Origin: Medicago truncatula
Lineage: Eukaryota > Streptophyta > Magnoliopsida > Fabales > Fabaceae
Direction of reading: 5' to 3'
NCBI RefSeq assembly: GCF_003473485.1
Contig: NC_053048.1
Span: forward strand, 48,791,755 to 48,855,754
Length of the DNA: 64,000 bases
The notes beneath the pieces were generated by a model. It saw only the letters and a program-made list of their open reading frames with translations, was not told the origin of the DNA and did not search any database. Of the stretch, positions 1-64,000 are shown in pieces. The position numbers and the translations under genes were made by a program. Each line of letters opens with the position of its first letter. The stretch's first letter is position 1.

Positions 1-750
1 TCTTCTTCTTATGGTGGCCATCCCTTTTCAAAGATGTGCATCTCTTTATTTCTAAATGTGACAAATGTCAATGCACCAATAATATCACTAAAAGGAATGA
101 AATGTCTTTGAACAACATCGTTGAAGTTGAAATTATCCACTTTTTTTTTCCTACGTCAAATTAAACATAAACTCAAGTTATTTTTTTATATTTTTTTTGG
201 GGTCTGATCTGCTTCAAATTAAGTTCTATTTAAAGCCTTGGTCAATCCGTAATATGACCACTTTATTTGCCTTAAGATATGGCGGGGTTATGATTAACTA
301 TCTAAAGGCTTTTCATGTCAAGAATAAATTGAGCAGTTTTGGAATTTGACCAGCAAATATGCCCCACAGGCCCACATCATATCATTCGCATTTACTATTT
401 GTTGCAAAATGATTGAATGAATAAAAAAAGGAAAAAGATTTTTAAACAACCAAACCAAATCCAAAGACAGATGTAAATTTAACCCTCATTTGCCTCTTTC
501 TTTCACTGTACAGGAAGGAACATGACACTGCCAAATACTGGATGTGCTATGTGAGTAGCAGAGTCACTGATTCAAGATAGATCATATTATAAGCTATGTC
601 TCAAGACAAGTGCAACAAAGTCATTTATCAAATATTACAAATAGAAAACAATAAATAACAACTCATGCAATTTAAATAACCATGCAATTAGAAGAGGATT
701 AAAGAGATCAGTTCCATTCCATCGTTGAGCAATGAATAACACTAGTGCTA
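1..750. other. AT-rich intergenic DNA, downstream flank of PXC1-like gene
   Basis: No supported gene or repeat structure is visible. The last few hundred bases before position 751 would hold the 3' untranslated region of the minus-strand receptor kinase gene, but I cannot place its polyadenylation site. Confidence 0.5.
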
Positions 751-3339
751 TTAAGCTAAGCAATCTTCAGTCGTGGCAAGTGAAGGTGAAAGTGAATCGC
801 GAGATTCATCATAATCCTCTCTTAGAGGAGATTGTTCCACCCTAATATCCTCGATCATCTTAACAACATCCAACATTGTTGGCCTTTTCTCAGGTTGTAA
901 CGCAACACAAGCTAGTCCAACATTCAGCATTGAAACAAGCTCCTCCTCAATGTTCTTGTACCTCAAAAGTTCTTGATCAAACACCTCTGATGTCCACTCA
1001 TCCTTCACAACAGACCGAACCCATTTTGGAAGATCAGCTTCTTGTTCTTCAAATTCCACGCAAGAGCGAACTCCTACTGGAGAAGAATACTGAGAGGAAG
1101 GAGCTCTTCCTGTCAAAACTTCCAACACCAATACTCCAAAAGCATACACGTCTGCCTCTTGTGAAAGCTTCTTAGCTTCCGCCTGTTCTGGAGCCCTGTA
1201 CCCACCCAGCCTTGCAACTGCGTGAGCAGGGTTTAATAACAGTGACAAACCAAAGTCACCTATGCAAGCAACCCCATTCTTGTCAAGTATCACATTTGAT
1301 GATTTCACATTTCCATGAGGTATCTTTGCTGCACTATACTCTCCATGAATCCTTGCTAGGCCTCTTGCTGCCCCCAACACCAAGCTTATTCTTGTTGTCC
1401 AATCTAACGGAATCCTTCCCGGACCACGGTTCCCTAATACATTTACAAAGCCACTAGCAAATTAGTAAGCAAAAAACTAATAATAATCAATACATTTTCT
1501 GCATTATACAGCAATTCTAAGCAAAATTAAAGATTTTGCGCCTTAAAATCTTTCTACCACGGTTTTAAATTGTTCAATGCAACTACAATATAAAAAGATT
1601 TTGCGGCATCTGCAACGACAACGGCAACTGCAATTTTGATCAATATATATAAAGGTTTGGAGCACAACATCAACTATAACTTAAAACCCTATCAAGTATC
1701 AACTACTTAAGTTTTTTATAAAAAGGTCTTCAATCATGGTTTAGACCACAAAATTGAAGTTTTTGGGATCGAGATCGAAAACTGCATGTTGTCGCACCAA
1801 ATCCAAATCCAAGTTTGTTTTTGATGTCTTAAGGATCGATACCGATCACATTTTAAAACCGTGTTATTGTCCAAACCATACAATTAATTAGTATTATTAA
1901 TTATATCACTAAGTTGAAAACTCAAAGGTAAAGGGCAATAGATTAGACAAACCATGAAGAAGAGCATGCAAGCTTCCATTGGAAAGATAATCATAAACCA
2001 AAAGCTTTTCTTCCTTAGCATAATAATAAGCTTTAAGTCTAACAACATTAGGATGTCTAAGCTTCCCCACAACATCCATATACTGTTCAAACTGATTCCT
2101 ATCACAAGGATTAGCATCCTTAAGTCTCTTAACAGCAACAGTACATCCATCATCAAGAACAGCTCTATAAACAGTTCCCAAACTACCCTTCCCAAGCATC
2201 TCTGCAGAAGCTCGTAGCAAATCCTCTAACTCAAACTCATTCCTTCTATCAAAAAACACTAATTTGCTTCTATCTGTTTCAGTTGTTGTTCCATCACTAT
2301 CTCTATCCACACCCCCATTGTTACTATTACCACCCCTATAACCTTTTTTCTCACTTCCACTGCTACTTTCACTTTTTCTCTTCCCAATCTCACTATCCAT
2401 CCCCACCGTTGAATTAGATCTTCCTCCTCTTCCGCAACATTGTGCTACGGTGAAAGAAACCACCACCAGTAACGCCACAGAAACAGCCACCGCAACGGCT
2501 ACTATTCCCCCAGGACTCAACATTTTCCGTTTTTTGGAAGGATTTTCAGATGAAATATTACCATGATTTTTGCTAGGGTTTGAAGGAACAATTTCAGAAC
2601 CATCATCATCAGAAGGAGGATGAGGAGTTTTTTCGGTGACAGAACACTTCGGCAACGGCGTTGATCCGCAAAGACCGTCATTGCCGGAGAAGCTTTTGTT
2701 ACCGAATTTGGTAAACATGGCGTCTGGTAAGTGTCCTTGGAGTTCATTGTTGGTGATATTGAGTTCAATGAGATTGATAAGGGAAGAAGCAAGATCGGGA
2801 ACTTCGCCGGAGAGTTCATTGTTCTGTAACCGGAGAGTGAGGAGATGCTTCAGTTTTGATAATTCTTTAGGAATTTCGCCGTGGATGTTGTTGTCGGAGA
2901 TGTCGAGTCTGATGAGAAGACGTAAGGAAGATATATCCGGCGGTATTTCACCGGAGAAGTCGTTGCCGGAAAGATAGAGGAGTTCAAGATCAGTGCAGTT
3001 TAAAAGAGGAACAATGGTTCCGTTTAAGCGGTTATCGTGTAGGTCAAGGAAGCGTAAGTAGGTTAGCGTTGAGAGAGAATCAACGGGACCTCGGAGATTG
3101 AGGGAAGGGAGTGAGAGAGCTATGACTCTGCCGTTTGGAGAGCATTGAACACCATGCCAGGCGGTGTTGCAGGCATCCTCACCGGTCCAGTTATCGACGA
3201 GGTAGCCGTGGAAGTCGGTTCGGAGACGGAATTCGGTGAGGGCGTGTGTGTCATTATGATTATGTTGTGCACTTTGTGTTAGAGATGGTGATGTAAAGAG
3301 AAATGCTAAGGTTAAGGCTAATGCTAGTGTTGTGTTCAT
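751..3339 (-). CDS. PXC1: LRR receptor-like kinase, PXC1-like (LRR-III, probable pseudokinase)
   Basis: Two exons, 3339-1953 and 1433-751, joined by an intron with GT at 1952 and AG at 1434, give 689 aa. In order: signal peptide (about 1-23), an LRR N-terminal cap with paired Cys, about five to six leucine-rich repeats, a SGNDGLCG cap, a Ser/Asn-rich spacer, one membrane segment ([20 protein letters not shown], about 275-300), then a cytoplasmic kinase domain. The glycine loop [10 protein letters not shown], the VAVK lysine (about K404) and DFG (about D522) are present. The HRD triad is HGN (about 502-504), as is usual in LRR-III kinases, so catalysis is probably weak or absent. By family knowledge the closest match is Arabidopsis PXC1, linked to xylem fibre and secondary-wall formation; the junction [15 protein letters not shown] and the C-terminal SPSLATT resemble it. 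The start is the first ATG, directly before the signal peptide. Orthology is inferred from recalled sequence, not aligned. Confidence 0.9.
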
Positions 3340-5286
3340 GTTAAAGGATTATGAGAGACTATAGTGTGTGATTCGATTCGGAAAATATACACTGACTTTA
3401 TGGATGACTAGTCTTTACACAGACCATCTTTAATGGAGTCTCCACTTTCAATCATATTTTTTTACCCACAATACTCGAACTTGAGACATTCCAAGAAGTT
3501 CAATTCAACTTGAGCTAATGTAATGTTGGTGTAGTGGGTGATGGATTGAGAAAAAAGCATTGCATTGCACATGATATTTATTATATGTCTGCTGGTAAGG
3601 TAATTAGGATTGGGGGAATATGATGATAAAGGTGGCAACTGATTATGGGTTTGGAAGGTGATGGTCGAGTGTATGATTGCTGTTTTCTACTCATAAGAGG
3701 GAATAGGATTAGTGACAATATATATTTTACCTTTTGTTTTGTTTGGCATGTTAAGCTAAAGAGGGGAAAAAAATAAATAATGTTATGTAGGATGAATTTA
3801 GATAACACAATTATACATAAGAACATTGATTAATAACATGAATAATTTAAGGAAGGAAGTGTGGTGGTTTTCAAAATAATTGAACAGAAAATTTGAATTG
3901 GGTTTATTCATGCTACATTACAATTTACATGGTAGTATGTCTTTTATTATCTTTTTCTTTTCCGTATGTCCCATTGCTGAAACCTTGAGGTTGTGGGGTT
4001 GAAAGGAACAAGTGAAACAGAATTGTCCAAAGTTAAACTCTTCCATGCTTTCAGAAAACAACTCTTTTAATTTTGGATTCCGAGTTAACTTGAGCCATTA
4101 AGTGATGGATTGCATGACTGGTTTTTTTTTTCACTAATGATATACACAATAGTCTTTTTATGTCTGTTCATATTTTGGTCCAAATGTTATAACTTGGAAG
4201 CGTAAAGTTGAACAAACCAACATTAATTTAAGAACTAACTATAAATTATAAATTTAATTACACTATTCATGAAAGCAAAATATCAAGTGCTTTAAATTTG
4301 GAACGCCAATCTCGCCTCCAAATCCTCTGCTTTATTACTCCTTTTACTTTAACAGTGAAACAATTATTCCTTCACTTTTTGCAACCATATGCATAATGCA
4401 TCACCATGGTGGTCGAAATGCCATGGAAGGCTACAAATATATAATTGAGATGGTGATCCAGTACCACACCACCAGTTTACCATCCATTGCCCCCACCTAT
4501 GTAGTATATTTGAGCAAGAAGAAAGAAAGAAAAAAAGTAATTTTAGAAACACAATTAATTTTCACTTGTTGTAAGTCTTTATGAAAGAATTCTTAAAAAA
4601 AAAAATGTCTTTATTGATTTTAATTTGAAGCTAAAATACTATGTTATGTGTGTTTTGATTAGTCCATGCCAATTTGATGGTAGTTTTGTCATGAAATTTA
4701 AGTTAAATTCCAATCATGTTCCTTGCATTTACATGTTAATCATTGAATTCCATCGCTTATCTTTCTGTATGATATGAAAAAACTTTGCTTGCTATTGACT
4801 TAAAGTTGAGAACCTCTTTTTACTTTCCACCACATGAAAAAAGAGAAGAAGCAGTAGACAAACCAAATAATGAACCACTTTAACTAGTTTGGTGATAGCC
4901 TCTAAAGTTTGTCCCCTAATCGATAAATCAAGTTCATCCAGGCTAAATTTATCAGAGTTGTGATTATTTTACACGTTTTTTACACTCACATATTTATCTA
5001 TATCACCATATTTCGTTTCCATTATATTCCCCTATCATATCATATTTCTTTGTAATTGTAAGGGTGAAAGTGGAGGGGATGTGGTATCAAACAAAATTTT
5101 CCCTATTACATATAGGAGGGAAAGAGTAATAGTAGACTAAATAAAGAAACTGAGCTATACATAAATATAATGTAATTTCAAAAGCAGAGAGATTGAGAAA
5201 AGTTTTATGTTTTAACTTATGTGAATTTTGTATTTGTGTCTATCAGTTTTTATATGTGTACTATTTTATTATCAATTTATGATAAA
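3340..5286. other. Intergenic, upstream of PXC1-like gene
   Basis: This stretch should contain the promoter of the minus-strand receptor kinase. I see only AT-rich DNA; short open frames (for example around 4364-4584) run on both strands through the same bases and have no recognisable domains, so they are not called. Confidence 0.5.
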
Positions 5287-5437
5287 TACTCCCTACGGTC
5301 TTATTTATAAGAAAAAGTTAATTTTTTAGATTCATTGAATAATTAATGTATTTGGTATAAAATATAGAGCAAATACATCATTTATGCAATGAATCAAAAA
5401 AGTAAAATGTTTCTTATAAATAGGACCGGATGGAGTA
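5287..5437. mobile_element. Stowaway-like MITE
   Basis: About 150 bp with terminal inverted repeats, TACTCCCTACGG at one end and the complement of CCGGATGGAGTA at the other, flanked by TA. The internal arms also pair (TTATTTATAAGAAA and TTTCTTATAAATA). This is the common Tc1/mariner-type MITE of plants. Confidence 0.75.
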
Positions 5438-5598
5438 TTATTTATACAATTATTTCGGGACAACTTTTAGAATAACTCTATCTCATTCTCTCATTATGGC
5501 TTTTACCCTCTCTCATTCTCTTTCTCTCTCTAATGTTTTTATCCAAAAAAGAGGGAAGAAAATGTTGTCTAAAAATGGTTGTACAAATATCATTTTTA
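5437..5598. mobile_element. MITE of the GATATTTGTAC family, squeezed between two other MITEs
   Basis: The right end reads GGTTGTACAAATATCA, the inverted terminus seen in clearer copies at 32394, 44976 and 48364. The left end is degenerate. It lies directly between two Stowaway-like MITEs. Confidence 0.35.
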
Positions 5599-5852
5599 TA
5601 CTCCCTCCGATCCTTTATACAAGAAACAAAAGACATAAAACATCAGGACCAAGGAAATACATTGAAAATTGTTATCTTCATTTAATACACCTCTACATTT
5701 AAATTTTTTTTTATGAATACCCCTAAATTAATTACTCTTTATTCCACCAACTCACTTACTTTTAATATTCTCTCTCATAATAAATAAGGGTACAAATGAA
5801 ATTTAGTTTCAAACATACTTGAAACTTGGTCAATAAAGGACCGGAGGGAGTA
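5599..5852. mobile_element. Stowaway-like MITE
   Basis: Ends TACTCCCTCCGATCCTTTAT and the complementary CCGGAGGGAGTA; 254 bp, TA-flanked, no coding capacity. Confidence 0.75.
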
Positions 5853-6039
5853 TGTAATTTTAGAATGAGTATTTGTATTTGCACAAGTTTCACTTGGATC
5901 ACGTAGGTTTTGATAACATTGGTGAGATTAGTGCATTTGAGATAAGAGAAAATAGTTTATGAATGATTAAAATAAATTATTTACATTAGAGAGAATGATT
6001 GATTAAAATAGAGATAAAAACAATGTCACCAAAAACTAA

Positions 6040-6411
6040 GGGGGTGTTTGTTTCCTGGTTTAAAAAATTATTCCCAGGAACATGGAGGTTGGAATTATAG
6101 ATTCCTATGTTTGTTACAAAGTTAAAAAAATAACTCCCGGGAATAAAGAATTCCTAGGAAAAAAATAACTTCCACTTACCCATGATTTTATTCCCAAAGA
6201 AAGTGGGCGGGAATAAAAGATTCCCATGTAAATGGTACTAAAATGGAAATAACTACCCATATACCCACTATCACAAACAATTCCCATGAATCTGACAATT
6301 ATTTATCAAACACAATTTTCTAAAAATACTCAGGAATAAGATGCCCATTATTATTTCCCAGGAAAGGTTAATCCCAGGAATGAAATTTTAAACCGTCAAA
6401 CAAACGCCCCC
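6040..6411. mobile_element. Tourist-like (PIF/Harbinger) MITE
   Basis: Terminal inverted repeats GGGGGTGTTTGTTT and its near-complement at the right end (AAACAAACGCCCCC), 372 bp, with a 3-bp TAA duplication at 6037-6039 and 6412-6414. TAA/TTA duplications and G-rich ends are the signature of Harbinger MITEs. The interior repeats the motif TTCCCAGGAA in both orientations. Confidence 0.8.
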
Positions 6412-6430
6412 TAATGTCATTTAAATGCAA

Positions 6431-6650
6431 TATGTGTTCATACACCCTTAATTTTCATACACTCATTCAACACCTCATTTTCTCTTTATCTCCTTTTCTC
6501 TCATAGAAAATGTTTTCTCCAACCCCACAAAGGTGTATATACTTTAAAAAAAAAATTGTGACGTGATAGATATGATAATTTGGTGATGTGACATGAAGAA
6601 AGAAGTAGAGAGAAAACTAGATATTGAATGAGTGTAAGAGAAAAATGTAT
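6431..6650. mobile_element. Degenerate inverted-repeat MITE
   Basis: The left arm has TACACTCATTCAACACCTCA and the right arm the complement of a close variant (near 6625). About 220 bp. The ends are not sharp and no target duplication could be placed. Confidence 0.4.
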
Positions 6651-7772
6651 ATTTATCATTGTTGTTCTATCATATCACTAATCTATTACCTCTATAATTT
6701 TACTATCTTTATCTTTCTTATCTCAAAAGTGGTGTATCAGGTATTTAGTTGTTCCTATAAAATAGGAGACTTCACTTTCAATTTAAAATAGACCCCGGTA
6801 AAATAAAAACGTAATTGATTTGTGTAGCTAAGTTTCATTAAGAAATCAGAATCAGAAGAACTTTTAAACGTCAAACGAAATAAAAAAATTAAGTGAAAGA
6901 GATGTGAAATTTATCTAACGGTGTCGTTTGAATTTGTCACTCCTCCGTTGTGGAAAAGGGGAAAATGAATTATTTATGCAAAAAAGAAATGAGTGTTGCG
7001 ATTCTTTCAATGAAATAACTCTTTAAATTGACTGAGTAAGTGATTATAAAATTGGAGTGGTTTTATAGCACCATATTTACATCCTGAAAGGAGAACTAAA
7101 GTCTAGAAAAAACCCAAACGTGTATTAAAGAGAGAAAAATAAGTAACATATATTTTTTTTAGGCCCGTAACTTTTGAAGGCCCGATTTGATTGAGCAGCT
7201 TACACTCCCAAGGCCGGCTGGACCTCTTTTTAATGTCTAAGAATTATTTTCCTTTTAGTAAACTATACTTTTTAAGAAGAAAGAAAGTAAACTAGTATAA
7301 TTTTGTGTCAAAATTTTGTTACGCTTTGGGGCACAACACACATATAAATGATGGGAAAAAAACCATGTTCGCAAAATGGACTATAAAACAGGGGTATTTC
7401 CATCATTTTCCCCCCAACAAGGTACATATACGTCATTATTTTTGGTTTGGGGTAGAAAAAAAATCATCTAAGAAGACTGGGTAGAGAAATCAAAATTTGA
7501 AATTTTATACCGAAAACAACAATCTTTTAACTTCTAAATTATTGAATACATCATTTTTCAACAAAAGATTTCTATGTGTATTTCTTTAATCAATGCTCGA
7601 AAGACATTCATTAACATTTTCTAAAGAATAATTGAGTAGAGATGGAAACAAGGCGACAAGAGCATTCTAATTTTGTGACCATCTCCGGTGATAGATTTGA
7701 GACAAACTCAAGACATTTTATTATTGTCTTAGATTCTTCTTATATGTTTGAATACATGTTATGTTGTCGTAG

Positions 7773-7960
7773 TCAGTGGCGGAGCCAGGATTATTATAAA
7801 GTCTGGCCAGAAAAAAAAATTGCAACACATTTATAGAGGTTTATATAGAAAATTGCAAGCAAATAATCAAAAAAATCTAAAAAAATTGTCCAACTTATAG
7901 GAATTTAAATAAGAAATTGCAAAAAATTTGGGCCGGAGCCCGGGCGAGTGCCTGAAAAAT
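7773..7960. mobile_element. hAT-like element fragment
   Basis: It starts with CAGTGGCGGAGCCAGGA, the same terminus as the element at 16615. The right side is degenerate (GGGCCGGAGCCCGGG), so this is probably a truncated or diverged copy. Confidence 0.45.
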
Positions 7961-8181
7961 GAAACTTCCTGAAAAATTGTCCAACTTATTTATTTTATTA
8001 AGATTTATTAAATGGAACCCATGAAAAATAAAGAGAGAGAGTGTACTTCCATAGCCACCCATTTAATGTGGTGCTAAATAGATGAAGCATCCATCATTGT
8101 GGATGGTCTAACTGCTTCCTTAATTTTCGTAAATGTTCGACCACTTCCAAGTTTTTTGTTGCTTGGAACATAAGTAACATG

Positions 8182-8288
8182 TTTTTTTTTTTGTCAGGTA
8201 GCTTAGGGGCTAGAATTCTCCTTTTTCAAGGAGAATAAGTGGGGTATTCGGGGTTCGAACTCCGGCCTCTGCATATAACAATGCACCA
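8182..8288 (-). mobile_element. tRNA-derived SINE, 5'-truncated
   Basis: On the minus strand it has a B-box-like GGAGTTCGAACCCCG, the body ending in CTAGCCCCTAAGCTACCTGA, and a 3' A-run (seen as T's at 8182-8192). The A-box head is missing. Same family as the two plus-strand copies that follow. Confidence 0.6.
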
Positions 8289-8330
8289 TCATGATGTTAT
8301 GTTTTTTTTTAAAAGAAACAAACATCAATC

Positions 8331-8471
8331 TCCGTGAGCTTAGCTCAGTTGGTAGAGACAAATGCATGTTATATGCAAGAGTCGGGGTTCGAACCCGGAC
8401 ACCCCACTTCTCCGCATTTAAAATGTGAGAGATCCAGCGACTAGGCTACCTGATAAAAAATAAAAAAAAAA
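8331..8471 (+). mobile_element. tRNA-derived SINE, full length
   Basis: The pol III A box (GAGCTTAGCTCAGTTGG) and B box (GGGGTTCGAACCC) are about 50 bp apart, followed by a tRNA-unrelated body with a CTAGGCTACCTGA end and an A-rich tail. The cloverleaf cannot form, so this is a SINE and not a tRNA gene. Confidence 0.75.
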
Positions 8472-8682
8472 CCTTATGTTTTTATTAGGATCTTTTTCGT
8501 CATCCGAAAATATTAATGTTTGGCCACTAACCAGATTTCTTACTTTTCTTCATAAAAAAAAAAAACCAAAACAGTTTTCTTATACTAACCTAAAAATACC
8601 AGTTTTCTGCCTTTCCGTATAAGTTCATCATTATCCACATTTTATTTTTCTTTATTTAATTAATTAAATAAAATTAACAAAA

Positions 8683-8824
8683 TTAGTCCCCGTGAGCTTA
8701 GCTCAGTTGGCAGGGACATTGCATAATTTATGCAGGGGACGGAGTTCAAACCCCGGACACCCCGCTTCTCCACATTTAATTATGTGAGCTCTAGCCACTG
8801 GGCTATCAGACCAAAAAAAATAAA
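8683..8824 (+). mobile_element. tRNA-derived SINE, full length with target duplication
   Basis: Same family as the SINE at 8331: A box GAGCTTAGCTCAGTTGG, B box GGAGTTCAAACCC, A-rich tail. It is flanked by AAATTAACAAAA at 8671-8682 and 8825-8836, a direct repeat of the size left by LINE-driven retroposition. Confidence 0.8.
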
Positions 8825-9777
8825 AAATTAACAAAACTATCCTTCTACTTAAAATTGATTTGAAAAGTGGTAATTGGTTTTTTAGTCAAAAACAAGTAGA
8901 AGTAGGCTTGTTAACTTACTTTTTCTTGTTTTTTAGATGAGAGTAAAAGGTAGCAAATACCATATATATTCCCATTAAAAAATTATGCGACATAAAAGAA
9001 ATACTCGCATTTGGTAATGGTTTTTTCAAAGGTTGAACATGTGGGTGGGGGGAATCACCTTCTAAAGCTCCAACAAGTAAACCCAAAGACATCCTTGAAG
9101 TGGATGTTGTCAAAACCCTCTAAATTGTTGAGAATTATAATCTTAAGGGTGACTAATGAAGACGAAGAAGATATTAATGTAATTTTAAACATGGTTTTGA
9201 AATTTAAGATAAATAATATTGATAATAGTTTTATTGTTTCCAATGCTAATACAAATTTATGAACCGTTATTTACAACTAATAATTTAATATAGAATATAG
9301 TACTACACTACATACATGTTTTTGTGTGCAAGTATGAGTTATATGTCCCACATCAGTAAAAGAGTAAAGGTTGAACACCTTATAAGCAAGATGACCTATA
9401 AATATAATGCCTTAAGGTTTTGGGTAAGAGTGTGACGTCTTTCTTACTTGTGCGGTTGTTCTAGCCTCAATGTAGACGGTCCCCCTGACTCCCCAGTGAC
9501 CCAACAATACATTAGACTCGTGTGTCTCACAAGTTGATGATCTAGTTAAAATTATTTCTATTAATTGAATCATTCTTTACTTGAAATTTTATTATTATTC
9601 TATATTTTTACAAAATATTCCTATCCATCTAATATATGGGGTATTCATTTATTAGTATTTAATTATCAACACAATATTTCGTAACATGACACGATTATTC
9701 TGACTTTTGTTCGGGGGACCCAAAAAAAGAACGCTTATTTATTGCACATTTTTTTTTTCTAAATTACCTTTGAAAAA

Positions 9778-9898
9778 TGGTGGATAATTTACCCACCAAC
9801 CAATGAATGTGAGCAATTTATTGGTGGAGTCAAGATAGTTCATAAATATATGCTTATGTGGCTAATGTGTATTAGTTTGGATAAATTACCCATCATTC
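9778..9898. mobile_element. Short MITE, GGTGGATAATTTACCC termini
   Basis: The left end GGTGGATAATTTACCC and the right end GGATAAATTACCCATC are inverted repeats about 120 bp apart. A related sequence occurs at 58664-58790, with shared internal GTCAAGATAGTTCAT and CTAATGTGTATT. Confidence 0.5.
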
Positions 9899-10206
9899 TT
9901 CCATGGATACTCCTAGTTGTGCAATTACACTAATAGTTAAACCTTGCCCTCTCATGCAAAAAACAAAGGAACGAGATTAAAATTATAAGACAGCTAGCTC
10001 TTTTCTTTTTTTAATAAAAAAACTAAGAGTATAAATATAAACATATAGCAAACAAATTGAGGATATTTCAGGAAGCCGTGAAGAGATACCCTAGCTACCT
10101 GTTACCTATTATATTCAGTTATTTCCTATGTGATGAGGTTCAAATTTAATTTAATTAACTTAAAAAAATGTGTTATTTAAACACACGAATTTCATCATTG
10201 TATTCA

Positions 10207-10231
10207 GATGATGATGATGATGATGATGATC

Positions 10232-10270
<39 letters not shown>
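10207..10270. repeat. Compound trinucleotide microsatellite
   Basis: About eight GAT units are followed directly by about thirteen ATA units. Confidence 0.95.
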
Positions 10271-10949
10271 TATACAAACAAATGAGTGTAGATGTTGGAC
10301 CTGAGAAGAGAGAAAGAAAAGAAAAAGACAAGTGTTGATATCGGTTTTTTGCCAAATAATTTCTGTCATTCAAAATTAACCTGTAGTGCTGTTATGTAAA
10401 CACCTAAATAAAAGAGTATTTGTGTATAGGAAACCAAAAAAGGAGTAATTATTCAATAACAATATGCGTAGTTGGAGTTGAAAAATCACGTTTAAAAAGG
10501 TAAAATTTGATTGTTTAACAGGTAATTTTTACCGTAACTAAAAAAAATGAATCAACGGCCATAGGTCAGTCGGGTCTATTAGTTGAAGCATAAGTACCCA
10601 ACCACTACGGCCAATTGATACATTGAATGTTATAAAAAAAAAGTGATACATTTATAGTTGTAATTTCTTTATGCTATAAAAAATGACTTGTTTGATCCGC
10701 GTAAACTTAGCTGCTTAGTTTATATAGAAACATTGCATAATATATTGCAAAAGCATCTTAAATTAAAACAAACCAATCACAATTTGCAATTTGTCGAATA
10801 CAAGGAAGTGTTAGCAGCGGAAAAAATGGAAGTCACGAAATAAACCTCCAATCAAAACAATTCAGCTATTGTCATGGTGCATTGGTTTGAAAAACCCTTG
10901 CCAGAAATACCATTTTTCTACTTAGAGTTGTTGTACCCGTGCAAAATAA

Positions 10950-11560
10950 TGTGCACTAAAAGATTTTTTCTAGATTACCCTCTTTTATATAGAGGGTATT
11001 TTACCCTCTCATGATATCAACCAATCAAAATGTAATATACATTGATAACATTAAATATCATAAATGAGTCAATTTTTTTTCTAAAAAAAGAATCAGTTAT
11101 AATCATAAGGTAACTTTTAATACTTTTAATTTTTATTTAATTATAGACATGATTACATTAGAGATCCTTTATCTTATTTATTTGTTACACTTGGGTCGTT
11201 TATCTTTATTTTTTTCCGCTTAAGTCTTTTATCTCTTATAAAAGCACATATACATCATTTTTCTCATTTTTTTTATTAAAAAAAGTACATAATTTTATTT
11301 TTTAAAATATCTTTTTATTAAAAATGAAACAAATCCAGAAATATGATGAAGATGTTCATCATCTTCATCTTTTTCCTTTGATCTTCATCATCTTCATTGA
11401 ATAAAAAAAAAATCTACACAAATATATCTTCAAATATCATGAATTAATGTTATATTCACCTCAAATCTTCTTTTAAATACAAAAATCAAAATCCTATAGA
11501 GAAAGAGATTTAGTTTCATCATAAAAAAAAAAAATTAGTTAAATAAATTGTCACGCTGTA

Positions 11561-11591
<31 letters not shown>

Positions 11592-13110
11592 TTCTAACTC
11601 AATATTCAAGTCCGACATAAAAATAACCCCAAAATTTATAGCAGCTTTGCACATCAATTTTGTTGTTTCCAGAACAATCTTAATTTTCGTAAAGCCTAAA
11701 CCTTCCGCCAGTGACTAAGCCTCCACCATCCGCCTTGCAACATTTGTGAAATTAAGGTTTTGATTTTTGTGTTTAAAATAAGATTTGAGGTGAATATAAC
11801 ATTAATTCACGATATTTGGAGATATATTTGAGTAGAATTTTTTTTATTTAAAGAAGATGATGAAGATTCAAAGGAAGAAGATGAAGATGATGAACATCTT
11901 CATCATATTTTTGGATTTTTTTTCAGTTTTAATAAAAATATATTTTTAAAAATAAAATTATGTATTTTTTAATAAAAAAAATGCGAAAAAAGATGTATAT
12001 GTGCTATTAAGAGAGATAAAGGACCTAAACGGAAAAAAATAAAGACGAAGGACCAAAGTGTTACAAATAAATAAGATAAATGACCCATAATGTAATATTG
12101 CCTTAATTATATTTAGGTGTTCAGTCTTAATTAATTTACACTACATGATTGCCTTAGAACAATTAAAATTTCACATCAAATTTCTTTCATCTGAGTGTCA
12201 TTAAATTTATCAGTTATATTCATAAAATTTATTCCTCCCATTTTGATTGTTCAATTTTGTCGTTCCCAACTGCCGCATTTTTAAATTTTCGTGAGAATCG
12301 TCATGATTTCGAATATCGTGAGAATTGCCGTTATTTCCAGCACAACGTCAGGTATGATGACTTGATTTTTCTTTTTGATTTGATTTTTCTTGGTTGTGAG
12401 GTAGTTAATTATAACAATTGAGTAAATCATCCGTTGTACTTTGAGGGCTGCTAGCAGGTGTTGCCGCTGTGATGTTGTGGGAGTTTGCTAGCATTTTATT
12501 AGGTTGGCTGCTTAAATAAAAAAAATAAGTCACGATACCTGACGCGGTTCTAGATACAACGACAATTGTCAAGATAATTGAAAATTGCGGCAATTTGTAA
12601 CGACAAAATTGAACAATCAAAATGGAAAGAAGAATGAAAAAGAAACAAAAATTGATCAATATGGAAGAATAAAGAAGAAGAAATTTGAAAGAAGGAGATG
12701 TTTTTGTTCTCACGTTCGGGGTTCTGGAATGGAAGAAATTTTATGAATGTAAATGATGAATTTAAGGACATACAGATGAAAGAAATTTGATGTAAAATTT
12801 TATTTGTTATAAGTCTTGTAGTGTAAATTAATTAAGATTGAACACCTTAATATAAAAAAAGAAAAATTAAATCATTTGTTGTTTCAAAAAAAAAAATTAA
12901 ATAAAAATTAAAAGTATTAAAAGTTACCTTATGATTAAGATTAACTCTCCTTAAAAAAAAAATTAAGATTAACTCTTTTATTTTTAAAAAAAATCTACTC
13001 ATTTATTTGACATCTAATATTACCTATATATATTACATTTTAATTAGTTGATATCATGAGAGGGTAAATTACCCTCTAAACAAGAGAGGGTAACATAGGT
13101 CTCACTGCAC
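10950..13110. mobile_element. Long-TIR (Mutator-like) non-autonomous element, interrupted
   Basis: The two ends are long inverted repeats. The left arm (10965-11136, continuing at 12112-12300 after an insertion) matches the complement of the right arm (about 12590-13100), with shared TTTACCCTCTCATGATATCA and AATTAATTTACACTACA. The arms exceed 300 bp. No transposase is visible. The terminal few bases (GTGCA side) are uncertain and I could not place a target duplication. Short open frames inside the right arm are not supported as genes. Confidence 0.6.
11146..12102. mobile_element. Mutator-like element nested in the 10950 element
   Basis: 957 bp with terminal inverted repeats of about 350 bp (termini G-CA--ATTACATTA, then TTTATCTTATTTATTTGT and long matching arms) and a perfect 9-bp duplication TTAATTATA at 11137-11145 and 12103-12111. 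Nine-base duplications and long TIRs are typical of Mutator elements. The middle holds a TTA microsatellite at 11560-11590. No coding capacity seen. Confidence 0.75.
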
Positions 13111-13346
13111 TAAACTAGTATAAAAATTCTTGTGCTGCCAAATGGGGAAATTGCCTTCGGCGTTTCTCATGGATTCATGCAAACTTGATTTAAATATATT
13201 AATTGCAGGTCAATTTACAATCAACAAGATTCCTACTGCTATGTTTTAGTAAAATAAAAACAAGATTCCTATTTTAAAAATAACAAGTTTAACTTTTGTG
13301 GGACAATTTTTTTATTTGTTTCAAAATTGAATTAAAAGAATTTGAT

Positions 13347-13353
13347 TATATAT
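13347..13353 (+). promoter_or_regulatory. Possible TATA box of the P450 gene
   Basis: TATATAT about 60 bp upstream of the P450 ATG, at reasonable spacing. In AT-rich DNA such matches are common, so support is weak. Confidence 0.3.
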
Positions 13354-13411
13354 GTGCATGTTTCATTTATAGCCTGGTGATAAAAGATGAAATATAACTA
13401 GTAGCTGCAAA

Positions 13412-15936
13412 ATGCAACGAGTTAACAAAGAAACCATGGTATTTCCTTCACAAGATACTCTTCTAATTATTCTCCTACTCTTATCTTTCCCTGTGTTCCT
13501 CTTCCTCCTTATCCGCCGCGCCAAAATCTCGGCCACCAAGCGCCGTCTTCCACCCGGACCACCAGGATGGCCCATATTTGGAAACATGTTCCAATTAGGA
13601 GAAATGCCTCATCGTACACTCACCAACTTAAGACAAAAATATGGTCCAGTTTTATGGCTCAAAATAGGTGCTGTAAACACTATGGCAATACTTTCAGCCA
13701 AAGAAGCTACAATATTTTTCAAAAACCACGACCACAATTTTTCAGACCGAACCGTAATTGAAACCATGCGTGCCCATAATTATGACAAATCTTCCTTAGC
13801 TTTGGCTCCTTATGGTCCCTATTGGCGGCTCATGCGCCGCCTTGTAACCGTTGATATGCTTGTCATGAAACGCATAAACGACACAGCTTCCATACGTCGT
13901 AGATGTGTAAACGACATGCTCACATGGATTGCAAAAGAAGCACGTGAGTTAGAAGCTGGTCGTGGACTTCATGTGTCACGTTTTGTATTTTTCATGAGTT
14001 TTAACTTGTTTGGAAATTTAATGTTGTCGCGTGATATGTTTGATATGAAATCTGAGAGTGGTTCCGAGTTTTTCACTGCGGTTATGGGGTTGTTGGAATG
14101 GACCGGACATGCCAATGTGTCGGATTTGTTTCCATGGTTAAGGTGGTTGGATCCACAAGGTCTAAGGAGAAAAATGGACAGGGATATGGGAAAAGCTATT
14201 GAAATTGCTTCCACGTTTGTGAAAGAGCGTTTGGATTTGGAAGTGGAACGTGATGAGAAATCAAGAGATTTCTTGGATGTCTTGCTTGAGTTCCAAAGAA
14301 ATGAGAATCAAGATGCAGTCAACATCTCAGATAAAGATCTCAACGTTTTCATCTTGGTAAGTAATTTCCTCCCTAAATATAGACAATTACTTATCCCTTT
14401 TTATATAATATATTTTTCTAATCCACCATGGTTAAAATCTTTGATACGAAAATGATATTCTTAGACATTCAAACTCCAATCTACCACTAGAGAGAGAAAG
14501 AAATAAAGAGCGAAGTGATATAAAAATGATAAATTGTAAAAGTGATTAGAAATGTCTTTCGTTTTAAAGGGTAAAATTTCATTAATTTCTACGACTTTGA
14601 AGTGATTAGAAATGTCCTATATTTTTTGATATTAGTGTAGGTTTAAACCCCAAATCTTATATATATTATGCATTGTCTTTATCAATTAAGTTAAGCTCAC
14701 GGGGACAGTGTCCTATACTTTGATATGGAGGTAATATTATCCAACAAATTATCTCATACATAAATACCTGCTTTAAAATGTCATTATTTGTACCAAAAAA
14801 ACGTCATTATATTATAGAATAGCTTACCAACATATGGTTGGTTCAAATAGTAAAGAATTTGGTCGCCTTAATTTAAACAAGTGGTGATGAGTTTGATCTC
14901 TGACTACTGTGTAAGAAAAATTGAGTTTGAGAATGTAGAATTCACCTTATATGATCATCAAATTTCGTGTTAAAGACTATTCACTGTTAAATGATGTTAG
15001 ATATATTATTGGTGTGTATGTTTCTTTCATTATCATTTTTTATTTATATAAAAATTGTATCTCTAATTATTGACTAATTAAACGTTAATTAAGGAAAATT
15101 TTAAAATACCAATATATAAAATATTATATCTAGTTTTTTTTTTTCGACAAAAATGAATTTTCTGATATGTTTGAAAAGGACATAAGAACAAATTTTGTGT
15201 AGAAAACTGAAAATTTAATTAAAGGAATGGAGAAATTTCATCATAGTCCTAATTTACCGTGTTACTAGTTAATTAATTAAAATAATTTGATCGGTTACAT
15301 CTAAAAGTTTGCGGTTTTCAGGAAATGTTCTTGGCTGGGTCAGAAACAACAAGTAGCACAATTGAATGGGCTATGACAGAACTGTTATGCAACCGTGATT
15401 GTATGTTGAAACTCAAAACCGAGCTTAGTTCAGTAATTGGTACCAAAGATGTTGAAGAGAGTGACATAGACAAGCTTCCATACCTACAAGGTGTTGTCAA
15501 AGAAACACTAAGGTTACATCCTCCAATTCCACTACTTGTCCCAAGAAAAGCAGTACAAGACACAGAATTCATGGGATACTTCGTACCAAAAGACACACAA
15601 GTATTTGTCAACACATGGGCAATTGGAAGAGACCCTGATGTTTGGGATGAACCATTGGTTTTCAAACCTGAGAGATTTTGTGATATCAATAATAAGAGTG
15701 ATTATAGAGGACAACATTATGAGTTTATACCATTTGGTGCTGGTAGAAGAATGTGTGCTGGTATACCTTTGGCTCATAGAATTCTTCACCTTGTTTTGGG
15801 ATCTTTGCTTCATCGATTTGATTGGGAGCTTGATTGCAATATTACACCTTTAACTATGGATATGAAAGATAGGCTTGGGATTACCATGAGGAAGTTTCAA
15901 CCATTGCTTGCTGTGCCCAAATTAGTTGGGTCTTAA
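13412..15936 (+). CDS. Cytochrome P450, CYP76-type
   Basis: Two exons, 13412-14356 and 15322-15936, joined at GTAAGT/TTTCAG in phase 0, give 519 aa. An N-terminal membrane anchor (about 15-33) and the proline-rich hinge PPGPPGWP indicate an ER-anchored haem monooxygenase. The I-helix AGSETTSS (about 320-327) lies just after the junction, where most A-type plant P450s have their intron. ExxR is ETLR (376-379), the PERF motif is FKPERF, and the haem loop is FGAGRRMCAG with ligand Cys460. All key residues are intact. The text FLAGSETTSSTIEWAMTELL is typical of CYP76, a family acting on terpenoids, alkaloid precursors and herbicides; the substrate cannot be read from sequence. A second Met nine codons in (13436) is an alternative start. 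The intron carries a SINE. Confidence 0.93.
14612..14704 (-). mobile_element. Degenerate tRNA-derived SINE in the P450 intron
   Basis: On the minus strand, CCCCGTGAGCTTAACTTAAT and GGGGTTTAAACC are decayed A and B boxes of the SINE family at 8331 and 8683. Confidence 0.6.
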
Positions 15937-16614
15937 GAAATTATTTTTAATGTTTTATTTGTATAAATAAATATCAGAATGCTTATAATTTGTACCTAAA
16001 AACAATTGTACAAGCAAAAATACATTTGTCAAATAATATGTATATGTTAGTTAAGGAAAATGTTACATGAACACCCTTTATTCATACACCCAATTATACA
16101 CCCTATGTATTATAGAGATATTTTGGTAAGTTTATCTCACAACCACACTTTATCTTCTATTTGTATGGGGTCCAGGTTGCCACGTGTCAGAATTTTGTAT
16201 GGGTGTAAAGGGTGTATTGCCACATGGAGTGGTACATGTATCACCACTCGTTAGCTAAATGAAAATTTTCAAATATTGAAAGTGGATGATTCAAAGAAAA
16301 AAAATTTAAGAAAAAATGATGATTCTTAAGAAGGGATTTCTTAATTATTAGGTGAGGTAGCTATATACAAGTTCTTAGTAAAAAAAATTAAAAAAATCTT
16401 AAGGAGTGATTTATTATGCGTACTCATAAGTTCATAACCAATCAAAGAGTTACTCTTTTAGAGTAGGCATTTTGGATGAGCATAAATCTATCACTTTTTT
16501 TAAGGGATTCATTTATAACTTTAAACTACGTCTTGTTCTAAATCTCTCACTATATCACATAGATCATAAATCATCATCATAGTGTTAACTTGTAGTACAC
16601 ACCCCATTCTATTT
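15937..16614. other. 3' flank of the P450 gene
   Basis: AT-rich DNA. Its first part must hold the P450 3' untranslated region. Around 16060-16255 there is text resembling the decayed MITE at 6431 (repeated CATACACCC), too diverged to delimit. Confidence 0.4.
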
Positions 16615-16884
16615 CAGTGGCGGAGCCAGGAATTTTATAGAATCTGAGTAAAAAATTTATCGCAAAACAATACTTCATTTCTGCGGATAATTATACATTT
16701 CCTGCGGATATACCTTTCCTGTGGATCCTAAAATCCTAAGGTAATACCTCATCTGAGAACCTAAATCCTTGGCAAAATCCGTAGAAAAAACAAGAGATAC
16801 TAGTAATGGCTGAATTTGCTGCAAAGAAAGTAGGAGCTGAGTATGGGCTAGTGCCCAGACTAGCTGGGTTTGGCTCCGCCCCTG
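16615..16884. mobile_element. hAT-like non-autonomous element
   Basis: Terminal inverted repeats CAGTGGCGGAGCCA and, at the right, the complement of CAGGGGCGGAGCCA, 270 bp. CATTCTA occurs beside both ends, compatible with an imperfect 8-bp duplication if the ends extend 3 bp further. No coding capacity is supported. Confidence 0.65.
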
Positions 16885-17168
16885 CTGCATTCTAAACCTC
16901 TCACTTATTCAGTTTTTCCACAATGTTGCAACTAATGAAGACAGTTAATTGTTCACATTTTTATATCTTACTTAATTACACCCATGATAAACTTTCAGAC
17001 CTGCCTTCAGAAAAAGTGATTTTTTTTTTATTTTTTATAGAAAGCTTAAATCTGAAAATACATGGATAATATATGATTAGATGATTTTGTGTAAGTTGTT
17101 TAAGTAAGATAGTCTTGTATTATTCACATGTTTGTTTTTATTAATTAATGAGTCTCATCATACCTCAT

Positions 17169-17309
17169 CCAGAAGTCCTAGTTTAATTGGCAAAATGTCG
17201 AAATTGTTAGGTCGGATGTCATAACCGGGGTTCGAACCCCGGTACCTTCACTTATGTGTGAATTTATAATAGCTTTGTCATTTCGTCTATCTACCAAAAA
17301 AAAAATCTC
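17169..17309 (+). mobile_element. tRNA-derived SINE of a second family
   Basis: A-box-like CCTAGTTTAATTGGCAAAA, B box GGGGTTCGAACCCCGGTACC, then an unrelated body ending in an A-run. Differs in body from the 8331 family. Confidence 0.6.
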
Positions 17310-18964
17310 AGCATACCTCGTTTGATCCAACAATAAAATTAATTGAATTAATTGTACAAATTGATTTATACATAATGTAAGACTTGTTCACTTATTGATC
17401 ATGAAACTAGCCAGATGACATATGTGCCAAACAAGTTGAGAATCTTTTAATATGGAGAGTAGAGATACCCCTCCTGTCCCCTGTTATATTCGGTTATTCC
17501 CTGTGAGTTTGGTTATCACGGTGGTATCCAAATAAAAGAGTCATTAGGCCCTACTATGATACGAATGTTTAGTTTATTTAAGGTAATTAATCGAGATCTG
17601 ATTATAGTTTATTCATTATAAACAACTGTTTCTAACAAATAATAATTATTAAAATCTGAATGAACTGAATCAACCATTCATTATATAGAGATTTACATCC
17701 AAAATATCTTATCTATACAATTGATTAGATTAGATTATTTTTCCAAGAAGAAAAAAAGACAATTGATTAAGATTTTTTTTTACCGAGACAATTGATTAAG
17801 ATTTATATGCGGTTGTTTAAAAAAAAAATTATGTATATGAGTAGGCAACAAAATAACAACGTACTTGGGATTGGAAACCAAATATTACAAAAAGTTGTGT
17901 TATTTGAACATCTATATCTATTTATATGACAACTTTTAAGACAATCAAAATTTTACAAATAAAATGAGGTATTGGCACAAAAAACAAAGCAATAAAGAGA
18001 AATTAAAAACATAATGTGAGTACGAGAGATAAAGTTGTAACACAAGATACATTAATTACACAATGAATTTAAAAAGTCAATTTTTTCTTATAAATAGAAC
18101 CGAAGGGAGTAAGTTGTAAATAAATGGTTGTTCAAATATTATTTCTCTATTATAAAACTTCCATCCTCGATGGCTCGATCGATCTACCGACAGTGATGCG
18201 AGATTTACAAAAAAAATTAATCACATATTTATGCTAGTTAATTTAATTTCCCCCCAAAAATATTATGAGTTGTTAGTTAAAGACGATCTACAATTAAAAT
18301 TAAGATAAGCCGAATTTTTATTAGTCGAGTACACTATCAGTCAATGAAAGAACAACCAAAGGGGACACATCCAAGTATTTTGAAATCGCAAACACAAACG
18401 TCCACTTTCTTTCTTCAAGGTAAAGGATGACAAACACAATTAAAATCTATGAAGCACGTAAGTGATAAGAAAGTGCATGGAATGATAACTAAATGAGTCA
18501 TACAACATGGAGAACAAACACAATACATAAGACGCCATATATACGAAGGAACAACCTCATTTTCGCACAAGTTCATGTGAATTTAACTGAACAATAGCAT
18601 TCAAAACATGATATTTGTTGGCAATGAACATTGCTTATATGTCTTGTAAATTTTATTTGAGGCACACTCAATTCATCAAACAACTTATTTTACTTGCACT
18701 TTACCTTTAATTTTGACTTTTGATTTTTCAGATCTTTAATTCGTATTTTTTTAGACAACCCTAAAACAATTGGCCAATTGATCCTCCCTCAACCTCCAAT
18801 ATTGGTTACCTAATAAAATGATGTTAAATTGACGTACCTTAGTCCTTACAAACCCCTGTACCATCTTTTCCACGATTTAAACACAATTTATCTCATTTCA
18901 CCCAATTGACCACATTGATATGTCCTCAACCTCCAACACTAAAAGAAAATAAACATCTAAAATA
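17310..18964. other. Gene-free AT-rich DNA
   Basis: Nothing convincing. Around 18060-18115 there is one end of a Stowaway-like MITE (CCGAAGGGAGTA), and just after it a GTTCAAATATTAT end of the GATATTTG MITE family. Confidence 0.4.
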
Positions 18965-20335
18965 TCAGTTTGGTTTACATAAACTCAACCCGGGAGTTTG
19001 TAAAAGGGTGGAATATATCCCTCGACACGCGTGAATTATATGTCCAAACTCAGTGATATCGACCGTGCAGGAATGGAAAGCATCTCGAGTGATTTTCGAA
19101 TCAAGCTCAAAGTCTATATTATCAAATTGCATATCTTGCATCCATTGAAGTGCATGATATAGACCCACTGCCTCGCCAACTGCTACGGGGTAGACTTGAT
19201 CAAATTGCATCACTTTAGCTAACACAAAAGTTCCAGAATCATCACGCAAACAAACACCAATGCCTGTCCTATGAAACTGTTCCGAGAAGGCCGCGTCTGC
19301 ATTGCATTTGAATCTTCCATTGCTCGGTGGCGTCCATTTCGGATAAACAGAACCTGCTGGTCTGTTCTGGTGTTGCTGTGCGTGAATCTGCAGAGGGGTA
19401 GCAGACTGCTGCTGCTGTGTATGCACTTGCTGGGACGGTGCTGGAGACGGCAGATTAGCTTCCTGCCATTCTTCAATCAACTGCCGAGCCCTATCAACCA
19501 CTTGGGCACTGTTTTCATCAACATTCTCCCATGTTTTAAGATTCTGATGTTTCCACAAACTCCATAAAATAGCAGCAACGCGTTGTTGAATGTTCATGGG
19601 CAGATTCTTAAGCAAATAGAAAATGGAATTAATAGCAGAATCTGACTGTATGGCTGCGTGTTGAACTTCATACCAAATTCCGGCGGAATTCCAAACTTGG
19701 ATAGAAAAAGAGCATTCAAACAGTAGGTGATTCAAGTCCTCATGATCATCACCGCAAGTTCCACAATTTGTCGGACACGAGACCCCTTTATCTTGCAAGC
19801 AAACTCTAGTTGGTAAACATCCACGACACATACGCCATAACAGATTTTTAACTTTCGCCAGAACCTTTAAACGCCAAATATTCTGCCAATTACCGGGACG
19901 ACGGAGATGAGACACATCAATTAATTCTTCCACACATAAGCGGTATGCGCTCCGCACCGAATAACAACCATTACTTTCCGCTTTCCATATGAGACGATCA
20001 TGGCTGACTTGATCATACAAGGGCGTATGCATAATTTTTTCAGCTATGTCGTTACTAAAAATCTGTTGAACAAGAGGCGCGTTCCAGCTTTAACTATGCT
20101 CAGATAATAAACTTTGAACATTAGAGCCACGAACATAAAAACCACCAGCAATGTTACCATCAATTGACTCGCCATTAGCCAGCCATGGTGCATTAAGGAT
20201 AGGGATCGTTGCACCAGAGCCAATACTCTATCTAGCTCCTCCACGGATAATGAAACGGGAACGCAGAATGCTCCGCCAAACATAACTCGGATTGTGACCG
20301 ATGTTAGCATCAAGAAAAGACTTATTCAAATGGTA
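18965..20335 (-). mobile_element. LINE (L1-type) fragment: RT zinc finger plus RNase H
   Basis: A minus-strand frame of 355 codons (20032-18965) encodes a zf-RVT domain, with SVRSAYRLC, the NIWRLKVLAKVKNLLWR block and Cys/His ligands (CPTNCGTCGDDHEDLNHLLFEC), then an RNase H domain with CNADAAF, GEAVGLYHALQWM and FELDSK, the usual Asp/Glu series. A continuous coding trace upstream to about 20330 (DANIGHNPSYVWRSI and IGSGATIPILNAPW) lies in other frames, so at least two frameshifts separate it from the main frame. Reverse transcriptase, endonuclease and ORF1 are absent, the C-terminus breaks off near SRVEF, and no A-tail follows. It is a dead fragment truncated at both ends. Confidence 0.88.
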
Positions 20336-20642
20336 TCACTACTAGATATTATTTTTTATTCGCTATTAGATTTCTATACTAGCTCCATCTTATTATTACA
20401 AAACTTATAGAATTATATCAATAATTAAAAATATTGGAATGAATTTGACTACAATTTATAGCTGTGGTGTAATCTGTAAAATCAACAAGGTTTACTTGTC
20501 TTCAGCTCATTAAGATAATCAATGGTTTTGTTTTTGAATTAAAAGGAATAAATTCAAATCAGGCTGTACAAGACAAGGGCAAAAATGTCATATAGTGACC
20601 AACCCGGATTCCTCCTATTTTCACAAAAGGAATAAACAAAAA

Positions 20643-20716
20643 TGGCTTCGCCCAGGCTCGAACTGGGGACCTTCAGTGTGTTAGACTGACGTGATAACCA
20701 ACTACACCACGAAACC
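20643..20716 (-). tRNA. tRNA-Val (anticodon AAC)
   Basis: 74 bases fold as a full cloverleaf: acceptor arm GGTTTCG/CGAAGCC with discriminator A, D arm with GTGTAGTTGGTTATCAC (A box), anticodon loop CTAACAC, T arm CCCAGTTCGAGCCTGGG (B box). No intron. A T-run (TTTTT, plus-strand positions 20638-20642) follows directly as pol III terminator, and CAACA lies just upstream at the position of the plant tRNA start motif. It matches the standard plant nuclear tRNA-Val(AAC) by recall. Unlike the SINEs nearby it is intact and unaccompanied by an A-tail. Confidence 0.95.
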
Positions 20717-21789
20717 CTGTTGAAATTATTTCTTAAGATTATTTTCTTGTTCAATAATTCTGGGAGCACGTACCTATTTTAATGGAAGTTATGTACAAAG
20801 GTATAGTATATAGTCAGTTATACACACTACATAATCACATTCCATTCCATTAATGAGAGACAACCAAAGATAGAATAATATACAGGAATTCTGAAACTTT
20901 AGTTTTTGACTTTAATTAATAGAAACATTTTCTGCACCTATAATGTTAATACTGTCTCATACTCTCATCATTCTTCTGCATTTGAACGATGGTTTTTTTT
21001 TACTTACTCCATTAATCCTAAGCCGAAATCAGTTAAGTTATTCACCTACTCTTAACACAAACTTACTAAGTCAATGTTTGGTTACACACTGACATAGCAT
21101 TTCTCAGTCTCACACATAATGTTCAACTAAAGTGAATTTTCCTAGGATGGCACTTGTGTAACATTAAGGTACCTATAGTGTCCTGCTGAATAAATAATCA
21201 TACACTAACTATTATTGAGAGTAATAAGTAAAATAAAATTGGGGAGACTAATCAACTTAAACTTTGGTATTATTCAGAGTAATTAGTAAAATTTTAACTA
21301 GGCTTTGGTATTAACTAGGCTTCAGTAAGGATGATTCTCACTTTAATCTTTTCAAAATTTTAAAATCAAAACTAATTTTAGTTTTGAAATTCAGTTCTTA
21401 GTTGAGTTTTAGTTTTTATTTTTGAGTCAACCCAATATAATAAAAAATTCAAAACAAACTATAAGAAAAATTGAAATCATAAGTAGTTCAAACTACCACA
21501 ATAATAATAACATTAATCTCCTATAAAAAATAACAACATTAATAAGTATTCATGTCTTAGTCCAAGCATAACAATAAATAAATATTCATATTCATGTCTT
21601 AAGCCAAATATTCCATAAGATACTATTCATGTCTTAGTCCAAATATACATATAAATATTCGTGTCTTAATCAAAATATAAAGATAAATATTAATGTCTTA
21701 ATCCAGATATGCATAATCACAAATATTCAAAGATTGAAGAAAGTATTGAAGAAAGTATCTTTCTTCCAAATACACTGACAAAGTGACAA
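20717..21789. other. Gene-free AT-rich DNA
   Basis: No genes seen. Between 21560 and 21730 the phrase CATGTCTTAGTCCAAATAT and variants recur four to five times at irregular spacing, a weak degenerate repeat. Confidence 0.4.
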
Positions 21790-21960
21790 GCAGCATTTTT
21801 TTTTTTTAAAGAAAAAAAAAAGGGGCAAAACCAGTATTTTTATTAGTATAATAATAATTCAAGACTCGAGAAGAGTCCAACCCAAATAAAATACAAGTTT
21901 TTTACTTCACAAACAAGTAATGATACAAACAGAGCAGACTGCACCACCACAAAAACAAAT
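21790..21960 (-). repeat. Possible LINE 3'-end relic
   Basis: On the minus strand the text GGGTTGGACTCTTCTCGAG and AATAAAAATACTGGTTTTGCC is followed by a homopolymer-rich tail (A/T run at 21795-21822), the look of a retroposon 3' end. No coding part is left, so the assignment is tentative. Confidence 0.25.
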
Positions 21961-22346
21961 CAAAACCTTATAAATGGTGGTACATCTAGATTTTACTCTA
22001 TGAAAATGGAAAATTTCAATCTTATGCTTCAAGATGATAATGCAGAACTTATTTTACGAAATTTGCATGATTTGAAACACTCCTCTAAAACTATTGACTA
22101 AGAAGTCATTTAATGTTAGTACCTTGTATCATTATTATGACAAATGAGAGAAAATATAATGCATAGTTTGAATAAATCGTCTAATTAGATTGCCATAAAC
22201 TGTTTCACCCAAATGTAATCTAAGACTTAGAGTAGTATAAAGGTAAATTATAATATCAAAAGTACATTAATTGGCAAAGCCAACCATTTGAAGATGATAG
22301 CTATACAACTTCAAGATCATAAGTCTATAAACACTAAACAGTCATT

Positions 22347-24038
22347 TTAGATCCTCATATTTCTCATACAAAGACCATTCAATGATCTAGTGCTAGCAAA
22401 CTCCAACCTATCTCTCATACCTACTTTTCTATCAATGCTGCATACATAGTTAAGACCTACAAGAAGATCAACCATTGCAGCTTCAGTTTTTGCTTGATTT
22501 GCATAATAAAGAGTTTGAACTGGTAAAATATTTGCTTTTACAAAGGAATGCTCCTTCTCAAAATTTCTCTCAGAATGCAAACTTATGGTGTTGTGTGCAA
22601 GTGGAGCCAACCATTCTAATATCTGTGTGAGTACTGAGCTTGATTTTGCTGCAAGGTCTGCATCATGAACGGATGAAGATTTACTTTTCGCACGATATTT
22701 GAGCTTAGCCCTCAGAACAATTCTTATAGTAGTTGGAAGCATATTGTACAAATCATCTCTTGCTTTCAAGTCAATTGAGTGAAGCGATGATGCCATCTTC
22801 TCGATCAATACAATCATATTTGCATAGCGAAGGGCTAAAGATGCACCACCAACGGTAAACGAAGCTGACTTTAACCTATTGCTGAGGCATAATTTAGAAT
22901 ATATTCTAATTCTGTTGGAGAGAGATGATTTATCCATTGTTTTCATTTTGTCACCATGTTTCATATGAGAATCAGTCAACCTCATAGAACCACCATAACC
23001 ATCTGTCTGCACACAACTCTGTATGACAGGAGAATTACTTGTAACAGACATGCAACTTTTGAATGGCCCTATATTTCCTAACTGTTTGCTTTCGGAACGT
23101 TTGTGCTTTCGACCTTTATCTGGTGGATGAAGAGCCTTCTTATGTTCCTTGTTTCTTTTGCTCTTGTCAAATGAAAAGTATGGCCTCCTCCCAACAGAAC
23201 CTGAGTTGAATCCATTGAGATCATTCTCGGAAGGATAAATGGAAGAATGCATAAAAACAGAAAAAGATTGACTGCGCAGAAGATTGTTAGCATTCATATT
23301 CTGTGAGTCAGTTTCTTGCTGTAAAGATGGTAGGTGATTATTTCCAAACACAAATATGATTCTCTCCAGTACCGTAAATAGTGATTTTACCAGCAACCGG
23401 ACAACATAATCATAACTTTTATTCCATGGAGACATGTCTCTTAGATTCCTCACTTCCTGACGCTGACACGCGACCTTCTTCTGAAACTCGAGCAACTTAA
23501 ACCGATGCAGTTCAGGATTTGCTTGCATTCTTCTGAAAGTCTGTTCAACCTCTGCTAGTACTTCAAGCTCTTCACAAAATTGTGTCGTGGAGGCCACAAT
23601 TTTTTCCATTTTCTTCATTTTTCTCTCCATCTTTTTCCATTTATACTCCCACCCTGACCATTGAATATAATTTTGAACCGGATTACAAACAAAATGCTCA
23701 AACCGATGATAAACCGGATCCGTGCATCTCTTACCAAACCTGGTAACAGATCGCGCTAGCAATTGAAAACTATCAAGTATATCATTCAATACAAGCTCCA
23801 TCAAGTAATCATCATCCTGAGAAACTAACTTTTTGATCCCAACAGAGTTCACTATCTCTTCCCTCAAATTCAACACCTCCCAATCACTCAAAGACTGCCA
23901 CAAGTTAGTCATCTTTGACATCAAACTCGCAACTTCTAACGCCAAAATTCCAACTAACGCCTTGTTATCTAATGCATTCTTGCGCGAGACCGGCCACAAA
24001 GAATTGAGCCAAGACCCATTCGCCATTTCACCTCTCAT
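22347..24038 (-). CDS. DUF3475/DUF668 plant protein (PSI-related family)
   Basis: Single-exon frame of 563 aa. The N-terminal DUF3475 (about 25-85: VGILALEVASLMSKMTNLWQ) and the C-terminal DUF668 (about 400-495: ALRYANMIVLIEKMASSLHS, LPTTIRIVLRAKLKYRAK) are both complete. Between them are a Lys-rich stretch (KRNKEHKK, GRKHKRSESK) that could be a nuclear localisation signal and a Ser-rich linker. Arabidopsis relatives include the PSK SIMULATOR group and shorter DUF668 proteins; their biochemical activity is unknown. The first ATG after an in-frame stop is 24038; the next, at 24026 (MANGSWLNSLW, good start context), fits the family start better and would give 559 aa. A fragment resembling its upstream region is repeated at 25840-26025. 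Confidence 0.9.
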   Translation of the reverse strand: MRGEMANGSWLNSLWPVSRKNALDNKALVGILALEVASLMSKMTNLWQSLSDWEVLNLREEIVNSVGIKKLVSQDDDYLMELVLNDILDSFQLLARSVTRFGKRCTDPVYHRFEHFVCNPVQNYIQWSGWEYKWKKMERKMKKMEKIVASTTQFCEELEVLAEVEQTFRRMQANPELHRFKLLEFQKKVACQRQEVRNLRDMSPWNKSYDYVVRLLVKSLFTVLERIIFVFGNNHLPSLQQETDSQNMNANNLLRSQSFSVFMHSSIYPSENDLNGFNSGSVGRRPYFSFDKSKRNKEHKKALHPPDKGRKHKRSESKQLGNIGPFKSCMSVTSNSPVIQSCVQTDGYGGSMRLTDSHMKHGDKMKTMDKSSLSNRIRIYSKLCLSNRLKSASFTVGGASLALRYANMIVLIEKMASSLHSIDLKARDDLYNMLPTTIRIVLRAKLKYRAKSKSSSVHDADLAAKSSSVLTQILEWLAPLAHNTISLHSERNFEKEHSFVKANILPVQTLYYANQAKTEAAMVDLLVGLNYVCSIDRKVGMRDRLEFASTRSLNGLCMRNMRI

Positions 24039-24359
24039 TGATTTCACTATTATCCAATTCACCAAATCAATAATCTAATACACACTCAGTATCCTGAAAT
24101 CAATCAAACCCATAACTAAAAATTAGAAATTTAAACCACTTAGATATAGAGCATAGACTAAGATAGTAGTAATAATTCTGCAATATTATCAAGGAAAAAA
24201 AATTATATTTTAAAAAAAATAAAAAAACTAACCCTTAATTGTTATTTTGTTCATGTAAATGTTTGATTTGAAACAAACTCATGAAAAGACTTGGGTCTTC
24301 ACAGGTTGAAAATCAAAACCCAGTTTTAAAAGTTCAATTTTTTTTTGTCTTGTTTTGTA

Positions 24360-24363
<4 letters not shown>

Positions 24364-24390
<27 letters not shown>
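24364..24390. repeat. A-run, upstream of DUF668 gene
   Basis: An uninterrupted run of about 27 A (T on the gene strand), in the 5' region of the minus-strand gene. Confidence 0.9.
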
Positions 24391-24392
<2 letters not shown>

Positions 24393-24549
24393 ACAAAAAT
24401 ACTAAAATAAACAACATAAGATACCAAAACAAAAAACAAAAACATACCTCTCAGGAGAAAAAATAGATAAGAGCATCTATCTACTTGAACAATACGTATG
24501 AGAAATGGTTGTTCATGATTTGAGAGTGTTATGTGGAGATGTTAGAGGG

Positions 24550-24735
24550 AGCGTTTGGATTTCAACGATTCCACTTTTGTCAACAACATTTAATTTAACT
24601 TTAACTTTGCTTTAAAGGTTACTTTGAAAATTTTAGTGGTGGGACCCGATGGTTGGGTCGGTAATGGTTAGATATGCTCTTCTTCAACTTCTCCGTCGTC
24701 TTGTTGTGTATCAGACAGTTGGGGAATTTTTTCAA
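24550..24735. repeat. Upstream segment of DUF668 gene, copy 1 of a local duplication
   Basis: It shares ordered blocks with 25840-26025: CAACATTTAA(TTT)AACTTTAACTTTG, TTTAAAGG, GTGGGACC, then a GT-rich TCGTC block and GACAGTT. See the finding on the duplicated upstream segment. Confidence 0.5.
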
Positions 24736-24831
24736 GAGTATCGGTATTGACATGTTCAAATTTCTACCAACAAATATTAGAATTTGTTACCGGTATATCT
24801 CATTTTTTTAGATATATTTATTTTAACGGTA

Positions 24832-25170
24832 ATAATAGTCATTTTAGTCTCTAAATATGCCATGAGCTATATTTACAATAGTCTTCAATCTATCCAAATT
24901 TTAAAATAGACTCAAATTGTGTATTTTGTTAGTCAAAACAGTCTCCAATATTAAAATGTTTCACTAATATTGTCATATCAATACTTTTAATATATTTACT
25001 TATTGTCATATCAGTCCTTATAAGTACTATTTATTGTCGTTTTAGTCCCAATATGAAAAAGATTTATCGAGAGTATTAGGAGATTATTTTAGCGTCAAGG
25101 ACTATTTTGACTAACAGATTGTACAATCATGACTATTTTGAAATTGATATATTGAGGAGCTATTGTGATT
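24832..25170. mobile_element. Decayed long inverted-repeat element
   Basis: The left arm (ACAATAGTCTTCAATCTATC, later TTGTTAGTCAAAACAGTC) pairs with the complement of the right arm (CTGTTAGTCAAAATAGTC and ACAATAGCTCCTCAATATAT read on the minus strand). Mismatches are many; no target duplication found. Confidence 0.5.
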
Positions 25171-25839
25171 ACTCCTTACACATAAACTTCATCATGTTAT
25201 GTGACACAAAAGAATAAATAATGCGATCGAAACACAATCATTTGATAACGCTTAAATGACAATCCATGACTCATGTCGGATTACCAACGAGTCGCATAGT
25301 CATTTTGGACTTGGAATCTCTTACATGTTACCTATAAAAAAGACATTGGCTCCGGACCAAAGGCAAGATTTCAACTGGGTTGAACTTTTTGACACTCCGA
25401 AAACTCTCACCGACTGAACATTAAAGTCTATATACTAAACTACCTTCTCTATTGAGCGGGTCGTCCTTCGTCATATCTGAACAACTCTGGCTAACATATT
25501 CAAATCCACTCTCAATGTACATATTTTATTTATGTAATTGTATTAAATATTTAAATGTTGTTGTTATGTATCTTTTATATTAGCAACGTCGACGTATCAG
25601 TATTATGTATGACGTCAAAATCAAAGATAGAGCCGGTAGATATATCACTCACCAATATTATTTTGATTTGGATCCAGATTAACTAAGTTTGAGATAGAGC
25701 CTATAGATTTCACTTATTCAAATTTTTCACCCTCATCTAAAAAGTTTAATTAAACATTCATTTATCTCTCAAATTCTCACTAAATCACCAAGTTACCAAA
25801 TAGTAAAGGTAACTAATCTATTTGAATTTCAGATAATAT

Positions 25840-26025
25840 CATTTGCCAACATTTAACTTTAACTTTGTTTTTCCTTTAAAAAATAATGTAAATTTGTTTT
25901 TAGTAGGACTTTTTAAAGGCAGTTTTGGAAAATTGCAGCGTGGGACCAAATGGGGGCTTTATATTTTTCGTGAACTTCCGTGTCGTCTGGTTGTGCTGGG
26001 GACAGTTCCCAGATTGTACAATACC
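25840..26025. repeat. Copy 2 of the duplicated DUF668 upstream segment
   Basis: Same ordered blocks as 24550-24735, about 1.3 kb away in the same orientation. No second DUF668 coding sequence follows. Confidence 0.5.
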
Positions 26026-26499
26026 GTGGTGAAAGGATCAGGAAACAAAATCTTGTCTTAGTATGGAGTATCATTGTTGGTCGATAAGATGTATTTATTT
26101 TTGGTCGATAAGATGATACTAAAAAATAAGATGAATTCTCATCCTTATATTCTTAACACATACCGGGAAGTTGTTAAATAATAAAAAATATAGAAGAAGA
26201 GGAATACTCAAAAAATTACTATTGAAAGTTGTTCAATATGTACCTCAACTTTGCTCCTAAACGAGTCGTAGTTCCTAACACTAGCCTTTTTAATTTTATA
26301 TAGCCATAAATCCAATTGCGAATCATCAGAACATCTTTTTAAAAATTAATGTATTTTCAACGATTCAGATGCTTCAATAAGAACACACATGTAAGTTCAT
26401 AATTAAAACCACAAAATAAAGAGAGTAATATCCATTCGGTAAGTAGCTAGCTAATTATTACAGCATGGAGAGAGCTTAATTAAATACATGCATATGTCT

Positions 26500-26575
26500 T
26501 TATTATAGACCACATACATCATTAAATGAATGAATCTAAAATGTAGATTTTTGCTTATATTAGTGACCGGAAGGG
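26500..26575. mobile_element. MITE end fragment
   Basis: ACCACATACATCATTAAATG and TTTTTGCTTATATTAGTGACCGGAAGGG match one half of the MITE family seen at 43174 and 44452. It abuts or overlaps the 3' end of the acid phosphatase pseudogene. Confidence 0.5.
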
Positions 26576-27141
26576 TGTAATGTAGTACATTGGATCAGGG
26601 AGCTTAAAAGTCCTATTGCCTGTGTTGGTTCCAAGTGGTCTCCTATGTTTCCAATGATTTTGTATCCTTCTTCCTCCAGCTTCTTTCTCTCTGACGATTT
26701 GTATGTAACTGCTGTTTTACCATGATATATTGATGTATCCCTGAGACCACAAATTTGTCATTAGGATATCTTTTAATGTGCATAAAAGTTTAATTTCTTT
26801 TACAAACACTATAAGCTATAACCTCGTGAAAAAATGACAGTTATCAAACGAGTTTTAGTTATATGAATTTATAAGCTATAAAGTATCAACTTTAAATCAT
26901 TTGCATGTTAAGCAAAACCTAGAAAACTTACTTGCAAATTAGTTTTTCCCGTGTATGGTAGCCAGCAAGTCTCAAATTCTTGGCTGTTATGTTCTTCTGT
27001 TTGTTTGCTCTTCCAGTTAAGAATACAATCTTGATACCAAGAGACAATAGTTTATTGTAAAGTTTTTGAGATTCTGGCAGTGCTGGTGCTGTGCCAAGGT
27101 CTGCCCATTCATTAAACGACGTCGCATTGAATGGTTCCACC
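26555..27141 (-). pseudogene. Acid phosphatase (HAD class B, vegetative storage protein-like) fragment
   Basis: Two exons of a plant HAD acid phosphatase survive. The first (27141-26932, AG before, GTAAGT after) encodes VEPFNATSFNEWADLGTAPA, ALPESQKLYNKLLSLG and the motif II core IVFLTGR. The second (26740 to about 26555) encodes DTSIYHGKTAVTYKSSERKK and LEEEGYKIIGNIGD, and in another frame GTNTGNRTFKLPDPMYY. Between IGD and GTNTG about 13 bases are missing relative to the usual IGDQWSDLLGTNTG, which shifts the frame and removes motif IV residues. The 5' exon with the signal peptide and nucleophile D-x-D is not found in the 2 kb upstream. The gene is therefore broken at both the start and the active site. 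Confidence 0.85.
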
Positions 27142-27812
27142 CTATCATTCATAAAAGACTAATTAATTTAAAAAAAAAAAAATTAAGTATTATAGGGTCT
27201 TTACCAAAAAGAATTATATAGAAACTAGATTAATCAGTGAGGATTACTTACTTGTAGCATATCTCAAATATTAAGAATAAAATATAAAATTGAAGATTGA
27301 AGATTAGCCTATCTAATTTTGACTTCGTACATGACACTATATAGTTTTATCTATCACTTACTTTTTATCTTGATTTCGAAAATATCCAAAAAGCAAAGGG
27401 CCGACATATATTTTTCCTGTTCAAATTTCATTTTTCTTAGCCTAAGTTTGAAAGTGAAAATATAATCTTTCCAGGACAAACTTAAGGATAAGACCACTAA
27501 AATCCTCATATTAAACCTACCAACAAAATAATTTTTCCTTAAATTTGTTAAGCAAAAAAGCTCCGTACGCAAACAAAAAAGACCTTGTATATCAAAATTT
27601 GATGGAGGTCTCAATTACTTTTGAAGATTATTGAGTCGGTCCGGAATCTTTCCTGCTAAAAATATTGTAAAAAATTGTTTTTCATAGGCCATAAACCGAA
27701 ATTCAGTATATCAAAATTAAGTAGTTGAATAACATATATAAATATTGCAAAGTTAGAAGTATGAAAAAAAATATATCATGATATATCATACCCAAATCCG
27801 TGTTTAGCATAA

Positions 27813-28002
27813 GAGAAATGCTAGGAACACTCTCTTTCTAGCACTCTCTCTAACACTCACTTTTTTATTGGGTGAAACTCATGTGAGTCTCATCACTTTA
27901 TGTGGGTTCCATTTCTAATGTGTGGTACCCACATGAACTTCACCCAATAAAAGAGTGAGAATTAGAGAGAGTATTAGAAAGAGAGTGTCCATAGCACTCC
28001 TC
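27813..28002. mobile_element. Mutator-type MITE with 9-bp duplication
   Basis: 190 bp. Inverted termini GAGAAATGCTAGGAACACTC and the complement of GAGGAGTGCTATGGACACTC, arms about 60 bp. TTAGCATAA is duplicated at 27804-27812 and 28003-28011. A related copy lies at 60699. Confidence 0.85.
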
Positions 28003-28011
28003 TTAGCATAA

Positions 28012-29407
28012 TATGGAAGATCATGAGTTTTCGTAAATATTTGGTTCGCACCATCAAACATTTCCCTTTATATATTTTTGAGCAAACCACTAATATTTTC
28101 TTGACTTTATTAGTAAACAATTTATTTCATGAGATATTGTTTTCCAACTTATCTGCATGATCCTTCAAGATTTATTAAATTTCTTCCATTCTTTCTCATA
28201 AAATCCTTCTAGAATAACTTCAATTTAATTTCTCTTAATAATCCATTTATTTCCTCCATATATGCAGGTTAACATGGATGGAATCAAGAGAATTAATTCT
28301 CATTGATGCCATTCAATTGCTGAAAAATTATTCCCTTTATTATTTTCCCATCCTATTGGTCAAGAGTCAAGACAATGTAATTGGCATGCATTTGCTACTA
28401 AATACCATCCTAATTCACATGGACATGTATTGGTGTAGTAATGCTGCATCCAACTATTGAATAGCCTCCATACGTGAATCATTAATTTACATGGAGACAA
28501 GGTACTAAATATTTCCATGATTTTGGCTTAAGCTATTAAATTAAATTACTCCCTTTTAAAGTAGTGTACGAGTACCACTTCTCTTGTCAAAAAAACATAA
28601 AACTTCTATTCTCAACCAAAAAAAAAGGAGTATCATATATAACCCTCTTACTGTAATTCTGTCCGTACAATCTTCTTCCTTGTAAGATATTTCGTGGGAA
28701 TTTAGAATTTGCTAGGAAGGAAAGTGTTTAGGATAAGAGTTTTTTCTCATTCGTTCTTACTAAGTGTTAGGATCGTGTTATGAAATAGTGGTAGAAATTT
28801 TCATCGGTTGAAAAGAACAAGAAAAACAACTAAAATATATATTTAAGTGGTAAAGTTTGAATTTTTATATTTATATATGAAAACATGATTTGAATTGATG
28901 TGTGTAATGAAAGTTTTGGTTTCTTATTTTGTGTGTAAATGATGATATTAATTCTATGTTATTTGTGATTATAGTTTGAATTTTTATTATGTCTGAAAGC
29001 AATGAAATGAGTTTTGAGAATGCAAATTTTGTTCTTGTATGTGAGTTTTCTCTTTGTTTTCCTAAGTGCCGGTTATTTTATTTGATTGTGGTTGCCTAAG
29101 TGGCAGAAATTATATTTTTACTATCATCATGCATTTCCTATGTGATGCCTTATTGGCGGACAAATCTCTTTTCATCATTATGGCATGACATGTGCATATT
29201 TTGTGTGATGCATGTCGTGGGTTAAATATTATGTGTGATGTCTTAGTGGCGGGTTGACCTTATCTGGATCATTTAGTTCTCAGGAGCATGCATCTTACGC
29301 ATAATTGCATTTGAATCCATTATATTTTTGTGATCAATTACTTAGTATTTTCTATCTTTACCTTTTCTCTTTCAAGATCAGTTACTTACCTGAAAGAGGA
29401 AGGCCAA
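28012..29407. other. Upstream region of the serine racemase gene
   Basis: No gene seen. A degenerate repeated phrase (CCTAAGTGCCGG, CCTAAGTGGC, CCTTATTGGCGG, TCTTAGTGGCGG) recurs at 29061, 29095, 29148 and 29241. Any promoter for the downstream gene lies here, but I cannot place it. Confidence 0.4.
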
Positions 29408-31179
29408 ATGACAATGGGAAAATATGCTGCTGATATTTCCTCCATTAAAGAAGCACATGCTAGAATTAAATCATTGATCCGAAAAACTCCAGTTCTCTCC
29501 TCCAACTCTCTGAATGACATATCAAGAAGAAAACTATATTTTAAGTGTGAAAATTTTCAAAAGAGGTGAGAGATGAATTTTTTATGAATTCATTAATATT
29601 TGGATTTTTCCCCACTAATTTTTTTGAGTTATCTGGTTTACTCTATCTACTGTTATACTCTTGAAAAAAATAATAAAGAAGAAATGACTATATAATATTT
29701 TCTTCTGTATTCTATGTCGTTAGCGGAGCTTTTAAATTTAGAGGTGCCTGCAATGCTGTTTTCTCTCTCACAGATGAAGATGCTTCTAAAGGTGTTATAA
29801 CACACAGCAGGTTTGTTTTATGCAATAAATACATAAGTTATTTTTTCAAATCTGATTCAGTTAATTTATTCTCTTCTAATGTTGTTCTCTGAAATCAGTG
29901 GAAATCATGCTGCTGCATTGGCTTTGGCAGCAAAACTAAGGGGAATCCCTGCATACGTTGTTACTCCAAAAAATGTGCCAATTTGTAAACTTGAGAATGT
30001 TAAGAGGTATGATGGTAAGGTTAACTTTTCTGAGGCCAACATAAGGTCAAGAGATGAAGTTGCGTATATATTACGACAAGAAACCGGTGCTATATTTATA
30101 CCTTCTTCTAATGATGGCCGCATACTGAGGTAGAGTGTCGAATGTTGATTAATGTTGATTATAGATCATCCAAGACTTATTTAGATAAACAACTTAATTT
30201 TGTGTTAGTAGCAAAAACACTTATTATATAAGTACTTACTTATAAATAAGTTATTTCTGTACTAAAAGATAAAATAAGGTCAAATTATTTAATATAAGCT
30301 ATAACCTAATTTTTATCCGTTATAATCATTTTTCAGTGTTGAATTGATTTTTTGAGCTATAATAATAAGATCTACAACAACATGTTACTTTTATTTATTA
30401 AACTTCTAAAACTTGATGTCTAAAATATGTTATAGGGAACTGTGACTTGCTTTTGCTAAGCATTGCTCTTTGACATGTTTAGTTGATCTTGCAGTGGCCA
30501 AGGTACCATATCCTTGGAGCTTTTGGAACAAGCCCCTCAGATTGATACTCTTGTAGTACCTATAAGTGGTTTGTTCTCATTTTTATGTTAATCCATCAAC
30601 CAAATGTTTTAAAATTTTCATAAATTTTAGTATTCTCTTCTCGATTTTCCAACAAAATGAAAATTGTAGGCGGTGGTATGGCATCGGGAGTAGCATTAGC
30701 TGCCAAGGCCATTAACCCGTCTATTCGGATTTTGGCTGCTGAGCCAAAAGGAGCTGATGATGCAGCGCAATCTAAAGCAGCTGGGAGGATAATAACATTG
30801 CCTGAGGTCAATACCATAGCAGATGGGCTCCGAGCATGTCTCGGAAATTTTACATGGTAAAATCAAATATTTTGCAATAAATTTTTGTGGTCTTACGATT
30901 AACTTGTCGAATTTTCTATGACACAGGCCTGTTGTACGAGATCTTGTTGATGACATAATAACTGTGGAAGATAGTGAAATTGTGAAAGCCATGAAACTAT
31001 GTTTTGAAATTCTAAAGATTGTTGTTGAACCAAGTGGAGCAATCGGCCTTGCTGCTGTCTTATCAAAAACTTTTCAGAAAAATGATGCTTGGAAGGATAG
31101 CAAGCATATAGGAATAGTAATTTCAGGTGGCAATGTTGATATGGCAGTGCTTTGGAATTATTTGAACAAATCAAAATGA
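29408..31179 (+). CDS. SR: Serine racemase (PLP, threonine dehydratase fold)
   Basis: Six exons, 29408-29565, 29724-29810, 29899-30129, 30495-30568, 30670-30856 and 30927-31179, all GT-AG and in phase, give 329 aa, the usual length of eukaryotic serine racemase. The PLP lysine is in SGAFKFRGACNA (K57). SSGNH (81-85) holds the serine that acts as the second acid/base, the phosphate-binding Gly loop is SGGGMASG (183-190), and EPSGAIGLAAV and SGGNVD are in place. The enzyme interconverts L- and D-serine and can dehydrate serine to pyruvate. It follows recalled Arabidopsis SR closely from AEPKGADDAAQSK onwards, but the stretch TPKNVPICKLENVKRYDGK and PSSNDGRIL is diverged. The start is the first in-frame ATG; a second ATG lies two codons later (29414). 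Confidence 0.92.
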
Positions 31180-31467
31180 CTTTTCGTTATTATTCAATTA
31201 CTGATGTAAAAGTTTGTGTGGATTAATATCTCAATGCTACTAGCATTTACTAATTTAAAATAAAATATATTTGAATTAATTCGAAATTTATACAACTTGA
31301 GTATTTTACATACCATTTATTTGAATTTACAAATAATATTTTATTGTAATTTAAACGGCACCAAACGGCACAGGTTTTATCCCTACATCTCAATTTATTT
31401 TAAGAAATTTGAGTTTTTTTTATATTTTTTTTTTTATATTGTGTAAGCAAGTTTGTTAAAAACAATA

Positions 31468-31753
31468 GGGTTAATAGTGTTTTTAACCCCTGTAATATAT
31501 GTCATTTTCGGTTTTCGCCCCTATAAAATTTTCGGTTTGATTTGCACCCTCGTAAAAATTTTATTTTCTGGAAAACACCCCTAATAGGCCATTTTCAGAA
31601 TTTTTTTTCAAGAAATTTTTGTTTTTGAATGGCCTATTAAGGGTGTTTTCCAGAAAATAAAAAATTTACGAGGGTGCAAATCAAACCGAAAATTTTATAG
31701 GGGCGAAAACCGGAAATGACATATATTACAGGGGTGAAAAATACTATTAACCC
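31468..31753. mobile_element. Hairpin MITE with 9-bp duplication (Mutator-type)
   Basis: 286 bp that is almost one long hairpin: arms of about 130 bp (GGGTTAATAGTG at the tip, CATTTTCGGTTTTCGCCCCT and CACCCTCGTAAA inside) pair with the right half. AAAACAATA is duplicated at 31459-31467 and 31754-31762. It lies about 290 bp 3' of the serine racemase stop. Confidence 0.88.
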
Positions 31754-32080
31754 AAAACAATAACATGAAATCATGAAATAAAGTTGTGGATACATTATGA
31801 AGGAAGAAAAAATAGATTATAACATACAGCCATCAAATTTTCCTCAAGATTGTTCTCATCATAAATGTAAGAAGAAATTTGAATTTTACTGTATTTGCCA
31901 AGTTGAAGTATACATATTTGATCAATATTATAAGTGAAAATGTAATTTTTTAGATTTATTGAATGAGTGATGAATATGATCTCTAATATAGATCATGTAA
32001 TCATTTATCGAATAAATTTAAAATATAGATTTTTGAATATAATAGTAACTAGTGGTGATAGTAGATGTAGAGTATTGTTA

Positions 32081-32366
32081 TACTCCTTCCGTCCCAAATT
32101 ATATGTCGCTTTAGGGAAAAAAATTTGTTCCAAATTATATGTCGCTTTACAATACCAATGCAACATTAATGTTACTTTTCCAATTATAACCTTAACTATT
32201 TATTATTATCTCTTCTTTCAATTCTTTCATTTATCTTTTCCATATTATTTATTAAGGACAATTTTGTAAAACAACTCATAATATCTTTTTTTCACACAAT
32301 ATTAAATGCATTTCTTAATATGCGTGAAATGCCCAAAACGTCATACAATTTGGGACGGAGGGAGTA
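32081..32366. mobile_element. Stowaway-like MITE
   Basis: Ends TACTCCTTCCGTCCCAAATT and the complementary TTTGGGACGGAGGGAGTA; 286 bp. The copy at 42019 is the same family in the opposite orientation. Confidence 0.8.
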
Positions 32367-32393
32367 TAGCACAAGAGACCATATATTTTTTTA

Positions 32394-32558
32394 AGTAATG
32401 ATATTTGTACAACTATTTTGTAAAAAATTTATATCTCATACTCATATGAGTGTTTACTCTTTTTTTCTTTTTCTTTCTCTATTACTGTTGACCAATAAGA
32501 AGAGAAGAAAAATGTTACAAAAGTTGTCAAGAAATGATTGTTCAAATATCATTACTCT
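32394..32558. mobile_element. MITE, GATATTTGTAC family, 9-bp duplication
   Basis: 165 bp with inverted termini AGTAATGATATTTGTAC and the complement of AGAGTAATGATATTTGAAC; ATTTTTTTA duplicated at 32385-32393 and 32559-32567. Confidence 0.75.
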
Positions 32559-32852
32559 ATTTTTTTATTTTTTTTTATCAAATATAAATTTTTCCTTTTA
32601 ATGATATGAACTTACGTGGCTTCTAAAAATATAAATTTTTTTATCAAATATTGTATGCATTGACATGAAAATATCTTACAAATATCTCACAGATATTGGT
32701 CATAATTCCATCTCAAGGAATATATAGATCGGTGTAATACAAACCAAAAAAAAACCATATGATAAGGCTATCTACTCGAGAAGGAAGAAGACCCAAATAG
32801 TGTGTAGAAAATGAATGAACATGTTAATTAATATGATCAATCTTATTACTTA

Positions 32853-32880
32853 CACGTGACAGTGCATAGCTGTGTCACGT
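32853..32880. promoter_or_regulatory. Paired ACGT (ABRE/G-box) elements
   Basis: CACGTGAC at 32853-32860 and GTCACGT at 32874-32880 are two ACGT cores in inverted arrangement about 20 bp apart, roughly 85-110 bp upstream of the TATA box of the gene at 33045. Two nearby ABREs are the usual minimal ABA-response unit bound by bZIP factors, so ABA, drought or seed-stage control is inferred. Confidence 0.5.
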
Positions 32881-32963
32881 AGCATAGAATTTTCTAGCAA
32901 ATACAAGAATTCTCAACCTATATTACTTCCAGCACATTCTAACTTTGTATTGTATAAACCTCC

Positions 32964-32971
32964 TATAAATA
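32964..32971 (+). promoter_or_regulatory. TATA box
   Basis: TATAAATA 81 bp upstream of the ATG at 33045, which would give a 5' leader of about 45-50 bases with transcription starting some 30 bases downstream. Confidence 0.6.
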
Positions 32972-33044
32972 AAAACCACCTTGCACTTTGTATTGTATAA
33001 CATACATCATAAACATAAATAAACTTTCTTTGTAGCAAGCAGCA

Positions 33045-33485
33045 ATGAAGCCAATCGACGAGAAACAAGAGACGGTAACAATAAGAGCAGTGAGTCACGA
33101 CGAAGAAGGAAAAAAGAGAGTTGAAAAAACAGAACTAAACACACACAACATAGACACAATCAAACATGTGGAGAAGAAACTCATCAACAACGGTGTCCAA
33201 CGTCTGGACCGCCACCCTGTCGACGGCATAGGCATTGGCCGTGGACCGCCGAAGTCTGGTCGTGGTGGTAAGTTTACTTGGGAAGGTCCGGCTGATATGG
33301 TTGATAATATGCTTGATCCGGCGCCGGCGGCTATGGATGAGAATGATCCTAATTATGTAGACGAGGAAGATGGAGAGGATGCTGCTAAGGAGTTGATTGT
33401 TGGTGATGTTGATGTTGCTAAGGTTGGTGGGGAAAGAGATGGTGTTGCTAGAGTTGATGTTGATCCTCGTTTGGTTGCTAATTAA
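33045..33485 (+). CDS. Small acidic protein with PDCD4/MRF-like N-terminal motif
   Basis: Intronless, 146 aa. There is no signal peptide or membrane segment. The N-terminal third is charged and mostly helical-looking (VEKTELNTHNIDTIKHVEKK). The core 53-82 is RLDRHP, then GRGPPKSGRGGKFTWEGP, followed by DENDPNYVDEEDGED and an acidic Val/Asp-rich tail. The order Arg/Asp-rich, GGxGKxxW, then DPNY in an acidic context resembles the disordered region just before the MA3 domains of PDCD4 and plant MRF translation regulators, but no MA3 domain is present. Function unknown; an RNA- or translation-linked role is only inference. A TATA box and two ABRE-like sites precede it and the start is the first ATG after them, so it looks expressed and ABA-regulated. 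Confidence 0.82.
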   Translation: MKPIDEKQETVTIRAVSHDEEGKKRVEKTELNTHNIDTIKHVEKKLINNGVQRLDRHPVDGIGIGRGPPKSGRGGKFTWEGPADMVDNMLDPAPAAMDENDPNYVDEEDGEDAAKELIVGDVDVAKVGGERDGVARVDVDPRLVAN

Positions 33486-34820
33486 TCTCTTCATTGATTT
33501 AGTTTGTTTAATTTTATTTTTTAAGTTGGTTGTTTGTGTTGTAATATGTTGATTATGTGGAATGTGTGATCCGTTGTAAATATAATCAAGCAAGAATGTA
33601 ACAGTTTGTTTAAATTTCCTTATTAATCTTTTGCAGAATCCAGAGTGAAACAGATAAAAGAAATAATAGGAACTACAGGGTTTATTATTTGCATATCTCA
33701 ACCAGAGTGTTTCTCTATAGAACTCGAAACTGAGATTTTGCTCAAAAAACCAATTTAGTAATGTTGTTGATTTTTCTAATGTCATATATTTTCTTTTTTT
33801 TTAGGGATAATGTCATGTTATCATTTTTTATAAGATATTTATCGAAAAGTGATAGTTACATACTTGCAGATCTTTCTATATTTGAAGCTAGCTTCAGCTT
33901 TCTAAAATTGATGTTGCAATTTAAAAGTCTGTTAGTGAAAATAGACATTTATCAAATGGCCGTGGAAGTTTTTGCTCAACTAGTAAATATCTAGATCCGA
34001 TGTCATAATTCGGATCGAATTCAAGATTAGTTACTTGTGTGTGAGTTTTTAAATGGTTATTGTTACTTTCATTTGAAGAGATCATGGATCCATAAAAAAG
34101 TTATTTGTATATCTTACTTACAATGTAAGTGTTAATATAATATAGATGATGCTAATTCTTTATATGAAAGAAATTTTGAGTGAAAGGATGATGCTCATGA
34201 TTAAGGTAGTTGGACCATCACAACTTTGAATTTCGATTTAATCCTTACCTCTTAAGACCCATATGCTCATCATGTTCAAATAAATTAGCCCATAACCCGA
34301 ATATAAGCACACTCATCAGGAAGGGTTATTACATGTGGTTTTACTCGGTCAAGCATTGAGCACCTCCCACTCTTTATATTGAGGCCTAGTAGAAACCCTA
34401 TAGATCTACCTATATATCTACTATTTAACCAAATGACTAAACACGCAGGGTCTTGATCACGAGACATCGCTAGCAAGGTCCATCTTAAAATACTTAGACA
34501 TAACACTCGTGAAGAGCTTGAAGTTTAAAGAACACTCACATATTACCTTTATCTCTCTTTAGAGGCACTAACGAGGTTCTTATGAATCTAATATATATTT
34601 TTTTACCATTGAATCATAATCTTGATGTTAGATAATACAAACTTTGCCTCAAAAAATGACGATGCTAAGCTTGATCTTCTATTTTTTTGTTGTTCCCATT
34701 TTTTAATTTTCAGTTTGATCATTGATGAGAAAAAGAAACAAGTTTACTTTGATATTTAAAAATGTGTACAATGTTCTTTACACAGTTATCTCATTCAATT
34801 TTTAACCATATAGGTATACA
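33486..34820. other. 3' flank of the small acidic gene and unassigned DNA
   Basis: The first 150 bases probably hold the 3' untranslated region. No gene or clear repeat structure was found in the rest; a less AT-rich block at 34250-34560 has no recognisable coding frame. Confidence 0.4.
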
Positions 34821-34889
34821 TAATATAATGAGAATTGTTGTTCCCACATATAGTATGGTTGTGCCACACGAGTAAAATACGAAAATGCC

Positions 34890-34945
34890 CTTCGGCAGTT
34901 AACTACCGAAGTTTGTAGTGAACCGGCGGCAGCTTACTACCGAGG
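34890..34945. repeat. Left subterminal palindromes of the 34830 element
   Basis: CTTCGGCAGTTAACTACCGA and then CGGCGGCAGCTTACTACCGA: near-palindromic units of about 20-22 bp built on CGG(C/T)AG-TAACT-(A/G)CCG. Confidence 0.8.
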
Positions 34946-35730
34946 AAAACTGAACATAACCAGAACGCAGAAACTCAGTTTTCCAGTATTGCTTCATTCT
35001 TCAAAATCATTCCAAACCATCCAACTTCTTCAAATTCGATTTTTCAGCAAAATCAAGTGCATCATCTCCATTTAATCACAAGTAAGTATCTTGACTCATT
35101 GTTTATCATAATGTTAGTTTGGGTAGGTTTTTTTTTTAAAAAAAATGGTAGTTTTCATGTGGTTAGAGTTGATGTAGCTGAATTGAATTTTTTATGAGTG
35201 CATGTAGTTTATAATTGAATGTAGTTGGTTTAATTGATGATTGAATGATGTTAGGGTATAATGTGGTTTTGAATGGTGGCAAAATAACACATTTTGAGTA
35301 TGTTTGATACTTTGCACACAAAGTGTTTGATAAAATGTGTCAATGACAATTTTATTGATTATTTAGTTAGTTTAGGTATTGGATACGATCTTGATTGTAA
35401 TTCGAAAACGTGTATGTTGAATTAAGTTGAATGCATATTGAAAAAGTGTATATTGAATTAGGTTGAATGTGTATATTGAATTATGTTTAGTTTAGGTTGA
35501 ATGTGTATGATAATGCATTTGATTTTTTGCGTTTGAATATTAATGATAATGTGTATGATAATGTTTAGGTTCAATCAATGTCTTTATTTTGGTAAAGTGG
35601 TTTAATGTGAAAGCGGTTATGTTTAGGTTATGTTTAGGTTGAATGTGAAAGTGTAGGTTTTGTTTAGGTTTACTGTTTGTTGATAAAGTGGTTGAATGAT
35701 ATTAATTTTTATTTTTTATTTTTTGTAGAT

Positions 35731-38209
35731 ATGGCCGATCAGGACCCCATTGATCCATCGAAGATGATTGGTGGTAGGCGTGCCATGACTCAGAGCCACC
35801 GCAGGGAGAGACAGAGTGGCCACATCCCAAAGAGGGGTAGAGGTCGGAGGGGAGATGGCTCAGGAAGCTCTCAGGCTACACAGCCTGAGGAGTCACAGGT
35901 TGTTGACCCGTCACAGCCTGTTGACCAGACTGGGGTGGAGTACCTGAACTATCAGGATCAGGTACATCATGATGTGACGGATGGTGGATATGAGCAGGAT
36001 GCAGGAGACGAGGATGACATTGCAGCAGCTGCTGCACCGGAGGTGTTACCTACGGCCCTCCCTTTCCTGGTGGACCGGCTGACTTGTCCTTGCTCCACTC
36101 TTATGCCGGTCATGTGGCGTTGCCACTCTGGTATAATTCAAATAATGTAAGTGTATTTTTTTTTAATTGTTTTTTCTTTATGTTAAAATATTTTCTTTAA
36201 TTTAAATGTGTGTTTGTTTAATTATTATATCCACTTTTATATGTGTTTTTTTTAATTGGTTTTTCTTTATGTTAAAATATTTTCTTTAATTTAAATGTGT
36301 GTTTGTTTAATTATTAAATCCACTTTTATATGTGTTTTTTTAATTGGTTTTTCTTTATGTTAAAATATTTTCTTTAAATGTGTGTTTGTTTTTATTATTA
36401 TATCCACCTCTATATGTGTTTTTTTTAATTCTTTTTCTTTATGTTTAATTATTTTCTTTAAATGTGTGTTTGTTTTAATTATTATATACATTGTTATATG
36501 TTTATTTTTTTAATTCTATTTTTTAGGTTTAATTGTTTTGTTTATATGTGTTTTTAATTATTATATACACTGTTATACATTGTTATGTGTTTTTATGTTT
36601 AATTATTATATCCATATTTTTTTTTCTATTATTTCAGGTTCGTAAGACCCGCGTGCTTAAACCGATTAATCATGGGGCGAAGATTCTCACTCTCGGACGC
36701 CCTAACGGGAATGAAAATTGGTTTTGGGATGCGCTTCAGCAGAGCGGGCTACATGATTTGGTCTACTTGGGGTACTCCACCGTGCCTCATGCCCTGCTGC
36801 TTACTTTATGCGAGAGGTGGCATCCGGAGACCAGCACCTTCCACATGCCGATGGGGGAGATGACTGTGACATTGGATGATGTCGCATGTCTCACGCATCT
36901 TCCTATTGAGGGGCGGATGTTGGACCATGGGAAGAAGATGCCCAAGCATGAGGGAGCGGCACTGCTGATGACGTATCTGGGTGTGGCCCAGCATGAGGCT
37001 GAGAAGATCTGCAACCATGAGTACGGTGGGTACATTAGCTACCCCAGGCTGAGGGACTTCTATACCTGGTACCTTGGTAGGGCCAACGTATTGGCGGGTA
37101 CGGAGGATCTTGAGGAGGTTGAGGAGCTGGAGAGGGTCAGGACATACTGCGTCCGGTGTTACCTTCTGTACTTGGTCGGATGCTTGTTGTTTGGCGATAG
37201 AAGCAACAAGCGCATCGAGCTGATATATTTGACGACCGTGGCGGACGGCTACGCAGGGATGCGTAATTATTCCTGGGGAGCTATGACCCTCGCCTACTTA
37301 TACGGCGAGTTGGCGGATGCATGTAGGCCTGGACACAGAGCGCTTGGGGGGAGCGTGACACTGCTCACTGTAAGAAAACTGAAATTTTATATTTATGTTA
37401 ACTTTATTTTTTTGTGAACTTTTAATTTTTTGTTATATTTTTCCGTGCGTAATAATTTATAAATGTTATTTGTTTGGTTTGTGCAGGCATGGTTTTTGGC
37501 GCATTTTCCAGGGTTTTTCAGTGTTGATCTCAACACTGACTACCTGGAAAACTATCCGGTTGCAGCGAGGTGGAAGCTCCAGAAGGGTCATGGGGAGGGG
37601 ATCACGTATCGGTCACTGCTCGATCGTATACAGTTAGATGATGTATGCTGGAGGCCGTACGAGGAGCACAGAGAGATCCATGACTTCGAGGAGGTTTTCT
37701 GGTATTCTGGATGGATTATGTGCGGCGTCCGTAGGGTGTACCGTCACTTGCCCGAGAGGGTTTTGAGGCAGTACGGATACGTGCAGACCATCCCCAGACA
37801 TCCGACTGATGTTAGGGACCTCCCCCCGCCTTCCATTGTGCAGATGTTCGTCGACTTCCGCACTCACACGCTTAAGGCGGACGCTCGGGGTGAGCAGGCA
37901 GGAGAGGATACATGGCGGGTGGCGGATGGCTATGTCCTGTGGTACACTAGGGTGTCTCACCCTCAGATCTTGCCACCTATTCCAGGAGATCTTCCGAGGC
38001 CTGCAAATGAAGAGCAGATCATTGCAGAGCAGTGACAGCGGTATGAGGCGAGAAGCTCGCCTGATACCTGTGACATGGTTAGTGGCGCTGTTGCCTACGC
38101 TGATGCGCAGTTAGGCCAGGAGGAGGTCATGAGCATGACCCCTCAGCAGTGGTTTGAGGCCATGACCCATATGAGGGAGCAGATCGCGCTGATTTTGACC
38201 AGGAGGTGA
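35731..38209 (+). pseudogene. Plant mobile domain (PMD, MAIN-like) gene inside the Mutator-type element
   Basis: Exons 35731-36146, 36638-37369 and 37487-38035 join at GTAAGT/TTTCAG and GTAAGA/GTGCAG. Exon 1 starts MADQDPIDPSK, then an Arg/Gly-rich basic stretch and an acidic, Gln-rich linker. The conserved N-terminal PMD text PFPGGPADLSLLHSYAGHVA is in a different frame from the upstream part, so about one base is missing near 36036-36042. Exon 2 is the PMD core (WFWDALQQSGLHDL, LLLTLCERWHPETSTFHMP, GEMTVTLDDVACLTHLPIEG). Exon 3 continues with HFPGFFS and the WY/RPYEEHRE blocks. A TGA at 38033 is followed by 57 more in-frame codons (MTPQQWFEAMTHMREQI) to TGA at 38207, so it is probably a premature stop. 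MAIN and MAIL1 in Arabidopsis act in transposon silencing and meristem maintenance; PMD copies also live inside transposons, as here. Confidence 0.82.
36150..36525 (+). repeat. Tandem repeat in intron 1 of the PMD gene
   Basis: About four to five imperfect copies of an 80-90 bp unit containing TTCTTTATGTTAAAATATTT, TTAAATGTGTGTTTGTTT and ATTATATCCACTTTTATATG. Later units are shortened. Confidence 0.85.
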
Positions 38210-38532
38210 GCCCAGAGGCCGAGGAGGAGGCACCATCATCAGGATCAGGACCAGTAGTACTATTTTCCTTTTTTAGGACTTATTTTTTAGTTTTAGTCTT
38301 TTGATGACATTGAGTTATGTATATTTGTATATTTGTATATTTCTACTTTGATGACATTATTTTTAATTTCATGGGCTTTTTTTACTTTGTTTAATGTACA
38401 AAAATGTTGGTTTAATTAAGTTGTGTATTTGCACCAATATTTATTTGTTATTTGAACTGTTATGATTGATTTTAAAACTTTGTGTAAAAATACTGTTAGA
38501 ATGATTTTGAAATGTTTTTTAGTTGAAGATTT

Positions 38533-38655
38533 CCTCGGTAGTTAACTACCGAAATTGTTTAAGTTCAGATTTCCTCGGCAGTTAACTTCCGAGGTTTTCC
38601 TCGGCAGTTAACTGCCGCCGGTTTCCTAAAAACTTCGGTAGCAAACTGCCGAAGG
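38533..38655. repeat. Right subterminal palindromes of the 34830 element
   Basis: Four units: CTCGGTAGTTAACTACCGAA (38535-38554), CTCGGCAGTTAACTTCCGAG, CTCGGCAGTTAACTGCCGCC and CTTCGGTAGCAAACTGCCGA, spaced 20-40 bp apart. The first contains an 18-bp perfect palindrome. Confidence 0.85.
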
Positions 38656-38723
38656 ACATTTTCGTATTTTACTCGTGTGGCACAGCCACACAACATGTGG
38701 GAATAGCAATTCTCTAATATAAT

Positions 38724-39152
38724 ATATTTTCCTATTAGTGACACAATAGTAAAAAAAACGGCAAGTACTTGTTTTTCTTTGTTTCATAGACTATACTCAA
38801 GTAAATTATATCTTTATTTGATCACACTAGTATATACTGTTTTTTCTTTGTTAAATTGCCAATGTCAAATCAAACCCACATTGTGGCACATAAACAACAA
38901 GATCATCCATAATAATACTAAAAGAAACTTAATCCAAACCGTCATGCATAAGTCTTTTCACATCAACAACAATTAAGAGAAAATTAAACCACATCCATAC
39001 TGCAAACTTTGAGTTTTGCCCAAAAACTAGCTAAAATATTGTGAGAGAAAAATGAAAGTACTCATCCTAAACATAGGTTTTAACCAAATCCCTATTACTA
39101 GCATTGTAACCACTACTTTATTTTCTTAATCTTTCATTGAACTAAGTTTTCC
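38724..39152. other. 3' flank of phosphatase-like copy A
   Basis: AT-rich. It contains AAGAAACTTAATCCAAACCGT near 38923, also found downstream of copies B (44340) and C (49925), so this is part of the duplicated unit. Confidence 0.5.
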
Positions 39153-40470
39153 TCATTTGCCAGCAGACCAAAAGTTAAGGAACTGTGATGTGAAAATTTG
39201 GGTGTAATAACTCCAATGAGGATGAGTTGATGTAAGTGGTGGTAACCCAAAAGCATTATCCTTCACATAAGATTGAACATCTTCAGCTTCAGCTACTCCT
39301 TTCAAGTATTCACAAAGTTCACCATTTGGATCTATACAAATCAAAAAACTTATATTAATAAAATTAAATGCACCAAATATTTAAAAAGAATAAAAATACA
39401 TAAACATATGCTCTCACCAAGTGCATTGTCCTCTTTGTCCTATGTATCATATGACTTGACAAAAATTGATGTATTTGGCTGCAATATGAGGTTATGAAAA
39501 TTGTTAACATTTGAATAAAAATCATATTATAAAAATAAATAGAATGAGTTTTGAATTAAGGGATTAATGAAGGACTTATATGCTTTGTCATCAATCATCA
39601 AAGTATTAGAAGCAGAATATGGGCCTCTTTTCTTCACTTTTTACCACACTTTTTTGAGTTCTTTGAAAAAAAGAGGCTTCTCTTTTTTCTCCATTGATTT
39701 CATACCAATACAATAGAAACAATGACTTTGATCCTACAAAAAGTTTATGAAACACACAAAATAAACCAACAAGATTTATATATTGATATGAATTTTTATA
39801 TACAAATTTGTAAAAAGAAAAAAGAACACTTCAAGAAAATGTACCCAAATAAATAGCAGCTTATTTTTGGATTCTTCTCCTATAGCAAAAGTTAAAGCAC
39901 CATCAACGTTATGCCTCTAGTAAAAGTGTAATAAATAACAATGTAACAACACCATATATATAATCAATCAAATTCATAATGAAGAAAAATAAAAATGGAA
40001 AAGTGTTGATTACTGACTTCTTTGCAGAAGTCCAAATCCCAACTTCAAATCTTTCTAAGCAGAATTTCATAAATTCTTCACTAAATGGCCTCTTGAAAAC
40101 TGAATCACACAATTTACAATATAATCATTAAGCATATGATAAAAAGAAATTTCCAAATATCATAATGCATGTTTGAGTTTAAGTAAATGTTACTTACGGA
40201 GAAAGTTAAGATGTATTTTATCAGCTGTTCGAGACTTTAGAATGGGATTAGGATAATATCCATGATCGGTGAGACGGGAAGTGTGGATAGATCGGTGGAG
40301 AAGTAAACCATTAAGGTTCAAAACAAGCAACTTCTTCTTCTTTGGTGCAAGATTCAGCTTCTCAAGAGAAAGACTCAATTCTTGTTTGTGATCATCATGG
40401 TCAATAGATCAGCTTCAGAGTCTTTGATTCTGATATTTCCATCACTGCAACTTTCCTTCTTTGCTTCCAT
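39153..40470 (-). pseudogene. NIF/FCP1-like HAD phosphatase homologue, copy A (broken)
   Basis: Six exon equivalents in order: 40470-40198, 40099-40018, 39916-39845, 39733 to about 39556, near 39490-39415, and 39331-39153. Exon 1 begins MEAKKESCSDGNIRIKDSEAD as in copy C, then an 8-base insertion near 40415 shifts the frame. The active-site strand reads LLVLNLNGLLLHRS, with Asn for both catalytic Asp. Exon 4 has TAA after KKVW (39643-39641) and has lost the GT donor at its end; exon 5 has TAG after SYDT. The C-terminus (DPNGELCEYLKGVAEAEDVQ) also differs from C and D. With one frameshift, two stops and a lost splice site this copy cannot make the full protein. Confidence 0.88.
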
Positions 40471-42018
40471 TCTTGATACACTTCGTTTGAATTTGATTAT
40501 GTGAGTGATGATAAAATGTTTAGTGCCTTAGTAGTATGCTTTATATAGAAATAGCACTTTGTGAGTTCATCATATTAGCTACCCTTTAAGAGTTGGTAGT
40601 AGTAACAAATAGCAGTTAAGTTTGTTACGGTTTGTTATTTAGTTTGTTATTTTCTGTTTATTCGGTTAAGATTTGTGAGACTCGTCAATATCAGTTTGTT
40701 GCTTTATCTAACCAATTGAAGATAGTTAGTACCAGTAATAACCTCACATTGGAAAATCATTAAACTACCACTTGTTACTTGAGTTTAACGTCACAGTGGT
40801 AAAAAAAAAAAAAAAAATGTCACAATGATCTACAATAGTACTCATTTCGTCTCAAAATAAGTGATCAAGTTTGAATATGTGTACTATTCATATATCATAT
40901 ATATTTTGACCATATGTTTCTACTATTATATAAAGTCAAATTTTAATGTTGGAATTGTCTCATAACTATTTTCAAAATATTAAATTTTTATAAAGTTTGC
41001 TGATACATAATTAAAAAATTTAAGGTAAAAAAATGTGTACACATTAACCTCTCTTTTCTTTTCTGTTGGTTACGCTTCACTGTATGATCTTATTTTAAGG
41101 TCACAATTGTGAAGCTATGAGATCAAAATCGCTCAATAAAATAAAAGTTAAAAGTTCTAAACTAGACAAAGAGAATCAAAAGTATAATGACGTCTTGGTG
41201 AAGTTTAGCATGGAAAAGGGAAATTCTTTCCCATAATGGAAAAGTTTAAGCATAGCCATAGATTTAATAGTTTTTTATTTGGATGGCTTAGATCTTTTAC
41301 CTGGTAAGGGTTGTGACTTTTTGATGGGTATTGTGTAACAAAAAATCCGGCCCGATCATATGATTAAATAACAATTTTGGATTTGTTTGATTTATTGGTT
41401 TTGTTTTTTAATAACTCACGGGCCTTTGCAACTTGTCCCAACAATTTATAATTTATTTTGTACAATACAACTTGTCATATAATTTCTATTTTCTATTTCG
41501 TTTATTCATCCTGTTTTATGTGTTCTTCAAAGAACTTTTTTCTTCCTTTCTCTTCCTGTAACCTTTTCTCCTCCGTTCTTTCTACTGTATCAAATCGGAA
41601 CCTGAGCTTAGTGTCTAATAAATGGACCATAACATAAATCAAAATGTCGTATAATCTGAATGACAGATAATAACAAAAACTAAAAACGCTTTCAGATCTG
41701 ATGTATTGAGTGGTTTAGCAAAATGTATTATGTTAAATTGCTCACTAACAATTTCAACTGTAAAGGGATGATAAATGGTTTTTATGAATGAGTTTTGTTG
41801 AACAAGGAGAGGTTTGGATTTTTCCCGCTTTTAATGTTATCAGCTTCAAACATTTCAACTGTTTTCGTGTCTAAGTTAAAGCAAACAAATTCTCAATTTA
41901 AGTTGAGGTGTTTTCTTTAACCATGTTTTTAAGGGAGTTAATTAGAAATACAACGTAATTAAATAAGAGGTGTGTTTTTTCGTTTTTAGTGGAAAAAGGA
42001 GGTGAATTAGTAAAGGAA
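40471..42018. other. Intergenic between phosphatase-like copies A and B
   Basis: No gene. About 40838-41000 resembles the left part of the MITE at 52383 (CTCATTTCGTCTCAAAATAA, GTGTACTATTCATAT), without a clear right end. Confidence 0.4.
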
Positions 42019-42301
42019 TACTCCCTCCGTCTCAAATTATATGACGTTTTGAACATTTCACACATTTTAAAAAATGTAATTAATATTGTGTGGAAAAGAG
42101 ATATTATAAATTGTTTTACAAAATTGTCCTTAATAAATAATATGGGAAATATAAATGAAAGAATTGAAAGAAGAGAGTAATAAATAATTAAAGTTATAAT
42201 AGGAAAAGTAACATTAATATTGCCTTGATATTTTAAAGCGACATATAATTTGGGACAATTTTTTTCCCTAAAGCGACATACAATTTAGGACGGAGGGAGT
42301 A
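42019..42301. mobile_element. Stowaway-like MITE
   Basis: Ends TACTCCCTCCGTCTCAAATT and TTTAGGACGGAGGGAGTA; same family as the 32081 copy in opposite orientation (shared AAAGCGACATA and CAACATTAAT text). Confidence 0.8.
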
Positions 42302-43173
42302 AACAATAGTAAAGCCAATTTTATTTTATTTTTGGTTCCACCTGGAGAAAACTGCCAACTGCCCGTTAAAATTGGACTTTTCCTATGGTGGGAAGAAACT
42401 TTCCATTCTCAGGCTAAATACCACCTGACGTCTTTAGTTTAAAAAAAAGTATACAACATAATAGATGTCTTAGGTTAAATACTAACATATTTTTGCGAAG
42501 GATTATATACTCTGATTTGATTAGGTCGATGTGTGTATATAAATTAAGTCCAAATATAATAATTTCATTATTTATAATTAGTTGCATAAACCATATCTAA
42601 TCAATTAATTAGAAGATGAACTTTCACAAATCCAAAATGTTTGTATTTTAATCAAATCAAACAAGATGAGTTTAAGAACACTCTTGTTTCATTTTTCAAC
42701 ATTTTCTTCGATGTAGGTCCCACATTTTAAAAATTGAACTAACATAAATTAATTGAACTCACAATGATTTTATCCGGAAAAAGAAAGTGAGATGTTCGAT
42801 AAAAAGTGGATGTTTAATAAAAAAAAATGTGTCTCTATCAAAACTACGTACGTACATATACCGGTATACACACTACGGCTATGCTTGATATCATAAATAA
42901 GCCTAACTTATAGTTTATTTTACTACCTTACAAGCTTGTTTGATGAAATAAGATGTGTTTGCTAATAAGCTTTTTTCAATAATATATAAAAAGCTACAAA
43001 TTTATACTAATTAACTCCTTTTATAGATTATATAGAGATATTCTCTCGATGCTAACTAAAGTAACGTTTAAAGTTAAAGGTTTTTATTAATTTTTACCAT
43101 TTTTAAAATTTACCTTTATTTTGTGGGTCACATTTAATTCCACTAATGGTAAAAATTTAATGAAAAATAGTAA

Positions 43174-43321
43174 TACTCTCTCTGTCTTTAAATTTAAGCA
43201 AAATTGACTTTTTAGGTTCGTTCATTTAATGATGTATGTGGTCCATATTATGAACCATATACATCATTAAATGAATGAATTTAAAATGTCAATTTTGCTT
43301 ATATTAAAAAACGGAGGAGTA
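43174..43321. mobile_element. Stowaway-like MITE
   Basis: 148 bp hairpin: TACTCTCTCTGTCTTTAAAT at one end and AAAAACGGAGGAGTA at the other, with complementary TCATTTAATGATGTATGTGG and ATACATCATTAAATGAATGA arms. Same family as 44452 and the fragment at 26500. Confidence 0.75.
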
Positions 43322-43428
43322 TTAAACATTTTGAACAATAAATTAACACAATTTTCAATGCATGATTTCTATTATTGGAATTCTTATCATGTGCCCTAAG
43401 GGCACAAGTTAACATTTCCCTTATTTTA

Positions 43429-44029
43429 TACTATCTCCGTTCCTTTTTAATTATCACTTTGTGACATTTTACACAAACCAAGACAATCAATAAATGTTAC
43501 TCCATCCGTCTTAAAATATAAGCAAAAAAATATCATATTCTTTGTCTCAAAATATAAGCAAAAAAAATCAACTTTTATGCCATTATTATGTTTTTTCAAA
43601 CAAATCATCTTTTCCAATGTAAAATTCAAAGCAAATTGCATTCAATTTGTTCTCCTTTTTATTTTCTCCATAATTTTTAACCAATGAGAATTATTTTTAC
43701 ATCTTTCCATGAAACTTATTTCAAGGAGAATACAAAAAATTATACATCAAATCACTAAGTGTTAGTTTTCTTAATAAGTGTGAATTAATGTTTTTTGCTT
43801 ATAAATTAGAACGGAGGGAGTACTACTTTTGATACAATAATTGATACTTTTACTATAATAGTCTTATTCATTTAATATCTCATTTCATATATTTCTCTCT
43901 TCGCAATAAATAACTAAGAATAATATTGATAAAACAATATTTAAAGTTGCATTGAACTTTAAAAATGACAGTTAAATTGGAACAAAAAAATTCTTTAAAA
44001 GTGACACTTAAAAAGAAACGGATGGAGTA
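43429..44029. mobile_element. Stowaway-like MITE interrupted by another MITE
   Basis: The outer ends TACTATCTCCGTTCCTTTTT and AAAAAGAAACGGATGGAGTA pair across an internal insertion at 43498-43822. Same family as the MITE in exon 4 of copy B. Confidence 0.7.
43498..43822. mobile_element. Stowaway-like MITE nested in the 43429 MITE
   Basis: Ends TACTCCATCCGTCTTAAAAT and TTAGAACGGAGGGAGTA. It is an inverted relative of the MITE at 44605 (shared AACAAATTGAATG, ATAAGCAAAAAA and CATTATTATG text). Confidence 0.75.
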
Positions 44030-44451
44030 ACACACTAAAAGAATACATGTACAATGTACTTTTATCATTTTATATTTATAAGTTACTAAACCAATTAATC
44101 TTACCAAATACTATAATTTTTAATAAGTTAATTTTTCACCAATAAATCATTAGTTATAAGCTAATTTTTCATCTACAATTATAAGCTAGCTTAAAGCTTA
44201 ATTTATTAAACATAGCCACGGATTGTTTAAAAACTTAACCAATTATAGGCGAATTTAAAAACCACCACGGAGTGTACAATAAATTGACAAAATAAAAGGA
44301 ACTTAATTAGTCCAAAAAAAATAATAAATAACCTTTAAAGAAACTTAATCCAAACCATTGTTACATAGGAATCATCATATCACCAACATTAGAAGAAAAA
44401 AATATTAGAACACTTCGCCCATATTGAAACTTGAGTCTTCTGCAAAATATG

Positions 44452-44598
44452 TACTCTCCGTTTTTTAATATAAACTAAATTGATTTTTTATATTCATTCA
44501 TTTAATGATGTATATGGTTCATAATATGGACCACATACATCATTAAACGAATGAACCTAAAAAATCAATTTTGCTTAAATTTAAAGACGGATGGAGTA
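44452..44598. mobile_element. Stowaway-like MITE
   Basis: 147 bp hairpin, TACTCTCCGTTTTTTAATAT and AAAGACGGATGGAGTA, internal arms around GTATATGGTTCATAATATGG. It sits in the duplicated 3' flank of copy B. Confidence 0.75.
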
Positions 44599-44604
44599 GT
44601 GAAC

Positions 44605-44945
44605 TACTTTCTCCGTCCTAATTTATAAGAAAAAACACTAATTCAAACTTATTAAGAAAACTAACATTTAATGATTTGGGGTATAATTTTTTGTGTTCTC
44701 CTTGAAATAAGTTTCATGGAAAGATTAAAAATAATTCTCATTAATTAAAAATTATGGAGAAAATAAAAAGAAGAACAAATTGAATGTAATTTGCATTTAA
44801 TTTTACATTAAAAAAGATGATTTGTTTGAAAAAAACATAATAATACGTTCACCATAATAATAGCATAAAAATTGGTCTTTTTTGCTTATATTTTGAGACA
44901 AAGAATATGAGATTTTTTTGCTTATATTTTAGGACGGAAGGAGTA
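44605..44945. mobile_element. Stowaway-like MITE
   Basis: Ends TACTTTCTCCGTCCTAATTT and TTTTAGGACGGAAGGAGTA, 341 bp, same family as 43498. Confidence 0.75.
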
Positions 44946-44975
44946 TATATATGGTCACTAAAACATTTCTCCAAA

Positions 44976-45136
44976 GGGAAATGATATTTGTACATCAATT
45001 TTGCAACAATTTTTTGACAATTTTCTCTCTCGTACTCACATTATATTTTTATTCTCGTTTTTGACCAATAGAAAGTGAGGAAATTGAAGTTGTCATGAAA
45101 GTTATCACCGATAATTGTTGATATATATCATTGCTC
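44976..45136. mobile_element. MITE, GATATTTGTAC family, 9-bp duplication
   Basis: 161 bp, termini GGGAAATGATATTTGTAC and the complement of GAGCAATGATATATATC; TTCTCCAAA duplicated at 44967-44975 and 45137-45145. Confidence 0.8.
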
Positions 45137-45703
45137 TTCTCCAAAACATAGTGCCCCACAAAGTTGCTACTTGTCTATGAGCCATAAAACCACTACATTT
45201 CGTTATGCAACATCGTTGAACGATGTTCCACTCAATTGTTAGAAGTTATAAGTGAACGAACACGAGAATAAAATTGCCCCAATGAGGATGAGAAGTTGTA
45301 ATTGCTGGTACACCAAAAGCATTATCCCTCACATATGACTGAACATCTTCTACTTCAGCTACTCCTTTCAAATACTTGCACAGGTCACCATTTGGATCTA
45401 CATAAATTAAAAAAAAAATTACATCTCTAAAATTAAATACATCAAATCTCTAAAAGAATTAAAATATAAGCATAAGTTCTAACCCAGTGCTTTGTCACCC
45501 TTGTCCTCTGGATTATATGACTTGGTTAATATTTGATTCAAAAACAGTGTTTTATATTAAAATAAAAAAATAAAAAAACATGTGCATTAACGGATTAAGG
45601 AAGGACCTGTATGGTCTGGCATCAATCATCAAGGTATTTGAAGCAGAATATGGACATCCTTTCTTGACATCATCCCACACTTCTTTTAGTTCCTTAAAAG
45701 GTT

Positions 45704-45975
45704 TATCGTTCCTTTTTAAGTGTCACTTTTGGAGAAAAAAATTTGTTCCTATTTAACTGTCACTTTCAAAGTTCAATGCAACATTGAATGTTGTTTTACC
45801 AATATTGTCCTGAGTTATTTATTGCGGAGAGAGAAATATATAAAATGATATATTAAATGAATAAGGTCATTATAGTAAAAGTATAACTTATTGCATCAAA
45901 ATTAGTATCAATTGTTGATTGTCTTGGTTTGTGTAAAATGTCAAAATGTGACAATTAAAAAGGCACAGAGGTAGT
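45704..45975. mobile_element. MITE inside exon 4 of copy B
   Basis: CGTTCCTTTTTAAGTGTCAC at one side and GACAATTAAAAAGGCACAGA at the other; same family as the MITE at 43429. It replaces the 5' half of an exon that is intact in copies C and D. Confidence 0.65.
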
Positions 45976-46414
45976 ATTCAAAAACATTTTTTTGCATGAA
46001 ATGACATAATCGACTTCAAGTAAATGTTATGCAGCCAAACAAATAGCAGCTTGTTTTTCGAATCTCCCATAACACATTCTAAAGCACCATCAATGCTACG
46101 CCTGTATTTATAGTAATAAAAGGGATACAATATAAGGAAAAATATAATCGATCAAATTTATGTGTAAGTAATATTGATAGTAAATGTAAATTGGAGTAGG
46201 TTTAATGTCGAACAAATCAAATTTAAAATTAAAAGGAGGAAAATAGAAGAGTGTTACTAACTCGGATCTAGAAGACCAGAGGCCCACTTCAAATCTTTCT
46301 AAGCAGAATTTCATAAATTCTTCAGTAAATGGTCTCTTGTAACCTTTAACACAGTTCAGAAAATAATAATCAATGATAAGTATGCATTCAAAAATAAACA
46401 CACAAAATTGCATT

Positions 46415-47974
46415 GGCTAAATTACTTTTTTGGTCCTCTAACTATTTAATTGGTATCGGATTGGTCCTCTAACTAAAAATTGATTTCTTTCGGTCCCTTA
46501 AGTTTCTTAATGTTACTACATTTAGTCCTTTCTGTTAAATTTATTTAAAAAAACGTTAGGTTTTATACAATTAGGGTTGGGAATAGGCCAGGCCAGGCCA
46601 GACTTTGATAGGCCTGAGCCTGGCTTACGAAAAAATTTGCAAGCCTGAGCCTGGCCTATGGCCTTTCATAGGCCTTTTTTTTTTGCCTGGCCTGGCCTAT
46701 TTAAAAGTCTGGCCTGGCCTGAAAGCCTATTTGCAGGCCTACTTACTATTAAAGTCACTAAACATTCTATTTTATCTACTTTTAAATAGGCTTAATAGGT
46801 CTCAAAACTTATTTCAGTGTAAAACTTGTCTATCACTACTATAAGGCCTTAAAAGTCTATTTCACTATAAAGCTTTAAAGCCTATTTAAAAAGTCCACTA
46901 TGAAGCCTAACATGCATAAACAGGCCAACCTATTAGGCTTCATAGGCTTTTTTGATAGCCTAAGTCTGGCCTATTTACTTAAATAGGCTTTTTAAAAAGC
47001 CTAAGCCTAGTCTTTTTAATAAACAGGCCAGGCCAGACCAGGCTTAAACAGGCCAGGCCATAGGCCCCTGTAGGCCAGCCTGGCCTATTTCCAACCCTAT
47101 ATACAATCATCATCTTCATTCAACTTCTTCATCATCTTCCTCATCCACCTTCATCAAAAAACAGCAAAACAAAAATCTGGAAAATAAAATAAAATTCTTC
47201 ATACAACTTGAAATCACTACTCTATAAACACCTAATTTTTCTGCATTTTATTCCCCTTCTTCAACATCATCTTTATCACATCATTATCATCCACCCCATC
47301 ATCATCTTCTTCTTCTTCGTTCAAACCCACAAACACATAAATTTCTGAAAAAAAATTATTCATCTTCTTCCATATTATTTCCTCCTATTTTTTATTTTAT
47401 TTTTATTTTTGAACAGCCAATAAATTAAAACAAGCAACTCCATGAGAAAATGGAAATGTTGTCAAAAACAAAATCTCAGGCATAAAGCTAAGGAACAAAC
47501 AATGCATAAGCTAAAAAACAACCTCCCTAAAGAAACCAAACTGTCTTTCAACAAGGAATCATAATCAAAAAAAGGTTAGCAATTGAGTATAGAATTCGTT
47601 TTATGTCATTCAAGCAAAGCAGATTTATCAGATTCAATTTTATCCCTTTTTGCTTTCCCCCCTTTCAGAACCCTAATTTTATGTTGGTAGTGCTCGATTT
47701 TGTTGTTGTGGTTAATGGGTTGTTGTGATTGTTTGTTGTATGGTTTTGTTGTTGTTGTTTGTTCATGATGCTGAGTTTTGGTCTTGATGTTGTTGATGGT
47801 GTTCTTCCTATTTTTCAGAAATTGATGAACCCTAACGTTTTTTAATTAATTTAACGGAAAAGATTAAATGTAGTAACGGTGAAAAACTTAAGGAATCGAA
47901 ATAAATAAATTTTTAGTTAGATGACCAATCCGATATTAATTAAATAGTTAAAGGACAAAAAAAATAATTTAGCC
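46415..47974. mobile_element. Mutator-like element in intron 1 of copy B
   Basis: 1560 bp with long inverted repeats of about 150 bp (GGCTAAATTACTTTTTTGGT at the left; the right end on the minus strand starts GGCTAAATTATTTTTTTTGT; both continue ATCGGATTGGTC and TTACTACATTTA). AATTGCATT at 46406-46414 and AAATGCATT at 47975-47983 form a 9-bp duplication with one mismatch. Near 47395-47560 there is a patch resembling a retroposon 3' end. No transposase. Confidence 0.82.
46572..47099. mobile_element. hAT-like non-autonomous element, GGCCTA-rich, nested
   Basis: 528 bp. Termini TAGGGTTGGGAATAGGCCAG and the complement of TAGGGTTGGAAATAGGCCAG. A perfect 8-bp duplication TATACAAT at 46564-46571 and 47100-47107 marks it as hAT type. 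The interior is a dense array of AGGCCTA/TAGGCCT-type words in both orientations. Confidence 0.88.
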
Positions 47975-48363
47975 AAATGCATTCAATGAAGAATATGAGA
48001 AATGTATTACGGAGAAAGTAACGATATTCGTGATCAGCAGTTCGAGACTTTGGAATTGCTTTCTTATCACTAATATGAGCTCTGTGGAGAAGAAATCCAT
48101 TAATGTTCATAATGAGCAATTTCTTCTTAGGACTATGATTCAGTTTCTCAAGAGAAAGACCCAACTCTAGTTCTTCTGAACATTTGTGATCATCAAGGTC
48201 AACATGATTAGCTTCAGAGTCTTTGATTTTGATATTTCCGTCACTGCAACTCTTTTTCTTTGCGTCCATTCTTGATACACTTCACTGAATTATGATTACG
48301 GTGTAGTGCTTTACTTGCTTTAAATACACAAGTGGAAAATGTGGGAGATCGTGTATTATTAAA

Positions 48364-48547
48364 GAGAAATGATATTTGAACATCCATTTTATGACAACTT
48401 TTGTGACAACTTTCTCTTTCATACTCACATTACTTTTTACTTTATCTCTCTGTTGTTTTGGTTTTCGTGCATATACCAACTTTTCCTTTGTAAATTATGG
48501 TTGTCACAAAAATTGTCAACTAAATGGTTGTTCAAATAACACTCCTC
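48364..48547. mobile_element. MITE, GATATTTGTAC family, 9-bp duplication
   Basis: 184 bp, left terminus GAGAAATGATATTTGAACAT, right terminus the complement of GAGGAGTGTTATTTGAACAA; ATTATTAAA at 48355-48363 and ATTACTAAA at 48548-48556. It lies about 95 bp upstream of copy B's start. Confidence 0.75.
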
Positions 48548-48803
48548 ATTACTAAAGATGACATTAATGTAAAAGATGAAAAGGTGAAATAAACAGATTC
48601 AATGTTCCCTTCAGTGACATTGGTAATCCTAAACGTCTTCCAATGGTATTAGAAATGTTAAATGTACTCCCTCCTCAGTTTATTTCACATTTACATGAAA
48701 AGGACAATTTCGGTAGTAAAATTCAATTTTGATTACATTTTGTGTTGTCATATATTTTTAGGATGTGACTAGATAAACATTTGATAACGGCAACTTAAGA
48801 ATG

Positions 48804-49090
48804 TACTCCCTTCGTTCCTATATCTAAGCACCCATTGAGAAAAAAATTTGTCCCTAAATATAACCTCTCTTTCAATTTTTTAGATGCATTTATTACTTTT
48901 TTCTTAACATAACTCTAATTAATACTACTAATTTACCTTGGAATATGAAAAAGTCAAATTTGAATACACTACAAACAAGGACAATTTAGTGATATCCCCA
49001 CACAAAATGAAAATATTAATTAAACTTTCACCTTTTCTTAATCTTTGTGAAATTTTCAATGAGAGCTTAGATTAAGGGACACAGGGAGTA
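48804..49090. mobile_element. Stowaway-like MITE
   Basis: Ends TACTCCCTTCGTTCCTATAT and AAGGGACACAGGGAGTA, 287 bp. Confidence 0.7.
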
Positions 49091-49107
49091 GTAAAATTTA
49101 GGGTCTT

Positions 49108-49301
49108 GTTAACTTGTGTCCTTAGGGCACAAGTTAAGGAACTATAAAAGGAAATAAACAATAAATTTTGTATCAAAAGTATACAAAATTATAAATGATT
49201 AAACATTTGTGATGTTGAATACACAATTTTCAAAAAAACAATTATATCTTTAACTTCTTAACTTGTGCCCTAACTCTTATGGCACAAGTTAATATTTTCT
49301 T
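49108..49301. mobile_element. MITE whose two ends are each palindromic
   Basis: Left end TTAACTTGTGTCCTTAGGGC continuing ACAAGTTAA; right end TTAACTTGTGCCCTAACTCT continuing to GGCACAAGTTAA. Each end can fold back on itself and the two pair with each other. Similar single ends occur at about 43393 and 49600. Confidence 0.6.
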
Positions 49302-49649
49302 AAAACTTATTTGTAGTTTAATCATGTTCCAGACTTCTTATTTGCACAGTTGCTCCCATTTTTTAGGAAAAATTAATGAGTGCTTCCATGTTAAGATACA
49401 AGAAAATTAAGTTTGTGCTTTGAAAAAAATAATATCATAACTCTGGTATTATTGTTCACTTATGTTTTTTCAATAATAAAGGAAAAACTAATTAGCATAA
49501 GTTAATAAATTAAAAAGTTTTTTTTTTAAAAGTTGTGCGTTCAATGTCTTATAAGGTTATCTATTCAGATTTTATTTTAATTCTATTTTAAATTTTTTAA
49601 CTTGTATCTTAGGTACAAGTTAGTATGATCCAAAATATGTTTTACTAAA

Positions 49650-49842
49650 AGAAATGCTACTTCTAGCGAATATATTGTCTCGAACAGATCACGAGAGCAC
49701 AATTATGAGGGTAGCTGGACCCATCCAATTTTACTTCCACCCACAACTTCTGTGATTTGTGTACAGAACCAGATTTTGATTGGTTGAGAAGGATTTCGCG
49801 AGCGCTTCGTGAAGAATCCTCTCGCTATGAATAGTAGTCCTC
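49650..49842. mobile_element. Mutator-type MITE with 9-bp duplication
   Basis: 193 bp, termini AGAAATGCTACTTCTAGCGA and (minus strand) GAGGACTACTATTCATAGCG; TTTACTAAA duplicated at 49641-49649 and 49843-49851. Confidence 0.75.
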
Positions 49843-50132
49843 TTTACTAAATAGTCCCTAAATAAAATTCGAAAACCACCGTGGATTGTACAATAAATTG
49901 CCAAAATAAAATTGAACTTAGTCCAAATAAGATAAGGAACAGTATAATCCAAACCATCGTTACATAGGTATGATCATAATACCAACAATGAAGAAAAAAT
50001 TACAAAACTTCACACACACATATTGAAACAAGTGTCTTTTGTAAAATAAGTAAACATTTCTCCAAAACATAGTTCGTCACACACATATAACCACTGCATT
50101 TTGTTATGCAACATTATTGAACCATGTTTTAC

Positions 50133-51427
50133 TCAATTGTTGGTAGTTATACGTGAACGAACACGAGAATAAAAGGCCCAATCAGGATGAGATGTTGTAA
50201 TTGCTGGTTCACCAATAGCATTATCTTTCACATATGACTGAACATCTTCAGCTTCAGCTACTCCTTTCAAGTACTTGCATATGTCCCCATTTGGATCTAT
50301 TCAAATTATAAATAAAAAAATTAAAAAATAAAATAAAATAAAAAAAATTACATCACTAAAATTAAATACACCAAATCTCTAGAAAAATAAAATATAAGAA
50401 GCATAAGTTCTAACCCAGTGCCTTGTCATCCTTGTCCTCAGGATCATATGACTTAGGAAAAATAATTGATGTATTGGGCTGCAATTTGAGGTGATTAAAG
50501 CTGTTAATATTTGATTCAAAAACAGTTTTTTATATTAATATAAAGAAAAACAAGTGAATTACCGGATTAAGGAAAGACTTGTATGGTTTGTCATCGATCA
50601 GCAACGTATTTGAAGCAGAATACGGTCCTCCTTTCTTGATAGTGTCCCACACTTTTTTCAGTTCTTTGAAAAAGAGAGGTTTCTTATTGTTCTCCAAGGA
50701 TTTAAAACCAGAATCTCTACATTTATGTTGATCCTAAAATAAATATATGAAAACACAAACATTAGGCCTGAAAAAACGTAAAGTTAACATTTTAAAAAAT
50801 AATTTAATGCATGAAACAACATAAACGACTTCAAGTAAATGTACCCAAACAAATAGTAGCTTGTTTTTCGAATCGCCAATAGCACATGCTAAAGCACCAT
50901 CAACATTATGTCTGCATTTAGTGTAACAAAAGGGATACAGTGTAAGAAAAAATAATAAATCAAATTTAAAAAGTAAAAAAATAGAAGAGTGTTACTGACT
51001 CCATTGCAGAAGACCAAACCCCCACTTCAAATCTTTCTAAGCAGAATTTCATAAATTCTTCACTAAATGGCCTCTTGTAAACTGTAACACAATTCATAAA
51101 ATAATCAATAATAGTAAATATGCATTCAAATACTTTATGAAGAATATGATAAAAATTGCTAAATTTATTTATGAGAAACGTATTACGGAGAAAGTAACGA
51201 TATTTGTAATCAGCGGTCCGAGACTTTGGAATTGCTTTCTTGTCAGTGACACGAGCTCTATGGAGAAGAAATCCATTAAGGTTCATAATAAGCAATTTCT
51301 TCTTAGGTCCGAGATTCAGCTTCTCAAGAAAAAGGTCCAATTCTGGACTTTTGTGATCATCATGATCAGCTTCAGAGTCTTTGATTTTGATATTTCCATC
51401 ACTGCAACTCTCTTTCTTTGCTTCCAT
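50133..51427 (-). CDS. NIF/FCP1-like HAD protein, copy C (predicted pseudophosphatase)
   Basis: Six exons, 51427-51187, 51081-51000, 50911-50845, 50733-50563, 50478-50415 and 50296-50133, all in phase, give 262 aa. The layout follows the FCP1/SCP (NLI-interacting-factor) HAD family: LLIMNLNGFLLHRA (45-58), YKRPFSEEFMKFCLERFEVG and VWSSAM, then LLIDDKPYKSFLNP (DD at 177-178), and a C-terminal DPNGDICKYLKGVAEAEDVQ block. Active members have D-x-D-x-T as motif I; here N49-L-N51-G-F replaces it, so the nucleophile is absent and phosphatase activity is unlikely. The second DD pair is kept. There is no signal peptide; the N-terminus is acidic and disordered-looking. It is the best preserved of four tandem copies. 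The start ATG is shared with copy A. Confidence 0.85.
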
Positions 51428-51842
51428 TCTTGATACACTTTGCTAAATTATGGTAATGATGATGACAAAATGTGTAGTGTTTTACTTGCTTTATAACAAG
51501 TGGAAAAGGTGAAATAAACCGATTCAGTGTTCCCTTTAGTGACATTGGTATTTCTAAACGTACGTATAGAAGAATTAAATTCATTCAATTCAATTCAAAA
51601 ATCCATGTGCAAGTATATGTTTTTGATCGTATAAATATCTCTATTTTTGTTTTTAATTCCTCTAAAAAATATCCTTGTAACTAAAAAAAAAATTCCTCTA
51701 AAAAATATCAATAATTTTGATTTCCGAAATGTTTTCGTCAAGGTTTTTAGTTATCGGTCTTTTAATTAAACTCATGTGTATCTTTTAAAAATTTAAATTA
51801 TATGTGTCAAAATCTTCCTTCAAACAAGAAAAAAAGTGTTAC

Positions 51843-52107
51843 TATCTCATGCTAATGTTTCGTTGCATCACACTCTCCGCGAAGGTAATCAATGTGCCGA
51901 TTTTCTGGCCAAGCTAGGAGCTTTTTCGAATGATATTCTGTTAGCGCACCCGCATCCCCTGAAGATCTCCGTCCGTTGTTGAAGATAGATGCATTAGGAA
52001 CTCTGTTCTTGATATCTTAGTTTTCCCCTTTGGGGTTTTTTTCTTCTGTTTTCTGCTTTGTTAGCAATGTAACAAAAAAAAACAAAAAAAAAAAAAAAAA
52101 AAAAAAA
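51843..52107 (+). mobile_element. 5'-truncated LINE 3' end with poly(A) tail
   Basis: It opens in the last part of an RNase H frame (HHTLREGNQCADFLAKLGAF, a standard end of plant L1 elements), passes through a T-rich 3' untranslated region, and ends in an A-rich tail at 52073-52107. Only about 265 bp remain, the usual result of aborted reverse transcription. Confidence 0.82.
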
Positions 52108-52364
52108 CAAGAAAAAAAGGGTTGAAATCTAATTTAAAAAAGGTTTTGCTTGAAAATTTGAGAACGTATTTTGAAGCACTTGGATTGAAGATATAAGCGT
52201 ATTAATTTTCATAACACTTATTAAAAAAAATTGCAAGTAATTTATATAAAAACTCTTCATTTATTATAAAGTAAACACATAATATTTATAATTTTAAGCA
52301 ACTAAGTTAAGTTGTTTTTATCTATTTCCCTTCAACTTTACATATTTTTTTAGTTGGATCTTGC

Positions 52365-52793
52365 TAACGAGTGTCCTAACGATACTCCCTCCGTTTCAAA
52401 ATACATGTCCAATTTTTGCAATGTGCACTATTCACTTGACTTACTTTGATCATACTTTTTAACTAATATATAAATACAAATATTAGCATGTAAGATGTTG
52501 TTTCATTTGTCTCGACAAATATTTTCAAAATATTAAATTTTTATAATTTTTTACTTTAGAAAATTAAAGATATTAACAGTCAAAATTATGCATTGGCATA
52601 TGTGAAGTGATTGACTTGGACATGTATTTTGAAACGGAGGGAGTATTATTTAAGGATTTTCAATTAAGAAACTTTTCATTGAAAAAGTTCAATAATTCAA
52701 TTTCCGATGCATTAAATGTACAAGTTTCCATAACAATTTATTATCTACAGTTATTAACAAATGTCCTAAGAGCACTCGCTAGCATTTCCCTTT
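52365..52793. mobile_element. Fold-back MITE interrupted by a Stowaway-like MITE
   Basis: Left end TTGCTAACGAGTGTCCTAA and right end CTAAGAGCACTCGCTAGCA are inverted repeats. The MITE at 52383 lies inside. Probably related to the 49108 family (shared GTCCTAA/GGCAC-like palindromic tips). Confidence 0.5.
52383..52645. mobile_element. Stowaway-like MITE
   Basis: TACTCCCTCCGTTTCAAAAT and ATTTTGAAACGGAGGGAGTA, 263 bp, TA-flanked. Confidence 0.8.
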
Positions 52794-55158
52794 TTAGTTT
52801 AAAGAACAAAAGTGATAAAAAGCGAGATTTAAAGTCAGAGCACATTCGCTAGACGAGCACTAGCGAATTCAAAGCAAAAAATTATATAGTTTAAGGTAAA
52901 TTTCTAAAGCATATTCGTTAGGCTCACCATATGTCGCCTAACGAATTAAGACAGTTTTAGTAACTTGATAGATGAGTTGTCAATTCCGTCTATGTGAAGA
53001 AACCTCGAGTTGCAGGTGAGCTGAATTCACCCAACGAATGTTCACTCTTTTTTTTAGGAGGAACAAATGTTCACTCTTGCATACATTTAAAAGGGCAGCT
53101 CAGATAGTTCGTGAGAAAAGAACCAAATTTTGGAGGAACCGACATATTTTTTTTCTTAATATCGTGTTTTTTTTAAAGTATTTCATAAAAGCAAGTAGCC
53201 CACTCGATAATTCAACTTTCGCATAGACATAATTCAAATGCTACCAAACTAAAGCTTAAAACCTAGTACATGATAAGATAAAAAGGTTATAAAGCAACAT
53301 GCAAGTGGCAAAAGTGGTGGTAAATTGAGAGAAGAAGAAAACCCCAAGAGAAAGGAAAGAATTCCAATTGGTTGAAGGGGGTTATATAAAAAGCAAATTT
53401 GGTTCTTTTGCAAATTATTTTGAGTTCAAAGACAAGAAAGAAAAAGAAAAAAAGTGATCTAGACAAAAGACATAAGTAGGTCTGGAAATGAGTCGAGTCG
53501 AATTTTCTTTCTTCTTATTTTATCGTAGTAATAACATTATATCTAACTAATCATCTCTAGTATTGAGATTATGTGTAGATACTATGAATTTGTTGTAAAT
53601 ATTTGATCAAGATGGTTATATATAAATTTTAGGTTTAATGATGTGTTTCGTCCTTGCAATTAGACGTCAATTAGACATGCAATCCGAAAATGAAATTTTG
53701 ATTTAGAAAGTGTGAGACATAATTTTTTTATCTAAATGGTTTGAATTAAATCATGTGTATATACTTATGCCTAGACATGAAGTTATGTTTGCATTCCTAT
53801 CATTGATATGGTCACATGTCATTGAATCAATCGGCTATTTTGTTCAATATCAAAAGTCAATAGATATAACGGATTTTGCGTTGTTAGATAGATATGTCAA
53901 CGTATGATGAAGAATAGTTGAAAACATGATTGAATTAGAAGGAGTATATAATCAATCAAGTAAAAACTTTAGACGATTAGTTAAAGTTATGTAAGCAAAC
54001 TAAGCCAAAACTATTAAGCTTCTCAAAGCATATGTGTGTGATTTATGCCAACTAAAGTTAGATAGAGCTGCAACTGCAGCACTGCCACGCTAACAGTTAG
54101 TTAGGCCATGCTAGCAGGTTGCTATGCCACACTGGTAGTTAGTTAAGCCACATACGCTTAACTCCATAAGTTAGTTTGACTGCTTCACTTGCTATCAATG
54201 AACAAATAGGTATCACTTGTGTAATTTATCATCATTCAATAAAATGAATCAAAGTTGCATAGCAACACAATTCTTACTTCCAAAGAATCTCTGCCTTGTT
54301 AGGCTTACTTTATCAGGAAAAATTAAAAAAATAAAAAGCTTGGGCAAATTCGAAGAAATCATGGATTGGAAAATACACTGCCAAACAAATAGTAGCTTTT
54401 TTTTGGGGAAATTGCTGAATCTAGCGAGAAACTATCATAGCAAAGACTTCGTGAATTGTTTTTTTTTTTTGTAGTTAAAACTACTCCAAGGTGTTTAAGT
54501 ACCGAAAGACTTATGGCACATCATAAGAAATTTTGGTGAGATGCAAACAATTTTGGCAAAAAGTAAGTCAGGAAAATTGGATAAATGTTTTTAGCATTGG
54601 GCAATAAGCTTCTTTGTATAGGAATTTGAAAACCAAAAATTGTATCAAATATATGTTAGAATTGGTCTACTTTAAAAAGGATTCTAAAGTCTAAACTAAA
54701 CTAAAGTCATGTCCAGCAACATTGTGTGCAAAAATATAAGGGCTCTACTGTGTGGAAAAATAAATGTTCTTCCAATGGCCATACAGTTCCTTTAAGATTA
54801 TAGTTTATAGATCATAGTTAATTAGTTATCATATTCTAGATCTGCTTCATTTAAATGATTATGGTTCTTTTTTTTTATGGGTCTTAAAAGTGTAATTTAA
54901 AGCTCTCTTTATCAAAAAAATAAAGAATTAGGATCAACATCAACATTATCATTATATAAGTCATTTCACAACAACGAAAATTAAAACAAAACAAGATCAG
55001 CATTTCATCCATTATGCAACCCTGGAGGTTTTGCAAAATAAGTTGCTCAAACATAAATTTCAAAATAAATTTCTTTAGAACAAAAGTTATCACCCAATTC
55101 CAGCAACAAGCAAGGAAACCAAGCCACTGTCTTTCATTAATGTCCACTGATCAATGTT
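52794..55158. other. Gene-free DNA between phosphatase-like copies C and D
   Basis: No supported gene. Text at about 53985-54280 (repeated GTTAGTTAAGCCACA-like phrases ending TTCAATAAAATGAATC) has the look of an old LTR fossil of Ty1/copia kind, but no paired LTR, primer site or coding part is visible. CAAACAAATAGTAGCTT at about 54383 matches a short piece of exon 3 of the phosphatase-like family and may be a scrap of another copy. Confidence 0.35.
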
Positions 55159-56396
55159 TTATTCAATACTGCGACGAAATCGCGAGTAAAAACCCCAATC
55201 AGGATGAGATGTTGTAATTGCTGGTACACCAAAAGCATTATCCTTCACATAAGACTGAACATCTTCAGCTTCAGCTAGCCCTTTCAAGTACTTGCAAAGG
55301 TCACCATTTGGATCTATACAAAAAAAAAAAAAATTATTAAAAAATTACATCTCTAAAATTAAATACATCAAATCTCGAAAAAAATCAAAATATAAGAAGC
55401 ATAAGTTCTAACCCAATGCCTTGTCACACTTGTCCACTGGATCATACGGCTCGGTAAAAATTGATGTATTGGGCTGCAATTTGAGGTGATTAAAGCTGTT
55501 AATATTGATTTAAAAAACAATATTAGTAAAAACAAGTGAACTACCGGATTAAGCAAGGACTTGTATGGTTTGTCATCAATTAGCAAGGTATTGGAAGCAG
55601 AATACGGTCCTCCTTTCTTGACACTGTGCCACACTTCTTTCAGTTCCTTGAAAAAAAGGGGCTTCTGGTTGTTCTCCAAGGATTTAAAACCAGAATCTCT
55701 ACATTTATCTTGATCCTAATATAAATGTATGAAACACATTAATTAACGAATAGAGTTATTAGGAAATGATTTTATGTATAAAACAGCATAAGCGAGTATA
55801 CGAACCCAAACAAATAGTAGCTTGTTTTTCAATTCTCCGATGGCACAGGCTAAAGCATCATCAATATTATGCCTAATTATTAATTACAATAAAAAGGATA
55901 CAGTTTAAGATCAAGTAATTAATCAAATTTAAAGAGGAAAAAAGGGAAGAAATGAAATAGAAGATCAGCGTTACTGACTCCATTGCAGAAGACCAGAGTC
56001 CCACTTCAAATCTTTCCAAGCAGAATTTAATAAATTCTTCGCTAAATGGCCTCTTAAAAACTGCACCAAATTTCCGACTAATTAATAGTCATTAATTAAA
56101 ATTCATTCAAGTATTATATAAAGCATATAATAAAAAGAAATATAAAGTGTATGTTGAGTTGAGAAAATATTACGTAGAAAGTAAGGATATTTGTAATCAG
56201 CAGTTCGAGACTTTGGAATTGCTTTCTTATCACAAACATGAGCTCTATGGAGAAGAAATCCGTTAAGGTTCATAATTAGCAATTTCTTCTTAGGTCCGAG
56301 ATTAAGTTTCTCAAGAGAAAGACCAAATTCTGGTTCTTCTGAACTTTTGTGATCATCATGATCAGCTTCAAGAGTCTTTGATTTTGATATTTCCAT
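55159..56396 (-). CDS. NIF/FCP1-like HAD protein, copy D (predicted pseudophosphatase, altered N-terminus)
   Basis: Six exons, 56396-56174, 56060-55979, 55872-55806, 55715-55545, 55473-55413 and 55313-55159, in phase throughout, give 252 aa. It matches copy C domain by domain: LLIMNLNGFLLHRAHV with N-x-N instead of the catalytic D-x-D, FKRPFSEEFIKFCLERFEVG, LLIDDKPYKSLLNP, and DPNGDLCKYLKGLAEAEDVQ. The start inherited from the family (ATG at 56424) now runs into a stop after 18 codons because one T is inserted in GACTCT-T-GAAGCT. The next ATG, at 56396 and in the frame of the rest, yields MEISKSKTLEADHDD and restores a readable protein with a shorter N-terminus. Exon 5 is one codon shorter than in copy C. 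Whether translation really starts there is uncertain. Confidence 0.75.
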
Positions 56397-56776
56397 CACT
56401 GGAACTCTTCTTCTTTACGTCCATTATTGATACACTTTGCTGAATTATGATGACAAAATGGAGGATATATATATATATAGTACATTAACTAGTAATTAAT
56501 TAAACCATGGGAAGATTAAAAGGTCAAAGATAAACCGATTCAATTTTGCTCTTAGTCACATTGGTAATCCTGAACGTTAATTGATTCTCATTCCTGTTGG
56601 TATTGGAATTAGAAATGTTAAATGCATGGATAGAAGAATTAAACTCATTCAATTCAAACGTGCATTTATGAGTTTCTCTACGACATTGAAGTAGCCATTT
56701 TACTAGTACTCCAAATTAGACATCCAAATTCAATTTACCACCATGGAGAAAGATAAAGAGATTGATGTGATAGAAG

Positions 56777-57357
56777 TAGGGTTGGGAATAGGTCAGGTCG
56801 GCCTACAGGGGTCTATGGCCCGGTCTGGTTTGGACTGTTTAGTAGATAGGTTTAGGCTTTTTAGAAAGTCTGTTTAGTTAAATAGGTCAAACTTAGGCTT
56901 CAAAAAAAGACTGTTAAGCCTAATAGGCCGGCCTATTAGGCCTATTATATTAAAATACTTATTTATTAAAAAAAAAAATTATATTAAAATAATTGCATAT
57001 ATTAAAAATATAAACATCTTTTTCTCTATCTATTAGTCCCTTAATAGGCTTTGTTGTTATAGGCTTTTATGTAGGCTTTAATCTAGTTGAAATTTACTTG
57101 TAGTAAAATAGACTTTTAAGTAGGCTTTAAGACATGTTTAACCTATTTAGTATGTCAAATGAACTATTTGATGACCTTAATGTGAAGTAGGCCTGTAAGT
57201 AGGCTTTCAGGCTAGTCCAGGCTTTTAAATAGGCCAGACCAGGCCTAGAAAAACGGCCTATGATAGGCCATAGGCCAGGCTCAGGCTTGTGATTTATTTC
57301 GTAGGCCAGGCTCAGGCCTATCAAAGTCTGGTATGGCCTGGCCTATTCCCATCCCTA
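56777..57357. mobile_element. hAT-like non-autonomous element, GGCCTA-rich
   Basis: 581 bp, termini TAGGGTTGGGAATAGGTCAG and the complement of TAGGGATGGGAATAGGCCAG; perfect 8-bp duplication GATAGAAG at 56769-56776 and 57358-57365. Same family as 46572, inserted in the opposite orientation. It lies about 350 bp upstream of copy D. Confidence 0.88.
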
Positions 57358-57365
57358 GATAGAAG

Positions 57366-58663
57366 TAAGTTGGGTGTTGAAATGATGTAAGAAAATTAGG
57401 TGTTACTCATATATTCTCTCTTCCTTTCTAAATATTTGTCGCACTTCTTGCAATTCATATAATTTATTTTAATTATATTTTTTAAAAGGATGTTTAATTA
57501 AAAAAGTCGGATTACATGTCACACAAAAAAAACACTTTTAGGCTTACTAGATAGTTTTTTTAAGTAAATCTAAATAGTAATTTTTTTATTACTAAAATTG
57601 TTGATAAATAATAAACATACAAAAAAATAACACAGTATTTTAAGTATATTAACATATATAGATTTTGCATATTTACACGTATTATTATAAAATAGAATTG
57701 AAATACGATGTCATATAATATAAAAAAATTTAGAAGGTCGAAATTAAGCTTAATCTCATTAGTATATTAGTTTGTTAGCATGTTTAAAATAAATCTTTAC
57801 TTTTTTTTCAAACAGTCTAGCTGCTAGAATTTCACGTTTGTGTTTGATCTGCTAAAAAATAAGAGACATGACAAGACAAATCCAGATCTATTGTGTATGA
57901 TTGCGAAACCGTTTTAGAGACATGATAAACTCGGGGCAAAGGATATGACAAAAACTGAAATTTTTGTCTCTCATCAAACCATAACTTTTTCGCTCGAGTA
58001 CAAATTGTCTAAAATACTAAAATAGTCTTTTGTCCACCAAACATCATATAAAACAAAAAATTGTTCAAGACCATAAAAGTTTATGATGTGTTGTGCAGAC
58101 GTATGTTATGTTGTTCTATCTAATACTTATTTTTTAGCAGATCAAACACACTATTAAGGTATATAAACGGAGAACTATTAAAGTATATAAACGGTGAATT
58201 TGCGATTCAAACTTCATCCTGCATATTACGGTACATCATCTATACTAAATGAGTTATGCTCACGAGGATAATTTATTCCTTTACTTATTTAAAAATGTTA
58301 ATATATATAAAATTAGGTGTTTACATAGGCTACAAGCTTGAGTCTTATAAAGTCTAAGTCAGGCTAACGCATTCTCACCCCTTTTGATAAGTGATAACCA
58401 TGGATAATGCTTTTCAGCATGTAATTTTATCATTTTTTTTTGTTCGTACGCTTAAATTTTTGTGTGGTGCTTACATATAATTTATTTGAAATATAAAAGT
58501 AAACAAAACAAGTGTTAATTTTTATTTTTGTGTTGATAAATTAATTTTTATTTTTTAACTTATAAAAAATTGTCTACCGATTACTTGATATTTCTTTTTT
58601 CTTTTTATTCAATAGATTCATCTAATTTTAACTTAACCATTTTGAAAGAAAAAGGAACTTAAT
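57366..58663. other. Gene-free AT-rich DNA
   Basis: No genes. At about 57810-58170 the phrase GTTTGATCTGCTAAAAAATA appears, with a complementary TTTTTAGCAGATCAAACAC, suggesting a decayed inverted-repeat element of about 350 bp. Confidence 0.4.
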
Positions 58664-58790
58664 CAATTGTTGGTGAGGTCAAGATAGTTCATGGATACCA
58701 CTTAAAAATGTGCTTATGTGACTAATGTGTATTGGTTGGGGTAAATTATCCACCATTCTTCCATAAGTATCCTAGTTGTCACCTTAAAAT
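58664..58790. repeat. Dispersed repeat, relative of the MITE at 9778
   Basis: Shares GTCAAGATAGTTCAT, GCTTATGTG, CTAATGTGTATT, GGTAAATTATCCACC and ATTCTTCCAT with 9778-9935 in the same order and orientation. Confidence 0.6.
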
Positions 58791-59765
58791 TATCTTTCAG
58801 AAGAAAAAAAACATTTGAAATTAATATTTCCTAAAACGCCAAGTTATTACCATTATTTATCAATAAAAAATGGTTCCAGATGGTTACGACTTACCAGAAA
58901 ATCTTTCTTAAAGTCGAAAGATGTTGTGCCACCCTTCAAATAAATAAATATTTATTGTATGTAGAATTTTGTTGGATGTGTATTTAATATCTAATCATTT
59001 AATAACATGTCATTTTTATCCCTTTAAAAATAACACATGCTAGTGGGAAACAACTTCACCTTTCCATACTAAATTTAACCCTAAACATATAGTATATTCT
59101 TCTTGATGGTTACTACCATGATTAAGTTGGTGTATTACCGACGAATCAAAGATCTATGGTATCCTGGAACATAGTAAGAGAATTGTAATCCTATAAGGAG
59201 TTCTTTTTCACCATGGCAAAGTGCCTTTTTTCGGACAAGGCAATTGATGCAGGTTGTGAATACTATATTTGTTTTAAAATAATCTAAAAACAGTTAAAAA
59301 ATAGAAACCAAAGGAGTACTTTTTCTCTCTCTTAACTAGTATCGGCCAATACTTTCAGTGATCTTCCATCCATCACCATTCACCACCACTGCTACTCATA
59401 GTCTAACTTTCTTACACATGCTCTTGAAAAAAAAAAATGGAGATTTTTATTTTATTATTTAAGAGTTTACGCTGAATTGATGCAGTATTTTCCTTTTAAT
59501 TCCAAGTCATTGGTGATGAATGGTGTACTTTGTTCGTTCCTTCAACTTCTTTTGTATCTACCCAAGCCATATTTTCTTCACAAAATTTAAAGAATGATAT
59601 TTTATTTGTAAATTGAACAATTCACATGCTTAGTAAAAAGATTAAAGCACCAATCAAATTTTGTCTTGATGAATTTCAATTTGATAATATTTGCAAGTGA
59701 GTCAATACGAATTTCCTTCTTAGCCTATATCAAGATAAAGAAAAAAAAAATCTTGGAAGATCCAT
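58791..59765. other. Gene-free DNA, 3' of a candidate small gene
   Basis: No supported gene or clear repeat. Confidence 0.35.
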
Positions 59766-59954
59766 TCAAGCTGTTACAACTAAAACTGGGAAAATAGGGA
59801 ATTGTGTTGGGTAATAAACATTTGTTGAGGAATTGGATATAGGAGAAACCCCGTGAGTGTTTGTCAAGAAGAGGATGAGTATGCAAATTGCAATTGAAAT
59901 CAGAAATGCTGCATAAAATTGAATATTGGCACACTTGCTGAGAAATATTGCCAT
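59766..59954 (-). CDS. Candidate small secreted or membrane peptide (unrecognised)
   Basis: A 62-aa frame with a real ATG. It starts MAIFLSKCANIQFYAAFLIS and continues as a strongly hydrophobic stretch (IAICILILFL), then a Ser/Asn/Pro-rich tail, the look of a signal peptide or anchor followed by a short mature part. Upstream on the gene strand is a TCTTCTCTCTCTC-rich leader, and a 13-codon upstream frame whose TGA directly precedes this ATG. I recognise no family (not CLE, CEP or DVL by motif). It could be chance. Confidence 0.2.
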   Translation of the reverse strand: MAIFLSKCANIQFYAAFLISIAICILILFLTNTHGVSPISNSSTNVYYPTQFPIFPVLVVTA

Positions 59955-60241
59955 TCAAGAGATGCTTGAGCAAGAACAATTGAAGAAAAGACACATCGTT
60001 AGTGGTAGTGGTGTTGAGCAATGACAAAAAATAATAGTTGAGAGAGAGAAGACTAGTTATTTAATGATTTTGGTGGGGTCGAAATTATTGGTTCACAATA
60101 CCCATCAAAAAGTTAATCCTCTCACCAAGTCATATATCCGGACCATCCAAAAAAATAAGTATTAAATATATGGTTGTCCTTCAACTTTTCCATCATGGGA
60201 AATAACTCCTTTTTTGATACCAAACCCCACCCTATGTTTAG

Positions 60242-60527
60242 TACTCACTCCATTTTAAAACTAGTGTTGTTTTAGGCTTTGACACACAGATTAAGAAATG
60301 AACTGAAATAATCATTGGATATAACGCTTTTACTAAACTGCCCTTACTTTATAAGAAAAAGACAAAATTAAAGTTGCATTGAAAATTGTGTAAGAGAAAA
60401 GTTGGAGTATTTATTGAGGTAAAGTTGGAAGAGAAAACTTAAAGTTGTATTAGAAATGTAAAGTGACATTTATTTTAAAACAAATTTTTTTAGCTAAAGT
60501 GACATTCATTTTAAAACAGAGTGAGTA
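60242..60527. mobile_element. Stowaway-like MITE
   Basis: TACTCACTCCATTTTAAAAC and TTCATTTTAAAACAGAGTGAGTA-like ends form inverted repeats, 286 bp. Confidence 0.65.
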
Positions 60528-60698
60528 TCTGAGACTTCTTTTTTTCTTTTTCGGTCAGGAGTATCTCAGGCTTCTAATGTGTGTGTTATTATTATTTATT
60601 TATTTTTGTAGTTTTGCTGTCTAGATCGACCACATTAAGCACAGCTCAATCATATATACTTATCTTCAAACATCTTGCTTCCTGTAGTATAATTAAAA

Positions 60699-60887
60699 GA
60701 GGAATGTTACGGGCATTCTCTTTTTTAACACTCTCTAACACTTACTATCTTATTTGATGAAATTAATATATGTCCTACTACTTTAAGTGGAACTCATTTT
60801 TAAAGTGTGAGACTTACATTGATTTAAACCAATAAAAAATTGAGTATTTGAAAGAGCGTTGAAAAGAGAGTGTTGTTAGCACTTCTC
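60699..60887. mobile_element. Mutator-type MITE with 9-bp duplication
   Basis: 189 bp, termini GAGGAATGTTACGGGCATTC and (minus strand) GAGAAGTGCTAACAACACTC; TAATTAAAA duplicated perfectly at 60690-60698 and 60888-60896. Same family and nearly the same length as 27813. Confidence 0.85.
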
Positions 60888-60896
60888 TAATTAAAA

Positions 60897-61704
60897 TATT
60901 TTTTAAGGAGATAAGTGAGAGGACTCACATTCACACTAATACCTAGGTGAAGTTGGTATATATTAAGTCTTAAGAAGAGTTTCGGGTTGATGGAAAATGA
61001 ATGTATTTATAGGAGTGTTTGATCTTCTAAAAGATAAATATTGGACAAAACGATAAAAATAAAAAAACAACATAAAGTATAATAATATATTGTAACAAAA
61101 AAAAGTGTAATAATATACGATAAACTTCTATGGTATCAAACAATTTTTTGTCTTATATGATTTTGGATAAACAAAAATGTTATTTTGTTATATTTGGGAT
61201 AAGAGTTTTGTTGTGATTTAGTTAAGAACAAAAGTTTTGTCCAGTCCCTTGTATGTCCTCAGTTTGTTCATTCATTGAAACAATATTATAATCAAATACG
61301 GTATAACATGAGTTATCATGTCCAATCTCTTATTTTTAACCGATCAAACATACCTATTTATATATATATTTTAAAGTTTTTAGATGATTCATCAATCTAA
61401 TGTCTAAAGTTTTTTATAAGATATATATTTGTATGATCATTCCTCTAAAAAAAAAATATTTGTGTGATTATTTAAACTCTAAAATAAAATATTTGTGTGA
61501 TATTTAAAGTTTAATGTAATGTTCTATGGACCTTTTCATGGCCCAACATGTTATTTGTTTGACTTTATTTTATTTTATTTAATGATAAATCCGTTATAAC
61601 TATTATTATTTTATCTCATTAAAAATATCACATTGATATTTTTCCTTGTTTTAAAATAATATCACTTTAAAATATTAATACAAAATTTATTATTATTTTT
61701 TATT
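60897..61704. other. Gene-free AT-rich DNA
   Basis: Nothing recognised. Confidence 0.4.
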
Positions 61705-61860
61705 AATACTTTTTTTTTTAAACCAAGAGTAATGCAAGGAGCATTTACCCAACATTCATTAAAAGGAAAACAAATTACAAGAAAAGAAAAAGGTAACTAG
61801 GTCTACACATTTTCAAGGCAAACCAAACCTAAAGTTAGGAAGGCCTAACCTATTCTTTTT
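61705..61860 (-). repeat. Possible retroposon 3'-end relic
   Basis: It starts with a T-run (an A-tail on the minus strand) followed by AACCAAGAGTAATGCAAGGA and GCATTTACCCAACATTCATT. This resembles truncated LINE 3' ends but has no coding part. Confidence 0.25.
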
Positions 61861-61861
61861 T

Positions 61862-62022
61862 TTTTTTTTTTTTTAAAACTCGGTATCCGATCCAAGAATC
61901 GACTAATCTGGGGGACCAATCCCACCACCCACTTGCGGGGGCCACGTTTAAAGCCAGAGCAACCTCTGTATGGACTTAGCCCACTGAAATTGGCACCAGA
62001 GAGAATCGAACCTGAGACCTAT
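61862..62022 (-). mobile_element. tRNA-derived SINE of a third family, 5'-truncated
   Basis: On the minus strand: B-box-like AGGTTCGATTCTC near the 5' end, then GTGGGCTAAGTCCATACAGA, GGCCCCCGCAAGTGGG, GGATCGGATACCGAGTTTTA and a long A-tail (T-run 61857-61874). No A box. Confidence 0.6.
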
Positions 62023-62337
62023 TCTTAATATAATTTGAGTTGCACTACCAAACAAGTATATAATTTAAGTTGATAGTAACCGAAGATGAAGGGAACCGAA
62101 CAAAAGCAGATAGAGTTAAGTCAATGTCAACCAAACTATATGCACAAGAGTTTCCTTCACTATACATGCGACTAATTACAAAGTTCATATCCTTAAATAA
62201 CTCTAAACAATTGCACCATATTTAATGAAAATGTTTCAGTAAATAATATTGATTTTGCCATTAAAATCAACTAATCATTTCACACAACTCATACATTTAA
62301 TCCGAGAGAAAGAGAGTATTATTATATGTGAGCAAGG

Positions 62338-62856
62338 GTCATGCCCGGTCTTAGGGGAGAGCAAGGTGCTCAACCAAGCCGGGCCTCCAAAAGTTATGAG
62401 CCTAAGTCTAATACCCACCCTCTTTTTAAATAAAAAAAAATATGTTACTTCTTTTTCTTTCTTCGGTACATGTTTGAGTTTTTTTCTTGACTCTGGTTCT
62501 CATTTTTTGGACATAAATCTGATGCTTTCAAACCACCTCCAATTTGTACAATCACTTAATCAGTCAATTAGAAAAGCTGTTTCATTGAAAGAATCACAAC
62601 AATCATTTCTTTTTCGCATAAACACTCGTATTCTCCTTTTTCACTACGGAGGAGTGACAGATCCAAACGATATCGTTAGATAAATTTCACCTCTTTTTCA
62701 CTTAATTTTTTTTATTTTGTTTCATGTTTAGAAGTTTTTCTGATTCTGATTTTTTTAATGAAGCTTAGTTACACAAATAAAAGTTGTGTTTTATTTTACT
62801 TGGACCTATTTCAAAAAGAGAGTGGAGCCTCCCTTTCGTAGGAACGGCCCTCACAA
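62338..62856. mobile_element. Possible hAT-like element
   Basis: Left end ATGCCCGGTCTTAGGGGAGA with GCCGGGCCTCCAAAA, right end (minus strand) AGGGCCGTTCCTACGAAAGG with GAGGCTCCACTC: imperfect inverted repeats about 500 bp apart. The open frame inside (62249-62683) runs through the terminus and is not a gene. Target duplication not found. Confidence 0.35.
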
Positions 62857-63616
62857 GAATGTAAATATACTAGTATCTTGCACGGGCAAACAATCATTTT
62901 TCGTGACTTTAACATATTATTACTCTAAACATACCACCTAAATACAAAAGAATAATGTGTGGTTAGAGAAAACGGATTATGTTGTCATCATAAAATTCAA
63001 TATGTCATTGATTAAAATTTACTTCGATGCTATTAAAAACAATTACATATCCTTGACAAATAACAATGGATACTCGTTCTGCACTCTAAATAACAAAAAG
63101 AACTATAATATAATACAATATATTGAATAAATATAATATATTGAATAGCAGAAGAACTATACTTTAGATTATAAAAGCCGGTTCTATGAATGGATATTCG
63201 ATTTGTTGAAGTTCTTGAGATAATCAAAATAAGTAGTTTCAGGTGAGCTGTCTATTACATTAACATCGAGGGTCCATGAACTGAATTGAAAACTTGTTAT
63301 TCAAGAACTTTGAAGTTTGAATGTAGAAGTATAAAAAGGACCTATTTGGTGTTACGGCTGTTGCTTTGATCAGATGTTATGGAATTTTCGATGTGGTTGA
63401 ACTGTCATCTTGTGCTTGCCACTACAGTTCAACAATGGAAATTTGGCATAAATAGAGGAAAATGCTTCAAACTTGACAATGATTGGATTACCAACTAGGA
63501 AATATTAATGATTGAATTGCAGCTGGCACTTTACAAAGTTTTTCTTTATAGGTTACTTGCTTACGACATTTCACATTTGTCTTTTGTACTGTTTATTTAT
63601 AAATAAAATTTCATGA
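62857..63616. other. Gene-free DNA
   Basis: Nothing recognised. Confidence 0.4.
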
Positions 63617-63787
63617 AAATTGCTCTTCTCCCATTTGTTTTTGTTTATTCCTGTACTACGTGGGTTAACCTATGCTGAAAAATATACTTGCGTGAGTTAA
63701 CTTACGTTGAAAATATACATGCGTGAGTTAACTTACGCTTGATTATTTGACGGGAATGAGAAAAAACAGATGAGAGAAGAGCAATTA
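63617..63787. mobile_element. MITE with an internal minisatellite
   Basis: Inverted termini AATTGCTCTTCTCCCATTTG and (minus strand) AATTGCTCTTCTCTCATCTG, arms about 38 bp. Between them, at 63658-63739, lie three tandem units of about 32 bp each opening with CGTGAGTTAACTTACG or a variant; the unit head is itself palindromic. Confidence 0.65.
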
Positions 63788-64000
63788 CCAAATCTTATGA
63801 CACAGACCAAAGGTTATCCAATGAGTTACTTCCATGACACAAAAACATACTTGTGGGAGAAGTATCATCTTAAGGGAATCTCAACATTGGTGGTTAAATC
63901 ACAATGAATTGAATCACTTGTGGGAGAAGTAACCTTATGGTCAATCAATTTCCTATCATGAGTGTGAGCTAAAATAAAATACGATATAAACTATGTTGTT

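Follow-up and report, generated by a model that had tools for sequence, protein, structure and literature searches.

The closest described systems are Mutator-like elements (MULEs) that carry a plant mobile domain (PMD) gene, and the survey of MULE clades in which antisense PMD genes are tabulated is reportedly the work of Dupeyron. In the passages of their paper on transposons, Ikeda et al. (2017; PMC5418596) place PMD in Gypsy elements as well as in one MULE of rice, report that MULEs captured PMD-C twice, as fusions in grasses and Amborella, and suggest an anti-silencing function; that transposon-borne PMD serves the transposon has been a suggestion in print since that year. According to the relevant text of Nicolau (2020; PMC7156037), eudicot PMD-C is mainly genic, and a passage of PMC8616336 treats TE-made PMD as a possible means of counter-silencing. 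In passages of PMC6446971 that leave the abbreviation "PMD" unexpanded, some MULE clades have an antisense PMD in the majority of their members, and in further clades it occurs often or sometimes. Table 1 of that paper gives PMD antisense to the transposase for MUDR, MUDRAVI2, MDR, MULE-Monocots and MULE-Solanaceae_1, and its text places PMD also in VANDAL and MuDR-9_OS.

From these portions of the literature, PMD genes in MULEs, including genes antisense to the transposase, are already in print (PMC5418596, PMC6446971), as is the counter-silencing idea for transposon-borne PMD (PMC5418596, PMC8616336). What the present analysis adds is a transposase-less PMD form in Medicago, with ends common to a transposase partner and with long-term constraint on the protein. 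Among the open-licence papers listed for PMD in connection with Mutator, MuDR, MULEs, legumes or Medicago, none names a transposase-less PMD MULE family in its title or abstract opening. In a model legume, a high-copy family whose PMD gene stands alone and is clearly constrained between subfamilies, and whose transposase sits in a separate partner, makes the question of whether PMD serves the element directly testable, because PMD can be expressed without transposase and the silencing of its own family can be measured.

A Mutator-type element with PMD as its only gene

The window is the whole stretch of 64,000 nt of Medicago truncatula DNA that was analysed. Positions 34821-38723 form a complete Mutator-type element in which PMD is the sole gene and transposase is absent, as an earlier note on this DNA had recognized from the terminal inverted repeats (TIRs), the perfect 9-bp duplication, the three exons and the lack of a transposase ORF. 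The note was right that the TIRs match; the length of 80 bp that it gave for them is too short, both arms being 121 nt long and 88% complementary when compared with each other (left, + strand, 34830-34950; right, - strand, 38594-38714). The left arm, which recurs genome-wide, contains a subterminal palindromic motif. The target-site duplication TAATATAAT at 34821-34829 is repeated without a flaw at 38715-38723. The window element has the long TIRs and the target-site duplication of 8-11 bp by which MULEs are defined; a further hallmark, a MULE-type transposase carried either by the element itself or by a relative that shares its ends, is found in the related elements L042 and L054 and not in the window element, where the PMD exons are the only ORFs of at least 120 aa. 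Among eight elements for which both ends were read, the duplication was perfect in five and agreed at 8 of 9 bases in L039 and L043, while the 5 of 9 bases at L048 amount to none. When the empty site of the window element was sought in the genome, nothing was found apart from the two flanks of the element itself and a piece of 42 bp. At 33045-33485, some 1.3 kb upstream, lies an ORF of 146 aa that is possibly a host gene and had no Pfam match at E values up to 0.1.

The PMD gene lies on the + strand. Exon 1 (35731-36146, 416 nt) is shifted in frame near its 3' part and is followed by intron 1 (36147-36637); exon 2 (36638-37369) is open; intron 2 (37370-37486, 117 nt) begins with GT and ends with AG; and exon 3 (37487-38206) contains a TGA at 38033-38035, after which it is open to about 38206. 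Exons 2 and 3 each matched the Pfam PMD family PF10536, at 5.2e-28 (98.7 bits) and 1.4e-13 (51.2 bits) respectively, against a curated cut-off of 34.9 bits. Exon 1 had no Pfam match, and a PDB search with exon 2 found no relative. Intron 1 holds a tandem array at 36152-36604, with about five units of some 84-89 bp. Over ten copies (the window, L039, L041, L043, L045-L048, L053 and L054) the array of 84-89 bp units ranges from 2.2 to 5.5 units, a variation reminiscent of the VANC target repeats.

Comparison with other young copies confirmed both lesions of what the earlier note had described as a mildly broken gene, with one frameshift and one early stop. Exon 1 is 438 nt long, a multiple of three, in seven of the nine other young copies, compared to 416 nt in the window; within these seven, the 5' part is displaced by an insertion in L047 and a stop is contained in L053. 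The two others have an exon 1 of 429 nt (L046) or one broken up by an insertion (L045). Exon 3, which has a stop in the window, contains none in six of the nine, one of which (L048) has a frame break there. None of the ten young copies read is fully open in all three exons. The window copy is decaying, and the full protein is probably not made from it.

Related elements and the transposase partner

The earlier note had proposed a genome search for the TIR and the genes inside it, and neither of the results that it said would point to a one-off capture was seen in the 430-Mb assembly of 42 contigs, whose matches lie mostly on eight of these. The TIR core, with at most two mismatches, was found at 582 sites (283 + 299), compared to none for a reversed control pattern, which excludes TIRs arising by chance. 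At the best 40 TIR matches, PMD pointed inward in the same orientation in 32, the start of exon 2 lying mostly about 1.7 kb in; the other eight comprised three with transposase, one with PMD in the opposite orientation and four with neither gene, although one of these four (L040) retains a remnant of PMD exon 1. PMD exon 2 itself was found, in full or in part, at no fewer than 150 places (the best 150 of 949 candidates). An exact TIR core stood beside 30 of the 71 PMD places on contigs C1-C4, and on both sides in 14, as counted from the first 100 exact cores, which span C1 to 24.5 Mb of C4; in a 600-bp slot, chance would account for about 0.03 of the 71.

PMD-only elements fall into a short class resembling the window element, with the right TIR core about 2.0-2.4 kb past the start of exon 2, and a long class in which this distance is mostly about 4 to 4.5 kb. 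Several elements of the long class have, directly inside their right end, a segment shared with L054. For four diverged copies the 5' side was fetched, and the TIR was at its expected position in three, the fourth having the element body only. Thirty other PMD loci were at best about 30% identical to the element gene over most of exon 2. Seventeen PMD matches are clustered within 0.24 Mb at C3:23.03-23.27 Mb, and for 13 the open frame is at least 600 aa long; the loci of this cluster (L009-L012, L014, L016-L019, L022, L023, L025, L026, L029, L030 and L032) are only distant relatives of the element gene. Another PMD class (L033 and L035-L038) is spread over several contigs and has about 30% identity to exon 2 of the element.

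Some elements with the same TIRs carry a transposase. L042, which is bounded by these TIRs and a perfect duplication, lacks PMD and has an ORF of 836 aa that matches the MULE transposase domain (PF10551, 1.4e-26). Its transposase ORF was found at 54 or more places in the genome (the best 54 of 1599 candidates); this count and that for PMD are both lower bounds, from which no ratio of PMD to transposase copies can be derived. L054 is a complete element of 8.8 kb with TIRs at both ends and two perfect copies of the duplication AAAATTTTA. It contains a transposase on the + strand, which matches the L042 ORF at 96% with three stops in the match, and a PMD gene on the - strand, so that the two genes are convergent. 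The combination of both genes on opposite strands of one element, as in MULEs with antisense PMD, is therefore found in L054, whereas the window element is without transposase. With L054, three forms share the same TIRs, namely PMD alone, transposase alone and both genes convergent, and in each form a perfect 9-bp duplication flanks one element or more. The earlier note, which was correct about the element and its mildly broken gene, had missed this partner family, in which a transposase lies between the same TIRs.

At the N-terminus of the L052 transposase, AFT scored above the cut-off (1.8e-7) and FAR1 below it (2.2e-5). All four transposase C-termini scanned (L042, L051, L053 and L054) gave a sub-threshold match to OTU (E 0.013-0.048). 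An OTU-protease-like stretch follows the MULE domain in these elements (L051:1501-4107, L042:4742-7249, and also L053 and L054), reading DGHCGFRA ... NHFVLI in L051, where we take DGHCGFRA to be the OTU catalytic box.

Transposase and PMD are convergent within 8 kb at six loci, of which L054 alone was shown to be complete. The ends of four other such loci were sought in eight narrow stretches, which yielded a transposase-side TIR at the C5 locus, the two known TIRs at those on C4 and C1, and nothing more, although in stretches so narrow the lack of further ends carries little weight. The two halves of L054 are joined by some 70 bp of sequence similar to the inner TIR, and at loci on C4, C1 and C2 the same two segments are separated by 70, 88 and 96 bp. 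We interpret L054 as two right ends that became fused and later moved as a unit; the alternative, an ancestral two-gene element, gains weight from the entries in Table 1 of PMC6446971. The right flank of L054 lies in a repeat, and among the matches listed in a search for its empty site no place spans the whole join. At C2:5391153-5398540, an element with the transposase and one with PMD only are neighbours of like orientation, and some 20 bp separate their TIR matches; such a pair is a possible precursor of the composite elements.

Selection on the element-borne PMD gene

We compared the window gene with 12 diverged copies (dS 0.15-0.67) and obtained dN/dS values of 0.20-0.35. Under a null matched to the substitution spectrum the means were 0.65-0.79, and for all 12 copies none of 200 shuffles was as low. 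These values, far under the null, indicate that the PMD protein was maintained. A potential concern with the diverged copies is that an open exon 2 was the basis of their choice, which could itself lower dN/dS. Exon 3, which played no part in that choice, served as the region for a recheck: with exon 3 alone, at most 2 of 200 shuffles were as low in 10 of the 12 copies, the exceptions being L063 (10 of 200) and L061 (52 of 200), and the choice of copies was rejected as the source of the low ratios. The PMD protein has thus been under purifying selection between subfamilies.

Close copies gave a different picture. Against nine young copies, dN/dS ranged from 0.29 to 0.93 and was clearly below the null only for L046 (0 of 200); 18 of 200 shuffles were as low for L045 and 31 to 118 for the remainder, the upper limit being L047, whose ratio of 0.93 is indistinguishable from the null. 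Four close pairs among the diverged copies had dN/dS of 0.49-0.75, with 36, 48, 95 and 10 of 200 shuffles as low. Pooled over young copies, pN/pS was 0.49 for PMD (10 copies) compared to 0.43 for transposase (6 copies, by a simpler counting). Close copies are therefore mostly not distinguishable from neutral decay. The earlier note had proposed dN/dS as a check on the protein, and the ratio is far below 1 between subfamilies but among close copies mostly cannot be told from neutral. The overall pattern is that of a gene kept in active lineages, with each inserted copy decaying.

Interpretation and comparison with known systems

We consider it likely that the window element is a non-autonomous member of a two-partner MULE family with common TIRs, in which PMD-only members coexist with transposase-bearing ones and PMD is an accessory gene serving the element. 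The transposase made by the partner would bind the common TIRs and move the PMD-only copies in trans, a mobilization scheme that the shared ends render very probable. A long-term function of the element-borne PMD is, with equally strong confidence, predicted from the constraint between subfamilies. The likeliest such function would be counter-silencing, with the PMD protein disrupting or imitating the silencing pathway of the host PMD proteins (MAIN/MAIL1) and thereby keeping the family expressed. Interference with silencing was also raised in the earlier note, although we advance this putative role only tentatively and with rather less than even confidence. A more elaborate version, which we regard as improbable, would split the functions between transposase elements with a deubiquitinase-like tail and PMD-only elements that counter host silencing for all copies with shared ends and persist as selected, useful members; the intron 1 array may then be the address read by the protein, as in VANC systems.

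The most serious competitor, to which we give not quite an even chance, is that PMD-only elements arise passively, by deletion from elements with both genes, with selection acting only beside the transposase and neutral decay thereafter. The dN/dS ratios of the four close diverged pairs, the broken state of all ten young copies read and the antisense PMD tabulated for several MULE clades (Table 1 of PMC6446971) all agree with such an origin. It fits less well with the copy at C2:46056049, which has 87% identity in exon 2 and, at about 3.7 kb (some 0.5 kb of it unread), was already too short for a transposase, or with the L054 junction, which looks like two fused right ends. The ends themselves provide weak evidence in the same direction: two 7-mers of five transposase-left ends, expected after a simple internal deletion, occur in none of 22 PMD right ends, though 8 of the 22 are one base off a transposase-left 7-mer, and 6 of the 22 have a 7-mer found in 11 of 13 transposase right ends. 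Selection on the protein could also reflect help in transposition, as proposed for maize mudrB, rather than anti-silencing, an explanation we consider rather unlikely. MuDR has a layout of two convergent genes, and PMD is likewise the second gene of L054, convergent with the transposase; to our knowledge, neither nuclease nor DNA-binding activity has been described for PMD. The relevant part of PMC6446971 states that mudrB is apparently needed for integration, whereas the function of PMD is called unknown in passages of PMC7156037 and PMC8616336.

The two remaining explanations place the origin of the gene in the host. Plant genomes are rich in Pack-MULEs, as noted in PMC6446971, and the earlier note had considered that PMD might be a captured passenger. 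As a one-off capture of a host gene fragment this is ruled out by the recurrence of PMD on the same side within the same TIRs, at a recurrent position relative to the TIR among the many exon 2 places, and by the diverged copies that have the same TIR and show constraint between subfamilies; a Pack-MULE, by definition a host fragment without long-term coding function, is hardly credible here. Alternatively, the low dN/dS might reflect selection on host genes captured several times and not on element copies. Host PMD genes do exist, and some are described as constrained in the text of PMC7156037, but the element body seen in the window is present in all four diverged copies with fetched 5' sides, together with the TIR in three, and the 30 other PMD loci compared reach no more than about 30% identity across most of exon 2. 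Repeated capture is thus highly improbable.

The proposed two-partner family with PMD as an accessory gene can be set beside several known systems, as far as the relevant parts of the respective papers describe them. The MULE clades with antisense PMD (PMC6446971) resemble L054 in their 9-bp duplications, long TIRs, and transposase with a separate PMD gene on the opposite strand, and differ in that the window form is without transposase; in addition, stretches of AFT/FAR1 type and others weakly like OTU occur in the partner transposase, whereas among plant groups the table of that paper assigns FAR1 to Jittery and Hop and not to those with PMD. The PMD-C fusions of grasses and Amborella (PMC5418596) likewise place a PMD gene in a MULE, and the anti-silencing idea is put forward in that paper, but there PMD is fused to the transposase, whereas here, in the eudicot Medicago truncatula, it is a stand-alone, spliced gene. 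MuTAnT, also from M. truncatula (PMC4486113), is a MULE family with a putative autonomous member and many non-autonomous ones; it differs in its single five-exon transposase gene, its TA-microsatellite targets and its TIR mask, and PMD is not mentioned in the available text of that report. The Kaonashi/ULP1 MULEs (PMC13317346) have similarly retained a host-related gene for long, in that case one with a protease domain in non-TIR elements. Finally, VANDAL21/Hiun with VANC (PMC5735166, PMC10398659) combines, like the family described here, an accessory gene in a MULE with copy-variable tandem repeats in introns; VANC is a different protein whose anti-silencing activity was established by experiment (PMC5735166), whereas that of the element-borne PMD is putative.
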